From assembly GCF_003074135.1 (NCBI RefSeq), contig NZ_PPDK01000001.1:3286001-3350000 (forward strand): a stretch of DNA of 64,000 nucleotides, in the 5' to 3' direction. Source of the stretch: Euzebya tangerina (lineage in GTDB: Bacteria > Actinomycetota > Nitriliruptoria > Euzebyales > Euzebyaceae). Shown one piece after another: positions 1-64,000 of this stretch; position 1 is the first letter of the stretch, and every line of letters starts with the position of its first letter. A program made the position numbers and the translations under genes. The notes under the pieces were generated by a model. That model saw only the letters and a program-made list of their open reading frames with translations, ran no database searches and was not told the origin of the DNA.

Positions 1-2800
1 GGTCCCCGAGCGCGGTGGCGGTTGCTGGAGACCGGGTCAGACGATCCAGATGCCGCGCAAGTTGGGCCACCGCCGGGGTGCGCAGCCGAGGCCAGGCCAG
101 CGACAGGCCCTCGGACGCGGCTTCACGGTCGCCGCTCACGCAGCACAGACCGGCCACGATGACGAGCAGATCGCCGGCCACCTCCCGCGACAGACCGAGT
201 GGTGAGCGCTCGGCCCACCGGACCGCCTGGTTCAGGTGCTCCCATGCCTGCGTCAGGTTGCCGGCCGTCGCCTCCTCGAGCGCGGCAGCGCCGCTGATGA
301 GGTAGCGCCACAGCGGCCACTGCGGGTCCTCCGAGAGATCCGTCGGTTGGTCGCTGCTCGGCGGCTCGCCCACCACCCATCGCAGGATGTCCTGTTGGGA
401 CCGCGCATAGGGATGGCCCGGTGTGGGGTGTGCCGCCCAGGCGCGCAGCCCGACATCGGGCGGTGCCGCGATAGTGACGGCGTTGCACCGTTGGTCGTGC
501 AACAAGGCGATGACGCCGACCGCACTGGAGGGAACCACGGTCAGTCCCTCGTCGACCAGAGGCGGGACCTCCCCGGGTCTGGACACGACCAGCCCTTGCG
601 CGGCGTAGGCGCAGGCCACGGCTCGGGTGACCGGATCGACAGCGATGGCCCGCGCGGCAGCGGCAAAGCGGTGACCGGCGCCGTAGTCGGCCAGCACGCA
701 GGCGTTCATGCCCGAGGCGGTCAGGTACAGGGCGCGCTCGGCGTGGTCGTCCAGGCGGTCGGAGACGTCATCGCGCCCGAGGTAGCGGCGGTTGGGATCC
801 AGGAAGGCACCCTGCCGGAGGACGGTGGGGATGCGGCCCGCCATGCGACCGACGTCGGCCAACCGGCCACAGGCCACCAGGTGGTCCAGGGCGGCGATCA
901 GGTCCTCACGCGTCGACTGGTCCCCGAGGCTGACGCCCCACCACGGCATGTCGGTCATCGCGGTCCCGGCGCCGACGACGCGCCGTAGGTGGTGGTCGGC
1001 GTGCCGGTCGCGCAAGCGCTGCACGTCGTCGTCGCAGCGGCGCCGCGCATACGCAGCCACCGTCTCCAACAGCCGGTAGCGACCGATTCCATCCACCTCG
1101 CCGTCGCGGAGCACCAGCGACTTGCGGACGAGGGAGGCCAGGCTCTGCACCACCTCGGACTCATCCACATCGGCCACATCCGCCAACGCCACCGCCGTGA
1201 AGCCGCCGACGAACGCGCCACAGGCCAGCAGCAGTGCTGCATCCGACCCCTCGAGCAGTTCGAAGCTCCAGTCGAGCGTGGCGAGGAGGGTCTGCTGGCG
1301 GGCCACGCTGCGGCGCTGACCGGCCAGCAGCCAGAAGCGCCGGTCCAGGTTGTCCGCGACCTGGGCGAGGGGCATGTGATCAACTCGCGAGGCGGCCAAC
1401 TCGAGGGCCAGCGGCAGCCCATCCAGGCGTGCACAGATCCGGCCGACCAGCCGGGCGGTGTCGGGGTCGTCTCGCACGGTGACGCCGATTGCTGCCAGTC
1501 GGGCGACGAACAGCTGCTGCGCGGCCTCCTCCTCCAGGGGGGCGACGCGGACCAGGTGCTCCCCCGGCACCTGCAGAGGCTCACGGCTGGTCGCCAGGAC
1601 GCGGAGGCCGGGACAGCGCGCCAGGAGCCGGTCGACCAGGTCGGCCGCCAGGTCGAGCACGTGCTCGCAGTTGTCGACCAGGAGGACCAGCGGCTCGGCC
1701 TGGATCCGGGCGATCAGGCCGTCGGGGCCGTCGACCGCTGCCGTCGGTGGAAGGCCCAGCGCGCGGTAGGTCTCGGCCATGACCGTCCGTCCACTGCGAG
1801 CCTGCTGCAGCTCCACGAAGGCCCACGGCTGCGCCTGGTGGTGCGTGTGCGCCACCTCCAGGGCCACGCAGGTCTTGCCCACCCCGCCGGGGCCGACCAG
1901 CGTCACCACGGCGGCATCGTCCAGCCTTCTGGCGGCCTCATCCACCGTGGCGCTCGCCCTGACCAGCCGGGTGCGGCGCGCGGGCAGCGGCAGGGGGTGC
2001 AGCGCGGCTGCGTCCCGGGCCACACCCTCCTGCGGCGGTGGCTCCCCGCGCAGGATCCGGTCGTGCGCCGCGATTATCGCACCGCCCGGGTCCAGACCGG
2101 ATGACTCGGCCAGCAACTCGCGGTACCGATGGAATGCCCGTGAGGCATCGGCGAGGCGACCGAGGGTGTGGAGCGTCTGGATCAAGAGCAGGTGGGCTGA
2201 CTCCCGCAGCTCGTGAGCGCGCGCGAACCACTCGACCTCTGGAAGGGCCTCCGCCGCGTGCCCCGCATGGACGAGCGCCTGCAGACGCAACTCCTCGACG
2301 GCGCTGCCGAGCTCCGCCAGTCGGGCCGCCTCGGCAGACGCCCACACCAGATCGGCAACTTCAGGGATCGGCGTGCCCCGCAGCAGCGGCCGGATCCGCT
2401 CGACCTGCCGCAGTGCAGCGACGGGATCGGTCCGCATGAGCCGGACAGCGTCCTGATGAGCGGCGGCCACCGCCTCGGCGTCCAACTCGTGGCCGCTGAG
2501 GTCCAGGCGGTAGTGCGACGGCCCCCCAGTGAGGATCCGAGCGGTCCCACCGACCTGCTCGGGCTCGAGGAGACCCCGCAGGCGGCTGACGCTGGTCCGC
2601 AGTGCCTTGATCGGATGCCGGGGCGGAGCGTCGTGCCACACCCGGTCCACCAGACCGTCGGCGCTCAGCGTCTCACCGCGACCCACGATCAGGGCGAGCA
2701 GCAGGCGGCGAAGGTTGCCGGGCGGCGGCGTGCGGTCCTCGCCCTGTCCGTCGAGCACCTGCAGGGGCCCCATGACGGCGATGCGCAACTGGCTGCTCAC
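1..2800 (-). CDS. SARP/AfsR-type transcriptional regulator with BTAD and NB-ARC ATPase domains (3' end outside the window)
   Basis: The minus frame is open from a GTG at 2800 to the left window edge, so about 933 residues are visible and the C-terminus is missing. The order is an OmpR-type winged helix (residues 1 to about 95), a bacterial transcriptional activation (BTAD) domain (about 100-245), then an NB-ARC-like ATPase with a P-loop GPGGVGKT at residues 303-310 and a Walker B region ending in the DNCEH motif near residue 374. The rest is helical and TPR-like. This is the AfsR/DnrI/RedD-type layout, in which ATP-driven switching controls promoter binding, often for secondary metabolism; the target here is unknown. 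It is divergent from the methyltransferase at 2918, so that gene is a candidate target. The family call is secure; the regulon is inference. Confidence 0.88.
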   Translation of the reverse strand, partial: MSSQLRIAVMGPLQVLDGQGEDRTPPPGNLRRLLLALIVGRGETLSADGLVDRVWHDAPPRHPIKALRTSVSRLRGLLEPEQVGGTARILTGGPSHYRLDLSGHELDAEAVAAAHQDAVRLMRTDPVAALRQVERIRPLLRGTPIPEVADLVWASAEAARLAELGSAVEELRLQALVHAGHAAEALPEVEWFARAHELRESAHLLLIQTLHTLGRLADASRAFHRYRELLAESSGLDPGGAIIAAHDRILRGEPPPQEGVARDAAALHPLPLPARRTRLVRASATVDEAARRLDDAAVVTLVGPGGVGKTCVALEVAHTHHQAQPWAFVELQQARSGRTVMAETYRALGLPPTAAVDGPDGLIARIQAEPLVLLVDNCEHVLDLAADLVDRLLARCPGLRVLATSREPLQVPGEHLVRVAPLEEEAAQQLFVARLAAIGVTVRDDPDTARLVGRICARLDGLPLALELAASRVDHMPLAQVADNLDRRFWLLAGQRRSVARQQTLLATLDWSFELLEGSDAALLLACGAFVGGFTAVALADVADVDESEVVQSLASLVRKSLVLRDGEVDGIGRYRLLETVAAYARRRCDDDVQRLRDRHADHHLRRVVGAGTAMTDMPWWGVSLGDQSTREDLIAALDHLVACGRLADVGRMAGRIPTVLRQGAFLDPNRRYLGRDDVSDRLDDHAERALYLTASGMNACVLADYGAGHRFAAAARAIAVDPVTRAVACAYAAQGLVVSRPGEVPPLVDEGLTVVPSSAVGVIALLHDQRCNAVTIAAPPDVGLRAWAAHPTPGHPYARSQQDILRWVVGEPPSSDQPTDLSEDPQWPLWRYLISGAAALEEATAGNLTQAWEHLNQAVRWAERSPLGLSREVAGDLLVIVAGLCCVSGDREAASEGLSLAWPRLRTPAVAQLARHLDRLTRSPATATALGD

Positions 2801-2837
2801 CCTGAGACTCTACTGCCGGGGACGGGCACGACGACAG

Positions 2838-2857
2838 CGTTTCGTGGCCGTGAAACG
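2838..2857. promoter_or_regulatory. Inverted repeat in the divergent SARP/methyltransferase promoter region
   Basis: CGTTTC at 2838-2843 and GAAACG at 2852-2857 form a perfect 6-bp inverted repeat with an 8-nt spacer. It lies 38 bp ahead of the regulator start. It could be an operator for the regulator or for another factor, but its role is not shown by sequence alone. Confidence 0.35.
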
Positions 2858-2876
2858 GATGAGAAACGTCACCGGA

Positions 2877-2905
2877 CACGGTGGTCTCACACCCATTCCA
2901 CCGTG
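2877..2905. promoter_or_regulatory. 8-bp inverted repeat just upstream of the methyltransferase start
   Basis: CACGGTGG (2877-2884) and CCACCGTG (2898-2905) are exact reverse complements separated by 13 nt, ending 12 nt before the ATG at 2918. The position fits either a repressor site overlapping the start region or an mRNA hairpin near the ribosome binding site. Confidence 0.4.
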
Positions 2906-2917
2906 AACGGAGTCACG

Positions 2918-3997
2918 ATGACCACCCTCTCCCCTGCCGAGCCCGACCTCGCGGTCCTGGCCGCACTCGCCGACGCCGTCCTCGACGACGTCAAGGGCCA
3001 CCAGGCCGGGTTCCTGGCCGCACTCGGCGATCACCTGGGCCTGTTCAGCGGCCTTGCTGCCCACGGGCCGGTTGGCAGCGTCGAGCTCTCAGCTGCCCTC
3101 CACATGGACGAGCGTTACGTCCGGGAGTGGCTGCACGGCATGACCACGGCCGGGTATGTGAGCGTCGACGCTGCCGGCGACACGTTCTCCCTGACGCCAG
3201 AGCAGGCACTGGTGTTCGCCACCGACGACAGCCCCGCGGCGATGGGCGCGATGTTCCACGGGATGCCCGGTATGTGGAACGGCTTCGACGCACTCCTGGA
3301 GGCGTTCCGCGCCGGCGGCGGCATCGGGTTGGACCAGGTCCACGAGCACTGGTGGACCTCCATGGAGCGCTTCACCGGCGGCGGCTTCGACCGCGGACTG
3401 CTGGACGTTTGGATCCCGGCCGCCGACGGCATCCACGAGGCGCTGCAGGCCGGGGCACACGTGGCCGACGTCGGCTGCGGTCGAGGCAAGGCCCTGATCA
3501 CGCTGCTGCAGGCCTACCCAGCTGCAACCGCCGTCGGCTATGACCTGTCCTCCTCGCAGGTCGCTGTCGCTCGTCGGCGCGCCTCGGCCTCTGGCGTGGC
3601 GGACCGGGTCCGCTTCGTCGTGGCCGATGCCGCCGACGGGTTGGGCGAGCGCTTCGATCTCGTCACGGCATTCGACGTGCTGCACGACCTGGCCGCGGTC
3701 GACCGGACCCTGGAGGCCGTGCACACCGCACTCCGCCCCGGAGGCTCACTGCTGGCTCTGGACTTCCGGTCCGCTGCGACGCTCGGGGAACGGGTCGGAC
3801 GCGAGGCCACGATGCTGTACGGCTGGAGTGTCGCCTACTGCCTCACGACCTCGCTGGCGCAGCAGGGCGATGCCCTGGGGACCTGCGGTCTCCCGGAGCC
3901 CGAGATGATCGCCCGACTCGCCCGCGCGGGCTTCGGCGCTGCACGCGCGCTGGACGTCGAGGACCCCTTCCAGGTCCTGTACCAGGCTCGGGCCTGA
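2918..3997 (+). CDS. Class I SAM-dependent methyltransferase with N-terminal winged helix (Rv2258c-like)
   Basis: A 359-residue protein with the layout of Rv2258c-type methyltransferases. The N-terminal third (about residues 10-90) looks like a winged-helix/dimerisation domain. The C-terminal two thirds is a Rossmann-fold methyltransferase with the SAM-binding motif VADVGCGRG at residues 182-190 and a later FDVLHDL segment typical of motif IV. The substrate cannot be read from sequence. The ATG at 2918 is chosen because the winged helix begins soon after it; the same frame is open to 2213, but that extension is antisense to the SARP gene and carries no domain. It is divergent from the SARP regulator, with two inverted repeats between them. 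Confidence 0.85.
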   Translation: MTTLSPAEPDLAVLAALADAVLDDVKGHQAGFLAALGDHLGLFSGLAAHGPVGSVELSAALHMDERYVREWLHGMTTAGYVSVDAAGDTFSLTPEQALVFATDDSPAAMGAMFHGMPGMWNGFDALLEAFRAGGGIGLDQVHEHWWTSMERFTGGGFDRGLLDVWIPAADGIHEALQAGAHVADVGCGRGKALITLLQAYPAATAVGYDLSSSQVAVARRRASASGVADRVRFVVADAADGLGERFDLVTAFDVLHDLAAVDRTLEAVHTALRPGGSLLALDFRSAATLGERVGREATMLYGWSVAYCLTTSLAQQGDALGTCGLPEPEMIARLARAGFGAARALDVEDPFQVLYQARA

Positions 3998-4055
3998 CCC
4001 CGGACGGCCACCTGCCGCCCACCGGCAGCTTCGACGACGGCGAGAAGATCGGCGG

Positions 4056-4679
4056 GTGGGCCACCAACGGACATGCGACACTGGGTGGGTGTTCCCGGCT
4101 GGGGCGAAGGCCCACCTCCATGATCATCTGCGTTGGGTGCGCGAGGTGTTGGTCTGGAAGCTCGACGGGCTGTCTGAGTACGACGTCCGACGGCCCCTGA
4201 CACGCACGGGCACCAATTTGCTGGGACTGGTCAAGCACACAGCCGTCTGGGACTCGCGCTACTTCGGCGAAGTATTCGACCGACCCTTTCCGGGGCCCAT
4301 GCCCCGCTGGGACGACGAGATGGCAGCGGGCACCGACATGTGGGCAACAGAGCACGAGTCGCGCGAGGAGATCGTCGATCTGTACCGCAGGGTCTGGAGC
4401 CATGCGGACGCGACGATCGAGGCCCTGCCCCTCGGGACCTCCGGCTTCGTACCGTGGTGGCAGGCGGAAGTGTCGCTCTTCAACGTGATGCTCCACTGCT
4501 TGGCGGAGACGAATCGTCACGCCGGGCACGCAGACATCCTGCGGGAACGTCTGGATGGGGCCGTCGGCGTTGAGCCAGGCACGCCGCGGGGGTTCGGGCG
4601 GGACGCGGCGTTCTGGCGGGCACGGCGGCAAGAAGTCGACCGGTCGGCACGAGCTGCAGATCGCCGAGCATCCGACTGA
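4056..4679 (+). CDS. DinB-like DUF664 family protein
   Basis: About 200 residues with the four-helix DinB/DUF664 pattern. A conserved TNLLGLVKH segment with a metal-ligand His lies in the first third, and an AETNRHAGHADILRE segment with two further His lies near the C-terminus. Members are related to thiol-dependent (mycothiol, bacillithiol) S-transferases and usually bind a divalent metal; the substrate is unknown here. The track start is a GTG at 4056. A second in-frame GTG at 4089, just before FPAGAKAHL, fits the usual family N-terminus better, so the first 11 residues are doubtful. It follows the methyltransferase by 58 bp and may be co-transcribed. Confidence 0.8.
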   Translation: MGHQRTCDTGWVFPAGAKAHLHDHLRWVREVLVWKLDGLSEYDVRRPLTRTGTNLLGLVKHTAVWDSRYFGEVFDRPFPGPMPRWDDEMAAGTDMWATEHESREEIVDLYRRVWSHADATIEALPLGTSGFVPWWQAEVSLFNVMLHCLAETNRHAGHADILRERLDGAVGVEPGTPRGFGRDAAFWRARRQEVDRSARAADRRASD

Positions 4680-4769
4680 CCGATCGTGGCGGCCCTGGCC
4701 CGATGATGGGTGTGTGAGTTCTGACAGTTGCCAGCCGGCGATGTCACAGGCGGATGCGAAACTGGGCGG

Positions 4770-6446
4770 ATGAAGCGTTCACTCGACGGTGTGCAGGATC
4801 TTGGCGGCGGAGGGGTAGCGAGGACGTCCTCCGGATCATCGCCAGCGGGCGAGGTGCGGGCGGCGGAGGTGGCCGATGAGTTGGTGCAGCTGGCGTCGGA
4901 CCTCTTCGGCGGCGAGAAGCGGTTCCTGGACCTGGTGGCGGAGTTCGATGCGCTCGGTGGGTGGGCGGATGGCCGGACGCGCTCGTGTGCCCACTGGCTG
5001 AACTGGCGGCTGGGTATTGCGATGCCGGCAGCGCGAGAGCGGGTTCGCGTCGCACGGCGACTGCACGAGCTGCCGCTGCTCGCTCGGGTGTTCGGAGAGG
5101 GTCGGGTGTCCTACTCCAAGGTGAGGGCGGTCACCCGAGTCGCCACTGCCCAGACCGAGGAGACGTTGGTCAGCTTCGCACTCGCCGCCACGGCGGCCCA
5201 GTTGGAACGGATCTGTCGAGTGTGGCGGACCGTCCAGTCTCAGTCCCCGGCCTCGGCGGCTGACGCCGCTCGCCAGCGCCGCGATGTGCGACTCACGACC
5301 GACGACACGGGAGATCTGGTCTTGACGGCGCGGCTGCCCGTCGCGGGTGGGGCCGTCCTCGCTCAGGCGATCGCGGCCGCCGCAGAGCGACTGTTCCGCG
5401 ACCAGGGTCCGGCCGAGGATGTCGGTCAGCGACGTGCGGATGCCCTGGTGGCCGTCTGCGAGTCGTTCCTGGCCTCGGGGCCGACTGACTCCTCGTCAGC
5501 GGATCACTGGCAGCTGACGGTTGATGTTGACGTCGACGTGCTCCAAGCCGCCCGTGACGGCCAGGCCACTGACCACGTCCACACAAGCCACCAGCCCACG
5601 TCAGATCCGAGCCTGACGGATTCCAGCCCCACCGGTCCACGCCGTATCGGTCCACGCCCTATTGGTAGAGGCTCTGTTGGTCCACGCTCGAAAGGTCCAC
5701 GCTCGAAAGGTCCACGCTCGAAAAGTCCACCGTCGGGTCCGGAGATCGGTGCCACAGTCGAGCGGTTTCCCAGTGCTCGGGTCCGAACGTCCGGGGCGAC
5801 TGATCAGGCACGTCTGCCCGGACCGGTGCTCCGACAGATCGCCTGCGACGTAACCCTGCAGTACCGGGTTCTCGGAGCCGGGCAGCCGGTCGGCATTGGT
5901 CGTCGCCACCGACAGATCCCCGGCTGGCTCCGTCGACTGCTGTACCGCCGCGACGACGGCTGCCAGTTCCCCGGCTGCCCCAACCAGCTGTGGACCGACG
6001 CACACCACATCATCCACTGGGCCGACGACGGTCCCACCGACCTCGACAACCTCATCCGGCTGTGCCGCGGCCACCACAGCACCGTGCACGCCCAGAACCT
6101 GGGCATCGGGCAGTCCCGGACCGACCGCACCTGGACGTTCACGACGCCAGACGGAACCACCATTTGTCCGGTGCCCCCACTGCAACGGGCTGGCAACCAC
6201 CTTCCCCCAGCCAGCGGTCAGGTCGCTCCCGCCAGCGGCGACCCCGCCCGCATGGCCCTCATCATCGATGCGCTGGTCGACGTCCAGCAGAGCGCAGCAC
6301 CACTCGGCGGCCACCGAGACGTTTCCGCGGAAACGTCCGAGACGAGCGACGGGTCAGGCCTCACATCATGGTCGCCGCCACCAGCGCGGCGACTTCCTGA
6401 CGGGTGTCGTCCGCTCGCCACGCCACCGCCATGCGAGCAGGGCTGA
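4770..6446 (+). CDS. DUF222 domain protein with C-terminal HNH endonuclease domain
   Basis: A 558-residue protein of the large actinobacterial DUF222-HNH family. The N-terminal DUF222 region (about residues 25-230) contains the usual VxYSKVRAVTRVA-type segment. A C-terminal HNH module has CQFPGC from Cys398 followed by DAHH (His412-His413) and a distal CxxHHxxVH. These multicopy proteins are thought to be linked to mobile elements or restriction-like activity, but function is unproven. Unusual here is a Gly-Pro-Arg-rich insert (about residues 285-323) encoded by a 15-bp tandem repeat between the two domains. The start is the ATG at 4770; an upstream GTG-type start at 4728 adds 14 residues with no family support. 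The last 86 bp overlap the end of the convergent LysR gene. Confidence 0.88.
   Translation: MKRSLDGVQDLGGGGVARTSSGSSPAGEVRAAEVADELVQLASDLFGGEKRFLDLVAEFDALGGWADGRTRSCAHWLNWRLGIAMPAARERVRVARRLHELPLLARVFGEGRVSYSKVRAVTRVATAQTEETLVSFALAATAAQLERICRVWRTVQSQSPASAADAARQRRDVRLTTDDTGDLVLTARLPVAGGAVLAQAIAAAAERLFRDQGPAEDVGQRRADALVAVCESFLASGPTDSSSADHWQLTVDVDVDVLQAARDGQATDHVHTSHQPTSDPSLTDSSPTGPRRIGPRPIGRGSVGPRSKGPRSKGPRSKSPPSGPEIGATVERFPSARVRTSGATDQARLPGPVLRQIACDVTLQYRVLGAGQPVGIGRRHRQIPGWLRRLLYRRDDGCQFPGCPNQLWTDAHHIIHWADDGPTDLDNLIRLCRGHHSTVHAQNLGIGQSRTDRTWTFTTPDGTTICPVPPLQRAGNHLPPASGQVAPASGDPARMALIIDALVDVQQSAAPLGGHRDVSAETSETSDGSGLTSWSPPPARRLPDGCRPLATPPPCEQG
5634..5738 (+). repeat. In-frame 15-bp tandem repeat (about 7 units) inside the DUF222-HNH gene
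   Basis: Units of consensus GGTCCACGCTCGAAA start at 5634, 5649, 5664, 5679, 5694, 5709 and 5724. The units at 5679, 5694 and 5709 are identical; the outer ones are diverged. The period is a multiple of three, so the reading frame is kept and the units encode a Gly-Pro-Arg-x-x pentapeptide. Identical central copies suggest recent slippage, so copy number may vary between strains. Confidence 0.95.
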
Positions 6447-7239
6447 GACCGTCAACCGGCTTGAACACGACGTCCGGGCGCGGCGAGAGCTCCGCCTGCC
6501 CCTCTGCCACCAGAGCGATTCCGAGCCCGTTGGCGACCGCCTCGAATGCCGCAGCCGCCGATGCTGCCTCGGTCCCGATCCGGGCCGGTTGGGTCCTGAC
6601 GTCGTCTGCCAGCCAGAAGGCGCGCAGTCGTCCGGCCGAGGGTGGCAGGGCCACGAACAGCTCCGCCGCGATGTCTGCGAACACCACCCGGTCTTGATCC
6701 GCCGCCGGGTGACCGGTCGGCAGGGCCACCCACCGCTCCTCGGTCACGACCACCTCGTGGTCAAGACCCTCCTCGGGCAGTGGCAACCAGGCGAAGGTGA
6801 CGTCGACGCTACCGTCTCGCAGACCGGCGGAGTCATCCTCCCACGGCACCTGGACCAAGTCGATCCGCAGGTCGGGATGGGACTCGCGCAGCCGTCGGGT
6901 CATGGCCGGCAGCAACCCGCGGCCCACCGGTGTCTGCAGGCCGACGCGCAGTGTTCCCGAGACGGTGGCCGAGATCGCTCGGGCGTCCGCCACAGCGCGG
7001 TCGTACACCTCGAGGATCTCTCGGGCTCCGGCGACCAGTGTGTGGGCCGCGTCGGTGAGGGCCACTCCCCTCCCCTGCTGCTCCAGCAGCGGCACACCCA
7101 CCTCCCGTTCCAGCCGTCGCAGCGTCCGGGACACCGCGGGCTGTGAGACGTACAGGACCTCCTCCGCCGCAGCGGTGATCGACCCGGCATCGGCCACCGC
7201 CACCAAGGCGCGCAGCGCGCGGAGGTGGACGTCGCTCAT
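6361..7239 (-). CDS. LysR-family transcriptional regulator
   Basis: A 292-residue LTTR. The N-terminal winged helix (about residues 1-62) shows the family pattern AAEEVLYVSQPAVSRTLRRLE, here read in parts as SITAAAEEV followed by SQPAVSRTLRRLE. The effector-binding domain begins near residue 90 with GTLRVGLQTP. The start is the ATG at 7239, preceded by a purine-rich GGTGGCGG; a start at 7275 would add 12 residues that overlap the operator. It is divergent from the aldo/keto reductase-dioxygenase operon, with a T-N11-A LTTR box between them. The 3' end overlaps the convergent DUF222-HNH gene by 86 bp. The inducer is unknown. Confidence 0.92.
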   Translation of the reverse strand: MSDVHLRALRALVAVADAGSITAAAEEVLYVSQPAVSRTLRRLEREVGVPLLEQQGRGVALTDAAHTLVAGAREILEVYDRAVADARAISATVSGTLRVGLQTPVGRGLLPAMTRRLRESHPDLRIDLVQVPWEDDSAGLRDGSVDVTFAWLPLPEEGLDHEVVVTEERWVALPTGHPAADQDRVVFADIAAELFVALPPSAGRLRAFWLADDVRTQPARIGTEAASAAAAFEAVANGLGIALVAEGQAELSPRPDVVFKPVDGLSPARMAVAWRADDTRQEVAALVAATMM

Positions 7240-7261
7240 CCCACCGCCACCCAGACCGGAC

Positions 7262-7286
7262 GACTCATAACACAAGCGTATGAGTC
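7262..7286. promoter_or_regulatory. LysR-type operator: perfect 8-bp palindrome with T-N11-A core
   Basis: GACTCATA (7262-7269) and TATGAGTC (7279-7286) are exact reverse complements around a 9-nt spacer. The T at 7268 and A at 7280 give the T-N11-A spacing of LTTR recognition sites. The site lies 22 bp upstream of the lysR start and 73 bp upstream of the reductase start, the usual place for a site controlling both divergent promoters. Confidence 0.75.
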
Positions 7287-7359
7287 CAGGCCTTGGACGT
7301 CTGCAGCGTCAACCCCCACGGTGAGATCACACACAACACACCGCACCAAGGAGACCGTG

Positions 7360-8361
7360 ATGACCACCGAACAAACCAGCAACCAGCCCACCCGCCGCCT
7401 GGGACGCAACGGCCCCACCGTCGCCCCGATCGGCTTCGGCGCCATGGTCCTGATCGACGGCATGTATGGGCCGGTCGATGCCGACGCCGCGGTCCAGCAG
7501 GTCCAGCTGGCCGCCGACCTCGGAGCCATGATCGACACCGCAGACGCGTACGCCGACAACGAGGACGTCATCGGCCGCGCTCTGGCCGACCGGTCCGATT
7601 CCTTCGTCGCCACCAAGTTCGGCTACACCACCCCAGACGACCCGAACGCCACGCGTCTGGAGCACAACTGGGCTCATGAGCTGTTCGCCAACGGTCGGCC
7701 TGACCGTGTCCGCGAGGCCGCAGAGACCTCACTTCGCCGGCTGGGGCGCGATGTCCTCGACCTCTGGTACCTCCACATCCCCGATCCGGCCGTCCCGATC
7801 AGCGAAACCGTCGGCGCGATGGCCGACCTGGTGGATGCCGGTCTCGTCCGCCACCTCGGCGTCTCCAACGTCACCCCGGACCAGTTGGTCGAGGCGGCCG
7901 CCGCGGGCCCCGTCGCTGTCCTGCAGACCGAGTGGTCCTTGTGGGCCCGCGACGCCGAGGCCGACCTGATCCCCACCGCCCGCCAGCTGGGCATCGGGAT
8001 CGTCCCGTGGTCACCGCTGGGAGCCGGCTTCCTGGCCGGAGACGTCTCCGCAGAGACAGCAGGCGCGGACTTCCGGGCCAACAACCCGCGATTCTCCGAT
8101 GAGAGTCTGACTGCCAACCGCGACCGCTTCGCTCCACTCCGGGCCATCGCAGATCGCGAGGGGCTGCACCCGGCTCAGCTCGCCCTGGCCTGGCTGGTCG
8201 CGCAGGGTGAGGACGTGGTGCCTATTCCTGGGACCCGGAGCCCTGACCACCTGCGATCCAACCTGCAGGCTGGCAAGGTCCAACTGTCACCGGACACGGT
8301 CGCCGAGATCAACCAGGCCGCCGCTCCCGGGACGGCCCTCGGGGCCACGCTCCTCGGCTAG
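7360..8361 (+). CDS. Aldo/keto reductase
   Basis: A 333-residue (alpha/beta)8 NADPH-dependent oxidoreductase. The likely catalytic tetrad is Asp59 and Tyr64 (in MIDTADAYAD), Lys86 (FVATKFGY) and His139 (LWYLHIPD). The C-terminal NADP-binding region has VVPIPGTRSPDHL. It resembles the YajO/IolS-like subgroup, which reduces small aldehydes or ketones; the substrate is not readable. The ATG at 7360 has a good AAGGAG site at 7348-7353. It is followed after 17 bp by the LigB-type dioxygenase, so the two probably form one transcript under the divergent LysR regulator. Confidence 0.93.
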   Translation: MTTEQTSNQPTRRLGRNGPTVAPIGFGAMVLIDGMYGPVDADAAVQQVQLAADLGAMIDTADAYADNEDVIGRALADRSDSFVATKFGYTTPDDPNATRLEHNWAHELFANGRPDRVREAAETSLRRLGRDVLDLWYLHIPDPAVPISETVGAMADLVDAGLVRHLGVSNVTPDQLVEAAAAGPVAVLQTEWSLWARDAEADLIPTARQLGIGIVPWSPLGAGFLAGDVSAETAGADFRANNPRFSDESLTANRDRFAPLRAIADREGLHPAQLALAWLVAQGEDVVPIPGTRSPDHLRSNLQAGKVQLSPDTVAEINQAAAPGTALGATLLG

Positions 8362-8378
8362 AAGTACCATTTCAAACC

Positions 8379-9158
8379 ATGACCGTGATGCCTGCGGTGT
8401 TCCTCAGCCACGGCGCTCCTCCCCTGGTCGACGACGTCACCTGGACGACCGAGTTGCGGCGCCTGGCTGAGGATCTGCCACGTCCGCGGCAGATCCTGGT
8501 CGTCTCCGCCCACTGGGAGGCGGCGCCACTGATGCTGGGTGCCACGCGGACGGTCCCACTCACCTACGACTTCGGTGGGTTCCCCCAACGCTTCTACGAG
8601 GTGACCTATCCGGCACCCGGTGCCCCGGATCTTGCCAGGGACGTCGAGGCAATGATGGCCGACACGACCACCGTGCACCGGACGGACCGGGGACTGGACC
8701 ACGGCGCCTACGTCCCGCTGACGGTCATGTACCCGGATGCCGACATCCCCGTGCTGCAGATGTCACTGCCCACCCTGGAGCCTGACGGACTGCTGGACAT
8801 CGGCCGCCGACTGGCACCGCTCCGCGAGAACGGGACCCTGATCGTCGGCTCCGGGTTCATGACCCACGGGCTGCCCCACCTGTCGCGCCAGCACTGGGCC
8901 GATCCGGCAGCCCCGGCGCCTGGCTGGTCCACGGAGTTCGACCTGTGGGCCGAGGAACGGCTGGAAGACGGGGACATCGACGGCTTGGCTGCCTTCCGGG
9001 ACCGTGCCCCCGGCATGCCCTACGCCCACCCGACGATCGAGCACTTCTCACCGATGTTCGTCAGCCTTGGCACGGCCGCCGCTCCGGACACCGCCCCCGA
9101 GCAGCCGATCGACGGCTACTGGATGGGCCTGGCCAAGCGGTCGTTCGTCGTCACCTGA
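8379..9158 (+). CDS. LigB-family extradiol ring-cleavage dioxygenase (YgiD/DODA-like)
   Basis: A 259-residue class III extradiol dioxygenase. Metal-ligand candidates are His11 in LSHGAPP, His45 in VVSAHWE and a later THGLPH segment, matching the YgiD/4,5-DOPA dioxygenase group. Such enzymes open catechol-type rings using a bound metal and O2. It shares an operon with the aldo/keto reductase 17 bp upstream, suggesting the pair handles an aromatic compound or its aldehyde product (inference). The last 43 bp overlap the end of the convergent M20 gene. Confidence 0.9.
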   Translation: MTVMPAVFLSHGAPPLVDDVTWTTELRRLAEDLPRPRQILVVSAHWEAAPLMLGATRTVPLTYDFGGFPQRFYEVTYPAPGAPDLARDVEAMMADTTTVHRTDRGLDHGAYVPLTVMYPDADIPVLQMSLPTLEPDGLLDIGRRLAPLRENGTLIVGSGFMTHGLPHLSRQHWADPAAPAPGWSTEFDLWAEERLEDGDIDGLAAFRDRAPGMPYAHPTIEHFSPMFVSLGTAAAPDTAPEQPIDGYWMGLAKRSFVVT

Positions 9159-10396
9159 GCCGGGAACACCTCGATGATCCGTCGCAGGGCCTGGGCCGCA
9201 CGGCCCAGGTCGTCCAGCAGCACGAACTCGTCGGGGCCATGCGCCTGTGCGGCTGAGCCGGGGCCGCAGACCACACCGGGGATGCCGCCGACCTGGTCCA
9301 ACAGGCCCAGGTCGCAGCCGTACGGCACGCCCACGACAGCCGCGTCCGGTCGGGCGGCCCTCGCCGCGGCCACGATCGCGTGGTCCGGCGCGGTGTCCCC
9401 GCCGACCCACTGCGCACCGATCCACTCCACATCGGGCGGGTGGTCCACCAGCCACGGATCCGCCGCTGCGGCCTCCGCCACCGCGCGCTCCAGCGCCGCC
9501 CGAGCGTCGGCCAGCGGCTCGTCAGGCGGGGTGCCGAAGCGTCCCTCCAGCCGCGCCCACGCCGCCTCGTCGCAGCGATAGTCGCCCCCCTCGATGCGGC
9601 CGATGCAGATGGGGAAGGGCACGCCGGACGCCACATCAGGCTGCAATGGATGCCTGAGGGCACGAGCCCGCTGAGCCTCCAATTCCCGGAGGGCCTGGTG
9701 GACCACGAAGGCCTTCTCGATGGCGGAGACCCCGAGATGGCGCACGCTCCCGTGCGCGGTGCGGCCGGGCACGTGGATGGCGAAGCAGAGCGCTCCTGCG
9801 CTGGCCGGGGCGATGTCCAGCCCCGTCGGCTCGATCACCACGGCCGCGTCGGCCGTGACCTCGCCGGCGACGAGCCCGGCCAGCGTGCCCCCGCCGCCGT
9901 CCTCCTCCCCCACCACCGGTGTCAGCAGGACCCGGCCCGCGAAGTCCGGGGCCGCAGCCAGGTCAGCCATGACGTGCATCGCAGCCGCCAGCCCGCCGAG
10001 TGTGTCAGCGGCCCCACGTCCGACGAGACGGTCCTCCAGCAGTACCGGGGCGAACGGATCAGTGAACCAGTGGCCGGCGTCGGCGGGGACCACGTCGACA
10101 TGGGCGTTCAGCAGCAGCGTCGGGCCCTCCCTGGCACCGCGGACCTCGGCGATGACGACGGGGACCTCCGACCGGTCGATCTCCGCGGAGTAGTACGGAT
10201 GCGCCTCCAGGGAGGCTGCCGGGACCTGCTGGCGGCTGACGACCACGTCGTGGGAGGCCAGCCACTCGCAGACCAGGTCCAGCGCCGCCTCCTCCTGCCC
10301 GCCGAGTGGTCGGCAGCGCATCAGGCCTGCCGCGGTGCTGGCGATACGCCCGCCGAGGGCCATGACGTCGGTGCCGCTACCGACACGAGCACTCAC
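9116..10396 (-). CDS. M20-family metallohydrolase (ArgE/DapE-like deacylase or peptidase)
   Basis: A 426-residue M20 zinc hydrolase. The expected residues are present: His99-x-Asp101 (NAHVDVV), Asp131 (GRGAADTLGG), Glu164-Glu165 (VVGEEDGG), Glu189 (VVIEPTGL) and a C-terminal His (AQAHGPDEF). The catalytic and dimerisation domains are both complete. It could deacylate an N-acyl amino acid or cleave a dipeptide; the family does not settle the substrate. The GTG start overlaps the stop of the upstream PLP enzyme by 4 bp, so translation is probably coupled. The 3' end runs 43 bp into the convergent dioxygenase gene. Confidence 0.9.
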   Translation of the reverse strand: MSARVGSGTDVMALGGRIASTAAGLMRCRPLGGQEEAALDLVCEWLASHDVVVSRQQVPAASLEAHPYYSAEIDRSEVPVVIAEVRGAREGPTLLLNAHVDVVPADAGHWFTDPFAPVLLEDRLVGRGAADTLGGLAAAMHVMADLAAAPDFAGRVLLTPVVGEEDGGGGTLAGLVAGEVTADAAVVIEPTGLDIAPASAGALCFAIHVPGRTAHGSVRHLGVSAIEKAFVVHQALRELEAQRARALRHPLQPDVASGVPFPICIGRIEGGDYRCDEAAWARLEGRFGTPPDEPLADARAALERAVAEAAAADPWLVDHPPDVEWIGAQWVGGDTAPDHAIVAAARAARPDAAVVGVPYGCDLGLLDQVGGIPGVVCGPGSAAQAHGPDEFVLLDDLGRAAQALRRIIEVFPAQVTTNDRLARPIQ

Positions 10397-11589
10397 ACGA
10401 GGGCCAGTGCCGCATCGAGGTCGGCGATCAGGTCGTCGGCATCCTCGACGCCGACCGAGTAGCGGATCAGGCCCTCGGGGATTCCCGCTGTTGCCCGTTC
10501 AGCCTCGGTGAGCTCGACGTGGCTGGTGGTGGCGGGCGGGCCCGCAATGGTCTCGACCTGCCCCAGGTTGGCGGCGAGATAGGCGTAGCGGAGGTTGGCA
10601 CAGACCGTCTCGACCGCGGCCATGCCACCGACGACCGAGAAGCTCAGGACGCCTCCGAAGCCGTCCATCTGGGCCGCGGCCACCGCATGGCCGGGGTGCG
10701 CCGGAAGTCCGGGATAGCGGACCTCCTCAACAGCGGGGTGCGTGGACAGGTGTTGGGCGATCTCCAGCGCGGTGGTGTTCTGCTGCCGCACCCGCAGCGC
10801 CAGTGTCTTGAGCGACCTTAGGAACAGGGCGGCCACCTGGGGATCCATACCGGTGCCGATGATCTCCCGCAGACCGTAGATCCGCTGGACCAACGCCGTC
10901 GAGCCACAGGCAAGGCCGCCGAGCACGTCGCCGTGCCCACCCAGGAACTTCGACGCCGAGTGCAGGACGACGTCCGCGCCGAGCTCGAGCGGCCTGGTGT
11001 TGACCGGCGTGGCGAAGGTGTTGTCGACCACCGTGAGTGCGTCCTGGGCACGGGCAGCGGCCGCCAAGCGACGCAGGTCCAAGACCTTCAGGGTCGGGTT
11101 GGTCGGGGTCTCCAGGTAGAGCAGCTCGCAGCCGTCCTCGACGGCCAGCTCCACCGCTCGATCGGTCGTCGGCACGATCCGACACTCCACACCCCACGAC
11201 GGCAGGATCTGGTCGAACAGCAGGTAGGTTCCGCCGTAGCAGTCGGCCGTGGCGATCACCCGCTGGCCCGGTCGCAGCAGCGCCAGCAGCGTCGTGCTGA
11301 TCGCGGCCATGCCGGTGCCGAAGCTGGTTGCGGCGTCGGCACCTTCCAACGCAGCCACCTTCCGCTCGAGGCGGTCAGTGGTCGGGTTGGAGTTGCGGGC
11401 GTAGATGTGGCCGGGGCGCTCTCCCACCGCAGCGGCCCGCCAGGTCGGCACGTCGGGATAGGCGAAGGCGCTGTTGGCGATGATCGGTGCGGTGACGCTG
11501 CCCGTCGCCTGGTCGACCTCCTCGGTCGCGTGGACTGATCGGGTCGAGGCGCCGGGGGTGGGGCCGTCGTCGTGGGACACGGCCCGCAC
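10393..11589 (-). CDS. Trans-sulfuration PLP-dependent enzyme (cystathionine gamma-synthase/lyase or methionine gamma-lyase type)
   Basis: A 398-residue Cys/Met metabolism PLP enzyme. The cofactor lysine is Lys214 in HSASKFLGGHG; the SFGTGMAA loop and the VVDNTFATP motif are typical. Family members make or break C-S bonds in cystathionine, methionine or O-acylhomoserine chemistry, and sequence inspection alone does not separate synthase from lyase. A MetA-like homoserine acyltransferase at 38662 could supply a substrate if this is a synthase. There are GTG starts at 11589 and 11580; the second is equally plausible. It overlaps the M20 hydrolase downstream by 4 bp, so the two form an operon. 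Confidence 0.9.
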   Translation of the reverse strand: MRAVSHDDGPTPGASTRSVHATEEVDQATGSVTAPIIANSAFAYPDVPTWRAAAVGERPGHIYARNSNPTTDRLERKVAALEGADAATSFGTGMAAISTTLLALLRPGQRVIATADCYGGTYLLFDQILPSWGVECRIVPTTDRAVELAVEDGCELLYLETPTNPTLKVLDLRRLAAAARAQDALTVVDNTFATPVNTRPLELGADVVLHSASKFLGGHGDVLGGLACGSTALVQRIYGLREIIGTGMDPQVAALFLRSLKTLALRVRQQNTTALEIAQHLSTHPAVEEVRYPGLPAHPGHAVAAAQMDGFGGVLSFSVVGGMAAVETVCANLRYAYLAANLGQVETIAGPPATTSHVELTEAERATAGIPEGLIRYSVGVEDADDLIADLDAALALV

Positions 11590-11635
11590 ACTACCGGTCC
11601 CGGGCGTGAGGCCGGGCGGGCGACCGAACGCCGAG

Positions 11636-11651
11636 TTAACGGGATCTTCAC
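11636..11651 (+). promoter_or_regulatory. Possible KdpE-type direct repeat upstream of kdp
   Basis: TTAAC at 11636-11640 and TTCAC at 11647-11651 are similar pentamers spaced 11 bp apart, the spacing favoured by OmpR/PhoB-type regulators. They lie 67-82 bp before the first kdp-linked ORF. KdpE encoded downstream is an OmpR-type regulator, so this is a candidate site, but the match is short. Confidence 0.25.
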
Positions 11652-11717
11652 GGCCCTCCCTCCCACCTTCATGGCATGCACACGGAGGAGGACCGGGCAG
11701 CCAGCAACTCTTTCGCC

Positions 11718-11834
11718 ATGACCGATCTTGCGTTCCTCCTGCTCGCGGCCGTGCTCTTCGGCCTCAGCCTGGCCTATGTCCGCTTCCTCGACCGACTGGT
11801 GCACCACCCCGACAGCGAGGCGGAGAAGCAGTGA
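11718..11834 (+). CDS. Small single-span membrane protein at the head of the kdp operon
   Basis: A 38-residue ORF, too short for most gene callers: [11 protein letters not shown] and following residues make one hydrophobic segment, then a charged tail. Its stop overlaps the GTG of kdpF by 4 bp (11831-11834), and spacing through kdpF to kdpA is equally tight, so it is almost certainly translated as part of the operon. Similar short hydrophobic ORFs precede kdp genes in other bacteria, to my recollection. It may help assemble or regulate the Kdp complex, as KdpF does, but this is inference. An in-frame ATG at 11676 would add 14 residues. A 16-codon ORF (11671-11721) also overlaps the start. Confidence 0.65.
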
Positions 11835-11920
11835 GCGCGGAGGAGATCATCGGGCTGCTCGCCGGCGTGGCCCTGCTCGCGTACCTGATCTATGCGCTGC
11901 TGCGCGCGGAGGAAATCTGA
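11831..11920 (+). CDS. kdpF: KdpF, small stabilising subunit of the K+-transporting ATPase
   Basis: A 29-residue hydrophobic peptide (GTG start) with one membrane segment, [17 protein letters not shown], ending in RAEEI. That is the size and shape of KdpF, which sits against KdpA and stabilises the KdpFABC complex. Its TGA overlaps the kdpA start by one base (TGATG), implying coupled translation. It is too short for similarity alone to be decisive, but the position directly ahead of kdpA makes the call strong. Confidence 0.85.
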
Positions 11921-13629
11921 TGTCGCCGGCTGGATGGGGCGCCCTCCTTGCCTTTGCCTCGGTCGTCATCGCCTCCGCGGTGCCGCTGGGTCGCTACCTC
12001 GCACGGGTCTACGGAGACGGCCCGGCACCAGGTGACCGACTGTTCGGCGGGTTCGAGCGTGGTGTCTACCGGCTGGTCGGGGTCAACCCGGCCGCAGAGC
12101 AGCGCTGGACCGGCTATGCCACAAGCTTCCTGGCCTTCAGCGTGGTCTCGTTTCTCGCCCTCTACCTGCTGCTGCGCCTCCAGGCGGTTCTGCCCGGCAA
12201 CCCGACCGGCGTGGGCGCGGTCGACCCTGGGCTTGCCTTCAACACGGCGATGAGCTTTACCTCCAACACCAACTGGCAGAACTACTCCGGTGAGTCGACG
12301 CTGTCCCACCTCACCCAGATGCTCGGTCTGACCACCCAGAACTTCGTGTCGGCAGCGGCCGGCATCGCCGTGCTCGTCGCCTTCGTCCGCGGCCTCGCCC
12401 GCCAGCGCACCGACCGGATCGGCAACTTCTGGGTGGACCTGGTCCGCACCGTCACCCGTGTCCTCCTGCCGCTGTCGATCGTCGTCGCGGTGGTCCTCGT
12501 GACCCAGGGTGTGGTGCAGAACCTGGCGGGCTTCACCGAGGTGGTCACCGTCGAAGGCGGCAGCCAGCAGATCGCCGGCGGGCCCGTCGCGTCCCAGGTG
12601 GCGATCAAGCAACTCGGCACGAACGGTGGTGGCTTCTTCGGTACCAACTCCTCGGTCCCGCTCGAGAACTCGACCTGGGTGTCCAATGCCGTCCAGTCCT
12701 GGGCGATCGTCGTGATCCCGTTCGCGCTCTGCATCACCTTCGGGGCCATGGTCGGCCGCCCACGTCAAGGCGCCCTTGTCCTCGCGGTGATGGTCCTGCT
12801 GTGGGGTGCATCCACGGCGGGGATCATGGCCGCCGAGGCCTCCGGCAACCCGCGACTGACCGACCTCGGGGTCGACCAGTCCATCAGCAGCGCACTGGCT
12901 GGCGGCAACATGGAGGGGAAGGAGATGCGGTTCGGGCCGGAGCTGTCCGGCCTGTGGGCCGGCTCGACCACCGGCACGTCGAACGGCTCGGTCAACTCGC
13001 TGCACACCTCCTACACCGCGCTGGGTGGTGGCCTGGCCACGCTCAACATGCTGCTCGGGGAGGTCTCCCCCGGCGGCGTCGGCGTCGGACTTGCCGGGAT
13101 GCTCGTGATGGCGATCCTGGCCGTGTTCATCGCCGGGCTGATGGTCGGCCGGACCCCGGAGTTCCTCGGCAAGACCATCGGGATCGCCGAGATGAAGATC
13201 GTCACGCTGTACGTCCTGGCCGTGCCGGCCACCATCCTGGTCCTGACGGCTGCCAGCCTCGCCATCCCCGACGCCGTCGCGGCCTCGGCCAACACGCCCG
13301 GCCCGCACGGGCTCACCGAGATCCTGTACGGCATCGCCTCACCGGCCAACAACAACGGCTCGGCGTTCACGGGTCTCAGCTCGAACACGACCTGGTACAA
13401 CACGGTTCAGGGCGTCGCGTTCGTGGTTGGGCGCTGGCTGCTCATGATCCCGGTGCTCGCGCTGGCCGGGTCGCTGGCCATCAAGCAGCGGGTGCCCACG
13501 ACGTCCGGCACGTTTCCGACTGACGGCCCGACGTTCGGCGTCCTGCTGATTGCAGTCCTCGCGATCGTCACTGGCCTGACCTACTTCCCCGCCCTCTCAC
13601 TCGGCCCGGTCGTCGAGTTCCTCCAGTAG
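11920..13629 (+). CDS. kdpA: KdpA, K+-binding and translocating subunit of KdpFABC
   Basis: A 569-residue polytopic membrane protein of the SKT superfamily with four selectivity-filter-like segments. Visible signatures are [14 protein letters not shown], the [10 protein letters not shown] loop and SANNNGSAF-type (here [10 protein letters not shown]). It forms the K+ channel-like subunit of the P-type ATPase complex in the cytoplasmic membrane. The length matches the family. The start at 11920 shares one base with the kdpF stop. It is followed by kdpB after 12 bp. Confidence 0.97.
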
Positions 13630-13641
13630 GAGCCCTGCCCC

Positions 13642-15711
13642 ATGTCCCCCAACACCATGTCCCCCCACACTGCGCCCAACTCGACCTCGATGTTCGATCG
13701 TGCCCTCCTGGCCCGAGCCGCAGTGGATGCGCTCCGCAAGTTCGACCCCCGCACACTTATCGCCAACCCGGTCATGTTCGTGGTGGAGATCGGCTCCGTC
13801 CTGGTCACGCTGATCCTGATCCGCGACCTCCTCACCGGTGGGGAGGATCTGATGTTCACGTCGCTGGTGAGCGTCTGGTTGTGGACGACTGTCTGGTTCG
13901 CCAACGTGGCCGAGGCCTTGGCCGAGGGGCGAGGCAAGGCCCAGGCTGCCTCTCTCCGCGCCACGCGGTCAGAGACCATGGCCCACCGTCGGCGCGAGGA
14001 CGGCACCGTGGAGGAGGTTCCCTCGACTCGGCTTCGCGTCGGCGACCTCGTCGTCGTCTCCGCGGGTGACGTGATCCCTGGCGACGGCGACGTGGTCGAG
14101 GGCATCGCCAGCGTCGACGAGTCAGCCATCACGGGTGAGTCCGCCCCGGTCATCCGCGAGTCGGGAGGCGACCGCTCAGCGGTCACCGGCGGCACGCGAG
14201 TCCTCAGCGACACGATCGTGGTCTCGATCACCGCCGAGCCTGGCTCGACGTTCCTGGACCGCATGATCGCACTGGTCGAGGGCGCCGAGCGGCAGAAGAC
14301 ACCCAACGAGATCGCGCTGTCCATCCTGCTGTCCGGCTTGACGATCATCTTCCTGCTGGTCGTGCTCACCCTCCAGCCCTTCGCGACCTACTCCGGCGCT
14401 CCCCAGACCGTCACGGTCCTCGTGGCGCTGCTGGTCACGCTGATCCCCACCACGATCGGCGGGCTGCTGAGCGCTGTCGGCATCGCCGGCATGGACCGCC
14501 TGGTCCAGCGCAACGTGCTCGCGACATCCGGGCGGGCGGTCGAGGCCGCCGGGGACGTCACGACGCTGCTGCTCGACAAGACCGGCACGATCACCTACGG
14601 CAATCGACGGGCGGACGAGTTCATCCCCATGCCCGGCGTGGAGGAGGCGGAGGTCGCCCGCGTCGCCCGCCTATCGAGCCTGGCGGACGAGACCCCGGAG
14701 GGCCGCTCCATCGTCGAACTGGCCGAGTCCCGGCATGGGTTCACCGAGACGGCACCAGCGGACGCCGTGCTGATCCCCTTCACGGCACAGACCCGGATGA
14801 GCGGCATCGATACCAACGGGACCCAGATCCGCAAGGGTGCGGGGGATGCCGTCCGTCGTTGGGTGGTCGAGTACCACGGCGATCTCCCCGATGGCCTGGA
14901 CGACGCGCTCGGCCGCATCGCCGAATCCGGTGGCACGCCCCTGGCCCTGGCCCGTCGGGAGAACGGCTCGACCACCGTCCTCGGCGTCGTCCACCTCAAG
15001 GACATCGTCAAGGGCGGGATGCGCCAGCGCTTCGCCGAACTCTGGGAGATGGGCATCCGGACCATCATGATCACCGGCGACAACCCCAAGACTGCAGCGG
15101 CGATCGCAGCCGAGGCGGGCGTCGACGACCACCTGAGCGAGGCCACGCCAGAGGACAAGCTGGCGCTCATCGCCCAGGAGCAGGCCGGCGGGAACCTCGT
15201 CGCCATGACCGGGGACGGGACCAATGACGCCCCCGCGCTGGCCCAGGCCGATGTCGGCGTGGCCATGAACACGGGGACCCAGGCGTCCAAGGAGGCCGGG
15301 AACATGGTGGATCTGGACTCCGACCCCACGAAGCTGATCGAGGTCGTCCGCATCGGCAAGGAGTTGCTGATGACGAGAGGGGCCCTGACCACCTTCTCCA
15401 TCGCAAACGACGTGGCGAAGTACTTCGCCATCATCCCCGCCATGTTCGTGGTGGCCTACCCGGAACTGGAGGCGCTCAACATCATGCGCCTGGCCTCCCC
15501 GGAGTCGGCCATCCTGTCGGCCGTCGTCTTCAACGCGCTGGTCATCATCGCCCTCATCCCGCTCGCGCTCCGCGGTGTGGCGTTCCGTCCGGCCTCGGCC
15601 GCGGCGGTCCTGCGACGGAACCTGCTGCTCTACGGCCTCGGCGGCCTGCTCGCGCCGTTCGTCGGCATCAAGCTCATCGACCTGCTCATCACGACCACCG
15701 GGATCCTGTGA
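13642..15711 (+). CDS. kdpB: KdpB, catalytic P-type ATPase subunit
   Basis: A 689-residue P1A-type ATPase. The phosphorylated Asp312 lies in [14 protein letters not shown] actuator motif follows SAI, and a hinge [10 protein letters not shown] precedes the KdpB-typical [17 protein letters not shown] segment. It hydrolyses ATP to drive K+ uptake through KdpA. A Ser-162-like site in E. coli KdpB is the TGES serine; that residue is present here. The length is normal. It is preceded by kdpA with a 12-bp gap and followed by kdpC after 4 bp. Confidence 0.97.
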
Positions 15712-15715
15712 CGAT

Positions 15716-16282
15716 ATGCGCCCCCAACTCCTGCCCGCCCTCCGCGCCCTGCTGCTGCTCTCACTGCTGACCGGACTGCTGTACCCCCTGGCGATCACGG
15801 GCATCGCCCAGGCCGGCCTCGAGGGCGCCGCCGACGGGTCGCTCGTCACCGACGCCGACGGACAACTCGTCGGGGCCATCTGGGTCGGCCAGGCCTTCAC
15901 CCGACCGGAGTACTTCACCTCCCGGCCCTCAGCCGTGGACCACGACGGGGCCACCACCGGCGGGTCCAGCCTCGGACCGACCAACGAGGACCTGTTGGCC
16001 GACATCCGACAGCGCGTCATCGAGTATCGCCAAGCCAACGATCTCGCGGACGACCAGGCTGTCCCGGTCGATGCCGTGACCGCCTCGGGCTCCGGGTGGG
16101 ACCCCCACATCTCCCCCGCCAACGCTCGACTGCAGGCCCCACGTGTCGCGGACGTGCGAGGCGAGGATCTGGCGACGATCCTGGCGGTCGTGGAGGAGCA
16201 CACCGAACGTCCGCCGGCGATCGCTGGGGAAGAGGTCGTCAACGTCCTGGCCTTGAACCTGGCCTTGGACGCCCAGGCCTGA
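15716..16282 (+). CDS. kdpC: KdpC, accessory subunit of KdpFABC
   Basis: A 188-residue protein with one N-terminal membrane span (about residues 10-32) and a soluble domain on the outer face. Family signatures are ARPEYFTSRPSA-like (here TRPEYFTSRPSA), TGGSSLGPTN and VTASGSGWDPHIS. It bridges KdpA and KdpB and raises nucleotide affinity of the complex. The ATG at 15716 follows the kdpB stop by 4 bp. It is followed by kdpD after 13 bp. Confidence 0.96.
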   Translation: MRPQLLPALRALLLLSLLTGLLYPLAITGIAQAGLEGAADGSLVTDADGQLVGAIWVGQAFTRPEYFTSRPSAVDHDGATTGGSSLGPTNEDLLADIRQRVIEYRQANDLADDQAVPVDAVTASGSGWDPHISPANARLQAPRVADVRGEDLATILAVVEEHTERPPAIAGEEVVNVLALNLALDAQA

Positions 16283-16295
16283 TGCGCCCGATCCC

Positions 16296-18818
16296 ATGAG
16301 CCGCGGGCGTCTGCGGGTGTACCTGGGGGCCGCTCCCGGCGTCGGCAAGACCGTGGAGATGCTCGAGGAGGGTCACCGGCTGCAACGCACCGGCACCGAC
16401 GTCGTCATCGGCGTGGTCGAGACCCACGGACGGTCGTTCACCGCCGACGTCGCCGAGGGGCTCGAGGCGATCCCCCTGCAGGAGCGGACCCACCGGGGCA
16501 CCACGTTCCCGGAACTTGACCTGGCGGCGGTCCTGGACCGTCGGCCAGAGGTGGCCCTGATCGACGAGCTGGCGCACACCAACGTGCCCGGGTCGGCGAA
16601 CCACAAGCGACATCAGGATGTCGAGGTGCTGCTCGAGGCCGGCATCGATGTGCTGACCACACTGAATGTGCAGCACCTGGAGAGCGTCAACGACGTCGTC
16701 CAGGCGATCACCGGTGTTCGACAGCTCGAGACTGTTCCGGACGCCGTGGTCCGCGCCGCGGAGGAGATCGAGCTGGTCGACCTCACCCCCGAGGTCCTCC
16801 GCCAGCGACTGGCAGCAGGGTCGGTCTACCCCGCCGAACGGATTGACGCAGCGCTGGGCAACTTCTTCCGCGCCGGGAACCTCGGTGCCCTGCGGGAGAT
16901 CGCGCTGATGTGGCTCGCGGACCGCGTCGAGGAGGCCGTGGACCGATACCGGGAGCTGCACGGGATCGGCGGCACCTGGGAGACCCGCGAGCGGGTCGTC
17001 GTGGCACTGACCGGCGCCGGCGGCGGCGACGTTCTGATCCGCCGCGCCGCTCGGATGGCGGCCCGCGGGCGCGGCGATCTCGTCGGCATCCACGTCAGGA
17101 CACCCCAGACCCCGGCGAGCAACCCGGCCGCGCTCGACCAGCACCGCGAGCTGCTACAGGCTCTTGGGGGCCAGCTGATCGAGGTAGTGGCCGACGACGT
17201 CGCCGACGGGCTCCTCAGCTACGCGCGTGCCGAAGGGGCCACGCAGATCGTCCTCGGTGCGACTCGACGATCACGCTGGGCCGAGTTGGTGAGCGGGTCG
17301 GTGATCACCACCGTCCTGCGGGGCTCGGGTCGACAGATCGACGTCCACGTCATCTCGACTGGTCCGGACGATGAGCCCGAGCGGCTGCCACCGCTCCCCC
17401 GCTGGTCGGTCATCGGGTCACGCCGGCGCCTGGCCGGACTGGTGTTGAGCCTCGTCGGGCTGCCCCTCATCACCTACGTGTTCGCACCCGAAGCCGGACC
17501 GCTCGGCCTGGATGCGGCCGGGACGCCCGTGGCAGAGGACGCGCTGACCACGCCGCTGCTGCTGTACGTCGCGCTGATCGCCGTGGTGGCCGCCGTCGGG
17601 GGGATCTGGCCTGCGCTGGTGGCGGCGGCCGGTGGGTTCGTGTACGGCAATGCGGTCTTCACCGAACCGCGCGGCTCCCTGGAGGTCCGAGAGGTCGACG
17701 AGGTCGTCGCACTGGTCGTCTTCCTGCTCATCGGCCTGCTGACCTCGGCGCTGGCCGACCTCGTTCGACGCCGAGCCGACACTGCGGCCCGGGCACGGGC
17801 CGAGGTGACGATCCTGACCCGTCTGGCCGCCTCGATGCCAACCGTCCCGGACCCGCTGGACCACGTCGTCGCCGAGATCGCACGGACCTTCGACCTTCCC
17901 GGCGTCGCCGTCGTGGAGCAGCGAGACGAGGGCTGGACGGTCCTCAGTGCGAGCGGGGCGGCCCCGAGGGAGCCCGCCGCCGCGGACGATGTCCTGCGGG
18001 TCGATGAGACCAGACGGCTGCTCCTCGCCGGCAGCGGCGAACTCGAGTCCGGCCGTCGGCTGCTGGCCGCACTTGCCGGTCAGCTCGCCAGCGCGGTGAC
18101 CCAGGCCTCGCTGAATCGGACCCGCTCGGAACTCGCGGACGTGGCCGCATCCAATGACCTCCGAGTCGCGCTCCTCTCGGCTGTCTCCCACGACCTGCGC
18201 ACTCCGCTGTCGGGCGTGATCGCCGCAGCGACGAGCTTGCTGGCCACGGACGTCGAGTTGTCCCGTGACCACGCGCGGACGTTCGCGGAGGGGATCCTGA
18301 CCGACGCGGAGCGCTTGAACCGGCTCATCACCAACTTGCTCGACATGTCGCGCCTCGAGGCGGGCAACACGCGAGCACGGTGCGTCGAGACCGACATCGC
18401 GGAGGTCCTCGCCCGCGCCGTCGAACCCTTCACCGCCCAACAGGTCACCCTGTACGTGGGCCCCGATCTGCCGCTGGTGTTCACCGATCCGGCCCTGTGC
18501 GAACGGGTGCTGGCCAACATCGTGGAGAACGCCGTCACCGTATCCTCCGCAACGATGGTGGACGTTCACGCAGAGGCGTTCGCCGGCCAGGTGGCCGTGC
18601 GGATCGTGGATCGAGGTCCCGGTATCCCTGATGAGGCCGTCGATACCATCTTCCGACCGTTCCAGCGGCTGGGGGATGCCCCGGCCGGGAAGGGCATCGG
18701 GTTGGGCTTGGCGATCGCCAAGGGGTTCGCGGATGCCATCGGCGCCTCGTTGGCCGTGGACCCGACGCCGGGCGGTGGGACCACGATGACCCTCTCCCTC
18801 CCACAGGTCGACACATGA
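16296..18818 (+). CDS. kdpD: KdpD, K+-responsive sensor histidine kinase
   Basis: An 840-residue sensor kinase of full family length. The N-terminal KdpD domain has a Walker A, GAAPGVGKT (residues 11-19), and a downstream DELAHTN Walker B-like motif. A UspA-like region lies near 240-360, then four close membrane spans (about 370-490, DUF4118), a GAF-like region and the kinase core with phospho-acceptor His632 in SAVSHDLRTPL and an ATPase module with GKGIGLGLAIA. It senses K+ limitation or turgor and phosphorylates KdpE. The stop overlaps the kdpE ATG by 4 bp. Confidence 0.97.
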   Translation: MSRGRLRVYLGAAPGVGKTVEMLEEGHRLQRTGTDVVIGVVETHGRSFTADVAEGLEAIPLQERTHRGTTFPELDLAAVLDRRPEVALIDELAHTNVPGSANHKRHQDVEVLLEAGIDVLTTLNVQHLESVNDVVQAITGVRQLETVPDAVVRAAEEIELVDLTPEVLRQRLAAGSVYPAERIDAALGNFFRAGNLGALREIALMWLADRVEEAVDRYRELHGIGGTWETRERVVVALTGAGGGDVLIRRAARMAARGRGDLVGIHVRTPQTPASNPAALDQHRELLQALGGQLIEVVADDVADGLLSYARAEGATQIVLGATRRSRWAELVSGSVITTVLRGSGRQIDVHVISTGPDDEPERLPPLPRWSVIGSRRRLAGLVLSLVGLPLITYVFAPEAGPLGLDAAGTPVAEDALTTPLLLYVALIAVVAAVGGIWPALVAAAGGFVYGNAVFTEPRGSLEVREVDEVVALVVFLLIGLLTSALADLVRRRADTAARARAEVTILTRLAASMPTVPDPLDHVVAEIARTFDLPGVAVVEQRDEGWTVLSASGAAPREPAAADDVLRVDETRRLLLAGSGELESGRRLLAALAGQLASAVTQASLNRTRSELADVAASNDLRVALLSAVSHDLRTPLSGVIAAATSLLATDVELSRDHARTFAEGILTDAERLNRLITNLLDMSRLEAGNTRARCVETDIAEVLARAVEPFTAQQVTLYVGPDLPLVFTDPALCERVLANIVENAVTVSSATMVDVHAEAFAGQVAVRIVDRGPGIPDEAVDTIFRPFQRLGDAPAGKGIGLGLAIAKGFADAIGASLAVDPTPGGGTTMTLSLPQVDT

Positions 18819-19510
18819 CCGTCAGCGGACCCACCGTCCTCGTCGTCGATGACGACGACCAACTCCGACGGGCTCTCGACATCAACCTCCGGATCCGGGA
18901 GTACGAGGTGCTGCTCGCATCCGACGGCGCGGAGGCACTGCGACTGCTGGCCTCCCATCGTCCGGACCTGGTCATCCTCGACCTCGGTCTGCCGGGGATG
19001 GACGGCGTAGAGGTCATCGCCGGCGCCCGTGGCTGGAGTTCGGTCCCGATCATGGTCCTCAGCGCCCGCGATCAGGAGGTCGACAAGGTCGCCGCGCTCG
19101 ATGCCGGCGCTGACGACTACCTCACCAAGCCGTTCGGCATGGACGAGGCCCTGGCACGGGTGCGGGCGTTGCTCCGACGCCGCTGGCATGGCGAGGACGA
19201 CCCGGTCGTCACGACCAGCTGCGTCGTGATCGACCTTGCGAGACACGAGGTCAGCGCCACACCTGAGGGACAACCGATCCACCTCACACCCACCGAGTGG
19301 ACGATCCTGGAGATCCTGGCACGCAACGCCGGCCGACTCGTCACCCGCGACGCCCTCGTCGGCGAGTTGTGGGGCGGCAGCCAGGCGATCGACCCGTCGG
19401 CGATCCGCGTGCACCTGTCCAACCTGCGGCGAAAGCTCGAGCAGGATCCCACTCGTCCGTGCTGCCTCCGGACGGAGCAGGGCATGGGCTACCGACTGCA
19501 GGCGGGCTGA
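18815..19510 (+). CDS. kdpE: KdpE, OmpR-family response regulator
   Basis: A 231-residue response regulator. The receiver has an acidic patch DDDD (residues 12-15), phospho-acceptor Asp56 in ILDLGLPG and Lys105 in LTKPF. A winged-helix output domain (about residues 130-230) follows, with the usual LTPTEWTILE start. It activates kdp transcription under K+ limitation. The 4-bp overlap with kdpD ensures coupled synthesis. It is the last gene of the operon; the next gene is convergent. Confidence 0.97.
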   Translation: MTVSGPTVLVVDDDDQLRRALDINLRIREYEVLLASDGAEALRLLASHRPDLVILDLGLPGMDGVEVIAGARGWSSVPIMVLSARDQEVDKVAALDAGADDYLTKPFGMDEALARVRALLRRRWHGEDDPVVTTSCVVIDLARHEVSATPEGQPIHLTPTEWTILEILARNAGRLVTRDALVGELWGGSQAIDPSAIRVHLSNLRRKLEQDPTRPCCLRTEQGMGYRLQAG

Positions 19511-19524
19511 TCCGCCACGCGCCT

Positions 19525-19558
19525 ACCGGTCCCGCAGGGTCACCGGTTCCGCAGGTCG
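19525..19558. repeat. 17-bp tandem duplication across the SDR stop codon
   Basis: Two copies of a unit beginning ACCGGTCCCGCAGG (19525-19541) and ACCGGTTCCGCAGG (19542-19558) lie head to tail. On the minus strand each copy ends in a stop-like trinucleotide after ACCGG, and the SDR stop is at 19540-19542. Read with the other entries of this kind, it suggests slippage at the gene end. Confidence 0.8.
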
Positions 19559-20283
19559 GTCACGGACCCGGTGGGAAGACTGGCGTCGCCGAGTACGGAC
19601 CACACCCCGCGGGCGGCCTGCTCCGGGGAGACCAGCGCACCGTCGGCGTGGAGCTGGCGGAACTTGTCGACCCGGGGGAACTGCTCCGCGTCCATGCGGC
19701 GGATCTCGGCCTGCATGGGGGTGTCGACCACCCCGGGTGAGACGGCGAGCACTCGAGCGCCGTCGGCCCCGCGTCGCTGCTGCTCAGCCCCGACCGTGCG
19801 GACCCAGTGATCGACGGCCGCTTTGGCCGCGCAGTAGTGCGACCAGCCCTCGTAGACCGATGTGGCCGCCCCGCTGGTGATCATCACGATCTGCGCTGGC
19901 AGGCCCGCGTCGGCGGCCGCCGCCAGGAACCCCGTGCCGAGGATCGGCGGCGCTGCGGCGTCCAGGAGGACGGCCGTGCGGTACGCCGCCAGGTCCGTCG
20001 AGCCGGCCGGGCCGATGGGTGTGATCGTCCCGGCGTTGTGGATCAGCAGGACCGTCGGATCATCGGTGGTGTCGGCCAGGCTCCCAATGACGTCGGCGAA
20101 GTCTGTCTGGGCCCGATCCCAGCCATCGGGTGTGGCCAGGTCCACTGGCACGTGGGTGGTGCCACTGGTCCCGCCGCTGCGGGACAGATCACGGATCCCG
20201 GTGACGGCGTCAGGTGCGGTTGCAACCAGAGCGGCTCCGAGTCCGGACGACGCGCCGCTGATCCATGCCTGTGTGATCTCCAT
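19540..20283 (-). CDS. Short-chain dehydrogenase/reductase (sepiapterin/benzil reductase-like)
   Basis: A 247-residue classical SDR. It has the cofactor loop GASSGLG (residues 10-16), the NAG motif (83-85) and a catalytic Ser137-Tyr150-Lys154 set (MITSGAA, YCAAK). The short Rossmann start and absence of a TGxxxGIG form suggest the YueD/benzil reductase or sepiapterin reductase-like branch; the substrate is unknown. The ATG at 20283 is chosen because the Rossmann fold starts there; the open frame extends to 20370 without domain support. It is divergent from the DUF427 gene with 34 bp between starts, and convergent with kdpE. Confidence 0.88.
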   Translation of the reverse strand: MEITQAWISGASSGLGAALVATAPDAVTGIRDLSRSGGTSGTTHVPVDLATPDGWDRAQTDFADVIGSLADTTDDPTVLLIHNAGTITPIGPAGSTDLAAYRTAVLLDAAAPPILGTGFLAAAADAGLPAQIVMITSGAATSVYEGWSHYCAAKAAVDHWVRTVGAEQQRRGADGARVLAVSPGVVDTPMQAEIRRMDAEQFPRVDKFRQLHADGALVSPEQAARGVWSVLGDASLPTGSVTDLRNR

Positions 20284-20317
20284 GTGGCCAGTCTGCCCAG
20301 ATGGGTACACCAGGGAC

Positions 20318-20869
20318 ATGAGCACCTCACCACCACAGTGGATCCGTCGCGCCCGTGAGCAGTGGAGCAACCGCGGGACGTCGCGTCCGTCGTTCGCCGA
20401 AGAGCCGGGTCCAGGACAGGAATCGGTGTGGGACTACCCGCGGCCGCCGGCGCTGGATCCGGATGCTCGTCACATCGAGGTCCGTGACGGCGAGGACGTC
20501 CTGGTCGCAGCCAGCGACCGGTCCGTGCGGGTCCTCGAGACCTCCCACCCGCCGGCGTTCTACCTGCCACCCGAGTCGGTCCAGACTGGCATGCTGACGG
20601 CCACGTCCGGCCAGAGTCACTGCGAGTGGAAGGGCCGCGCGGAGTACCTGGCGCTGCCCGGCAGCCCGGACCCCGTCGGATGGCGCTACCCCGCGCCGTA
20701 CGAGGAGTTCGAGCCGTACGCCGGCTGGGTGTCGTTCTACCCGGACCGGGTCCGCTGCACCGTCGATGGCGAGGCCGTTCGACCGCAGGCCGGCGGGTTC
20801 TACGGTGGCTGGATCACCGACGACGTCGTGGGCCCGTTCAAGGGTGAGCCCGGGACCCAGGGCTGGTGA
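20318..20869 (+). CDS. DUF427 domain protein
   Basis: A 183-residue protein of the DUF427 family, a small beta-rich fold of unknown role that is common in actinobacteria and fungi. The signatures are the VRVLETSHPPAFYLP segment and YPAPYEEFEPYAGWVSFYP, where the family has conserved aromatic residues. The ATG at 20318 is chosen because an upstream extension overlaps the divergent SDR promoter. The stop codon lies inside a 15-bp tandem repeat. No function can be assigned. Confidence 0.85.
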   Translation: MSTSPPQWIRRAREQWSNRGTSRPSFAEEPGPGQESVWDYPRPPALDPDARHIEVRDGEDVLVAASDRSVRVLETSHPPAFYLPPESVQTGMLTATSGQSHCEWKGRAEYLALPGSPDPVGWRYPAPYEEFEPYAGWVSFYPDRVRCTVDGEAVRPQAGGFYGGWITDDVVGPFKGEPGTQGW

Positions 20870-20904
20870 CCACAGGCCTGGTGACCGCCGGGCTGGTGAC
20901 CGCG
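20860..20904 (+). repeat. 15-bp tandem repeat (3 units) starting at the DUF427 stop codon
   Basis: Units GGGCTGGTGACCACA (20860), GGCCTGGTGACCGCC (20875) and GGGCTGGTGACCGCG (20890) are contiguous. The DUF427 stop TGA (20867-20869) is in the first unit, and each unit repeats the same Trp-stop sequence TGGTGA. The block ends 19 bp before the stop of the convergent gene. Confidence 0.9.
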
Positions 20905-20923
20905 ATGCCGGCGGGCCGCCGCC

Positions 20924-21517
20924 TCAGGCCAGTGTCTCTCCCATCGTGAGGAGCGCGTTGCGCCAGTCGGCGTAGTCCCAGGCCGGGATCTCGTCGCTGA
21001 GCTCCTCGGTCTTCTCCAACCACACGGCGAAGGGCTTGAGCGTGTCGGCGTCCTGCAGCATCCGATCGACCAGCTCCTCCATCCGTTCCGGTGAGGCATC
21101 ACTGCCGACGATCGAGACCGACAGACCCGTCGGTCGATCGAGCAGCAGACCGTGCCCGAGGACCTTCATCAGCGCGATCCGTGCCTCGGGGTTGTCTGGC
21201 GCGGAGGAGTCGTCTGGATGGTTCCCCGCCACCAGCAGGACACCGGCGGTCGGTGCGAGAAGCGGCAGGACCGTCGAAGCCGCGTCGAAGCGTCGGAGCA
21301 GACCCTCACGCAGGAAGTGGCTGATGACATCAACGGCGTTCCGACCGGCGGTCCCGACCCGGACCGGCAGCTGCACGTAGAGATCCACGGTTCCGGACGA
21401 GACATCGAGCGAGTCGAGGTCTGCCGGGTCGGTCGCGGTCACGGTGTCATGACCGCTGGCCGACAGGCGCTCGGCCAGGGTGTCCGCATCTTCCCCGCTG
21501 ATCACAATCGTCGTCAT
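20924..21517 (-). CDS. Conserved-looking protein of unknown function, 197 aa
   Basis: I do not recognise a family. The protein begins MTTIVISGEDADTLAERL, has a hydrophobic beta strand near residues 85-97 (VLPLLAPTAGVLLVAG) and an acidic, Trp-containing C-terminus. The first 95 residues alternate short strands and helices, suggesting an alpha/beta domain. The codon use matches the neighbours, and the opposite strand ORFs are its shadows. No membrane segment or Cys cluster is visible. It is convergent with the DUF427 gene and divergent from the small membrane protein at 21591. Confidence 0.7.
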   Translation of the reverse strand: MTTIVISGEDADTLAERLSASGHDTVTATDPADLDSLDVSSGTVDLYVQLPVRVGTAGRNAVDVISHFLREGLLRRFDAASTVLPLLAPTAGVLLVAGNHPDDSSAPDNPEARIALMKVLGHGLLLDRPTGLSVSIVGSDASPERMEELVDRMLQDADTLKPFAVWLEKTEELSDEIPAWDYADWRNALLTMGETLA

Positions 21518-21590
21518 ACCGTCATGATGCCGTACAGCCGGTCAGTTCGGCCGACGGTTGCCGGACCTGACCACTGGACATCATGCCGAC

Positions 21591-21911
21591 ATGCCAATTC
21601 CAACCGCAGCTGTCAGCGCCGCCGGCCTGATCGGTGGCTACCTGGTCGCTCGGGAGACCGAGATCCGACCACTGGGTGGGGCCGTGCTCGGTGCCGCGGC
21701 GGTCGCCAACGCCCGGACCTGGAACCGCGAAGCCGGACCAACCGCCGCGGCCGGTCTGCTGGCCATCTACCTCGGCGGGTTCGGCGCCTCACACCCACTG
21801 GCCAAGTCGATCGGCGCGTGGCCCGCGGTACTGGCGGTGACCGCCGTCAACGCGGCAGCCTCCTGGGCTGCGGTTGACCGACCACGACGAAGGGCAGCGC
21901 ATGACCATTGA
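21591..21911 (+). CDS. Small hydrophobic membrane protein, 106 aa
   Basis: A 106-residue protein with about three hydrophobic stretches (residues 5-20, 28-42, 50-66 and a weaker one near 76-94) and a basic C-terminus RPRRRAAHDH. It has no recognisable family. The ATG at 21591 is the first plausible start. Its 3' end overlaps the SRPBCC gene by 11 bp, so the two are probably co-translated and may act together. Confidence 0.65.
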   Translation: MPIPTAAVSAAGLIGGYLVARETEIRPLGGAVLGAAAVANARTWNREAGPTAAAGLLAIYLGGFGASHPLAKSIGAWPAVLAVTAVNAAASWAAVDRPRRRAAHDH

Positions 21912-22362
21912 GACACAGTTGACCGAGAACTCCGTGAGCGCAACGGGCACGGTGGCCGCAGAGCCGTCGGAGGTGTTCGACTTCCTGCGCCATCCGGTCA
22001 ACCACGAGACGATCTGTGGGGACGGCAGCGTGCAATCTGCTGCCTCATCGGACCTTCCGTTGGGGCCGGGGGACACCTTTCGGATGAAGATGAAGCAGTA
22101 CGGTCTGCCGTACTCGATCAACTCGACGGTGAAGGAGTTCGAGCACGACCGGCTCATCGCCTGGGCTCACCTCGGCGGGCACCGCTGGCGCTGGGAGATC
22201 GAGCCGGCGCCATCGGGTGGTTCGATCGTCACCGAGACCTTCGACCAGTCAACCGCGATCTCGCCTTGGGTGCTGCGGACGTTCCTGGGGATGCCCAAGG
22301 CACACGAGGCCAATGTCCGGCGGTCCATCGAGCGTCTGCAAGGCCACTTCGCCGCCCGCTGA
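21901..22362 (+). CDS. SRPBCC-superfamily (START/Bet v1-like) protein
   Basis: A 153-residue helix-grip protein. It begins with an ATGTVAAEPSEVFDFLRHP segment typical of polyketide-cyclase/dehydrase-type SRPBCC domains and has LIAWAHLGGHRWRWEIEP in the central sheet and a C-terminal helix with EANVRRSIERL. Such proteins bind lipids or other hydrophobic ligands, or act as cyclases; the ligand is unknown. The start at 21901 overlaps the upstream membrane-protein gene by 11 bp. Confidence 0.85.
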   Translation: MTIETQLTENSVSATGTVAAEPSEVFDFLRHPVNHETICGDGSVQSAASSDLPLGPGDTFRMKMKQYGLPYSINSTVKEFEHDRLIAWAHLGGHRWRWEIEPAPSGGSIVTETFDQSTAISPWVLRTFLGMPKAHEANVRRSIERLQGHFAAR

Positions 22363-22422
22363 CGCTGGTTCGCCCGGAGAGGTCGGGGAACTCCGGTGCC
22401 CGGCCGATGAGTTGGTGCTGAC

Positions 22423-22860
22423 ATGACCGTCACCCGGTATGTCCTCGCCGTGTTGTTCCTCCTCATGGCCCTGGGCCAGACGCTGACCTTCGGTGACTTC
22501 GTCACGGCCCTGGAGAGCTACCGGCTGGGCGGGGTGCCGGACGGGCCACTGGGGGTGCTGGTGATCGTCACCGAGGTGGTCGCGGGGGTCGGCCTGCTGG
22601 TGCCGGAGCGCCTGGCCAGCCGCCGGATCGGCGCGACGGCGAGCCTCACGGTGGCGGTGTTCTGGAGTGCCATGGCCGTCCAGGCGTTCGCTCGCGGACT
22701 GGTCATCCCGAACTGCGGCTGCTTCGGGCGGTACGCGTCACAGCCGCTGTCGTGGTTCGTCCTGGTCCAGGATGCTTCCCTGCTCGGCAGTGCCATCTGG
22801 GTCTACGTGGTGGGGCGAGGGCAGTCCGCGTCGCTCAACCCGACCCCGGCGACGGGCTAG
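22423..22860 (+). CDS. MauE/DoxX-type integral membrane protein
   Basis: A 145-residue protein with four membrane spans and an NCGCFGR motif (Cys-Gly-Cys) between spans three and four, as in MauE-related proteins, which take part in disulfide formation or electron transfer across the membrane. It probably passes thiol electrons, but its partner is not in view. It has an ATG start at 22423. The last 26 bp overlap the end of the convergent HD-GYP gene. Confidence 0.8.
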   Translation: MTVTRYVLAVLFLLMALGQTLTFGDFVTALESYRLGGVPDGPLGVLVIVTEVVAGVGLLVPERLASRRIGATASLTVAVFWSAMAVQAFARGLVIPNCGCFGRYASQPLSWFVLVQDASLLGSAIWVYVVGRGQSASLNPTPATG

Positions 22861-25800
22861 ACCCAGCTCGCTGCCAGACGGGCACGGTGTCGGCTCCGGT
22901 GTCCGGCCTGCCGGGTGAGGTCGGCGCCTGCGGGCGTGGTGCCGGAGCAGCGGGCTCGGGAGTTCGGATCACGGATGGCACGTCGACCTCGCCGATGATC
23001 TCCTCCACCAGTCGCTCCATGGCCTGAGTGTGGACGTCGTCGGCCTCCGTCGCCTCATCGAACCCGGCGCGACGATCGTCGTCATCGTCGTCGACCCACG
23101 GTCGCAGGCGGAACCGCAGTTCGGCGGTGTCACACAAGCTGGTCGTGTCGCACACCTCGTAGGTGATCCGGTAGGTCCCGTAGCGGCCGAACAGTGGGGA
23201 GACGAAGCCGATGTCACCATCGGGCGTCACCTCTGCGAACCCTTGCCGGGGTCCGTCGAGGATCCGGACCGTGGCGGGATCCAGGTTGCCGTCCGGGTCG
23301 CTGTCGTTGCCGAGGACGTCGAACAGGAAGAAGCTCGGAGGGGAGACGAGAACGCCTCCGTCGTCGTCCACCGCCACGGGCGCCTGCCCGGTTGGGAGGG
23401 CGTCGACCGTGACCGTGACCAGCGCGGAGTCACACAACCCGGTCGTGTCGCAGATGTCGTAGGTGAACGTGTCGGTGCCCACGAATCCTGGGGTCGAGGT
23501 GTACTCGATGCCTCCAGCCGTCACCACCGTGGTGCCTGTCCCTGCCGCTCCGGCCGCCAGGGTCGTCGCGTCGATGTTGCCGTTCGCGTCGCCGTCGTTG
23601 GCGAGCACGGGGATCACGGTGGGCACACCCGAGACCGCGGTCGCCGCGTCATCCGCGGCCACCGGTGCTTCGGCATCACTCGTCACGATGAGTGTCAGGT
23701 CAGCCCTGTCGCAAAGACCCTCGGGGTCGCACACCTGGTAGGTGATGACGCTGACACCATCGAACGCGATGGGGCTGTCGTAGGTGATGGTGCCGTCGGC
23801 TGCGGAGGTGGCGGTGCCGATCTGGGGCGGCGTGACGATGAGGATCCCGAGTTCGGCCCGGTCGTGGTCGACATCGACGTCGTTGGCGAGGACGTCGACC
23901 ACGGCCAGGACGCCGGCGTTCGTGGTGGCGACGTCGGCCACAGCTACCGGTCCGTCGTTGACCGGTGTGATCTGGACGTCGACGCGACCGGTGTCGCAGA
24001 GGCCAGCCGTGTCGCACACGCGGTAGCCGAACGAGTCGGCTCCGCTGACGTCGGGTCGCGGCTGGTAGGTGGTCTGACCGTTCTGCAGTGGCGTCAGCGT
24101 CCCACGCAGGGGTGGCTGGCTGATGGCCACGCTGCCGACATCCAGGTCGTCGTCCGGATCAGACGCCAGGACGAGGAGGTCGACCATACCGACCGTGTCC
24201 TCCTGGATCCTTAGTGATCCGTCTTCCGCAACCGGCCGTTGCGGTGTCGGCGGCGCCGTTGGCGGTGTGGTGGGCGGTGGCGGGGGCTGGGCGGTCGGCT
24301 GTGGCGAGGGCGGTTGTGCCGGCGTCGTCGGCTCAGGGGTCACCGGGGGCGTCGGCGGTGGAGGGGGTGCTGTGGGTGTCGGGGTCTCTGGTGGCCCGGT
24401 CGGCTGCGGCGGCTCAGGTGATGACACCGGCGGAGGCTGCGAGACGGGCGTGGGGTTCGGCGTCGGTGGGACCGTCGGCTGCGGCGCCGGCGCACTCGTT
24501 GGGGAGTCGGCTTGGGCTGCCGGCGTGGTCGGTGCGGTCGCCGCCGGACTCGGCGCTACCGGTGAGGCGGCGGAGCCCGCTGGGATGACGACGCCGGTGA
24601 CGGGCGGCGCTTGGATGCTCGTCGGCTCGGGTGCTGGGTCACGTGGCGGCGCGGCGGCGGGCTGTGCCTCCGGCGGGCGACCCGCGAAGGCGGATGGCGG
24701 AGGGAGGAACGTCGGTGTGCCGACCGGAGGTTCGGGCTCGACGTCACTCACCGCCGCCGGCTCCACGGGCAAGGTCTGCGCGTCCGCACCGACGGTCAGA
24801 CCCGGCGCCAGCCCGGTGACCGCGGCGGCCGTCACCACGGCGACGGAACCGGTGGCCATCTGGAGCATGCTGGGCAGCCGTCCGAGTGCCTGCCCCAAGC
24901 CGTCGAGCAGCGGCACCTGCAGCAGCCACGAGAAGGGTCCGGTGACCGTCCGGATGTCGCCGATGGAGATGTTGAGGAAGGCCCGGACGATGGCCGGGTC
25001 GAAGTGCGTGCCGGAGCTGGCCACCAGCTCTTGGCGGGCCTCCTCGGGCGTCGAGGCCTTCTTGTACGGGCGTGTGGCGGTGATGACCTCGAACGCGTCG
25101 GCGACGGCGACGATCCGCCCGGCGTAGCTGATCTCGGTGCCTGCCTTGCCGTGGGGATACCCGGTGCCGTCCCAGCGCTCGTGGTGGTCGCCGATCGCGT
25201 CGTACCACTCCCCCAGCCAGTCGGCCAGCGGCTGGCAGATGCGAGCGCCGTGGGCAGGATGGGAGCGCAGCTCCTCCCACTCCTCCTCGGTGGGTGTGTC
25301 GGGCTTGTTGAGCGTCTCGGGCGAGACCTCGATCTTGCCGATGTCGTGGACCAATGCGGCCCAGGTCAGGCGGTCGCGGTCGTCACGCGACAGGCCGAGC
25401 TCCCGGGCCAACATGGAGGTGAACAGGTGCGTCCGCTCGGAGTGCCCTCGCGTGCGACTGTCGTGCTCGGTCAAGGCGCTGACCAGTACCAGGATCTCCT
25501 CCGCGGCCTCGACCGGGGTGCCCTCGATGCCGTTCTGGCGGGCGCGTCGCACCCGCTCGTCCAGGTTCCGGACGCCAGCCGAGCGGCGCGCGACCTTGAA
25601 TCGCGACGGCGCCTTGTCTGGAAAGGCCATCGTCATGGAGAGCAGGGCTGCCAACGGCAGGACCTTGCGCATCTGATGGTCCACCACGACGAGGACGGCC
25701 CACGACGCGGCGACGACGACCACCCAGCGCACGATGATGATGGCGACCGAGGTTCCGAAGGTGGGTAGCAGCCGATCCACGACCAACCCGGTCAGGAAGG

Positions 25801-25888
25801 ACGCCACCAGAGGCACCAGGAAGCTCGCCAGCTTCACCATTGCCGATGCGACAGGGCGACCGCCCCACCGATCCAGATTGCTTGACAA
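22835..25888 (-). CDS. HD-GYP phosphodiesterase domain protein with Pro-rich stalk and four Ig/cadherin-like repeats
   Basis: A 1017-residue protein. Two membrane spans (about 20-40 and 47-70) precede an HD-GYP domain (about 125-310) with His181-Asp182 in HDIGK, RSHPAHG, DHHERWDG and GYP (243-245). A third hydrophobic segment (about 347-367) is followed by a Pro/Thr/Ala-rich stretch (about 375-560) and four roughly 90-residue repeats, each closing with Tyr-x-[Val/Ile]-Cys-Asp then Cys-Asp six residues later. The C-terminus is Asp/Glu and Pro-rich. HD-GYP domains hydrolyse c-di-GMP in the cytoplasm; the repeats are of Big_9/cadherin-like type and would lie outside. The start is TTG at 25888, or the ATG at 25840. 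The 3' end overlaps mauE by 26 bp. Confidence 0.85.
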   Translation of the reverse strand: MSSNLDRWGGRPVASAMVKLASFLVPLVASFLTGLVVDRLLPTFGTSVAIIIVRWVVVVAASWAVLVVVDHQMRKVLPLAALLSMTMAFPDKAPSRFKVARRSAGVRNLDERVRRARQNGIEGTPVEAAEEILVLVSALTEHDSRTRGHSERTHLFTSMLARELGLSRDDRDRLTWAALVHDIGKIEVSPETLNKPDTPTEEEWEELRSHPAHGARICQPLADWLGEWYDAIGDHHERWDGTGYPHGKAGTEISYAGRIVAVADAFEVITATRPYKKASTPEEARQELVASSGTHFDPAIVRAFLNISIGDIRTVTGPFSWLLQVPLLDGLGQALGRLPSMLQMATGSVAVVTAAAVTGLAPGLTVGADAQTLPVEPAAVSDVEPEPPVGTPTFLPPPSAFAGRPPEAQPAAAPPRDPAPEPTSIQAPPVTGVVIPAGSAASPVAPSPAATAPTTPAAQADSPTSAPAPQPTVPPTPNPTPVSQPPPVSSPEPPQPTGPPETPTPTAPPPPPTPPVTPEPTTPAQPPSPQPTAQPPPPPTTPPTAPPTPQRPVAEDGSLRIQEDTVGMVDLLVLASDPDDDLDVGSVAISQPPLRGTLTPLQNGQTTYQPRPDVSGADSFGYRVCDTAGLCDTGRVDVQITPVNDGPVAVADVATTNAGVLAVVDVLANDVDVDHDRAELGILIVTPPQIGTATSAADGTITYDSPIAFDGVSVITYQVCDPEGLCDRADLTLIVTSDAEAPVAADDAATAVSGVPTVIPVLANDGDANGNIDATTLAAGAAGTGTTVVTAGGIEYTSTPGFVGTDTFTYDICDTTGLCDSALVTVTVDALPTGQAPVAVDDDGGVLVSPPSFFLFDVLGNDSDPDGNLDPATVRILDGPRQGFAEVTPDGDIGFVSPLFGRYGTYRITYEVCDTTSLCDTAELRFRLRPWVDDDDDDRRAGFDEATEADDVHTQAMERLVEEIIGEVDVPSVIRTPEPAAPAPRPQAPTSPGRPDTGADTVPVWQRAGSSPSPGSG

Positions 25889-25898
25889 CGCTGTCCAC

Positions 25899-25928
25899 GC
25901 CTTTCAGCCGTCGGTCTCGGCTGAAGGC
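25899..25928 (-). promoter_or_regulatory. Stem-loop in the leader of the HD-GYP gene
   Basis: On the plus strand GCCTTTCAGCC (25899-25909) and GGCTGAAGGC (25919-25928) pair with one bulged base around a 9-nt loop. Just upstream of the gene (25949-25956) is the palindrome CCTTAAGG. The hairpin may end the ferritin transcript or shape the HD-GYP leader. It does not match the c-di-GMP-I riboswitch core that I know. Confidence 0.35.
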
Positions 25929-25994
25929 ATCGACACCACCCCGCGACACCTTAAGGCGTGCGCAGCGTGATTTGCCCGCTGGTTCGGCGTGGAA

Positions 25995-26501
25995 TCAGAC
26001 CGCTTCGTCGCCGTCGCTCCGGCGGCCCGGCAACTCCCGGTCGAGCATCAGCACCGCCGTCGGATCGCCACCCGTCATGCGGAGTTCTCCCACGATCGTG
26101 CGCACGGCTGCTTCCTCGTGGACCTGCTCGTCGAGGAAGCGGGTGAGCAGCGGGATGCTGCGGTAGTCGCCGGCGGCCGTGACCTTGCCGTAGAGATCCC
26201 CGATCGCCGCGGTGACCTTCTCCTCGTGCGCCAAGGCCGCCTCGAACGCGGCGACGGCGTCCTCGAAGTTGCTCTGCGGCGCCTCCAGCGGCTGCAACTC
26301 GACCTCGCAGTCCCGGTCCAGGACGTAGTGGATGAACAGGTCGGCGTGCTCGTTCTCCTCGGCGGACTGCTCCTGGAACCACTGCGCCATCCCGTTCAGA
26401 TCACGCGATTCGGCCCATATCGCCAACTGCTGGTAAGCCCTGGCAGAGGCCTGTTCCAGGGCGATCTGGTCGTTGAAGGCGGCGATGAGGGATGCGTCCA
26501 T
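25995..26501 (-). CDS. Ferritin (non-haem iron-storage protein)
   Basis: A 168-residue four-helix ferritin. Ferroxidase ligands visible are Glu16 in helix A, Glu49 and His52 in the ExxH motif of EENEH, and Glu93/Glu126-type residues in later helices (HEEKVTAA and DEQVHEEA). It stores iron as a 24-mer. It lacks the haem-binding methionine pattern of bacterioferritin as far as I can see. ATG at 26501; the divergent DapA-like gene starts 24 bp away at 26526. The HD-GYP gene follows on the same strand after about 106 bp. Confidence 0.9.
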   Translation of the reverse strand: MDASLIAAFNDQIALEQASARAYQQLAIWAESRDLNGMAQWFQEQSAEENEHADLFIHYVLDRDCEVELQPLEAPQSNFEDAVAAFEAALAHEEKVTAAIGDLYGKVTAAGDYRSIPLLTRFLDEQVHEEAAVRTIVGELRMTGGDPTAVLMLDRELPGRRSDGDEAV

Positions 26502-26512
26502 GGACGCGAGTC

Positions 26513-26518
26513 TAGGCT
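26513..26518 (+). promoter_or_regulatory. Putative -10 hexamer TAGGCT for a leaderless DapA-like transcript
   Basis: TAGGCT ends 7 nt before the ATG at 26526. This spacing is what a leaderless mRNA starting at the A of the ATG would need, and no ribosome binding site is visible. It is one of nine such cases in the window. Confidence 0.4.
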
Positions 26519-26525
26519 TGATGCC

Positions 26526-27284
26526 ATGCCTGTCTTCACCGGGGTCGGCGTGGCGCTGGTCACGATCTTCGCTGATGATCTGCTGGTCGACATCGACGCA
26601 ACCTCCGTCCTCGCGGAGCGCCTCGTGGCTGCCGGCATCTCAGCCGTCGTCGTCGGTGGCTCGACCGGGGAGGCCTACGCGCTCACAGGGGCCGAACGCC
26701 GCTCCATCATCGAGGTCGTCCGGACAGTCCTGCCGACCGAGATCCCCGTCATCGCCGGCACCGGTGCGCCGTCGGCCCGGCAGGCGGGTCAGCTGACCGA
26801 GCAGGCCGTCGATGCGGGGGCCGACGCCGTGCTGGTGCTCTCGCCGCCACGCAGCCCCGACCCGCGGCCCTACTACGACGTCGTCGCGCAGGCGGCTGAC
26901 AGCACCCCCGTCCTGGCCTACCACTTTCCGAGGGCAAGCTCGCCCGGCATCTCCATGGACCACCTTCGAGACCTCCCTGTCGAGGGCGTCAAGGACTCGA
27001 CCGGGGACCCAGACCGACTGCTGCAGGAGCTGACGACCTATGAGGGGGACACCTACGTCGGCTCCTCGGCCATCCTGACGCAGGCCGGTGCCCTGGGAAC
27101 CGCCGGTGCCATCCTGGCGCTGGCCAACAGCCAGCCCGAGGACTGCATTCGGGCCTTCGATGGCGATCCGGACGCGCAGCTGCGGCTGGCTCCCCACCAT
27201 CACGCGCTCGCCCCCTTCCCCGGCGGGATCAAGGCACAGGTGGCTGACCGCTGGGGCTTCCCACCGCACCGGCGAATGGGCTGA
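26526..27284 (+). CDS. DapA/N-acetylneuraminate lyase superfamily aldolase
   Basis: A 252-residue class I aldolase of the DHDPS family. It has the pyruvate-loop GGSTGEA (residues 44-50), the catalytic Tyr132 in AYHFP and the Schiff-base Lys156 in GVKDSTG. At 252 residues it is shorter than typical DapA (about 290), mainly in the C-terminal helical part. It starts only 4 bp before the GlcD-type oxidase, so they form an operon, which argues for a catabolic 2-oxo acid aldolase (for example 4-hydroxy-2-oxoglutarate aldolase type) rather than lysine biosynthesis; this is inference. Confidence 0.85.
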   Translation: MPVFTGVGVALVTIFADDLLVDIDATSVLAERLVAAGISAVVVGGSTGEAYALTGAERRSIIEVVRTVLPTEIPVIAGTGAPSARQAGQLTEQAVDAGADAVLVLSPPRSPDPRPYYDVVAQAADSTPVLAYHFPRASSPGISMDHLRDLPVEGVKDSTGDPDRLLQELTTYEGDTYVGSSAILTQAGALGTAGAILALANSQPEDCIRAFDGDPDAQLRLAPHHHALAPFPGGIKAQVADRWGFPPHRRMG

Positions 27285-27288
27285 AGCG

Positions 27289-28656
27289 ATGAGCCGACTC
27301 CGCGACGAAGTGGCCGCCCGGTTGCCAGACGAGTGCATTCAGCTGGACCCTGACGTGCTCGGCACCTACGGGCAGGACCGCGCGCTGTTCGAACAGCCCG
27401 GCCAGGCCGACGTACTGGTCATGCCCCGATCGACGGAGGAGGTCGTGCAGGCCGTCCAGGCAGCCGCGGCCGCGGGGGCGGCGGTCGTGCCGCGTGGCGC
27501 GGGGACCGGGCTGACCGGGGCAGCCAACGCCGTCGACGGATGTCTGCAGCTCTCGCTGCACCGAATGGACCAGATCCTGGACATCGACGTCACGAACCGG
27601 ATGGCCCGGGTGCAGCCCGGCGTCATCAACGCCGACCTGAAGCGGGCCGTCGCCGAGCACGGCCTGTTCTACCCGCCTGACCCGGCCTCCTACGAGATGT
27701 CCTCGATCGGTGGAAACGTCGCGACGAACGCCGGTGGGCTGTGCTGCGTCAAGTACGGCGTGACCCGCGATTACGTGGTCGGCCTGGAGGTGGTCCTGGC
27801 CTCCGGCGACGTGCTCCACACCGGCCGGTCGACCTTGAAGAACAGCGCGGGCCTGGACCTGACCGGGCTCTTCGTCGGCTCCGAGGGCCTGCTCGGGATC
27901 ACCACCGAGATCACCGTGAAGCTGGTGGCCGCCCCCCCGCCTCCGGCGACCGCCGTGGCGTTCTTCGACTCGCTACCGAGCGTCGGGTCAACCATCGCCG
28001 AGACCTTCCGACAGGGGCACGACCCCTCACTCATGGAGATCATCGACCGCGCCTCGCTGGAGCAGGTCGAGGCCGTGTACCGGATGGGACTGGACACCGG
28101 GGCCGCTTGTCTGCTGCTGATCCAGACCGACTTGACGGATGCCGAGGAGCAGATCGACGCGATCGCGACCATCTGCCGCAGCGAGGGCGCGTCCGAGGTG
28201 CACGTGGCGCCCGATCCGGAGGAGGGCGAGGCCCTGATCGAGGCTCGACGACGCGTTCACCCAGCCCTGGAGCGGCTGGGCAAGCAGCTGCTCCCGGAGG
28301 ATGTGGCGGTCCCGCGGGAGCGCATGGTCGACCTGCTGCAGGGGATCGAGGACATCGCCACGCAGTCCGGCGTCGATGTCTTCACCGTGGGCCACGCCGG
28401 CGACGGCAACATGCATCCGCTGCTGGTCTTCGACGCCGACGACGAGGAGGAGGTGACGCGGGCCAAGAGGGCCTTCGAGGACATCCTGTCCCTCAGCCTG
28501 TCGCTCGGCGGGACGATCGCCGCCGAGCACGGCGTCGGCACCCTGAAGCGGCAGTACCTGGTGGACGAACTCGATCCCGTTCAACTGCACCTGCAACGTC
28601 AGCTCAAGGCGACGCTCGATCCCGAGAACCGGATGAATCCCGGCAAGAAGCTCTGA
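27289..28656 (+). CDS. FAD-linked oxidase, GlcD/lactate dehydrogenase-type
   Basis: A 455-residue FAD-linked oxidase of the PCMH family. The N-terminal FAD-binding domain (about 40-215) has PRGAGTGLTGAAN and SSIGGNVATNAGG motifs. The C-terminal cap (about 225-455) has the GHAGDGNMHP segment and a terminal MNPGKKL. It is glycolate or D-lactate dehydrogenase-like and probably feeds electrons to the respiratory chain. The ATG at 27289 follows the DapA-like stop by 4 bp, so both are co-transcribed and probably in one 2-hydroxy/2-oxo acid pathway. Confidence 0.92.
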   Translation: MSRLRDEVAARLPDECIQLDPDVLGTYGQDRALFEQPGQADVLVMPRSTEEVVQAVQAAAAAGAAVVPRGAGTGLTGAANAVDGCLQLSLHRMDQILDIDVTNRMARVQPGVINADLKRAVAEHGLFYPPDPASYEMSSIGGNVATNAGGLCCVKYGVTRDYVVGLEVVLASGDVLHTGRSTLKNSAGLDLTGLFVGSEGLLGITTEITVKLVAAPPPPATAVAFFDSLPSVGSTIAETFRQGHDPSLMEIIDRASLEQVEAVYRMGLDTGAACLLLIQTDLTDAEEQIDAIATICRSEGASEVHVAPDPEEGEALIEARRRVHPALERLGKQLLPEDVAVPRERMVDLLQGIEDIATQSGVDVFTVGHAGDGNMHPLLVFDADDEEEVTRAKRAFEDILSLSLSLGGTIAAEHGVGTLKRQYLVDELDPVQLHLQRQLKATLDPENRMNPGKKL

Positions 28657-28686
28657 GCGTCCCTGTCCTACCATGGCGCACCAGCG

Positions 28687-29925
28687 ATGGAGGCAGACAC
28701 CGAGGCGTGGGAGGACCGACCCCGACGACGGGTGAGGGACCTCGGCGTTGTGGCCGTCCTCGTTGTGGTGTTGGTCGTCGCCGCGGTGATCAGCCAGCAG
28801 CCCGAGACAGCTCCGACCGGGCAGCTCGAGACCGGTGAGGAGCCGACGGCCGAGGAGGCTCCCCCACCGGTGGCGCAGCGCCCGGACACGGGTGCGTGGG
28901 CCCCGATGGCACCGGCACCGTTCCAGCCGACATCGCCGTCACAGGGTGTCTGGACCGGCGAGGAGCTGCTGGTGTGGGACCACAGCCACACCGGCGCGAT
29001 GTTCGCCTACCTGCCGGACCTCGACAGCTGGGAGCGGTTGGCCGAGGCGCCGATGACTCCGATCGGCGGCCACCGCATGGTCTGGACCGGCGACGAGGCC
29101 ATCGTGTGGGGTGGACGTGACGACGAGGGCCTCCCCGTGGCGATCGGGCATCGCTTCAGCCGGCAGGCGGGGTGGCAGCGGCTGCCAGCCGGCCCGCTGC
29201 GCGCCAGGACAGATGCGGGCATGACCTGGGACGCGGTCCGGGAACGCGTGGTGATCTGGGGAGGCGACAGCGTCGTGACCAGTGGCCCCGACGCCTACTA
29301 CGACGATGGCGCGACCTTCGACCCGGCGACCGACACGTGGGAGCCGCTGCCGGACAACGGCCTCGAGGGCCGGGCCGCTCCCGACGTCGTCGGTCTGCTC
29401 AGCGGTATCGCCGTGATGGGGGGCTCAGCCGGCCCGACCACCTTCACCGACGGCGCCATGCTCGACGGCGACCGGGTCGTGCCCATCCCCCGACCAGCCA
29501 TCTACGACGGCCCAACGACGTTCCTGACGACATCGATCGGTGGCCTGCTCACCTGGGGCCGGCCCCTCGACTTCGGTGATCCGTCTGGCTACACCTGGGG
29601 ACCGTTCACCGGCTGGACGCCGCTTCCCCGGCTGCTGAACCAGGAGCGCGCCCGGGCCGAGGTCCTGATCCGGGAGCAGGACGGACAGCTCCCCCTCCTG
29701 ATCGTCTGGGGCGGGCTGGAGCGGCGTGGCGTCGAGCGTGTGACCGATGGCTTCTGGTTGAACATCGCCACCGGTCGCTGGCGGGCATTCCCACCCGCGC
29801 CGATCAGTGCCCGGGCCGATGCCATCGTCGTGGCAACCGCCGATCAGCTGTTGGTCTGGGGTGGACGGTCCGGGGGGACCGTACCGACCGACGGCGCCCG
29901 TCTGGGGCTGCCCGTTCCCTCCTGA
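28687..29925 (+). CDS. Membrane-anchored kelch-type beta-propeller protein
   Basis: A 412-residue protein with an N-terminal cytoplasmic stub (about 20 residues, Arg-rich), one membrane span (residues 20-36) and an acidic Pro-rich linker to about residue 75. It then has several kelch-like blades (GHRMVWTGDEAIVWGGR and related repeats, each with the Trp-Thr-Gly and VWGG pattern). It is likely to be anchored with the propeller outside. Binding partner unknown. Thirty bp after the oxidase; a TACCAT hexamer lies 12 nt ahead of the start, so it may have its own promoter. Confidence 0.8.
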   Translation: MEADTEAWEDRPRRRVRDLGVVAVLVVVLVVAAVISQQPETAPTGQLETGEEPTAEEAPPPVAQRPDTGAWAPMAPAPFQPTSPSQGVWTGEELLVWDHSHTGAMFAYLPDLDSWERLAEAPMTPIGGHRMVWTGDEAIVWGGRDDEGLPVAIGHRFSRQAGWQRLPAGPLRARTDAGMTWDAVRERVVIWGGDSVVTSGPDAYYDDGATFDPATDTWEPLPDNGLEGRAAPDVVGLLSGIAVMGGSAGPTTFTDGAMLDGDRVVPIPRPAIYDGPTTFLTTSIGGLLTWGRPLDFGDPSGYTWGPFTGWTPLPRLLNQERARAEVLIREQDGQLPLLIVWGGLERRGVERVTDGFWLNIATGRWRAFPPAPISARADAIVVATADQLLVWGGRSGGTVPTDGARLGLPVPS

Positions 29926-29932
29926 TCCCCCG

Positions 29933-30910
29933 TCAGTCTGCGCCGACGGTCAGGACCACCTTGCCGGTGGCCTTCCGCTCGTCCAGCAGGGTCAGCGCCT
30001 CGGCGGCCCGCTCGAGCGGCAGTGCCGCACCGATCGGTGGTGCCAACGCCCCCTCCCGGATCATCGCGTCGAGTGCGTCACCGATGTCGTGGACGATCGC
30101 GGGCTCCTGCATGAGGAAGCCACCCCAGGCGCAGCCGACCAAGGTCGTGTTGGACAGCAGCAGCCGGTTCACCCGGACCTCGGGGATCGACCCGGCCGCG
30201 AAGCCCACGACGAGCAGCCGTCCCTCGGGCGCCAGCGCCCGGATCGAGTCCGTGAACCGATCCCCGCCGACGGGATCCATGATCACGTCGACCCCCCGGC
30301 CGTCCGTCAGCGCCTTCGCCTCGTCCTTCCACGGCCCGTCGCTGCGAATGACGTCATCGGCTCCCGCCTCTCGGGCGACCGCGGCCTTCTCATCCGTGCT
30401 GACCACCGCGATGACCCGCGCACCCAGGGCCTTCGCGACCTGGATCGTCGCCGTGCCGACACCGCCGGCAGCGCCGTGGACCAGGACGGTCTCGCCCGAC
30501 TGCAGCTGCCCGCGACGGACCAGCGAGAAGTGGGCGGTGTGATAGTTCATCGGGAAGGCCGCGCCCTGCTCGAAGCTGAGCTCGTCCGGCAGTGCGAAGG
30601 TGCTGGAGGAGGACACCGCAAGCTGTTCGGCCATCCCGCCCAGCATCCCGAACGCCATCACCCGATCGCCCTCGCTGAAGCCGGAGTCCGACGGCGCGCT
30701 GCGGATCACGCCGGCCACCTCGACCCCGGGGACGAACGGCATCTCCGGCTTGAGCTGGTACAGCCCGCGGGTCTGCAGCAGATCGGGGAACGCCACCCCG
30801 GCGGCCCGGACGTCGATCAGGACCTGGTCACCGGTCGGCTCCGGAGCCGGGATGTCGACGACGTCCACCGCTGAGGGTCCGTCCAGGGATGTGATGTGAA
30901 TGGCGCGCAT
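29933..30910 (-). CDS. NADPH:quinone oxidoreductase / zinc-free MDR-superfamily alcohol dehydrogenase
   Basis: A 325-residue medium-chain dehydrogenase/reductase of the quinone oxidoreductase branch. Visible features are an N-terminal GroES-like domain, the central AAGGVGTAT NADPH-binding motif (about 140-150) and a C-terminal GKVVLTV ending. It lacks the Cys-rich structural zinc loop and the catalytic zinc ligands of alcohol dehydrogenases, so it is QOR-like. It reduces quinones or enones with NADPH. ATG at 30910; a GTG-type extension upstream crosses the divergent promoter. Divergent from pirin with 57 bp between starts. Confidence 0.9.
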   Translation of the reverse strand: MRAIHITSLDGPSAVDVVDIPAPEPTGDQVLIDVRAAGVAFPDLLQTRGLYQLKPEMPFVPGVEVAGVIRSAPSDSGFSEGDRVMAFGMLGGMAEQLAVSSSSTFALPDELSFEQGAAFPMNYHTAHFSLVRRGQLQSGETVLVHGAAGGVGTATIQVAKALGARVIAVVSTDEKAAVAREAGADDVIRSDGPWKDEAKALTDGRGVDVIMDPVGGDRFTDSIRALAPEGRLLVVGFAAGSIPEVRVNRLLLSNTTLVGCAWGGFLMQEPAIVHDIGDALDAMIREGALAPPIGAALPLERAAEALTLLDERKATGKVVLTVGAD

Positions 30911-30952
30911 GGACGGCGAGTCAACCACGTTCCGGAATGTGGATACCAGGCG

Positions 30953-30958
30953 TAGAGT
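30953..30958 (+). promoter_or_regulatory. Putative -10 hexamer TAGAGT for pirin
   Basis: TAGAGT ends 9 nt before the ATG at 30968. This supports 30968 rather than the ATG at 30962, which would sit only 3 nt after the hexamer. Confidence 0.35.
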
Positions 30959-30967
30959 TGGATGGGC

Positions 30968-32053
30968 ATGGCCAACCCACTTGACGCAACCGCACCCGAC
31001 GCCGTCCTCCAGACCTTCCCGCTGAACGGGCAAGGGCCGTGGCCGACGGTGGACCCGTTCCTCTTCTGCGTCCACCACGACGACGACTATCCCGAGGGCG
31101 ACGAGGAACTCGGCCCCTGTGCGCCGCTCGTCGGCCGCAACATCGGGATGGACTTCTCGGGTGCCGATGGGTGGTCGATGTACCACGGCTCCCTGGTTCC
31201 CGGGTTCCCCCAGCACCCGCACCGCGGGTTCGAGACGATCTCGTTCATGCGCAACGGGTTCATGGACCACTCCGACTCGCTGGGCGCCGCAGCACGGTTC
31301 GGCCGTGGTGACGTCCAGTGGATGACAGCCGGATCCGGGATCGTCCACGCCGAGATGTTCCCGCTGCTGAACAGCCAGGAGCGCAACGCGACCGAGCTGT
31401 TCCAGATATGGATCAACCTGCCGGCCAGCGACAAGATGGTGCCGCCGCACTTCTCGATGCTGTGGGATCACGAGATCCCCAAGCACACCCTGCTGGACGG
31501 GACGGGACGACCGGTCGACATCACCGTCGTGGCCGGTCAGTTGGTCGAGGGGCACGCTCCCGCCACTCCCCCGCCCCACTCCTACGCCTCCCGCGCGGAC
31601 GCTGACGTCCACATCTGGCACGCCGGGTTCGCCGAGGGGGCATCATGGCAGCCGCCGGTGGCGGCACACCCGGACACGCGGCGGGTCGTCTACGTCTTCG
31701 GTGACGGCGTGGTGCGCATCAACGGGCAGGAGCTCACCGGCGGCAACGGTGCTGTGATCCGCTGTGATGTCCCGGTGACGATCACCGACGACACGCCGGG
31801 GGCTGCGCTCACCGATGACGGGCATGCAGCTGAGGTGCTCATCCTGGGTGGACGCCCGATCGACGAACCCATCGTCCAGTACGGCCCCTTCGTGATGAAC
31901 ACCAAGGCCGAGATCGCCAAGGCCTACGACGACTACTCCGAGACCGGCTTCGGCGGGTGGCCGTGGGCGGCCGCCGACCCCAACCACGGTCACGAGGTCA
32001 AGCGGTTCGCCAAGCACGCCGACGGCCGGGTGGAGGAACTCGCCGCCACCTGA
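30968..32053 (+). CDS. Pirin-like cupin protein
   Basis: A 361-residue pirin with two cupin domains. The N-terminal domain carries the metal-binding HPHRGFET segment (His83, His85) and a second GIVHAEM motif (about 125-131). The C-terminal cupin and the family-typical WPWAAADPNHG tail are present. Pirins bind Fe and can act as quercetinases or transcription cofactors; the role here is unknown. The start is taken as 30968 (MANPLD); the frame opens at 30962. Divergent from the quinone oxidoreductase. Confidence 0.9.
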   Translation: MANPLDATAPDAVLQTFPLNGQGPWPTVDPFLFCVHHDDDYPEGDEELGPCAPLVGRNIGMDFSGADGWSMYHGSLVPGFPQHPHRGFETISFMRNGFMDHSDSLGAAARFGRGDVQWMTAGSGIVHAEMFPLLNSQERNATELFQIWINLPASDKMVPPHFSMLWDHEIPKHTLLDGTGRPVDITVVAGQLVEGHAPATPPPHSYASRADADVHIWHAGFAEGASWQPPVAAHPDTRRVVYVFGDGVVRINGQELTGGNGAVIRCDVPVTITDDTPGAALTDDGHAAEVLILGGRPIDEPIVQYGPFVMNTKAEIAKAYDDYSETGFGGWPWAAADPNHGHEVKRFAKHADGRVEELAAT

Positions 32054-32092
32054 TCGCTGGACCGCCGACCGTTTGGTGACCTTGCGGGTGGG

Positions 32093-32098
32093 TACCGT
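32093..32098 (+). promoter_or_regulatory. Putative -10 hexamer TACCGT for the SelW-like gene
   Basis: TACCGT ends 7 nt before the ATG at 32106, consistent with a leaderless transcript. No Shine-Dalgarno-like sequence is visible between them. Confidence 0.4.
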
Positions 32099-32105
32099 CC
32101 GCCCC

Positions 32106-32369
32106 ATGAGGATCACCATCACCTACTGCGTTCCCTGAGACTACTCATCGCACGCCGTGCGCGTGACCAACGAGTTGCTCAGCAACTACCAGCATGTGAT
32201 CGATGAGCTGACCCTCATCACGGGGGACCGCGGGGTGTTCGATGTCGCCGTGGGCGGCACCCTCATGTACTCCAAGGGCCAGACCGGCCGCCAGGCGCGT
32301 GAGGGCGAGGTCCTCGAGGCCCTTGAAGCGGTGCTACCGGACGGGACGCGGCGCTACGGCTCCTCGTAG
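32106..32369 (+). CDS. SelW/Rdx-family selenoprotein with in-frame TGA as selenocysteine
   Basis: Read through an in-frame TGA (32136-32138), this encodes 87 residues with the thioredoxin-like CxxU motif Cys8-Val-Pro-Sec11 in ITYCVPU. The rest fits the SelT/SelW/SelH (Rdx) fold: DYSSHAVRVTNELL helix, GDRGVFDVAVGG strand-turn, SKGQTGR loop and a final helix. Homologs with CVPC in the same place are common, so the TGA replaces the second Cys. Such proteins are thiol redox factors. A conventional caller would start at the GTG at 32157 and lose the redox motif. A hairpin after the TGA could be the SECIS. SelA/B/C/D are not in the window. Sequencing error is the main alternative. Confidence 0.8.
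32145..32166 (+). promoter_or_regulatory. Candidate bacterial SECIS hairpin immediately downstream of the TGA
   Basis: CGCAC (32149-32153) pairs with GTGCG (32157-32161) around the loop GCC. An outer TCA/TGA stem (32145-32147 with 32164-32166) encloses a bulged T at 32148. The loop begins 15 nt after the TGA, starts with G, and the bulged U is six nt before that G, close to what I recall of the E. coli fdhF element. This is a hand fold; energy was not computed. Confidence 0.5.
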
Positions 32370-32455
32370 TACCCCTAGTGGTCCGTAGGTCCCCAGGTGG
32401 TTCGTGGTCCCCCTGGTGGTCCGTAGGTCCCCAGGTGGTTCGTGGTCCCCCTGGT
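32361..32455. repeat. 19-bp tandem repeat block (4 clear units plus one diverged unit) beginning at the SelW-like stop codon
   Basis: Units alternate GGTCCGTAGGTCCCCAGGT (32380, 32418) and GGTTCGTGGTCCCCCTGGT (32399, 32437), which makes an exact 38-bp duplication. A diverged unit at 32361-32379 contains the TAG stop (32367-32369) of the SelW-like gene. The next 19 nt fit only weakly. The block carries no ORF that I would support. Confidence 0.9.
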
Positions 32456-32494
32456 CGTCCACAGTCGGTCCAGGTTTGGCCCACTCAGTCAAGC

Positions 32495-32533
32495 GGGTGG
32501 ACTTCCCGCCCGTGCAGCGGGGGAAGTCCACCC
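32495..32533. terminator. Perfect 13-bp inverted repeat between convergent genes
   Basis: GGGTGGACTTCCC (32495-32507) and GGGAAGTCCACCC (32521-32533) are exact reverse complements around a 13-nt loop that can itself form a 3-bp CCG/CGG stem. It sits between the SelW-like gene and the convergent M48 protease end at 32541, so it can act as a bidirectional terminator. There is no T-tract. A diverged relative lies at 46952-46990. Confidence 0.7.
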
Positions 32534-32540
32534 ACCACGA

Positions 32541-33467
32541 TCAGGCCGCCAGCCGATAGGGCCCATCGGGACGGGACAGCTGCTGGCGTTCCAGGTGGAG
32601 TTGGCGCAGCCGCTCCACGCGCTTGGCCGTCGTGGGGTGGGTGCGCAGCCACTCCGCCGGCATCGACCGACGTGGGTGCGCCGCCTCCCAGGCAGCGCCG
32701 GCGTGCTGGTCCAGCACGTTCAGGGCCTGTGCCAACCCCTCGGCATCGTTGGTGAGCGCCACAGCATCCGCATCCGCCTGGTACTCACGGGACCGGCTGA
32801 GGGCCAGCAGCAGGAGCGTGGCAAGGCTCGGGGCCCACAGCACGGCCAGGATCGTCAGCGTCGAGAACCCTCCACCGATGGCACCCGGCCCGAACAGCAG
32901 CAGTCCGATCGTGCCGATCGTCGTCAGGGACTGGGTGCCGCGCGCCAGGACGTGAGCCACCCGCATGATGCGGAGGTCCCCGGCGGCGATGTGACTGATC
33001 TCATGCGCCATCACGCCGGCCAGTTGGCGTCGGTCGAGCGCGCGGAGTAGCCCGGGGGAGATCGCCACGACACCGTCGTCGTCACGACCACTGGCCAGGG
33101 CATTCAGCATCCGGTCCGGTAGAAGGGCGAGTGCCGGCCTGCCGCGAAGCCCGGCGCGGGAGGCGAGCCCCTGCACGAGCGTGTGCAGATCCGGCGCCTC
33201 CCAGTAGCCGAGCGGCCGAGCCCCCAGGGCACGGATGACCGCGCGGCCCGAGGTGTGGCCACCGGACCGGGTCGCCCCCCAGACCGCACCGCCGATCATC
33301 AGCAGACCGAGCGGTCCGAACAGGACCACGGCCGTGATGGCAGCCACCAATCCGATGGTGGCCACAACTGCAACGCTGGCCATCAGCGTCGTCGGCCGAC
33401 GGTGAATCACTGGCTGAAGTCGGGTCACGTTCTCATCTTGAGCGGATGCCTGCCCGGCTACACCCAT
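32541..33467 (-). CDS. M48-family (HtpX-like) membrane metalloprotease
   Basis: A 308-residue zinc protease. Two N-terminal membrane spans (about 30-62) precede the catalytic HEISH motif (His155-Glu156-His159), with the third ligand Glu in SREYQADADA after two further hydrophobic segments (about 178-215). HtpX-type proteases degrade damaged or misassembled membrane proteins from the cytoplasmic face. The ATG at 33467 is the track start; an in-frame GTG 13 residues later is an alternative. It lies upstream on the same strand as nothing closely linked; the flotillin gene starts the next block. Confidence 0.88.
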   Translation of the reverse strand: MGVAGQASAQDENVTRLQPVIHRRPTTLMASVAVVATIGLVAAITAVVLFGPLGLLMIGGAVWGATRSGGHTSGRAVIRALGARPLGYWEAPDLHTLVQGLASRAGLRGRPALALLPDRMLNALASGRDDDGVVAISPGLLRALDRRQLAGVMAHEISHIAAGDLRIMRVAHVLARGTQSLTTIGTIGLLLFGPGAIGGGFSTLTILAVLWAPSLATLLLLALSRSREYQADADAVALTNDAEGLAQALNVLDQHAGAAWEAAHPRRSMPAEWLRTHPTTAKRVERLRQLHLERQQLSRPDGPYRLAA

Positions 33468-33523
33468 GACTTGGTCTGGACTTGGTCAAGACCGCCATCG
33501 AGCGCGCGATCTCTCCACTCCAA

Positions 33524-33565
33524 GTCGCCTGCTCCGAGTCGCCTGCTCCGAGTCGTCTACTCCGT
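33524..33565. repeat. 14-bp tandem repeat (3 units) across the flotillin stop codon
   Basis: Units GTCGCCTGCTCCGA at 33524 and 33538 are identical; GTCGTCTACTCCGT at 33552 is the diverged third, and it holds the flotillin stop (minus-strand TAG at 33557-33559). The two identical copies lie downstream of the stop, as expected if the gene end was duplicated outward. Confidence 0.9.
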
Positions 33566-35149
33566 GTCGTCGGGGCTGTGGTCGGAGATGCGGGTCACGG
33601 TGGAGTCCTCGTCGTACCCCTCGGGGTCGGCGACGGCCACGCCACGGAATCCGCTAGTCGGCGAGACGGCCGTCTCCTGCTCCGAACCAAGCCGGGACAG
33701 CAATCCGCGCAGGTCGATGCCGGTCAACGACGACCCGATCGCCAGGCCCTGCTCGACGTTGGTCGCCACGTTGCCAATCAACTTCGACGCCCCGTCCGTC
33801 GAGACCACGGTGAGGTCCTTGATGTTGCCCATCGGCTCACTGGCGGCCCGAACCAGTTCGGGGAGGATGCTGGTCAGCAGCTCCATGACCGCGGCTTCGT
33901 TGTAGTGCTGGAACGCTTCGGCGTTCTTCTGCCGCGCTTCGGCCTCGGCCTCACCACGTGCCAGGATTGCGGCCGCTTCGGCCGCTCCCTCAGCCTCCAC
34001 CGCGCTCGCGATGGCCTCGCGACGTGATCGCTCGGCAAACCCTCGCTTCTCACCCTCGATCGCCTCGGCCTCGGCCAGTGCCGACCGTCGGGACTTCTCG
34101 GCCTCACCTGACAGGCGGGCGGTCTCGGCCTCGGCCTGCGCCTTGGCGATCTGCGCCTGCTGGCGGGCCTCCGCCTCGCGGATGGCGGCCGACTTGCGAC
34201 CCTCGGCCTCCTGCTCGACGCGGTAGCGATCGGCGTCGGCGGGCTTGCGGATCTCGGTGTCGAGCTCACGCTCCTTCAGGGCGGCGCGGCGCTCCGCCAC
34301 CTGCTCCTGGGCGGTCAGGACGTCCTGGTCCTTGGCGGCCTGCGCGATCGGCCCCGCTGCACGGGCGTCAGCCTCGGCGGCGTCGGTCTCCGCCTGGATC
34401 TCCGCCTTCTTCAGCGCCAAGGTGCGGTTGGCGATGGCGATCTGCTCTTCGGCCTGCAGGCGCTCCTCCTCCGCGGCCTGCCGCGCGCGGGCCTCGGCGA
34501 TGGCCGCCTCCTTCTCGACCCGGGCGGCCTCCGGGCGGCCCAGGTCCTTCAGGTACTCCCCCTCCGCTCGGATGTCCTGCAACTGGAAGGTATCGAGGGC
34601 CAGCCCCTGGTTCGTGAGCGAGGTCTCGGCCTCCTCGGCGACGGCCGAGGCGAAGGCCGCACGGTCGCGGATGATCGTCTCCACGGTCAGTCGACCCACG
34701 ATGGCGCGGAGCGATCCGGCGAGCACCTCCTGGGTGAACACCTCGATGCCGTCCTGCTGGTTCAAGAAGCGCTGGGCTGCGGCACGGATGGCGTCTTCGG
34801 TGCCACCCACCTTCACGATGGCCACCCCCTCCAGATCGACCTTGATGCCCTGGGCGCTGATGCCACCGTTGATGCCGACCGGGATACGACGGCTGGACAG
34901 GTCGAGGGCGTGCAGCTTCTGCACCACCGGGAGGACGAAGGTGCTGGCACCGATGATGACCCGTTGGCCGGACAGGTCGTGCGTCGACTCCCCGGTCTCG
35001 GGATTGATCACCGGTCCACGGTTGCCCTTCCGTCCGGTGATGATGAACGCCTGGTTGGGCCCGGCCACGCGGTAGCGGCTGGACACGGCGGCCACCAAGA
35101 GGACGAGGAGGACGACGAGGGCGCCGCCACCGGCGAGGAGGGTGTTCAC
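33557..35149 (-). CDS. Flotillin-like SPFH/Band 7 protein (FloT/YuaG type)
   Basis: A 530-residue flotillin. A membrane hairpin or anchor at residues 5-22 is followed by the SPFH domain (about 25-200). Then comes a long coiled-coil region (about 210-430) with the repeated Ala-Glu-rich pattern seen in flotillins, and a conserved ending with LPELVRAASEPMGNIKDLTVVS. It organises membrane microdomains. It lies 42 bp after the NfeD-like gene on the same strand, the usual pairing. The stop codon sits in a 14-bp tandem repeat. Confidence 0.93.
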   Translation of the reverse strand: MNTLLAGGGALVVLLVLLVAAVSSRYRVAGPNQAFIITGRKGNRGPVINPETGESTHDLSGQRVIIGASTFVLPVVQKLHALDLSSRRIPVGINGGISAQGIKVDLEGVAIVKVGGTEDAIRAAAQRFLNQQDGIEVFTQEVLAGSLRAIVGRLTVETIIRDRAAFASAVAEEAETSLTNQGLALDTFQLQDIRAEGEYLKDLGRPEAARVEKEAAIAEARARQAAEEERLQAEEQIAIANRTLALKKAEIQAETDAAEADARAAGPIAQAAKDQDVLTAQEQVAERRAALKERELDTEIRKPADADRYRVEQEAEGRKSAAIREAEARQQAQIAKAQAEAETARLSGEAEKSRRSALAEAEAIEGEKRGFAERSRREAIASAVEAEGAAEAAAILARGEAEAEARQKNAEAFQHYNEAAVMELLTSILPELVRAASEPMGNIKDLTVVSTDGASKLIGNVATNVEQGLAIGSSLTGIDLRGLLSRLGSEQETAVSPTSGFRGVAVADPEGYDEDSTVTRISDHSPDDTE

Positions 35150-35191
35150 AGTTGACTCCTGACGAGGTTGAGAGAGGGGGTCTGGGACGGG

Positions 35192-35695
35192 TTACAGGTC
35201 GGCCGGCGTCACGATGACCCGGGTCTCGGAGAGCGCCTGCACCACGACCACCTGAGTTCCGGCCGCGATGACCTCGTCGGTGTCGTCGGAGGCCTGAGCA
35301 GCCACCTTCCAGGGTTGGCCGTGGCGGCGCATCACGACCTCGCCCATGCCGCCGACGCTGATCGGCGTCACGACCTTGCCGATGGCCCCGACGAAGTCGC
35401 TGCGGGTCGGCGTGGCATCGGTGGGCGTCGAGATGAAGAACCGGACCAGCGCCACCGTGACGGCACCCATCCCGACCCCGGCGCCCACGGCGACCGGCAC
35501 GGTGACAGCGCTGGCGATGCCCGTGGATGTCATCAGGTAGCCGATGATCCCGGCGGAGGTCAGGAATCCGGCGATGGCCTCGCCGGGAATGCCGGCGTCG
35601 GTGCCCGGCAGGTCGAGCTCGAACGTATCGGCCACGAACGTCAAGATCAGCAGGGCAAGGCCGATGGCCCCCACCCCGACCCACACGGTTTCCAT
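35192..35695 (-). CDS. NfeD-like membrane protein (flotillin partner)
   Basis: A 167-residue protein with about three membrane spans (residues 5-22, 42-62 and 66-90) and a C-terminal OB-fold domain (about 100-167) with FVGAIGKVVTPISVGGMGEV, the hallmark of NfeD/YuaF. NfeD-like proteins are encoded next to flotillins and support membrane-domain function. The ATG at 35695 gives a sensible N-terminal span; the longer frame to 35908 has none. 42 bp separate it from flotillin. Confidence 0.88.
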   Translation of the reverse strand: METVWVGVGAIGLALLILTFVADTFELDLPGTDAGIPGEAIAGFLTSAGIIGYLMTSTGIASAVTVPVAVGAGVGMGAVTVALVRFFISTPTDATPTRSDFVGAIGKVVTPISVGGMGEVVMRRHGQPWKVAAQASDDTDEVIAAGTQVVVVQALSETRVIVTPADL

Positions 35696-35768
35696 CACCA
35701 CAGTTGTACTACGCCGTCGTCGGTGGTGACCACGCCATGGACGGTGACCTGGGGATTCGGTAGACCAC

Positions 35769-35915
35769 TCAGAGCTCGGATCCGAACAGCTCACAGCCAG
35801 GATTCTCGCACTGGAAAGACCCATCGGGCCCCGGCTCCTCCGTCGGCAGCGCCGTGACACCGCAGGCGGGGCAGATCGGGGCGCGTTGCTCGCGTCGGCT
35901 GCGATCACTGTCCAC
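35769..35915 (-). CDS. Small zinc-ribbon protein, 48 aa
   Basis: A 48-residue ORF with a GTG start at 35915. It contains ICPACG and, 21 residues on, CENPGC, a typical zinc ribbon of two Cys pairs, then a short acidic tail FGSEL. Such mini-ribbons are common but of unknown role. An open frame continues to 36074 but the upstream part is low-complexity and antisense to a later gene. It lies 73 bp upstream of the nfeD-like gene on the same strand and could be the first gene of that operon. Confidence 0.6.
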   Translation of the reverse strand: MDSDRSRREQRAPICPACGVTALPTEEPGPDGSFQCENPGCELFGSEL

Positions 35916-36068
35916 GGCTCGGACTGTACCCCCCACCGATGGACCGCCGTGTGTGGGCGTCACCGAACCGCCGACGCCCGGACCCCTGAGCTCCGACGGC
36001 GCAGCTTCAGGGTCATCTGGGGGTCGTCCCCCATACGAGGGCCGACGCCCCTGGCGACAGTGCAACCC

Positions 36069-37430
36069 ATGCACACAGCCTTCCGCTCAACCGCCTCGAC
36101 CGCCCCTGGACCATCCACCCGACCGACCCCCCTGCGCACGCGGCTGCTGTGGCTGGACGCCGTCCGCGCCGGCGCGCTCCTGGTCGTGGTCGTGGGCCAC
36201 ATCCTCATGGCCATCGTGACGGTGACGCCGGCCGGTCAGACGTCGTTGACCAACGTGCTCGACGTCGCCGCCTGGTCGCACTGGCTGACCTGGCCGCTGC
36301 AGGTCATGCCGGTCTTCTTCGCCGTCGGTGCAGTGGTCACGACGGCCAAGATCACCTCGGCAGATCCCTCGCCGGCCGACAACTGGTCAGCCTGGGCCGG
36401 GTGGATGGGTCGGCGCGCCCGCGTGCTCATCGTCCCCGCCACACCGCTGGTGGTCCTGTGGTTGCTGCTGTCGCCGGTGCTGGCAGGCACGTTCGGCGCT
36501 GCAGTGGTCTCGGCTGCTGCTGCCGCCGCCCTGGTGCCGCTGTGGTTCCTGGCCGTCTACGTCCTCGTGCAGGCGCTGGTCCCGCTCTGGCTCCGGCTTC
36601 TTCGGACCTGGCAGCCCCTCACCCTCGGCGTCGGCCTGGTGGTGCTCGTCGCCGTCGTCGACGCCCTCCACCTCACGGGCACACCTGGCGTCGGCTACGT
36701 GAACTTCATGCTCGTGTGGTCGCTGCCGACGCTCGTGGGCGTACTGGTCCACCAGCGTCGGATCTCGACGCGAGGGCTGGCCGGGCTCGCCGTGATCGCC
36801 CTCGCGGCTGCCGCTGTCCTGGTCGCGGTCGCCGGCTACGAGTTGCCGGTCGTCGGGGTCACGGACTCCGACCGCTCCAACAACAGCCCACCCTCACTGC
36901 TGCTCGCTTGCCACGCACTCGCCTACGCCTCAGCCGTCCTGGCCGGTGGTCCCCGCCTGGAGCGGCTGCTGCGCCGCGGCCATCGTCGGCGTCGGGTGCT
37001 GCATCTGGCCTCCACCTGGTCGATGCCGGTCTACCTATGGCACATGACCGGACTCGTGGTCCTGGTGGCGGTCGGCATCGCCGCCGAGGTGCCGTTGCTG
37101 GACGGGATCTTGGCGCTGGACCCGCTGTCACCGGCCTGGTGGCTGGCCCGACCCGTCTGGCTGGCGCTGTGCCTGGCTCCGACCGTGCTGCTGATCGGCC
37201 TGGTCCGAGGGCCCACCATGGCGTTAGCCGGCTGGTCCGCAGGTCGCCCGGTTGCAGGCCCACCGGGTGTGGTCGTCGGGCTCATCGGATGCTCGGTCGG
37301 CATCGGCACGATCGTGGAGAACGGCATCGCACCGACGCCGTGGGCGGCCGTGGGGCTGCTGGCGCTCGGGATTGCGGCACTGCATCCCGTGATTCAGAAG
37401 GACCGACGTGGGATAGGGCCCTCGACATGA
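36069..37430 (+). CDS. Acyltransferase 3 family membrane protein
   Basis: A 453-residue polytopic protein with about ten membrane spans. The N-terminal segment WLDAVRAGALLVVVVGH has the Arg-x-His pattern of acyltransferase 3 (OatA/NodX-type) enzymes, which acetylate or succinylate extracytoplasmic glycans, lipids or antibiotics. Another His lies in YLWHMTGL late in the protein. ATG at 36069. Its stop overlaps the ATG of the DUF6131 gene by 4 bp. The acceptor is unknown. Confidence 0.85.
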   Translation: MHTAFRSTASTAPGPSTRPTPLRTRLLWLDAVRAGALLVVVVGHILMAIVTVTPAGQTSLTNVLDVAAWSHWLTWPLQVMPVFFAVGAVVTTAKITSADPSPADNWSAWAGWMGRRARVLIVPATPLVVLWLLLSPVLAGTFGAAVVSAAAAAALVPLWFLAVYVLVQALVPLWLRLLRTWQPLTLGVGLVVLVAVVDALHLTGTPGVGYVNFMLVWSLPTLVGVLVHQRRISTRGLAGLAVIALAAAAVLVAVAGYELPVVGVTDSDRSNNSPPSLLLACHALAYASAVLAGGPRLERLLRRGHRRRRVLHLASTWSMPVYLWHMTGLVVLVAVGIAAEVPLLDGILALDPLSPAWWLARPVWLALCLAPTVLLIGLVRGPTMALAGWSAGRPVAGPPGVVVGLIGCSVGIGTIVENGIAPTPWAAVGLLALGIAALHPVIQKDRRGIGPST

Positions 37431-37579
37431 TCATCCTCGGCGTCATCCTCATCGTCCTCGGAGCCGTTCTCGACATCGGCATCCTCTACACGATCGGCGC
37501 GATCCTGGCCGTCATCGGCGTGATCCTGGCGATCCTGTCCGCCACCGGTCGCGCCTTCGGCGGTCGGAAGTTCTACTGA
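37427..37579 (+). CDS. DUF6131 small membrane protein
   Basis: A 50-residue protein made almost entirely of two hydrophobic stretches (GVILIVLGAVLDIGILYTIG and the following AILAVIGVILAIL), with a GGRKFY ending. The pattern matches the DUF6131 actinobacterial family, whose role is unknown. The ATGA overlap with the acyltransferase implies coupled translation. Confidence 0.75.
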   Translation: MIILGVILIVLGAVLDIGILYTIGAILAVIGVILAILSATGRAFGGRKFY

Positions 37580-37594
37580 CGTCGTGATCTGCGA

Positions 37595-38587
37595 TCAGCC
37601 GGACGTGGACGAGCGACGCTTCTTCGCCAGCTGCTCCGGCGTCGGCAGGTGGACGTTGTCGGCCAGGCCGATCTGCTCCAAGGTGCGGATGACCCGCCAC
37701 GAGAGGTCGATCTGACCCGGCAGCAACCCGTGCCGCGCCGAGGTCGGGAAGGCGTGGTGGTTGTTGTGCCACGACTCGCCGAACGACACCACGGACAGGG
37801 GCCAGTTGTTCACCGACTCGTCCCGGGTCTCGAAGGGCTGGTCGCCGAAGAAGTGGCAGATCGAGTTGATCGACCAGGTGATGTGGTGCAGCACGAAGAT
37901 CCGGACCAGGCTGCCCCAGATGAAGGCGCTGAGCGCACCGGCAACGCTCATCGTCACCAGCCCGCCGATGATCGGCGGCGCCACGATCGACCCGACGATG
38001 ATCCACGGCGCGGCTCGCTCGACCCGGACGAGCGCCGGGTCACGCAGGAGGTCAGGTGCCCAGTGCGTCGGCTCGATCCCGTCGGGGATGAAGAACCAGC
38101 CGGCGTGGGCGTGCCATAGTCCCCGGAGCGTCCCGCGGATGCCCGTCTCCTCGACGAGATGGGGTGAGTGCGGGTCACCGTACGTGTCGGCGTAAGCATG
38201 GTGCCGGCGATGGGTTGCAACCCAGTGGATGACCGATCCCTCGACGGCCATCGTCCCGGCCACGGCCCACAGCACCCGGAGCGGCCGACCGACCTCGAAG
38301 CTGCGGTGGGTGAACAGCCGGTGGAACCCGACGGTGATCCCGAGGCCCGTGAGGACCCAGAAACCGAGGAACAGACCGAAGTCAAGCGGACTGATCCCCC
38401 GTCCCCAGAGCATCACCATGGCGGCCGCAACACCCAGCAGCGGCACCACCGTCAGGATCAGTGCCATGCGTCGTTGCAGGCGGAGCTCTGCGACGGTGAC
38501 AGGGCGGGCACCCTTGACCGCGGGAGGGCCCTCCGCCACCAGCGCCTCCTGCATGATCGCCTCGGCCTCGTTGGTACTGACTGACAT
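37595..38587 (-). CDS. Acyl-CoA/acyl-lipid fatty acid desaturase
   Basis: A 330-residue membrane-bound di-iron desaturase with the three His boxes HRLFTH, HRRHH and HNNHH and about four membrane spans. It is delta-9 acyl-CoA desaturase-like and would place a double bond in fatty acyl chains, adjusting membrane fluidity. ATG at 38587, chosen because the preceding 13 residues of open frame are not family-like. It is divergent from the metA-like gene at 38662 with 74 bp between starts. Confidence 0.92.
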   Translation of the reverse strand: MSVSTNEAEAIMQEALVAEGPPAVKGARPVTVAELRLQRRMALILTVVPLLGVAAAMVMLWGRGISPLDFGLFLGFWVLTGLGITVGFHRLFTHRSFEVGRPLRVLWAVAGTMAVEGSVIHWVATHRRHHAYADTYGDPHSPHLVEETGIRGTLRGLWHAHAGWFFIPDGIEPTHWAPDLLRDPALVRVERAAPWIIVGSIVAPPIIGGLVTMSVAGALSAFIWGSLVRIFVLHHITWSINSICHFFGDQPFETRDESVNNWPLSVVSFGESWHNNHHAFPTSARHGLLPGQIDLSWRVIRTLEQIGLADNVHLPTPEQLAKKRRSSTSG

Positions 38588-38644
38588 GGCTGGTTCTCCA
38601 CGTTCGGTGCGCTTGGCGGCCCACACCCTACTGGAGGTTGCCGC

Positions 38645-38650
38645 TACCGT
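38645..38650 (+). promoter_or_regulatory. Putative -10 hexamer TACCGT upstream of the MetA-like gene
   Basis: TACCGT ends 11 nt before the ATG at 38662. No clear ribosome binding site is seen. It is the same hexamer as found ahead of the SelW-like and monooxygenase genes. Confidence 0.35.
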
Positions 38651-38661
38651 TGTGCGCCGCC

Positions 38662-39732
38662 ATGCCCATCGTCGCCCACACGCAACTCCCGACGTTCGCC
38701 AGCCTGCGAGACGCCGGTGAACCGGTCCTCACCACCGCAGAAGCGCTCAGTCAGGACATCCGCGAGATCCACCTGGGTCTGCTCAACATGATGCCGGACG
38801 CTGCCCTCCGCGTGACCGAGCAGCAGTTCATGCGGCTGATCGGCGGCTCGAACTCGATCGTCCAGATCTACGTCCACGTGTTCACGCTTCCGGGACCGAC
38901 GCACAGCGCCGCGACGCAGGACTACATCGACGCCTACTACACCCCCTTCGAGGAGGTCCTCGACCTGGGGCTCGACGCGCTCGTCGTCACGGGTGCCAAT
39001 CCGGTCGAGGAGCACCTGGAGGACGAGTCGTTCTACGGCCCCCTCGCCGAGGTGATGGAGTGGGCGACGGCCAATGTCACCTCGACCTTGTGCTCGTGCC
39101 TGTCGTCGCACGCCATCCTGCAGCACTCCTACGGCATCCATCGTCGCCCGCTGCTGTCCAAGCGCTGGGGGGTGTTCCCACACCGGAACGTGGCCCCGGA
39201 GCATCCCCTGCTCAGAGGGATCAACACGCGGTACAACACGCCGCACTCGCGGTGGAACGCCGTCACGCCGGAGCAGCTGCGCTCCGCCGGGCTGCGCGTC
39301 CTGGCCGAGACCGACGACGGCGACTTCCACATCGGCACCAGCGCCGACGGGTTCCGGACCGTGTTCTTCCAGGGCCACCCGGAGTACGACGCGGTCAGCC
39401 TCCTGAAGGAGTACAAGCGTGAGGTCGACCGCCACCTCGCCGGTGAGATCCCGCTGCCGCCGTTCCCCGAGAACTACCTGACGCCCGACGCCGCCCGCCT
39501 AGCGGCCGACCACGTCGATGCTGCGCTGGCCGCGGCCGACCCGTTCGCCGTGCCATTCCCCGAAGACGAGCTGCGCGCCACGCTCGACAACACCTGGACC
39601 GACACCGCCAAGGCGATCTTCAACAACTGGCTGGGCCTGGTCTATCGCCTCACGGGCTTCGAGCGAGGTGTGGCGTTCATGGGCGACGTGGACCCGGACG
39701 ACCCGCTGCAGCTGGGATCGGTGACCGGATGA
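38662..39732 (+). CDS. Homoserine O-acyltransferase, MetA/HTS family (variant active-site loop)
   Basis: A 356-residue class I glutamine amidotransferase-like acyltransferase. The predicted nucleophile is Cys146 in STLCSCLSSHA; His239 and Glu241 in FFQGHPEYD complete the triad. The loop after the Cys differs from the canonical CWGAQA of E. coli MetA. The acyl-donor selectivity region reads TGANPVEEHL, with Glu in the area where acetyl-specific enzymes carry Glu and succinyl-specific ones Gly, so acetyl-CoA use is possible (inference). It activates homoserine for methionine synthesis; a trans-sulfuration enzyme is encoded at 10393. ATG at 38662. Confidence 0.85.
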   Translation: MPIVAHTQLPTFASLRDAGEPVLTTAEALSQDIREIHLGLLNMMPDAALRVTEQQFMRLIGGSNSIVQIYVHVFTLPGPTHSAATQDYIDAYYTPFEEVLDLGLDALVVTGANPVEEHLEDESFYGPLAEVMEWATANVTSTLCSCLSSHAILQHSYGIHRRPLLSKRWGVFPHRNVAPEHPLLRGINTRYNTPHSRWNAVTPEQLRSAGLRVLAETDDGDFHIGTSADGFRTVFFQGHPEYDAVSLLKEYKREVDRHLAGEIPLPPFPENYLTPDAARLAADHVDAALAAADPFAVPFPEDELRATLDNTWTDTAKAIFNNWLGLVYRLTGFERGVAFMGDVDPDDPLQLGSVTG

Positions 39733-39759
39733 GCACGCCTCGGTGAGGGTGCGGCCAGC

Positions 39760-42700
39760 GTGAGCAGCCAGGTTCCGGCCGAGATCGTCTACCCGCCGGA
39801 GCTGCCGATCACAGCCAGGCGCGAGGACCTCGTCGACGCCATCCGGTCCCATCAGGTCGTCGTCGTCGCCGGTGAGACCGGGTCCGGCAAGTCGACCCAG
39901 CTGCCGAAGCTGTGCCTGGAGGCAGGTCGAGGGACGGACGGCCTGATCGGGCACACGCAGCCCCGTCGGCTGGCCGCGCACGCCGTGGCAGCCCGGGTGG
40001 CCGAGGAGCTCGGGGGATCCCTCGGCGGGTTGGTCGGCTACCAGGTGCGGTTCACCGACCGGGTCGGCAAGCACACCCGCATCAAGCTGATGACCGACGG
40101 CATCCTCCTGAACGAGCTGCAGCGCGACCGGGACCTGCTCGCCTACGACACCATCATCATCGACGAGGCACACGAGCGGGGTCTGAACATCGACTTCCTC
40201 CTGGGCTACCTCGCCCAGCTGCTGCCGCGACGACCGGACCTGCACGTCGTCATCACGTCGGCAACGATCGACACCGCGCGGTTCGCTGCGCACTTCGCCC
40301 GCGACGGCGTACCCGCCCCGATCTTCGAGGTCAGCGGTCGGACGTACCCGGTGGAGATCCGCTACGAGCCGCTCGAGGTCACCGATGAGCACGGCAACAC
40401 GGCTGTGTCCGACCTCACCGACGGCATCGTGGAGGCGGTCGACGGGCTCTGTCAGGAGGGTCCCGGTGACATCCTGGTCTTCGCCAGCGGCGAGCGGGAC
40501 ATCCGCGACGCTGCGGATGCCCTGCGGGGCGCAGCCAAGCGGCGGCGCACCCTGTCCGGCGTCGAGATCCTGCCGCTCTTCTCCCGCCTCTCGGCCACCG
40601 AACAGCAACGGGTCTTCGCGGCGCACCGCGGCCGCCGCGTCGTGATCGCCACCAACATCGCCGAGACCTCCCTGACCGTGCCCGGCATACGGTACGTGGT
40701 CGACCCGGGGCTGGCCCGGATCAGTCGGTACGGGCGACGCTCCAAGGTCCAACGCCTCCCGATCGAGAAGATCTCCCAGGCGTCGGCCAACCAGCGGTCC
40801 GGGCGGTGTGGCCGACTGGGGCCGGGCATCGCGATCCGGCTGTACGCAGAGGAGGACTTCGAGGCCCGACCGGCCTTCACCGAGCCGGAGATAACCCGGA
40901 CCAACCTCGCCTCGGTCATCCTGCAGATGACCGCCCTGGGGCTTGGCGACATCGACGCCTTCCCCTTCGTCGAACCGCCCGACCGCCGGCAGATCGGTGA
41001 CGGCGTCGCCCTGCTGGAGCAGCTCGGGGCGTTGACCGGGGAGCCCGACGCCCCCGGTGGTCGGGCGCTGACCGAGACGGGCCGCCGTCTCGCGCGACTG
41101 CCGCTGGACCCGCGGCTCGGCCGCATGGTGCTGGAGGCCGAGAGCGAGAACTGCGTGACCGAGGTCATGATCCTGGCTGCCGCCATGTCCATCCAAGACG
41201 TCCGTGAGCGGCCGCGCGACAAGCCCGAGACGGCCGCGCAGTACCACGCCCGCTTCGCGGAGCCGGGGTCGGACTTCGTCAGCCTGCTCAACCTGTGGGC
41301 CTACCTGCACGAGACCCGCCGCTCGATGTCTGGCAACCAGTTCCGCAAGCGCTGCAAGGCGGAGTTCCTGCACTACCTGCGGGTCCGGGAGTGGCAGGAC
41401 GTCTACAGCCAGATCCGCCGGGTGACTCGGTCGCTCGGCATCACGGTGCATCCGCCGGCCGACCGGGCCGACCTGGACATCGACGCGGTCCATCGCGCCA
41501 TGCTCGCGGGGCTGCTCGGCAACGTCGGGATGCGGGAGGGCGACCGACGCCAGTACCGCGGGACCCGCGACACCCGGTTCGTGCTGGGCCGCGAGTCGTC
41601 GCTGGCCGATCACCCACCGTCCTGGATCGTCGCCGCGGAATTGGTGGAGACCAGCCGGCTCTTCGCCTCCTCCGCCGCCACGATCCGGCCGCAGTGGATC
41701 GAACCGCTGGCCGGAGACCTGGCTGCGTCGACCTACAGCGAGCCCACCTGGAGCAGCACCCGCGGCGCCGCAGTCACCACCGAGCGGGTCACCTTCCTCG
41801 GCCTGCCCATCGTCGCCGGCAGGACGGTCAACTACAGCCGGGTCGATGGGCCCGCGGCGCGGCAACTCTTCCTCCAGCACGCGCTGGTCGAGGGTGACTG
41901 GCGGCACGACGGCGAGTACGCCTTCCAGACCCACAACGCCGGAGCCGTCGAGCAGGCCCGGGCGCTGGAGGACCGGCTTCGACGAACCAGCGGCCTCGAC
42001 CCGGAGGACGTGCTGCTCGACCACTACAACCAGACCGTGCCGCAGCACGTGGTGTCCGCCGGCCACTTCGCCCGCTGGTTCCGCACGGCCTCCCGAGACC
42101 GGCCGCACCTGTTGAAGGTCCCGGCCGAGCTGCTCACCCCGGAGCCGCCCGAGGTCTACGCAGCCAGCTACCCGGACCGTCTGGCTGTCGCCGGGCAGCC
42201 GGTGGACCTGACCTACACCTTCGACCCGGCCCGGCCCGACGCCGACGGCATCACCGTCGACCTGCCCCTGGAGCTGCTGGCAACCGCGCGGGCCGGACAC
42301 TTCGACTGGCTGGTCCCCGGTGTCCGGCAGGAACTCGTCGTGGCGTTGATCAAGGCGCTGCCCAAGTCGCTGCGCCGTGCCCTGGTGCCGGCTCCCCAGA
42401 CCGCTGCCCGGGTCGTGGAGCGGGTGGGTCCGGCGGACGGGCCGCTGCTGCCGGTGCTGGCGCGGGAGCTGACCCGCATCGGCGGGGTACCCGTGCCCGT
42501 CGAGGCGTGGCAAGGCGCCGACCTGCCGGACCACCTGCGCATTCGCTACCGCGTGGTGGAGGGTGACCGGGTGCTGGCAGCGGGGCGGGACCTGGCGGCG
42601 CTCAAGGCCGGCGTGGCCGACCAAATGACCCAGGCGGTCGCCACAGCGGCCCCCGTCCCCACCCACACGGGACTGACCGCCTGGACCATCGGCGACCTGC

Positions 42701-43530
42701 CCCGGTCGGTGACGGCGGGCGACGGTCCCTACCGCGTCACGAGCTACCCGAGCCTGGTCGACGAGGGAGACACCGTCGGCGTTGCTGCCCTGCCGACCGC
42801 GGGAGAGCAGCAGACGGCGATGTGGCAGGGCACCCGACGGCTGCTGCGGCTGGCACTGCCGAGTCCCGTCCGCACGGTCAACACCGCCTTGGGCCAGTCC
42901 GCCAAGCTGGCCCTCAGCCGGGCGCCGCACCCCGACGTGACGGCCGTCATGGAGGACGTACAGGCGTGCGTGATCGACGCCGTCGTCGCCGACCGTGGCG
43001 GGCCCGCCTGGACTTCCGAGGACTTCGAGGAGCTGCGCGTCGCCGTCCGCGAACGGTCACCACGGCTCTTGGCCATCACCGCCAGGGCGGTCGCGGACAT
43101 CGTCACCAGGGCGGACGCGGTCAAGGAGCGGATGCGCCGACCCGGACCTGCGGCACTTGATCCAGTCCGGCAGGACATCGCCGGTCAGCTGGGCCGGCTG
43201 GTGTACCCGGGGTTCGTCGCGGCGACGGGCGGGCGGTGGTTGGGGCACCTCTCCCGCTATCTCAAGGGGATGGATGTTCGCCTGGAGGCAGCCGGGCGCA
43301 ATCCGGGCCGGGACGCTGAACTGCTGGCCGTCGTGGCGGATCTGGAGGAGGAGCATCGTCTGCTCCAAGAGCTCCGCCCGGACCAGGCGCCGGCGCTCCA
43401 GGAGGTCCGCTGGCAGCTCGAGGAGCTGCGGGTCGGGCTGTTCGCGCAGAGCTTGGGGACAGCGGTGAAGGTGAGCGAGTCACGGCTCCGTGACGCCCTC
43501 GCCCAGATCCGGCACGCGCCCCGCACCTGA
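39760..43530 (+). CDS. hrpA: HrpA-type ATP-dependent RNA helicase (DEAH box)
   Basis: A 1256-residue DEAH-box helicase of full HrpA length. The Walker A GETGSGKST is at residues 38-46, DEAH in IIIDEAHERG near residue 135, SATIDT in motif III and a QRSGRCGR motif VI. The OB-fold and a long DUF3418-type C-terminal region follow. It acts on RNA, in other bacteria in rescue of stalled ribosomes or mRNA processing. GTG start at 39760, 27 bp after the metA stop. It ends 14 bp ahead of a strong hairpin. Confidence 0.96.
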   Translation: MSSQVPAEIVYPPELPITARREDLVDAIRSHQVVVVAGETGSGKSTQLPKLCLEAGRGTDGLIGHTQPRRLAAHAVAARVAEELGGSLGGLVGYQVRFTDRVGKHTRIKLMTDGILLNELQRDRDLLAYDTIIIDEAHERGLNIDFLLGYLAQLLPRRPDLHVVITSATIDTARFAAHFARDGVPAPIFEVSGRTYPVEIRYEPLEVTDEHGNTAVSDLTDGIVEAVDGLCQEGPGDILVFASGERDIRDAADALRGAAKRRRTLSGVEILPLFSRLSATEQQRVFAAHRGRRVVIATNIAETSLTVPGIRYVVDPGLARISRYGRRSKVQRLPIEKISQASANQRSGRCGRLGPGIAIRLYAEEDFEARPAFTEPEITRTNLASVILQMTALGLGDIDAFPFVEPPDRRQIGDGVALLEQLGALTGEPDAPGGRALTETGRRLARLPLDPRLGRMVLEAESENCVTEVMILAAAMSIQDVRERPRDKPETAAQYHARFAEPGSDFVSLLNLWAYLHETRRSMSGNQFRKRCKAEFLHYLRVREWQDVYSQIRRVTRSLGITVHPPADRADLDIDAVHRAMLAGLLGNVGMREGDRRQYRGTRDTRFVLGRESSLADHPPSWIVAAELVETSRLFASSAATIRPQWIEPLAGDLAASTYSEPTWSSTRGAAVTTERVTFLGLPIVAGRTVNYSRVDGPAARQLFLQHALVEGDWRHDGEYAFQTHNAGAVEQARALEDRLRRTSGLDPEDVLLDHYNQTVPQHVVSAGHFARWFRTASRDRPHLLKVPAELLTPEPPEVYAASYPDRLAVAGQPVDLTYTFDPARPDADGITVDLPLELLATARAGHFDWLVPGVRQELVVALIKALPKSLRRALVPAPQTAARVVERVGPADGPLLPVLARELTRIGGVPVPVEAWQGADLPDHLRIRYRVVEGDRVLAAGRDLAALKAGVADQMTQAVATAAPVPTHTGLTAWTIGDLPRSVTAGDGPYRVTSYPSLVDEGDTVGVAALPTAGEQQTAMWQGTRRLLRLALPSPVRTVNTALGQSAKLALSRAPHPDVTAVMEDVQACVIDAVVADRGGPAWTSEDFEELRVAVRERSPRLLAITARAVADIVTRADAVKERMRRPGPAALDPVRQDIAGQLGRLVYPGFVAATGGRWLGHLSRYLKGMDVRLEAAGRNPGRDAELLAVVADLEEEHRLLQELRPDQAPALQEVRWQLEELRVGLFAQSLGTAVKVSESRLRDALAQIRHAPRT

Positions 43531-43543
43531 CCCCTCCGCAGGG

Positions 43544-43577
43544 TGGGGAACCTGACCTTGCGTGGTCAGGTTCCCCA
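43544..43577 (+). terminator. Perfect 14-bp hairpin downstream of hrpA
   Basis: The arms are TGGGGAACCTGACC (43544-43557) and GGTCAGGTTCCCCA (43564-43577), exact reverse complements with a 6-nt loop TTGCGT. The stop of hrpA is at 43528-43530, so this is where a terminator is expected, though no T-tract follows. Its right arm is the first unit of the 20-bp repeat block. Confidence 0.75.
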
Positions 43578-43710
43578 GCACGAGGTCAGGTTCCCGAGCA
43601 CGAGGTCAGGTTCCCCACCACGAGGTCAGGTTCCCCACCACGAGGTCAGGTTCCCCACCACGAGGTCAGGTCCCCCACCACGAGGTCAGGTCCCCCACCA
43701 CGAGGTCAGG
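43564..43710. repeat. 20-bp tandem repeat (7 units plus a partial) built from the hrpA terminator arm
   Basis: Units of consensus GGTCAGGTTCCCCACCACGA start at 43564, 43584, 43604, 43624, 43644, 43664 and 43684, with a 7-nt partial at 43704. Units three to five are identical; six and seven share one change. Each unit contains the right arm of the hairpin, while the left arm occurs only once. No spacers are present, so it is not a CRISPR array. It lies between hrpA and prfC. Confidence 0.97.
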
Positions 43711-43767
43711 CCACAGCAGCAAGCGCAGCCAGCGCCACGACCACCTGCCTGGCAGGCTGGTGAGGCT

Positions 43768-45399
43768 GTGTCCACCTCAACTGCCACCCTCTCCCCCGCC
43801 GCGTTCAACGACGCCGTCAGCCGGCGCCGCACCTTTGCGATCATCTCCCACCCCGACGCCGGAAAGACCACCCTGACCGAGAAGTTCCTGCTCTACGCAG
43901 GCGCCGTCGGTGAGGCCGGCGCGGTGAAGAGCCGACGCGTCGCCCGCGCCGCCCGGTCGGACTGGATGAAGCTCGAGCAGGAGCGCGGCATCTCGATCTC
44001 CTCCACCGTCCTGCACTTCGCCTACGGCGAGTGGCGCTTCAACCTGCTCGACACTCCCGGCCACGCCGACTTCTCCGAGGACACCTACCGCACCCTGTGC
44101 GCCGCGGACGCCGCGGTGATGGTGCTCGACTTCGCCAAGGGTCTCGAGCCGCAGACCCTGAAGCTGTTCAAGGTCTGCGCCGACCGGGGCCTGCCGATCG
44201 TCACCTTCATCAACAAGTGCGATCGTCTCGGCATGGCCCCCCTCGGCCTGCTGGACCAGATCACCGAGCAGATCGGCATGGAGCCCGTCCCGATCACCTG
44301 GCCGGTCGCCGATGGGCGCGAGTTCGCCGGCATCGTCGATCGGCGCACCGGGGACCTGCACCGCTACGAGGACACCGAGGGCGGCTCCAAGCGGGGCGAC
44401 ATCACCGTCGAGCCGTTTGCCGATGCCGATCCCGGCCGCTGTCCGATCGAGCGCTGGCAGGCCGCCGCGGAAGAGTTGGAACTGCTCGATCTCGAAGATC
44501 GTCAGCTTGACGACGAGGCCTTCCTGGCCGGCCGGCAGACCCCCGTCTTCTTCGGCTCGGCCCTGCAGAACTTCGGGGTCAAGATCCTGCTCGAGGGGTT
44601 CGCCGGTCTCGCCCCCGCCCCCGGCCCGGCCGTCGTCGACGAGCCCGAGGACCAGACCGCCCAGCCCGTCGAGGCACCGTTCAGCGGCCAGGTCTTCAAG
44701 GTCCAGGCCAACATGAACCCCCGCCACCGGGACCGGATGGCGTTCGTCCGGGTCAACTCCGGCGTGTTCGAGCGTGGGATGAGCGCCACGCTGGCTCGAA
44801 CCGGCCGGTCCTATCAGCTGAAGTACGCCCACCAGCTGTTCGCCGCTGACCGCAACACCGTCGACGTGGCCGTGGCCGGCGACATCGTCGGCCTGACCGG
44901 CGCCACCGACATGGTTCCCGGCGACACCCTCTTCGTGGACGACGAGGTGCTGTACCCCCCAATTCCCACGTTCTCGCCCGAGAAGTTCGCCTCCGTCCGC
45001 TCCACCGACACCAAGCGCTACAAGCAGTTCCGACGCGGCCTGGTCCAGCTGGACGAGGAGGGCGTCATCCACGTCCTGCGCCGCCCCGAGTTCGGCGACC
45101 AGGAGCCGATCCTGGCCGGGGTCGGTCAGTTGCAGTTCGAGGTGGCCGAGCACCGCTTCGAGCACGAGTTCGGCTGCCCGGTCGCCATGAGCCCATTGCC
45201 CTGGGAGGTGGCCCGCCGCATCCCCGCCGACGCAGCCGACCAACTGCGCAACCAGTTCAAGACGATCATCGTGACCGACTCGCGGGACAACCACATGGCA
45301 CTGTTCGCCTCCACCGTGGCCCTCGACAAGGCCCAGAAGGACCACCCGGACATTCCCTTCGAGCCGTTGGGGACGGGCCTGGCACGCCGGGTGGCCTGA
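43768..45399 (+). CDS. prfC: Peptide chain release factor 3
   Basis: A 543-residue translational GTPase. The G1 loop is ISHPDAGKTT (about 26-35), followed by the RGISIS switch, DTPGHADF (G3) and NKCD (G4). Domains II and III match RF3. It recycles RF1/RF2 after peptide release. The GTG at 43768 gives the usual N-terminus, with AFNDAVSRRRTFAIISHPD; an open frame back to 43543 reads through the repeat block and is not believable. It is followed by the amidohydrolase after 12 bp. Confidence 0.96.
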   Translation: MSTSTATLSPAAFNDAVSRRRTFAIISHPDAGKTTLTEKFLLYAGAVGEAGAVKSRRVARAARSDWMKLEQERGISISSTVLHFAYGEWRFNLLDTPGHADFSEDTYRTLCAADAAVMVLDFAKGLEPQTLKLFKVCADRGLPIVTFINKCDRLGMAPLGLLDQITEQIGMEPVPITWPVADGREFAGIVDRRTGDLHRYEDTEGGSKRGDITVEPFADADPGRCPIERWQAAAEELELLDLEDRQLDDEAFLAGRQTPVFFGSALQNFGVKILLEGFAGLAPAPGPAVVDEPEDQTAQPVEAPFSGQVFKVQANMNPRHRDRMAFVRVNSGVFERGMSATLARTGRSYQLKYAHQLFAADRNTVDVAVAGDIVGLTGATDMVPGDTLFVDDEVLYPPIPTFSPEKFASVRSTDTKRYKQFRRGLVQLDEEGVIHVLRRPEFGDQEPILAGVGQLQFEVAEHRFEHEFGCPVAMSPLPWEVARRIPADAADQLRNQFKTIIVTDSRDNHMALFASTVALDKAQKDHPDIPFEPLGTGLARRVA

Positions 45400-45411
45400 G
45401 GCTGGCAGCGC

Positions 45412-46944
45412 ATGGCTGAGGAGGTGACGCGGACCCTCTGGGTCGGGACCGCGCTGGCCGACCTCGGTGGCGTCGACCCCAGCCACCGGGCCATCCTGAC
45501 CGCCGGCCCGCAGATCGTCTGGACCGGTCAGCCGGAGGAGGCCCCGACCCGCGATGTCACCGTCGACCTCGGTTCGGCGTGGCTCACCCCAGGGTTCGTC
45601 GACGCTCACGTCCACGCCACCGCGACGGGGATGCTCGAGTTGGGGCTCGACCTGACGGCCGTGGGCTCGGCAGCCGAGCTCCTGGCCCACGTCCGCCGGC
45701 ACGCCACCGCTCGTGCGGCCGATGCGACCGGCGTGATCTACGGCGCCGGCTGGGACGACCTGACGTGGCCCGACGGCCTGCCCGATCCTGGCGCCCTCGC
45801 CGAAGCAGCAGGTGGAGCCACGGTGGTGCTGGTCCGCATCGACGGCCACTCGTGCCTGGTCGACCAGTCGACGTTGGCCCGGCTGGACCTCCGAGACGTC
45901 GAGCACTTCGTCGATCGTGGAGCTGATGGGCAGCCGACCGGCTGGCTGAAGGAAGATGCCACAGCTCGGGCCATGCAGGCACTGCGCGCCGCCACCTCAC
46001 CGGCGCACCTGGCGCGGGCGCGGGCGGCCGCGGTCGATCTCGCGCTGCGGCAGGGGGTGACGACCATCCACGAGATGGGCATCCCCGAGCTCTCTGATCG
46101 CGATGACGCGACGTGCTGGGCGACGGGGACCTACGACATCACGGTCCACACCTACTGGGCGGACCTGAGTCTCGACCCGGAGGGTGTCCTGCGGCCCGGC
46201 GGGGACCTCTTCCTGGACGGCTCGATCGGCTCCTGCACGGCCGCCACCACGCGGCCCTACCGGACCAGCACCGGGGGGCAGACCCGTGGGGTGCTGTTCC
46301 ACGACGATGACACGGTTGCCGAGTTCTTCATCACGGCCACGCACGCGGGACGCGGGGCGGGGGTCCACGCCATCGGCGACCGCGCCACGGCGCAGGCCGT
46401 CCGGGCCATCAGCACCGCAGCTGACGTGTGCGGCCGTTCCGCCGTGCGCGCGGCTCGGCACCGCGTGGAGCACGCCGAGATGATCAGCCGTGGCGACATC
46501 GACCGGATGGCTGACCTCGGCGTCGTGGCCAGCCTCCAACCAGCCTTCGATGCCGTCTGGAACGGCCCGGGAGGCCTGTACGAGCACCGCTTCGGCCGCC
46601 CGGCAGCCGACCAGACCAACCCGTTCGAATGGTTCGATCAGGCCGGGGTGGCGATGTGCTTCTCCTCGGACTCCACGGTCACGCCTATCGATCCGTGGGC
46701 TGGTATCCGCGCCGCGGAGCGCCATCACGGTGGACTCAAGATCACCCGCCGGGCGGCGCTCCACGCCGCGACCATCGGCGGCCATCACGTCATCGGGGCC
46801 GAGCATGAGGTCGGGGCCCTGCGACCCGGGATGGTGGCCGACATCGTCGCCTGGCCGGTCGATCCGCTGACAGCTGATCTGGACCAGGCCACACCCTCGC
46901 CCGTGGCGGTCATCACCCGAGGGCGCCATCGTGGCGTGACCTGA
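45412..46944 (+). CDS. YtcJ-like metal-dependent amidohydrolase (Amidohydro_3)
   Basis: A 510-residue amidohydrolase. N-terminal DAHVHATATG supplies the first metal His pair, a HEMG segment follows near 225, a conserved HAIGDRA (about 320) and RVEHAEM (about 350) provide later ligands, and SSDSTV precedes the C-terminal end. It is of the YtcJ/exoenzyme-regulatory protein type, hydrolysing amides or similar; the substrate is unknown. ATG at 45412, 12 bp after prfC. Confidence 0.9.
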   Translation: MAEEVTRTLWVGTALADLGGVDPSHRAILTAGPQIVWTGQPEEAPTRDVTVDLGSAWLTPGFVDAHVHATATGMLELGLDLTAVGSAAELLAHVRRHATARAADATGVIYGAGWDDLTWPDGLPDPGALAEAAGGATVVLVRIDGHSCLVDQSTLARLDLRDVEHFVDRGADGQPTGWLKEDATARAMQALRAATSPAHLARARAAAVDLALRQGVTTIHEMGIPELSDRDDATCWATGTYDITVHTYWADLSLDPEGVLRPGGDLFLDGSIGSCTAATTRPYRTSTGGQTRGVLFHDDDTVAEFFITATHAGRGAGVHAIGDRATAQAVRAISTAADVCGRSAVRAARHRVEHAEMISRGDIDRMADLGVVASLQPAFDAVWNGPGGLYEHRFGRPAADQTNPFEWFDQAGVAMCFSSDSTVTPIDPWAGIRAAERHHGGLKITRRAALHAATIGGHHVIGAEHEVGALRPGMVADIVAWPVDPLTADLDQATPSPVAVITRGRHRGVT

Positions 46945-46951
46945 CAGTGGT

Positions 46952-46990
46952 GGGTGGACCTATCCAGCCAGAGACGCGGGAAGTCAACCC
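46952..46990. terminator. Imperfect inverted repeat after the amidohydrolase gene
   Basis: The left arm is GGGTGGACCTATCC (46952-46965) and the right arm GGGAAGTCAACCC (46978-46990). They pair imperfectly but resemble the perfect repeat at 32495-32533. It begins 7 bp after the amidohydrolase stop, where a terminator is expected. Confidence 0.4.
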
Positions 46991-47037
46991 ACCCGATCGG
47001 GGCCCGCCGGCTGGACCACGGAGCGCAATCGGGCGGC

Positions 47038-47043
47038 TACCGT
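47038..47043 (+). promoter_or_regulatory. Putative -10 hexamer TACCGT for the monooxygenase gene
   Basis: TACCGT ends 8 nt before the ATG at 47052. The lack of an evident ribosome binding site fits a leaderless transcript. Confidence 0.4.
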
Positions 47044-47051
47044 CGACCACC

Positions 47052-48539
47052 ATGGCGAACCCACCCATCCCCGTCCGTGTGGCCGTCGTCGGGGCCGGCT
47101 TCAGCGGCATCGCCATGGCCCTCCGCCTCAAGCGTGCCGGCCTCGCGGACACGATGACCATCCTGGAGGCAGCCGAGGACATCGGGGGGACCTGGCGGGA
47201 GAACACCTACCCCGGCTGCGCCTGCGATGTCCCCTCCCACCTGTACTCCCTGTCCGACGAGCCCTACGACTGGCCGCGGCTGTACGCGCATCAGCCGGTC
47301 ATCCAGGCCTACCTCCACCACATCGTCGAGTCCCACGACCTCGGTCGTCACATCCGCTTCAGCACCCGCGTCCTCTCCCAGACGTGGGACCACGCCCAGG
47401 CCCACTGGGACCTGCTCCTCGAAGACGGCGAGACCATGCAGGCCGAGGTGGTGATCAATGCGGTCGGTCCCCTCTCGACACCGGCATTCCCCGACCTGCC
47501 CGGTCAGGACACCTTCGCCGGTCGGAGCTTCCACTCATCGGCCTGGCCGGCGGACCTCGACCTGCACGGCACGCGGTTCGGCATCATCGGCACCGGCGCA
47601 TCCGCGCTCCAGATCGTCCCCGCCATCGCCGGTCAGCCGGATCACCTGACCGTGTTCCAGCGGACACCCGCCTGGGTCCTCCCCCGCCCCGAGTACACCT
47701 TCTCGCGTGCCGAACGGTGGCTGTTGCGCAACGTGCCGGCTGCAGGCAAGGCGCTGCGGCAGGGCATCAACGCGGCGGTCGAGCACCTCGTGTGGCGGGT
47801 CCTCGCGATGGGTGAGGACGCCCAGGCTCGGGCCGTCGCCTCAGGCATGTGGAACATCCGACACGGCATCAGCGACCCTGCCCTGCGCGAGGCCGTCACC
47901 CCGACCCTCGCGCCGGGCTGCAAGCGGTTGATGTTCTCCAACACCTGGTACCCCACACTCGAACGGGACGACGTGACCCTCGAGACGACCGCCATCGAGG
48001 CGGTGACAGCTGAGGGGGTGCGCCTCGCCGACGGGAGGACCGCGCAGCTGGATGTCCTGGTCTACGGCACCGGGTTCGACGCCCATCACTTCTGGTTCCC
48101 CATGGAGATCGTCGGTCAGGACGGACGGCGACTGCGCGAGGAGTGGGCCGACGGGGGGAAGGCGTACATGGGCACAACGGTCACCGGCTTCCCCAACCTC
48201 TTCTTCCTGCTGGGGCCGAACACCGGTACCGGTCACAACTCGGTGATGCTGATGGCCGAGGCGCAGGCCGACTACATCATCGGCGCGCTCCGCTTCCTGC
48301 AGGAGGGGGCGGCCGCCTGGTTGATGCCGACCGCGCGGGCCTACCAGGCCTTCGCCGACGAGATGGCCGCCAGACACGATGATCTCGTGTGGGCCACCGG
48401 CTGCGGGTCCTGGTACCTCTCCGACTCGGGTGTGAACGACACCATCTACCCAGGGCAGGTCCGTGACTTCCGTCGCCGCCTGGGCCGGTTCGACATCGAG
48501 GCCTACACCTCGGGCCAGCGCGTGACCGCAGGCGCCTGA
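47052..48539 (+). CDS. Flavin-dependent monooxygenase of the Baeyer-Villiger / FMO type
   Basis: A 495-residue flavoprotein. The FAD motif VGAGFSG (residues 13-19) and a second Rossmann motif GTGASA flank the Baeyer-Villiger fingerprint FxGxxxHxxxW, here FAGRSFHSSAW (about 157-167). It uses NADPH and O2 to oxygenate ketones or heteroatoms; the substrate is unknown. The ATG at 47052 is well placed. It is preceded by the imperfect inverted repeat and a TACCGT hexamer. Confidence 0.92.
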   Translation: MANPPIPVRVAVVGAGFSGIAMALRLKRAGLADTMTILEAAEDIGGTWRENTYPGCACDVPSHLYSLSDEPYDWPRLYAHQPVIQAYLHHIVESHDLGRHIRFSTRVLSQTWDHAQAHWDLLLEDGETMQAEVVINAVGPLSTPAFPDLPGQDTFAGRSFHSSAWPADLDLHGTRFGIIGTGASALQIVPAIAGQPDHLTVFQRTPAWVLPRPEYTFSRAERWLLRNVPAAGKALRQGINAAVEHLVWRVLAMGEDAQARAVASGMWNIRHGISDPALREAVTPTLAPGCKRLMFSNTWYPTLERDDVTLETTAIEAVTAEGVRLADGRTAQLDVLVYGTGFDAHHFWFPMEIVGQDGRRLREEWADGGKAYMGTTVTGFPNLFFLLGPNTGTGHNSVMLMAEAQADYIIGALRFLQEGAAAWLMPTARAYQAFADEMAARHDDLVWATGCGSWYLSDSGVNDTIYPGQVRDFRRRLGRFDIEAYTSGQRVTAGA

Positions 48540-48590
48540 GCAGGCGGATTGCGCGGCCACGGGGGGTGACCAAGAGCGGACAGACCGCGT

Positions 48591-48596
48591 TACTGT
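48591..48596 (+). promoter_or_regulatory. Putative -10 hexamer TACTGT for the secreted metalloprotease gene
   Basis: TACTGT ends 10 nt before the ATG at 48607. A GTGACC-type sequence about 19 nt upstream could serve as -35. Confidence 0.35.
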
Positions 48597-48606
48597 TGAG
48601 GGTCGA

Positions 48607-49998
48607 ATGGGCACCTCGTCACCTCTGGCTGATCGTCGCACAGCGAGGGTGGCCCTGCTCGGCCTGCTGGTTCTGGCGATCGTGATGCCGGCGCTGGCGC
48701 CCCTCCCGCAGAGCGCCCTACCGGCGGTCGATCTGGATGCGCTGCGGGGCACCCACGGCGGCGACCACGTCCGCTGGCGGCCCGACACCGACGCGGCCGG
48801 AGAGGATGCCTTCACCGCCCCGCTCGCCGCCCGCTTCACCCGCGACACCGAGCACTTCCGGATCCACTGGACCGACCAGACCGAGGACGCGGCCACACCC
48901 GAGTTCGTCGATCAGACCGCCGCCGTCTTCGAGGAGGTCTGGGAGGTCCAGATCGAGCAGTTGGGCTGGCCGGCACCACCCCCGGACAACGGCGCCGGCG
49001 GCAACGACCTGATCGACGTCTACCTGGTCGATCTCGGGATCGGCGCGTACGGCTACGCCTCGCCGGACATCGAGGCGCTCTGCGGCGGCTGCCCGGACCC
49101 GCACGGCTACCTGGTGCTCGACAACGACTACGCCGGCTTCGACCCGAGCCCTCGAGGTGCCCTCCAGGCCACCGCCTCCCACGAGTTCGGCCACCTCGTC
49201 CAGTTCGGACTGGCCTTCGAAGGGGAGGCGTGGGCCTACGAAGCCACCTCCGTCTGGCTGGAACAGCAGGTCTACCCCGACGTCGACGCCCGCTCGCAGT
49301 ACCTGGTCGACTTCGCCCGCCACCCCCACCTCCCGATCACCGACTTCGGGGAAGACGGCGGCTTCGACCGGGCTTACGGGGCCTACGTCTGGAACCTCTG
49401 GCTGTCCGACCGGTACGGCCCGGACATCATCCGTCGTGCCTGGCTGGCGTCCACAGAGTCCAGCGACCACCTGCTGGAGGGCTACGACGCCGCGCTCCGA
49501 GACGTGGGCAGCAACTTCGTGAAGGAGTATCTGGCCTTTGCGGGCGCAACCGCCGGCTGGGAGGTCGGTGGCTTCCCGACGGAGCCCGGCGCCTACCCCC
49601 GCGTCGAGCGGACCGACCTGCTCACCAGCGGAGACGTGACCGAGATCACGCTCGACCACACCGGCATGTACCTGGCGGACATCGCGGTCCCGAGTGGTGC
49701 GTCGACGGTGACCGTCACCATCCACACCGACCGGTTCATCTCGGGCGGTGTGGCGCTCGTCGCCGCAGCCGGGTCCACCGTCCTCTCCACGAGCGATGGC
49801 ACCCTGTTCGACGGCATCGGCACCGTCACGCTGGACGGCGTGGCCGGCCTCGACCGCGTCACCCTGATCCTGGTCAACGCAGACACGACCTTGGCGGTGC
49901 CGAAACCCCCTCGATCGGACAGTCCACGGTATTTTTTCACCCACGTGCCCTATCGCATAGGTGTCGATGTCGATCCTGGACCGCTTGAGAAACGTTGA
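48607..49998 (+). CDS. Secreted zinc metalloprotease-like protein (MXAN_6640-type)
   Basis: A 463-residue protein with an N-terminal signal or anchor (hydrophobic about residues 16-32) and a zinc-binding HEFGH motif (His192, Glu193, His196). The segment FEGEAWAYEATSVWLEQ follows at the place where a third ligand and a conserved acidic helix occur in this group. The C-terminal part (about 330-440) is beta-rich and may be a binding domain. The exact family name is recalled rather than verified. ATG at 48607. Confidence 0.8.
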   Translation: MGTSSPLADRRTARVALLGLLVLAIVMPALAPLPQSALPAVDLDALRGTHGGDHVRWRPDTDAAGEDAFTAPLAARFTRDTEHFRIHWTDQTEDAATPEFVDQTAAVFEEVWEVQIEQLGWPAPPPDNGAGGNDLIDVYLVDLGIGAYGYASPDIEALCGGCPDPHGYLVLDNDYAGFDPSPRGALQATASHEFGHLVQFGLAFEGEAWAYEATSVWLEQQVYPDVDARSQYLVDFARHPHLPITDFGEDGGFDRAYGAYVWNLWLSDRYGPDIIRRAWLASTESSDHLLEGYDAALRDVGSNFVKEYLAFAGATAGWEVGGFPTEPGAYPRVERTDLLTSGDVTEITLDHTGMYLADIAVPSGASTVTVTIHTDRFISGGVALVAAAGSTVLSTSDGTLFDGIGTVTLDGVAGLDRVTLILVNADTTLAVPKPPRSDSPRYFFTHVPYRIGVDVDPGPLEKR

Positions 49999-50096
49999 GA
50001 CCACCGTGCGTTACCCTGCGATGCAGGACAGGCTCGACGCAGAACGTCGTCGACCGACACCACCACCACACGTACAGACGAGGGATTGAATCCACC

Positions 50097-50771
50097 ATGA
50101 GTGACCAGGGCTGGAACACGCCGCAGGACCCCAACGCCGACCAAGGCTGGAACACACCGCCACCGGGCGGTCAGGCGCCGCCTCCGGCGAACCCGGCGCC
50201 GCCCAACCCAGCCGGCGACTGGGGCCAGGCACCGGGCGGCAACCAACCGCAGTGGGGCCAGCAGCCACCTCCCTCTGCGCGACCGCAGCAGGGCACCCCT
50301 CAACAGGGCGGCCAGCCGCAGCAGTGGGGCCAGCAGCCACCACCTCCGCAGCAGGGTGGCGGGCAGTGGGGCCAGCAGCCCCCCGGACAGCAGAACTGGG
50401 GGCAGCAGGGCGGCGCGCCACAGCAATCTGGAGGCATCGACCCACCAATCGCCGGGATCCTGGCCTACCTGTTCGGCTGGATCGGCGGCCTCGTCGTCTA
50501 CCTCGTGAACAAGGACAACCTGTCCCGCTTCCACGGGGCTCAGTCGATCCTGCTGAACATCGCGTTCGTCGCCTTCTACATCGCGATCTTCATCCTCGTG
50601 TTCGTCCTCAGCTTCATCTCGGACTTCTTCGGGTTCCTCTTCATCTTCGTCCCGTTCATCGGACTGGGAATCCTGGGGCTTGCGATCTACCTGATGGTCA
50701 AGGCCTACCAGGGCGAGAAGGTCGTCCTGCCGGTCATCGGCCCGATCGCGGAGAGCTGGGCCGCCAAGTAG
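50097..50771 (+). CDS. DUF4870 (Tic20-like) membrane protein with Pro/Gln/Gly-rich N-terminus
   Basis: A 224-residue protein. The first 110 residues are low-complexity, with repeated WGQQPP units. The C-terminal half has three membrane spans (about 115-135, 150-190 and 195-215) with a HGAQSILLN segment typical of DUF4870. The role is unknown; a similar layout is seen in actinobacterial envelope proteins. ATG at 50097. It is convergent with the aat gene, with 16 bp between the stops. Confidence 0.85.
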   Translation: MSDQGWNTPQDPNADQGWNTPPPGGQAPPPANPAPPNPAGDWGQAPGGNQPQWGQQPPPSARPQQGTPQQGGQPQQWGQQPPPPQQGGGQWGQQPPGQQNWGQQGGAPQQSGGIDPPIAGILAYLFGWIGGLVVYLVNKDNLSRFHGAQSILLNIAFVAFYIAIFILVFVLSFISDFFGFLFIFVPFIGLGILGLAIYLMVKAYQGEKVVLPVIGPIAESWAAK

Positions 50772-50787
50772 GGCGCCTCCAGAGCAG

Positions 50788-51510
50788 TCAGTCGAAGTGG
50801 ACCGGGTGCGCGCGCACCCGGTCCAACTCGTCCAGGAAGGTGCTGCGCGGAAGGATCTCCGCACCCATGGTGAGCAGATGCTCGGTGGGGAGTTGAGCAT
50901 CGATCAGGGTGAAGCCGCGTGTGACCAGGTGGTCGTCCAGGGCCACCAGCGCGACCTTGGAGGCGTCGGAGACCCGGTGGAACATCGACTCCCCGGTGAA
51001 CACCCCGCCGATCACGATGCCGTAGAGCCCACCGACCAGGTCGGCGTCCTGCCACACCTCGACCGAGTGGGCGTGGCCTGCCTCGTGCAGCACGGCGTAC
51101 GCGGTCTGCATCGAGGGCGTGATCCAGGTCCCCTCGCCCGGCCGGTCCGCGCAGGCGCCCATGACCGCCTCGAAGGCCTCGTCCCGGGTCACCGTGAATC
51201 CGCCATGGCGGATTCGCTGCCGCAGGCTGCGTGAACGCCTGACCGACCCGACGCGGAAGGCGGCGCGGGGGTCCGGGGACCACCAGTAGACCTCTCCCCT
51301 GCCGTCGGGCCAGGGAAAGATGCCGTGGGCGTACGCCTCCAGCAGCACCTCGGGGGTGAAGTCCTCTCCGACGGCCAGCGGCGCGTCAGCCGGTGCCGTT
51401 CGCGGATCGGGGAAGATCCCGACGGCTACACACCCATGGCGTGGACACCGCCGTCGCAGTGGATGATCTCCCCGGTCACGCCGGGCATCCAGTCGCTCAG
51501 CAGTGCGCAC
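50788..51510 (-). CDS. aat: Leucyl/phenylalanyl-tRNA-protein transferase
   Basis: An Aat enzyme, which transfers Leu or Phe to N-terminal Arg or Lys for degradation by the N-end rule. The signatures are EAYAHGIFPWP, WWSPDPRAAF, AHSVEVW and the GVFTGESMFHR segment. In this reading frame the only canonical start upstream of the family region is a GTG at 51510. This gives an N-terminal extension of about 27 residues and overlaps fabI by 85 bp; a non-canonical start near 51430 is possible. It is last in the fab operon. Confidence 0.88.
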   Translation of the reverse strand: MRTAERLDARRDRGDHPLRRRCPRHGCVAVGIFPDPRTAPADAPLAVGEDFTPEVLLEAYAHGIFPWPDGRGEVYWWSPDPRAAFRVGSVRRSRSLRQRIRHGGFTVTRDEAFEAVMGACADRPGEGTWITPSMQTAYAVLHEAGHAHSVEVWQDADLVGGLYGIVIGGVFTGESMFHRVSDASKVALVALDDHLVTRGFTLIDAQLPTEHLLTMGAEILPRSTFLDELDRVRAHPVHFD

Positions 51511-52214
51511 ACCGCTCGGCCGACCGGCTCGGTGTCGGTGATGTCCCAGCCCAAGGGCGCCCGGTCGTCCCAGGTGTCCTCGAACTGCGAGAAGCCCTCG
51601 ATCTGTCGGGCTGCCATGGTCTTGAGCGGTCCGGCCGCGATCAGGTTGACCCTCGTGCCCTGCGCGCCGAGCTCGCGGGCGGTGTACCGACAGGCGGCCT
51701 CCAAGCCGGCCTTGGCGACGCCCATCCAGTCGTAGGACGGCCAGGCGACGGTGGCATCGAAGTCAAGCCCGACGTAGGAGCCACCACCGCTTGCCTTCAG
51801 CAGCGGCGCGAAGGCAGCGCCCAGTGCGGGGAAGGAGTAGGTGCTGATCTGCATCGCCGTGGCGACGTCCTCCCACGGCGTCTCCATGAACGTTCCGCCG
51901 ATCGCACTGTTCGGCGCGAAGCCGATTGCGTGGACCAGGCCATCCAGCTTCCCCCAGCGGTCGTCCAGGTCCGCGACGACGGCGGCGACCATGTCCGGAT
52001 CGCTGACGTCCATCTCCAGGACGTCGGGCTCGGTGGGCAGCCGTGTCGCCACCCGTCTGGTCAGGCGAATGCCCTTCCCGAACCCGGTCAGCACGATCTC
52101 GGCACCAGCCTCCTGCGCCAGTCGCGCGGTCGCGAACGCGATCGAGGCTTCGGTCAAGACCCCCGTGACGAGGATCTTCTTGCCGGCCAACATGCCGGAC
52201 GTGTCACTGCTCAC
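51426..52214 (-). CDS. fabI: Enoyl-[acyl-carrier-protein] reductase, InhA-like FabI
   Basis: A 262-residue NADH-dependent enoyl-ACP reductase. The Tyr-x6-Lys catalytic pair lies in SYDWMGVAK, and GLDFDATVAWPSYDW matches the active-site region of mycobacterial InhA. An N-terminal VTGVLTEASIAF nucleotide loop is also InhA-like. It carries out the last step of each FASII elongation cycle. The GTG start at 52214 is 13 bp after the fabF stop; its 3' end overlaps aat. Confidence 0.95.
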   Translation of the reverse strand: MSSDTSGMLAGKKILVTGVLTEASIAFATARLAQEAGAEIVLTGFGKGIRLTRRVATRLPTEPDVLEMDVSDPDMVAAVVADLDDRWGKLDGLVHAIGFAPNSAIGGTFMETPWEDVATAMQISTYSFPALGAAFAPLLKASGGGSYVGLDFDATVAWPSYDWMGVAKAGLEAACRYTARELGAQGTRVNLIAAGPLKTMAARQIEGFSQFEDTWDDRAPLGWDITDTEPVGRAVCALLSDWMPGVTGEIIHCDGGVHAMGV

Positions 52215-52227
52215 GGCGCTCTCCGTC

Positions 52228-53466
52228 TCAGCGTGGGCTGGTCAGGGCCAGCACGGCATTCTGCCCACCGAAGCCGAACGAGTCGCTGATGACGACATCG
52301 ACGTCGGTCTCGCGGGGTGCTCCGCCGACGACGTCGATCTCGATCTCAGGGTCTTGGTTCTCGAGGTTCGCCGTCGGCGGCACGGTGTTGTGGTGGATCG
52401 TCAGGCCGCTGAAGATGGCCTCGATGGCGCCGGCGCCCCCGAGCGCATGCCCGGTGACCCCCTTGGTGGATGTCACCGATGGGCCGTGTGGCATGACACG
52501 GCTGATCATGCGCGACTCGCTGAGGTCGTTCAGCGGTGTCGAGGTGCCGTGTGCGTTGACGTGGTCGACGTCGGAGGCGGACAGGTCGGCGTCGGCCAGC
52601 GCCGCGCGGAGCGCACCTTCCCCACCAGCTCCCTCCGGATGTGGTGCGGTCACGTGGTGGCCGTCAGCGCTCGCGCCGTATCCGGCGACGTCGGCGTACC
52701 GGCGTACCGCACGAGCATCGGCATCGCGGGCCCGCTCGAGGATCACCACACCGGCGGCCTCCCCGGCCACGAACCCGTCGCGGTCGCTGTCGAACGGTCG
52801 TGATGCGGCCGCCGGGTCGTCAACGCGCCCCGACAGGGCCGTCATGTTCGCAAAGCCGGCGATCGAGAGCGGAGTGATTCCCGACTCCGTCCCGCCGGCG
52901 ATCACGAGGTCGCAGCGGTCCAGCCGGAGCAGGTCCAGCGCCGAGCCGATGGCCGTGGCTCCCGACGCGCACGCGGTGGCGGTGCAGAAGTTCGGTCCGT
53001 GCGCATCGAACTCCATGGCCACGTGTCCCGCGGCCATGTTGGGGATCATGCGTGGGATGAGGTGCGGGGACACGCGGTCGTGGCCACGCTCCAGGAGCAC
53101 CGAGTGCTCCTGCTCCCAGGTCGGTGCCCCACCCATGCCGCAGCCGATGACGACACCGATGCGGGCGCCGTCCCAGCTCTCCGGGTCAAGCCCGGCATCC
53201 TCGATGGCCTCCTTGGCAGCCACGAGGGTCAGCTGGACGAACCGGTCCAACTTCCGGGCGCGCCGGCCGAGCTGCTCCTTGCCGTCGAAGTCCTCCGCCC
53301 GGCAGGACATCGTGACGTCCAACCCCTCCAGGGCCGGGTCGGTGGTCGCCGTGCCCTCGCCTCGCAGCACAGCCTCCCACGACTGCTTCACGCCGATGCC
53401 GCCGGAGGTCACCATTCCCATACCCGTGATGGTGACGTCGGGTTTCGCTCCTCCGCCGTCAGACAC
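52228..53466 (-). CDS. fabF: 3-oxoacyl-ACP synthase II (FabF/KasA-type)
   Basis: A 412-residue ketosynthase with the Cys-His-His triad: Cys in TATACASGATA, His in NAHGTSTPLND and His in GHALGGAGAIE. It condenses malonyl-ACP with acyl-ACP. GTG start at 53466, which overlaps the acpP stop by 8 bp. The open frame extends to 53502 but inside acpP. Followed by fabI after 13 bp. Confidence 0.95.
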   Translation of the reverse strand: MSDGGGAKPDVTITGMGMVTSGGIGVKQSWEAVLRGEGTATTDPALEGLDVTMSCRAEDFDGKEQLGRRARKLDRFVQLTLVAAKEAIEDAGLDPESWDGARIGVVIGCGMGGAPTWEQEHSVLLERGHDRVSPHLIPRMIPNMAAGHVAMEFDAHGPNFCTATACASGATAIGSALDLLRLDRCDLVIAGGTESGITPLSIAGFANMTALSGRVDDPAAASRPFDSDRDGFVAGEAAGVVILERARDADARAVRRYADVAGYGASADGHHVTAPHPEGAGGEGALRAALADADLSASDVDHVNAHGTSTPLNDLSESRMISRVMPHGPSVTSTKGVTGHALGGAGAIEAIFSGLTIHHNTVPPTANLENQDPEIEIDVVGGAPRETDVDVVISDSFGFGGQNAVLALTSPR

Positions 53467-53695
53467 TGGCGCCCTTGGCCTCCAGCAGCTTCGCCGCGTC
53501 ATCCACGGTCTTCAGCTCGGCTGCTTCGTCGTCGGTGATCTTGACGCCGAGATCGTCCTCCACGGCCATGGAGAACTCGACGAGGTCCAGTGAGTCCAGA
53601 TCGAGCTCCTCGAACGTGGAGTCCTTGGTGACCTCGTCGGCCGCGATCCCGAACTTGTCATCGAGCATTTCAACGATCTTGTCGTAGATGGTCAT
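53459..53695 (-). CDS. acpP: Acyl carrier protein
   Basis: A 78-residue ACP. The phosphopantetheine attachment Ser is in LDLDSLDLVEF, and the whole sequence is acidic with the standard four-helix pattern. It carries growing acyl chains between FabH, FabF and FabI. ATG at 53695; the stop overlaps the fabF GTG by 8 bp. Confidence 0.97.
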   Translation of the reverse strand: MTIYDKIVEMLDDKFGIAADEVTKDSTFEELDLDSLDLVEFSMAVEDDLGVKITDDEAAELKTVDDAAKLLEAKGASV

Positions 53696-53791
53696 GGTGT
53701 CCCTCCAGGAACGGTTGGTGTTCCGCTGACGCGGTGTGGTTGACAGATGGTGGTCGGTATGGCGTGGCGTGCCTGAGGATGTTCTAGCCGC

Positions 53792-54826
53792 TCAGGCGGG
53801 CATCTCGGGGAGTTCCGGCCAGATCAGTGTGCCGGACCCCCAGGTGAGTCCGGCGCCGAACGCCGTCAGGAGGACCCGCTGGCCGGCCGTGGTGAAGCCC
53901 TGCTGGTGGGCGTGGGTCATGGCCAGGGGAATGGAGGCGCCCGAGGTGTTGCCCACCTTGTCCAGATTCACGAAGCTGATGGAGGTGTCGATGCCGAGTT
54001 CGCGACAGACGGCATCGAGGATCCGGACGTTGGCCTGGTGCCCGATCACGGCGTCGAGGTCGCCCAGCTCCCAGCCGCGTGCGGCCAGTGCCACACGGCT
54101 GGACTCGGCCATGGCGGGGATGGCTTGCCGGTAGACCTCGCGACCGGCCATGAACAGGTAGTCGTCGTCGGTGTTCTCGCGGGTCGGCTCGGGTGGGGTG
54201 CGACCGCCGAAGCCGTTGACGGTGATCAGGTCGCTGCCACCCCCGTCGGCACCGAGATCGAACGGCCCGAATGCGCCAGGCTCGTCCGGCTCACCGGCAC
54301 GCACGACCACGGCCCCGGCACCGTCACCGAAGATGACTGCGGTGTTGCGGTCCTCCGGGTTGAGGAACGACGACATGACCTCGGTGCCGATGATCAGCAC
54401 ACGCTGGGCGGTGCCAGCCGCGATGAGTCCCTGGGCGGTCGCGGCGGCGTAGACGAACCCGCTGCACACCGCGGACACGTCGAACGCGGGGATGTGACCC
54501 AGTCCGAGCTCGGCCGCGACGTCGGGCGCGGTCGCCGGGCAGAGGCGGTCGGGTGTCATGGTCGCGAGCACCAGCGCGTCGACGTCGGTGCGCCCATCGT
54601 TGGTTGCCTTGAGGGCCTCACGCCCGGCCTCGACGGCCAGGTGCAGCGAGGTCTGGCCCTCGGCGGCGACCCGGCGCTCGCGGATCCCGGTCCGGCTGGC
54701 GATCCACTCGTCGGAGGTGTCCATCACCTTGGAGAGGTCGTCGTTGGTGACGATGCGCTCCGGCAGGTAGCCACCGACACCGACGAGGACCATGGCCGGC
54801 GGCCGGGCCGAGGTGGGATTGCTCAC
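53792..54826 (-). CDS. fabH: 3-oxoacyl-ACP synthase III (FabH)
   Basis: A 344-residue initiating ketosynthase. The triad is Cys in DVSAVCSGFVYAA, His in IGHQANVRIL and Asn in VGNTSGAS. It condenses an acyl-CoA primer with malonyl-ACP. GTG start at 54826. First gene of the run fabH-acpP-fabF-fabI-aat; the 96 bp to acpP may hold a secondary promoter. fabD and fabG are not here. Confidence 0.95.
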   Translation of the reverse strand: MSNPTSARPPAMVLVGVGGYLPERIVTNDDLSKVMDTSDEWIASRTGIRERRVAAEGQTSLHLAVEAGREALKATNDGRTDVDALVLATMTPDRLCPATAPDVAAELGLGHIPAFDVSAVCSGFVYAAATAQGLIAAGTAQRVLIIGTEVMSSFLNPEDRNTAVIFGDGAGAVVVRAGEPDEPGAFGPFDLGADGGGSDLITVNGFGGRTPPEPTRENTDDDYLFMAGREVYRQAIPAMAESSRVALAARGWELGDLDAVIGHQANVRILDAVCRELGIDTSISFVNLDKVGNTSGASIPLAMTHAHQQGFTTAGQRVLLTAFGAGLTWGSGTLIWPELPEMPA

Positions 54827-54941
54827 GGTTGCGTTCCTAGCGTTGGCAGTGCAGCTGTCCGGGGACGAGCGGCTGTGTCACGGCACGGTACCCATTCGAG
54901 CACTGCACCACTCGTGACCGAACGGTGTCCGGACGGGCGAC

Positions 54942-55544
54942 TCAGCGAGCCGGTGTCGCCGCCGTTGCCCCGACCGCGACGTGGCAGGAACGGCACACCG
55001 GCTCGTAGCGCACGCGATCGCCCGTCACGTCGCCGACGAGGACCTGATCGCCGTCGGTCACCATCACACCGTCGACCAGTCGGGCGTTCAGCGTTGCGAT
55101 CTCACCACAGGCACACAGCGGACCGGTCGGCAAGGTGACCAGACGGTCGGCGAGCTCCACCAATCGTGCGGAGGAGGGGAACAGCCGGGTCCGGAAGTCG
55201 GTGAGCAGCCCGAAGGCCTCGACGGTCACGTCCAACTCATCAGCGATGCGCGCCAACTGCTCGATCTGTTCGGGCGCGAAGAAGTGCGCCTCGTCGGCGA
55301 CGACGTGCTTGACGCCGTCCTCCCGCACGGCCGCGGAGATCATCTCCCACAGGTCGGTGTCGCCATCGATCACCTCGGCTGGTGCGGAGACGCCGAGCCG
55401 CGAGGCGACCATGCCCTGCTCACGGGGTTGCATGACGATGAGCATGCCGGTCATGCCCCGGGCGCCGACGTGGTGGTGTCGCACCAGGGCTGCGAGGCTC
55501 TTGCCGCCGCCCATGGGCGCGTGGGAGAAGGTCAGGTGTGCCAC
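54942..55544 (-). CDS. tdk: Thymidine kinase (TK1-like)
   Basis: A 200-residue type II thymidine kinase. The P-loop is APMGGGKS (residues 9-16), the Walker B-like VVADEAHFF follows, and a lasso region with zinc ligands CACG and CRSC is at the C-terminal part. It salvages thymidine. The GTG start at 55544 is followed by the short family N-terminus. No obvious operon partner. Confidence 0.92.
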   Translation of the reverse strand: MAHLTFSHAPMGGGKSLAALVRHHHVGARGMTGMLIVMQPREQGMVASRLGVSAPAEVIDGDTDLWEMISAAVREDGVKHVVADEAHFFAPEQIEQLARIADELDVTVEAFGLLTDFRTRLFPSSARLVELADRLVTLPTGPLCACGEIATLNARLVDGVMVTDGDQVLVGDVTGDRVRYEPVCRSCHVAVGATAATPAR

Positions 55545-55597
55545 GCATCAGAGTCTTGCATCCGGTGACCGTCGCAGCGGGGAGGTGACACGGCCGA

Positions 55598-56005
55598 TCA
55601 GGCGGGCTCACCCAGCACGTCGCGGATGAAGTCCGGGATCGAACGCTTGCCGGTGCCGTCCGTGGCGATCACGACGTAGGTGGTGCTGGCCGTCACGTAC
55701 GACTCCTCCCCCACCCGGGCGTCGAAGTCCAGCACGAAGCTGGTGGTCCCCAGCCGGGCTGTGGTCACCTGGATCCGAAGGTCGTCGCCCCATCGGACCC
55801 CGCGCCGCCACGTGGTCTCGTTGTGGACCAGCTGCACGTCGTAGCCGCGGTCCATCATCGCCTGGTACGGCAGCCCGCCGGCGCCCAGGAACGCGGTGAA
55901 GGCATCGTCGAAGTAGGCGAGGTACCAGGAGTTGAACACCACGCCCTGCTGGTCCACCTCCATGTATCTGACGGTGACCGGGTGGGTGAAGACGTCGCTG
56001 GACAT
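55598..56005 (-). CDS. Hotdog-fold acyl-CoA thioesterase (4-hydroxybenzoyl-CoA thioesterase family)
   Basis: A 135-residue hotdog protein. The N-terminal YMEVDQQGVVFNSWYLAYF segment places the catalytic Asp (residue 18) as in YbgC/4HBT enzymes. It hydrolyses acyl-CoA esters; the chain length is unknown. ATG at 56005. The divergent M20 gene starts at 56026, so only 20 bp separate the starts. Confidence 0.9.
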   Translation of the reverse strand: MSSDVFTHPVTVRYMEVDQQGVVFNSWYLAYFDDAFTAFLGAGGLPYQAMMDRGYDVQLVHNETTWRRGVRWGDDLRIQVTTARLGTTSFVLDFDARVGEESYVTASTTYVVIATDGTGKRSIPDFIRDVLGEPA

Positions 56006-56010
56006 GCCCG

Positions 56011-56016
56011 TAGGAT
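56011..56016 (+). promoter_or_regulatory. Putative -10 hexamer TAGGAT for the M20 dipeptidase gene
   Basis: TAGGAT ends 9 nt before the ATG at 56026. With only 20 bp between the divergent starts, its -35 would lie inside the thioesterase gene. A leaderless transcript is likely. Confidence 0.4.
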
Positions 56017-56025
56017 GCCAAAGTC

Positions 56026-57429
56026 ATGGCGACCCCTACCGCTGACATGACCGCCGCGCTCTCAGCCGCCCTGACCGCGGGTGCGGCTCAGGCCAGGGCC
56101 GACCTCGAGGAGCTGTGCCGGATCCCGGGCATCGCCTTCGATGGCTTCGACCCGTCACAGCTGCAGCGGTCGGCGGAGGCGACGGCGGCGCTGCTCGAAC
56201 GGTCTGGCCTGCAGGGCGTCCGCATCCTGACGGACGGCGGTGCCGCCCCCGCGGTGTACGGCGAGCACGCCGCTGCCGGCCCGGGACAGCCGACGGTGCT
56301 GCTGTACGCCCACCACGACGTGCAGCCGACGGGTGAGGTGGACGCCTGGACCTCGCCCCCCTTCGAGCCGACCGAGCGGGACGGCCGGCTCTACGGCCGT
56401 GGCTGCGCCGACGACAAGGCCGGGGTGGTGGCGCACGCCAGCGCCGTGGCTGCCTGGATCGAGGCGGCTGGTGCTCCGCCGGTCAACGTCAAGGTCATCA
56501 TCGAGGGCGAGGAGGAGATCGGCTCACCACACCTCGACGCCTTCTTGGAGGCCACCGGCGATCTGCTGACCGCCGACGCGGCGGTCATCGCCGACCTGGT
56601 CAACTGGCAGGTCGGGGTGCCCTCGCTGACCACCGTCCTGCGCGGCATGGTCGACGTCCACGTCACCGTCGAGGTCCTCGACCACGCCGTCCACAGCGGG
56701 ATGTACGGCGGCCCGGTCCCAGATCCGCTCACGGCGCTCGCGAAGCTGGTCGCCTCCCTGACCGATGAGCACGGCGTCGCCACGGTGCCGGGCTTGCGCG
56801 CCGGACTGCGGGGCCCCTCCCCCTCCGAGCAGGCATCCCTCGATGCGTTGGACTTCCAGGTTGATCGCTTCCGCGCCGAAGCTGGCCTCCGCGACGGCGT
56901 GCCCTTCGGCGGGGATCCCGACCTCCCGGTGCTCCAGCGGATCTGGATGGAGCCGTTCCTCAGCGTCCTCGGGATCGATGCGCCGCCGACGCAGCAGGCC
57001 ACCAACGCGATCCAGCCACACGCGTCAGCGAAGCTGGGCCTGCGCGTCGGCCCCGGTCAGGATGCCGCGGCGATTCGCGATGTCTTGGTCGACCACCTGA
57101 ACGCCCAGACGCCGCTGGGTGCTCGTGTCGAGGCGCGGCCGGGGGCCGCCGGAGACCCCTTCGAGACCAACACCGACACCCGCGCCGCCCAGGCCATGCT
57201 GTCGGCGCTGGAGGAGGGGTACGACACCGCGCCGGTGCTGATGGGCTGTGGTGGCTCCATCCCCCTCCTCGGTCCTCTCCAGGCGGCCAACCCCGACGCG
57301 GCCATGCTGCTGGTGGGCGTGGAGGATCCCGACTCCCGGGCCCACGGGATCGATGAGTCCCTCCACCTCGCCGACTGGGAGTCAGCCCGCGCCTCGATCG
57401 CCCTGCTCCTGGGCAAGCTGGCGACGTGA
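56026..57429 (+). CDS. M20-family dipeptidase/peptidase
   Basis: A 467-residue M20 zinc dipeptidase. Ligands are visible as AHHDVQP, GRGCADDKAG, the Glu pair in IEGEEEIG, Asp in VIADLVNW and a late HGIDESL. It is close to the carnosinase-like/ArgE-like dipeptidases. ATG at 56026. Its stop overlaps the next gene by 4 bp (GTGA). Confidence 0.93.
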   Translation: MATPTADMTAALSAALTAGAAQARADLEELCRIPGIAFDGFDPSQLQRSAEATAALLERSGLQGVRILTDGGAAPAVYGEHAAAGPGQPTVLLYAHHDVQPTGEVDAWTSPPFEPTERDGRLYGRGCADDKAGVVAHASAVAAWIEAAGAPPVNVKVIIEGEEEIGSPHLDAFLEATGDLLTADAAVIADLVNWQVGVPSLTTVLRGMVDVHVTVEVLDHAVHSGMYGGPVPDPLTALAKLVASLTDEHGVATVPGLRAGLRGPSPSEQASLDALDFQVDRFRAEAGLRDGVPFGGDPDLPVLQRIWMEPFLSVLGIDAPPTQQATNAIQPHASAKLGLRVGPGQDAAAIRDVLVDHLNAQTPLGARVEARPGAAGDPFETNTDTRAAQAMLSALEEGYDTAPVLMGCGGSIPLLGPLQAANPDAAMLLVGVEDPDSRAHGIDESLHLADWESARASIALLLGKLAT

Positions 57430-57752
57430 GCCAGCAGTCGGAGTACGACGCCGCCTACTTCACCCTCCTTCGGGCCAGGGAGGATCTGGACCACCTGACC
57501 CGGTACACCGAGTTCCTCGAGACCGAACTCGCGCGGCTGGCGACCTTCGCCGCCACGATCGACACCGGGGCCGAGGACATACCCCGGAAGTTCCGCAAGT
57601 TGGTGGACTCGACCGACAAGGTCGTCATCGAGGCCATCGGGCGGCGCCGTGCGATCGTGCTCTCCGAGCGGGACAAGATGCCCGATCGAATCGCCGCGCA
57701 GGAGGCGTTCGTCGCCGAGTGTGAGGCGGAGGCCGACGCGCTGCGACCCTGA
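57426..57752 (+). CDS. Small coiled-coil protein of unknown function, 108 aa
   Basis: A 108-residue, mostly helical, charged protein with heptad-like Leu/Ile spacing and no Cys. No family is recognised. The GTG start overlaps the M20 stop by 4 bp, so it is co-translated with it. It may be a regulatory or structural partner, but this is guesswork. Confidence 0.65.
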   Translation: MSQQSEYDAAYFTLLRAREDLDHLTRYTEFLETELARLATFAATIDTGAEDIPRKFRKLVDSTDKVVIEAIGRRRAIVLSERDKMPDRIAAQEAFVAECEAEADALRP

Positions 57753-57781
57753 CGCTCCAGGGCGGGACGCCTGACGCAGCG

Positions 57782-58255
57782 CTACTCCTGCGAGGGGACG
57801 ACGTCCTCGAAGCGCAGGACCAGGTCGTTGGGCTGGACCGTGAGGGACACCTCATCCTTCGGCGCCCACAACGGGATGCAGTCGCCCTGCCCGGCGTGGC
57901 CGCACAGGCACACGACCAGGCCACCCTCCGGGGTCATGCCGATCAACTGGCGTGCGTAGCTGAGCAGCTCGGTCATGGTGACGTTGCCACCCATCCGACG
58001 GGAGTACGCCATCGCCCAGCGGGACTCGGGCCGACCGAGGATCGCGATCGCAGCCCCGGGATACAGCTTGGTCACGGCAGCCAGGCTGCGGACGTTGCCG
58101 GCGATGATCTTGTCCTGCTTCGGCTGCTTCCCGATCCGGGCGCCGACGACCGGCTTGCCCAGCCCGCCCGGAAGGTCCGCAAGGTCATAGTTGCCGGCAG
58201 CCTGAGCTGCCTTCTGCCGATCGATCTCGACCTCATAGACCTGCTTGGTGGCCAC
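57782..58255 (-). CDS. Unknown protein of 157 aa
   Basis: A 157-residue protein starting at a GTG (58255) and reading MATKQVYEVEIDRQKAAQ. It has a mixed alpha/beta pattern, a hydrophobic segment GAAIAILGRPE and a Cys-containing stretch GLVVCLCGHAGQGDC with three Cys in the last third. No family is recognised. A longer open frame to 58333 lacks a good start. It lies downstream of pyrD on the same strand with about 120 bp between. Confidence 0.6.
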   Translation of the reverse strand: MATKQVYEVEIDRQKAAQAAGNYDLADLPGGLGKPVVGARIGKQPKQDKIIAGNVRSLAAVTKLYPGAAIAILGRPESRWAMAYSRRMGGNVTMTELLSYARQLIGMTPEGGLVVCLCGHAGQGDCIPLWAPKDEVSLTVQPNDLVLRFEDVVPSQE

Positions 58256-58377
58256 GGTTGAACTGCTCCTGACGTGTGTCTCGACGACGCCGCCCGTTGG
58301 AGGGCGGTCGCGGATTTTAATGGCCGGTGGCACCGCGTGCCGAGCTCGCTTTCAACCTCGGTTGCGCATCCCGCCCG

Positions 58378-59454
<1,077 letters not shown>

Positions 59455-59463
59455 GCGGTCGAC

Positions 59464-59469
59464 ACTGTA
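59464..59469 (-). promoter_or_regulatory. Putative -10 hexamer TACAGT for pyrD
   Basis: On the minus strand TACAGT ends 9 nt before the pyrD ATG at 59454. The short spacing suggests a leaderless transcript. Confidence 0.4.
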
Positions 59470-59489
59470 GGACGCGTCGGTCGGCGTTC

Positions 59490-59495
59490 TAGGGT
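59490..59495 (+). promoter_or_regulatory. Putative -10 hexamer TAGGGT for the antiporter gene
   Basis: TAGGGT ends 6 nt before the GTG at 59502. A GGTGAGG stretch in the same place could instead be a ribosome binding site, so this case is less certain than its neighbours. Confidence 0.3.
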
Positions 59496-59501
59496 GAGGC
59501 A

Positions 59502-60818
59502 GTGGCTGCCTGGAACATCGTGGTCGTGGGCGCGGCCCTCGTCTGCTTCGCGGCCGTCTCCAATCGGCTGCGGGGCACGGCCCTCACCATGCCGATCGTG
59601 TTCGTCGGACTCGGCGCACTCACCGCCCTGACCGGGGTGGTCACCCTCAGCCAGGCGGTGGACGTCGTGGCCCTCCTGGCTGAGATCACCCTCGCCGTGA
59701 TCCTGTTCAGCGATGCCACCAGGTTGTCTCTGCCTCGCCTGCAGCACACCGTCGCGCTGCCAGCCCGCCTGTTGGGCATCGGCCTGCCGCTGACCGTCGC
59801 ATTCGGTTCCGCCGTGGCCCTGCTGCTCTTCCCGGAGTGGCCACTGGCCGAGGTGGTGCTGTTGGCAGCGGTGCTGGCACCGACGGACGCCGCACTCGGG
59901 AGCGCAGTCGTGGCTGACCCGGGAGTACCGGCCCGTGACCGGTTGGCACTCAACGTGGAGTCGGGGCTGAACGACGGCCTTGTCGTCCCGGTGGTGGCCG
60001 TGACGGTCAGTCGGGTGATCGGTGAGTCTCGCTCGGTTGGCGAGTGGGTCACGTTCGTGGTCAGCCAGATCGGCGGTGGCATCGCCCTCGGCCTCGTCGC
60101 CGGCGTGGGCGGGATCATCCTCCTGCGGCGAGCCCATCGGGCCTCGTGGTCCGACGGCCGCTACGAGCAGATCGCAACGGTGGCGCTGCCGGTTGTGGCG
60201 TTTGCGGCGGCTGAAGCCGTCGGCGCCAACGGCTTCATCGCGGCGTTCGTCGGCGGGCTTGGGTTCGGCAGTGGCGGCCCCAGACGTCTGGTCGGCGGCG
60301 ACAGGCCGGCCCTGGACGATGACATGGCCGGCCCCGACGAGGCCGAACACCTGGCTGAGTTCACCGAGGACGCGGCGGAGCTGCTCGCAGCAGTCACCTT
60401 CTTCGTGTTCGGCAACCTCTTCATCGACGAGGCGATCAGCGCGATCACCCCTCGGGTCGTCATCGCGGCTCTCGCGAGCCTCACCGTGGTCCGGATGGTC
60501 CCCGTGGCCGTGGCCCTCATCGGGTCCGGCTGTGATCGGGCAGCACGCCTGTTCATCGGCTGGTTCGGCCCGCGCGGACTGGCCTCGATCGTCTTCGCGA
60601 TCCTCCTGCTCGAGGAGTTGGAGGAGATGACCGAGACCGCGAACCAGTTGGTCGGCACCATCTCGGTGACGGTGTTCGCCTCAGTGCTGCTCCACGGGGT
60701 GACCGCCGCGGCCGGCGCACGCGCATACGGTGCGCGGCAGCCGGTGAGCCGTCCGGAGGAGATCGATCCGGCGATGATGCCGCGAGTTCGTTCTGCTCCG
60801 TCTCGCGAGCGGGGCTAA
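59502..60818 (+). CDS. CPA1-type monovalent cation:proton antiporter
   Basis: A 438-residue polytopic antiporter with about 12 membrane spans. [11 protein letters not shown] segment and the paired [13 protein letters not shown] segment (Asn-Asp) are the CPA1/NhaP-type ion-binding motifs. It exchanges Na+ or K+ for H+. GTG at 59502. The 3' end overlaps the convergent winged-helix gene by 4 bp. The nearby BicA-like transporter, if Na+-coupled, would depend on such a Na+ gradient. Confidence 0.9.
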
Positions 60819-61090
60819 CCGCTCACGGCGTTGAGCAGGTCGCCGATCCGGTGGCCCCGCTCCAGCGGGTGTCGCAGTGTCAGGTCGAGGTGGACCTCGT
60901 AGTGATTGCGGCGTCCGTCTCGCTGCTTGCTGACGTAGCCGGCGTCGATGAGGTCGGTCAGGATCGCGTGAACGGCACGCTCCGTCACGCCGACGGCATC
61001 GGCGATGTCGCGAAGCCGCGCGTCCGGGTCTTGGGCGACGGCGACGAGGACGTGCCCGTGGTTGCTCAGCAGGGACCAGCTCGTAGCCAT
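60815..61090 (-). CDS. Small winged-helix transcriptional regulator
   Basis: A 91-residue protein consisting of one winged helix-turn-helix (MarR/ArsR-like): MATSWSLLSNHGHVLV, LRDIADAVGVTERAVH in the recognition region, and GYVSKQRDGRRNHYEV as the wing. It has no effector domain. ATG at 61090; the upstream frame to 61174 is not family-like. It is divergent from the first SulP gene and is likely to control it through the palindrome CAAGTACTTG (inference). The stop overlaps the antiporter by 4 bp. Confidence 0.85.
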   Translation of the reverse strand: MATSWSLLSNHGHVLVAVAQDPDARLRDIADAVGVTERAVHAILTDLIDAGYVSKQRDGRRNHYEVHLDLTLRHPLERGHRIGDLLNAVSG

Positions 61091-61112
61091 ACCGCCCATG
61101 GTGACGCGAACG

Positions 61113-61144
61113 GAATACGAGTTCAAGTACTTGTTTGTGAATAC
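61113..61144. promoter_or_regulatory. Palindrome CAAGTACTTG flanked by direct GAATAC repeats in the regulator/SulP promoter region
   Basis: CAAGTACTTG (61124-61133) is a perfect 10-bp palindrome. GAATAC occurs at 61113-61118 and again at 61139-61144, each 5 bp from it. The site lies between the divergent starts at 61090 and about 61145 and fits a small winged-helix dimer operator. The region is the most AT-rich of this part. Confidence 0.45.
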
Positions 61145-63022
61145 ATGAACCATGGATCGGGTATCTCGATTCATGTGAATGTCTCAACACCCACGCAGTC
61201 AGTGCACACGGAGCCCCGCCCGACCGCCCCCGACGACGACACCTCGTCCGGCACCGGTTGGCGGGGCTGGTCCCGCGAGACCGTCCGTGACGACCTGCTC
61301 GCCGGGATCACCGTCGCAGCGATGCTGGTCCCGCAGGCCATGGCCTACGCGCTGCTCGCGGGCCTACCTCCCGAGGTCGGTCTCTACGCCTCCACCATCC
61401 CCCTCTTCGTGTACGCGCTCATCGGCACGTCGCGCCAGTTGTCCGTCGGCCCCGTGGCCATCGTGTCGCTGGTGTCCGCGACGGCGCTCGCTCAGGTGGC
61501 GGAGGCCGGAACCGCCGGGTACATCACCGCTGCAGCGGTGCTTGCCGTCATGGTCGGTGTGATCCACATCGTCGTCGGGGCACTGCGAGCCGGATCGCTC
61601 ATGCGCCTGCTCAGCCACCCGGTCCTGGTCGGGTTCACCGCCGCGGTCGCCGTGATCATCGGCACCAGTCAGGTACGGCACGTGGTCGGCACCACACCGG
61701 AGCGAGCGGACTCCTGGATCGGAACCGTTGCCGCTCTGGTTGGCAGCCTGACCCAGGTGCACCTGCTGACCCTGGTCGTCGGTGTCGCGGCACTCGCCCT
61801 GATGATCGGCGTTCGCGCGGTCCGCCCCGGTCTGCCCGCCGCCCTGCTGGCGGTCATCATCACCACCGCGGCCTCCGCCGCGCTCGGATTGGTCGAGCGC
61901 GGCGTCGACGTCGTCGGCGACATCCCCGCCGGGCTTCCGCCGATCACCATCCCGGATCTCGGCACGTTGACCGAACTGGTCGGGACCCTGGCTCCCTTCG
62001 CCTTCACCATCACCCTGGTGGCCATCCTCGAGGCTGTCGCGGTCGCCAAGGTCTACGCACGACAGAACCGCTACGACCTCGACCCGAACCGGGAGCTCAT
62101 CGCACTGGGCGCCGCCAACCTCGCCGGCGGGCTGTTCGGCGGGTACCCGCTGGGGGGCGCCTCCTCCCGCACCGCGGTCGCCGCCGACGCGGGCGCACGA
62201 ACCCGGCTGGCCGGCATCGTCTCGGGGCTGACCGTCCTCGCCGTCCTCATCGCCCTCACACCCCTGTTCGAGCAACTCCCGCAGGCCACGCTCGGGGCCA
62301 TCGTCCTCGTGGCGGTCGTCGGGCTGGTCGACCGCGACGCCATGCGCCGCATCCGACAGGTCAGCCGACAGGATGCGGCGACCATGGTCGGCGCCTTCGT
62401 CGCCACACTCCTGCTGGGCGTCGACCTGGGGATCCTGGTCGCAATCGTCGGCTCGTTGGCCGTGGTCGCATACCGACTGATGGAGCCCCACGTCGCGGTG
62501 CTGGGACACCTCCCCGACACCGGCCGCTGGCGCGACGTCGAGCGGTACGACGAGGCGTCCCAGGCGCCAGGCGTGACCGTGGTCCGCTTCGACACCTCGC
62601 TGAACTACCTCAACGTCGAGGTCATGAAGGAGCAGATCAGACGGCTCCTGGCCCAGGATCCGCACGCACTCGTGCTGGACCTGTCGTCCGTCAACGGCAT
62701 CGACACCTCGGCACTGGACACCCTCGACGAGCTCATGGACGAGATGGACGAGCTGGGCGTCGCGGTTCACCTCGCCACCTACCAAGGTCCGGTGACCGAG
62801 ATCCTGCAGCGCTCGCACCTGCTCTCACGCGTCGCTGGACTCCACGACGACGTCGACACCGCGGCCAGGGCTGCGGCCACCGGTCCGCAGCCGCCCGGCG
62901 CCACCACCGACCACGTCAACGCCCGCCTGGCCCCCGGACGATCAGTTCCCGGCCGGACCGTCAAGCGTCAACGCCCCGCGCATCCACCCGCTTCGGACCG
63001 CGACTCCGTCCCGACGGCCTAG
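61145..63022 (+). CDS. SulP-family anion transporter with C-terminal STAS domain
   Basis: About 620 residues. Twelve to fourteen membrane spans begin with DDLLAGITVAAMLVPQAMAYA, followed by the family-typical GLYASTIPLFVYALIGTSRQLS-type segment (here in parts). A STAS domain (about 480-590) with VLDLSSVNGIDTSAL follows, and the last 45 residues look disordered. It transports sulfate, bicarbonate or a related anion. The ATG at 61145 or the GTG at 61175 could be the start. Divergent from the small winged-helix regulator. Confidence 0.9.
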   Translation: MNHGSGISIHVNVSTPTQSVHTEPRPTAPDDDTSSGTGWRGWSRETVRDDLLAGITVAAMLVPQAMAYALLAGLPPEVGLYASTIPLFVYALIGTSRQLSVGPVAIVSLVSATALAQVAEAGTAGYITAAAVLAVMVGVIHIVVGALRAGSLMRLLSHPVLVGFTAAVAVIIGTSQVRHVVGTTPERADSWIGTVAALVGSLTQVHLLTLVVGVAALALMIGVRAVRPGLPAALLAVIITTAASAALGLVERGVDVVGDIPAGLPPITIPDLGTLTELVGTLAPFAFTITLVAILEAVAVAKVYARQNRYDLDPNRELIALGAANLAGGLFGGYPLGGASSRTAVAADAGARTRLAGIVSGLTVLAVLIALTPLFEQLPQATLGAIVLVAVVGLVDRDAMRRIRQVSRQDAATMVGAFVATLLLGVDLGILVAIVGSLAVVAYRLMEPHVAVLGHLPDTGRWRDVERYDEASQAPGVTVVRFDTSLNYLNVEVMKEQIRRLLAQDPHALVLDLSSVNGIDTSALDTLDELMDEMDELGVAVHLATYQGPVTEILQRSHLLSRVAGLHDDVDTAARAAATGPQPPGATTDHVNARLAPGRSVPGRTVKRQRPAHPPASDRDSVPTA

Positions 63023-63077
63023 CTCCCGAACACCACACAACCAACACCTCACCCGCCACCATCCTCCCGAAGGGACC

Positions 63078-64000
63078 ATGCCCGTGTCCACCGAACCAAC
63101 CACCTCGCCGAAGCGGCCGTCGTCCGCTTCCGCCCAATCATCGTCGTCACGCCTCCGCGGCGACCTCATCGGCGGTCTGGTCGCCGCGGTCGTTGCCCTT
63201 CCCCTGGCGCTCGCCTTCGGTGTCCAGTCAGGACTGGGCGCCGAAGCGGGCCTGTACGGGGCCATCGGAGCGGGGATCGTGGCCGCACTCTTCGGTGGCA
63301 CGCCGACACAGGTGACCGGCCCAACCGGTCCGATGACCGTGGTCAGCGCGACGGTCGTCTCGCTCGCCATCGCCGAGGCCGGATCCGTCGAGAGCGCCCT
63401 CGGCATCATCCTGCTCACATTCGCCGTGGGTGGCGTTCTGCAGATCGTGTTCGGGGTGCTCGGCGTCGCCAAGTACGTCCGCTACTTCCCCTATCCCGTC
63501 GTCTCCGGCTTCATGAGCGGGGTCGGACTGATCATCGTCGTGCTGCAGATCTGGCCCTTCCTCGGCTCAGACTCACCCAGCTCCACGCTCGAGGTGATCA
63601 CGCGGATCGGTGAACCCCTGTCCAACATCGACCCGGCCGCCGTCGGGATCGGCTTGTTCACCGTCGCCGCGTTCTACCTGCTGCCGAAGGTGACCACCAT
63701 CATCCCGCCCGCCCTCGGCGCGCTGCTGGCCGGCACCATCGCCGCGGTCGTCGCCGACCTCGACGTCCCCGTCATCGGGGACATCCCCCAGGGGCTGCCC
63801 ACCCTGCAGATCGGCGAGATGCTGACCGTCGACCCATCCATGTGGCTGCTGGTCGTCGAGTACGGCCTGATCCTGGCGATCCTCGGCTCCATCGACTCGC
63901 TGCTGACGTCGGTGATCGCCGACAACATCACGCGGACCAAGCACGACTCCAACCGAGAGCTGATCGGCCAGGGCCTCGGCAACCTCGCCGCGGCACTCAT
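63078..64000 (+). CDS. SulP-family transporter, BicA-like (3' end outside the window)
   Basis: At least 307 residues in the window. A Ser/Pro-rich N-terminus is followed by GGLVAAVVALPLALAFGV and PTQVTGPTGPMTVV, the latter typical of bacterial BicA-type SulP bicarbonate transporters. ATG at 63078 with GAAGGGA 5-8 nt upstream. It follows the first SulP gene by 55 bp and is probably in one transcript. The BicA likeness suggests Na+-dependent bicarbonate uptake, but specificity cannot be proven from sequence. Confidence 0.88.
   Translation, partial: MPVSTEPTTSPKRPSSASAQSSSSRLRGDLIGGLVAAVVALPLALAFGVQSGLGAEAGLYGAIGAGIVAALFGGTPTQVTGPTGPMTVVSATVVSLAIAEAGSVESALGIILLTFAVGGVLQIVFGVLGVAKYVRYFPYPVVSGFMSGVGLIIVVLQIWPFLGSDSPSSTLEVITRIGEPLSNIDPAAVGIGLFTVAAFYLLPKVTTIIPPALGALLAGTIAAVVADLDVPVIGDIPQGLPTLQIGEMLTVDPSMWLLVVEYGLILAILGSIDSLLTSVIADNITRTKHDSNRELIGQGLGNLAAAL

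Follow-up and report, generated by a model that had tools for sequence, protein, structure and literature searches.

Does the in-frame TGA in a short reading frame of Euzebya tangerina end translation, or does it encode selenocysteine in the active site of a SelW-like protein? The frame lies on the plus strand of the window, i.e. the 64,000-nucleotide stretch of DNA analysed here, and runs from an ATG at 32106 to a TAG at 32367-32369, with a TGA at 32136-32138 as its sole interruption. Read through this codon, the gene (selW/rdx, 32106-32369) yields an 87-residue product, MRITITYCVP-U-DYSSHAVRV..., in which a CVPU motif would place selenocysteine at residue 11. An earlier note, made from the sequence alone, had proposed a SelW/Rdx-family selenoprotein at this locus, and its positions for the ATG, TGA, GTG and TAG proved exact when checked in the sequence. 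It had also pointed out that gene calling from the GTG at 32157 would remove the active site. A 70-residue reading frame with this GTG start (32157-32369, plus strand) is indeed present and contains neither the first strand nor CVPU; a gene finder using table 11 could call it in place of the full gene. The upstream neighbour is a pirin-family gene (30962-32053, plus strand; Pfam Pirin 85.5 bits, Pirin_C 63.9 bits). From the end of selW, a 38-nt tandem unit with 2.6 copies, 93% matches and a sub-period of 19 extends over 32364-32460.

The readthrough product belongs to the SelW/Rdx family, scoring above the curated cut-offs of both Pfam Rdx (PF10262, 58.9 bits, cut-off 22.6) and TIGR02174 (43.5 bits, cut-off 34.2). 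It reaches 69 bits against the Campylobacter-type equivalog NF041051, whose cut-off is 88, and is therefore not filed under that model. With a profile built from 118 relatives, the window left out, we searched all six reading frames of the window, treating TGA as a sense codon. The selW locus is the only match (82.8 bits, E 1.8e-25), which excludes chance. In a search of the whole genome selW is the only Rdx gene recovered, reported with one TGA inside it, and a search of plasmid proteins gave distant Rdx matches only, none of which covers 80% of the query. In the family alignment the TGA coincides with the second residue of the CxxC/CxxU motif, in agreement with the earlier note, at a column where Cys and TGA alternate. 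Bacteria are already known to have SelW-like selenoproteins (PMC1088965, PMC1794560), and this family ranked first in abundance among the selenoproteins of the 2005 Sargasso Sea set (PMC1088965). Like the known bacterial members of PF10262/TIGR02174, the window protein has a CxxU motif after the first strand, a length of about 87 residues, a thioredoxin-like fold, a second redox position encoded by UGA and a putative SECIS in the coding region, but it differs from them in combining CVPU with a CGUGC-loop hairpin instead of GGUCU. This copy is absent from the papers that we found on bacterial SelW-like selenoproteins, and our literature search returned no paper joining Nitriliruptor with selenocysteine or Euzebya with a selenoprotein.

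An AlphaFold2 (AF2) model of SelW (pLDDT 95.5, pTM 0.84) adopts the SelW-type thioredoxin-like fold, with CVPU at residues 8-11 between strand E2-8 and helix H14-28. The model superimposes best on two SelW-related structures, the crystal structure 2fa8 (Z 14.2, 85 residues aligned, rmsd 2.0) and 3dex from Streptomyces (Z about 14, 79 residues, rmsd 1.4), followed by mouse SelW 2npb (Z 9.0, 80 residues aligned, rmsd 2.7) and ordinary thioredoxins (Z about 7). From its motif and predicted fold, SelW would most likely act as a small thiol-selenol oxidoreductase, with Cys8 and Sec11 as its redox residues. SelW has been reported to interact with glutathione (PMC1088965).

The TGA is widely shared among relatives. 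An Rdx gene is present in 15 of the 66 genomes of the class, and in 14 of these 15 the corresponding codon is TGA; the remaining one (L032) has TGT, giving CVPC, and thus provides the Cys-type counterpart that the earlier note had suggested for comparison. All 14 TGA genomes encode a SelB scoring over the cut-off or a strong tRNA-Sec, compared with 36 of the 52 other genomes of the class (Fisher p 0.015). For selB alone the numbers are 13/14 and 23/52 (p 0.002). Two TGA genomes are partial cases: G060, which is 71% complete, has no selB, and G054 has no tRNA-Sec. Many further TGA homologues were obtained from a phylum-wide draw of 396 genomes, while Cys homologues were found in Chloroflexota, Demequina and haloarchaea when GTDB contigs were scanned with the Cys-coding pattern. 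Two members of one family (L161 and L166, family f6) are of the Cys type, and the other fetched members of that family have TGA. The stem and the GGUCU loop described below are gone from both, and judged by their sequences they look like cases of Sec-to-Cys replacement.

Is the organism equipped to read UGA as selenocysteine? Its genome assembly (4.78 Mb, 12 contigs, 98% complete) encodes SelB (289 bits, or 323 with neighbouring pieces; cut-off 242) with the SelB-specific beta-barrel and C-terminal winged-helix domains, SelA (426 bits, cut-off 268) and SelD (380 bits, cut-off 125). A tRNA-Sec gene scores 65.9 bits (gathering score 47), and ARAGORN identifies the same gene as tRNA-SeC with anticodon TCA. 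The selB and selA genes are about 2 kb from each other, and the same contig also carries selC and selD at other sites. Since all four components are present, the absence of selB and tRNA-Sec, which the earlier note had named as grounds for abandoning its reading, does not apply. Outside the window, an FdhA homologue (G000:C2:218837-220723) contains an in-frame TGA in the context SCNRT-U-HAPSVVGL, the usual selenocysteine site of formate dehydrogenase, followed by a GGUCU-loop hairpin at +19. By its sequence, FdhA is a second predicted selenoprotein of this genome. With in-frame TGA codons in selW and fdhA alike, at least two genes of the organism appear to depend on UGA recoding. Together with the full Sec gene set, this supports the reading of the locus given in the earlier note.

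We then asked whether the selW mRNA carries a signal for SelB. Downstream of the TGA, positions 32151-32165 (plus strand) can form a putative bacterial SECIS hairpin, CACGC-CGUGC-GCGUG, with the CGUGC loop at 32156-32160; the loop starts at +18 after the UGA and the spacing is 17 nt. The E. coli fdhF SECIS is a hairpin directly 3' of the UGA with GU in a small apical loop. The window hairpin is similar in both respects but differs in its loop and stem sequences, and a bulged U is not established for it. Published limits for bacterial SECIS elements (bSECIS) are a loop of 3-9 nt, a stem of 4-16 bp, a G in the first two loop positions, a spacing of 16-37 nt and an MFE of at most -7.5 kcal/mol (PMC13188914). 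The window hairpin lies within these limits with its 5-nt loop, 5-bp stem, loop G and 17-nt spacing; the folded segment has -10.6 kcal/mol and the 15-nt hairpin by itself -5.5, so that only the longer segment reaches the energy limit. The other members of the class have a different element, in which GCC-GUC or GCC is followed by GGUCU and then by GACGGC or GGCGGC; the stem of this hairpin has 5-7 bp, and the loop begins 22 nt past the TGA. This GGUCU block is absent from the window selW.

Taken by itself the window hairpin is not significant, as a 5-bp stem is reached by 24% of synonymous shuffles. The case for this individual hairpin is therefore made through its group. Likewise, single-sequence folds give z values near -0.2 to -0.4, no excess over shuffles, and for this reason we use only group evidence for the SECIS. 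No Rfam family matched the window at gathering scores, so the hairpin stands without Rfam support. A hairpin with a CGUGN loop occurs at the corresponding position in nine further homologues. Across these ten sequences 91.7% of cells are paired, and three of the six pairs are changed on both sides (C-G to U-A, G-C to A-U and C-G to U-A); in shuffles the mean of such two-sided changes is 1.0, and three are reached in 9 of 500. When the partner is slid by 1-3 columns pairing falls to 12-70%. Under synonymous codon shuffling the ten sequences show a mean stem of 5.7 bp compared to a null mean of 1.6 and a maximum of 3.7; for the remaining 25 genes with TGA, almost all of which have a GGUCU loop, the mean is 5.8 compared to 0.4. 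Over 119 homologues, the median stem of an NGUNN hairpin is 6 bp in the 35 with TGA and 0 in the 84 with Cys, a contrast that is inflated, with too small a p-value, by kinship among the Cys homologues, many of which are from Demequina and SAR202. The TGA homologues of the phylum have a hairpin 17-21 nt past the TGA that fits the published bSECIS model, whereas the Cys homologues mostly do not.

Based on the reading frame, family, predicted fold, machinery, UGA conservation and group-level hairpin, we infer selenocysteine insertion, SelB binding to the hairpin at 32151-32165 and a redox function. It is nearly certain, in our view, that the product of selW is a bacterial selenoprotein of SelW type within the Rdx family, that its active site is Cys8-Val-Pro-Sec11 and that the UGA is read as selenocysteine by means of SelB and the hairpin. 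In this mechanism SelA and SelD would charge tRNA-Sec(UCA), and SelB bound to the mRNA hairpin would bring the charged tRNA to the ribosome. The UGA at 32136-32138 would then be decoded as selenocysteine and the ribosome would go on to the TAG at 32367. The product would adopt the thioredoxin-like fold, with the CxxU motif between the first strand and the first helix serving as a selenenylsulfide/dithiol site.

The TGA could instead be a true stop, as it normally is in table 11, leaving either a pseudogene (a decayed Cys-type Rdx gene) or only the 70-residue protein that the downstream in-frame GTG allows; that the window hairpin on its own is not significant would fit this as well. We consider it very improbable, because the only interruption sits exactly at the Sec/Cys column of a frame that is otherwise intact and conserved, and differences to the approximately 60% identical relative L143 cluster at third codon positions (15/15/30). 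In addition, many relatives keep the TGA, all of the Sec machinery is present, and the shortened frame would lack the first strand and active site.

Even less credit is due to a sequencing or assembly error that turned TGC or TGT into TGA. While a single base separates these codons, independently sequenced relatives in the class and phylum have TGA at the same codon, which makes an error unlikely, and the hairpin adjoins the TGA in a genome with Sec machinery. Equally remote is readthrough by another route, such as near-cognate Trp or Cys insertion or SelB-independent suppression, leaving a residue other than selenocysteine. Near-cognate tRNAs are known in general to read UGA, and the hairpin is weak in the window gene alone, but tRNA-Sec (UCA), SelA, SelB and SelD are all present and TGA at the redox position is known to specify selenocysteine in the Rdx/SelW family.

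The window selW is closer to genes of other families of the phylum than to those of its own genus. Protein identity is 60% to both L143 and L144, which come from such other families, and only 44% and 41% to the genus-mates L019 and L020. More generally, the SelW-like genes of the genus and class (L019-L031) share with it the TGA at the same codon, a CVPU or CNVU motif and the Sec machinery, but are only 31-49% identical, have the GGUCU loop from +22 and fall into another tree group. The SelW-like genes of other actinobacterial families (L143-L148) resemble it at about 50-60% identity, with CVPU-[DN]Y and a CGUGN loop from +18, although they belong to other families of the phylum and no pirin gene was found in their flanks of about 1.5 kb. 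In a tree of 63 columns with few resolved forks, the window SelW lies outside its own class, in a group of ten (support 97/85) that also contains the sequences of L143-L148 type and three Cys-type proteins from Chloroflexota.

Three congeners have conserved the upstream pirin gene, at 76-80% identity, but have no selW after it. In this empty-site comparison the M48 peptidase gene that comes after selW in the window was not found in the flank either, so that the exact insertion point cannot be placed. In the window, the M48-family peptidase gene (32544-33467, minus strand, 104.6 bits) and a Band 7/flotillin gene (33560-35149, minus strand, 87 bits) are convergent with selW; M48-like peptidases also occur near selW in L150, L161, L166 and L167. 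The simplest reading of these sequence comparisons is that the gene was probably gained, or replaced, horizontally from another actinobacterial lineage; the alternative origin is an ancient paralogue with losses. As the FdhA loop (GGUCU) differs from that of selW, the SelB of this genome would have to read both. We give an even chance to the fuller proposal that actinobacterial SelW has two SECIS types (GGUCU at +22, CGUGN at +18), of which this genome gained the second horizontally while FdhA keeps GGUCU, with one SelB reading both, perhaps with differing efficiency.

Bacterial SelW-like selenoproteins have been known since 2005 or earlier, so the selW finding as such is expected biology. The surprise is a modest one; what adds interest is that there is a second type of hairpin and that the gene was likely transferred. 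Beyond the first reading of the locus, the analysis brings in the SECIS-like hairpin, FdhA and the divergence of selW from the genes of its genus-mates. It also corrects an annotation, since a standard call would lose the SelW active site. This actinobacterial class appears to decode UGA as selenocysteine in at least two proteins, SelW and FdhA, and two hairpin types within one family, next to Cys homologues that mostly lack them, form a natural test set for SelB recognition outside E. coli.
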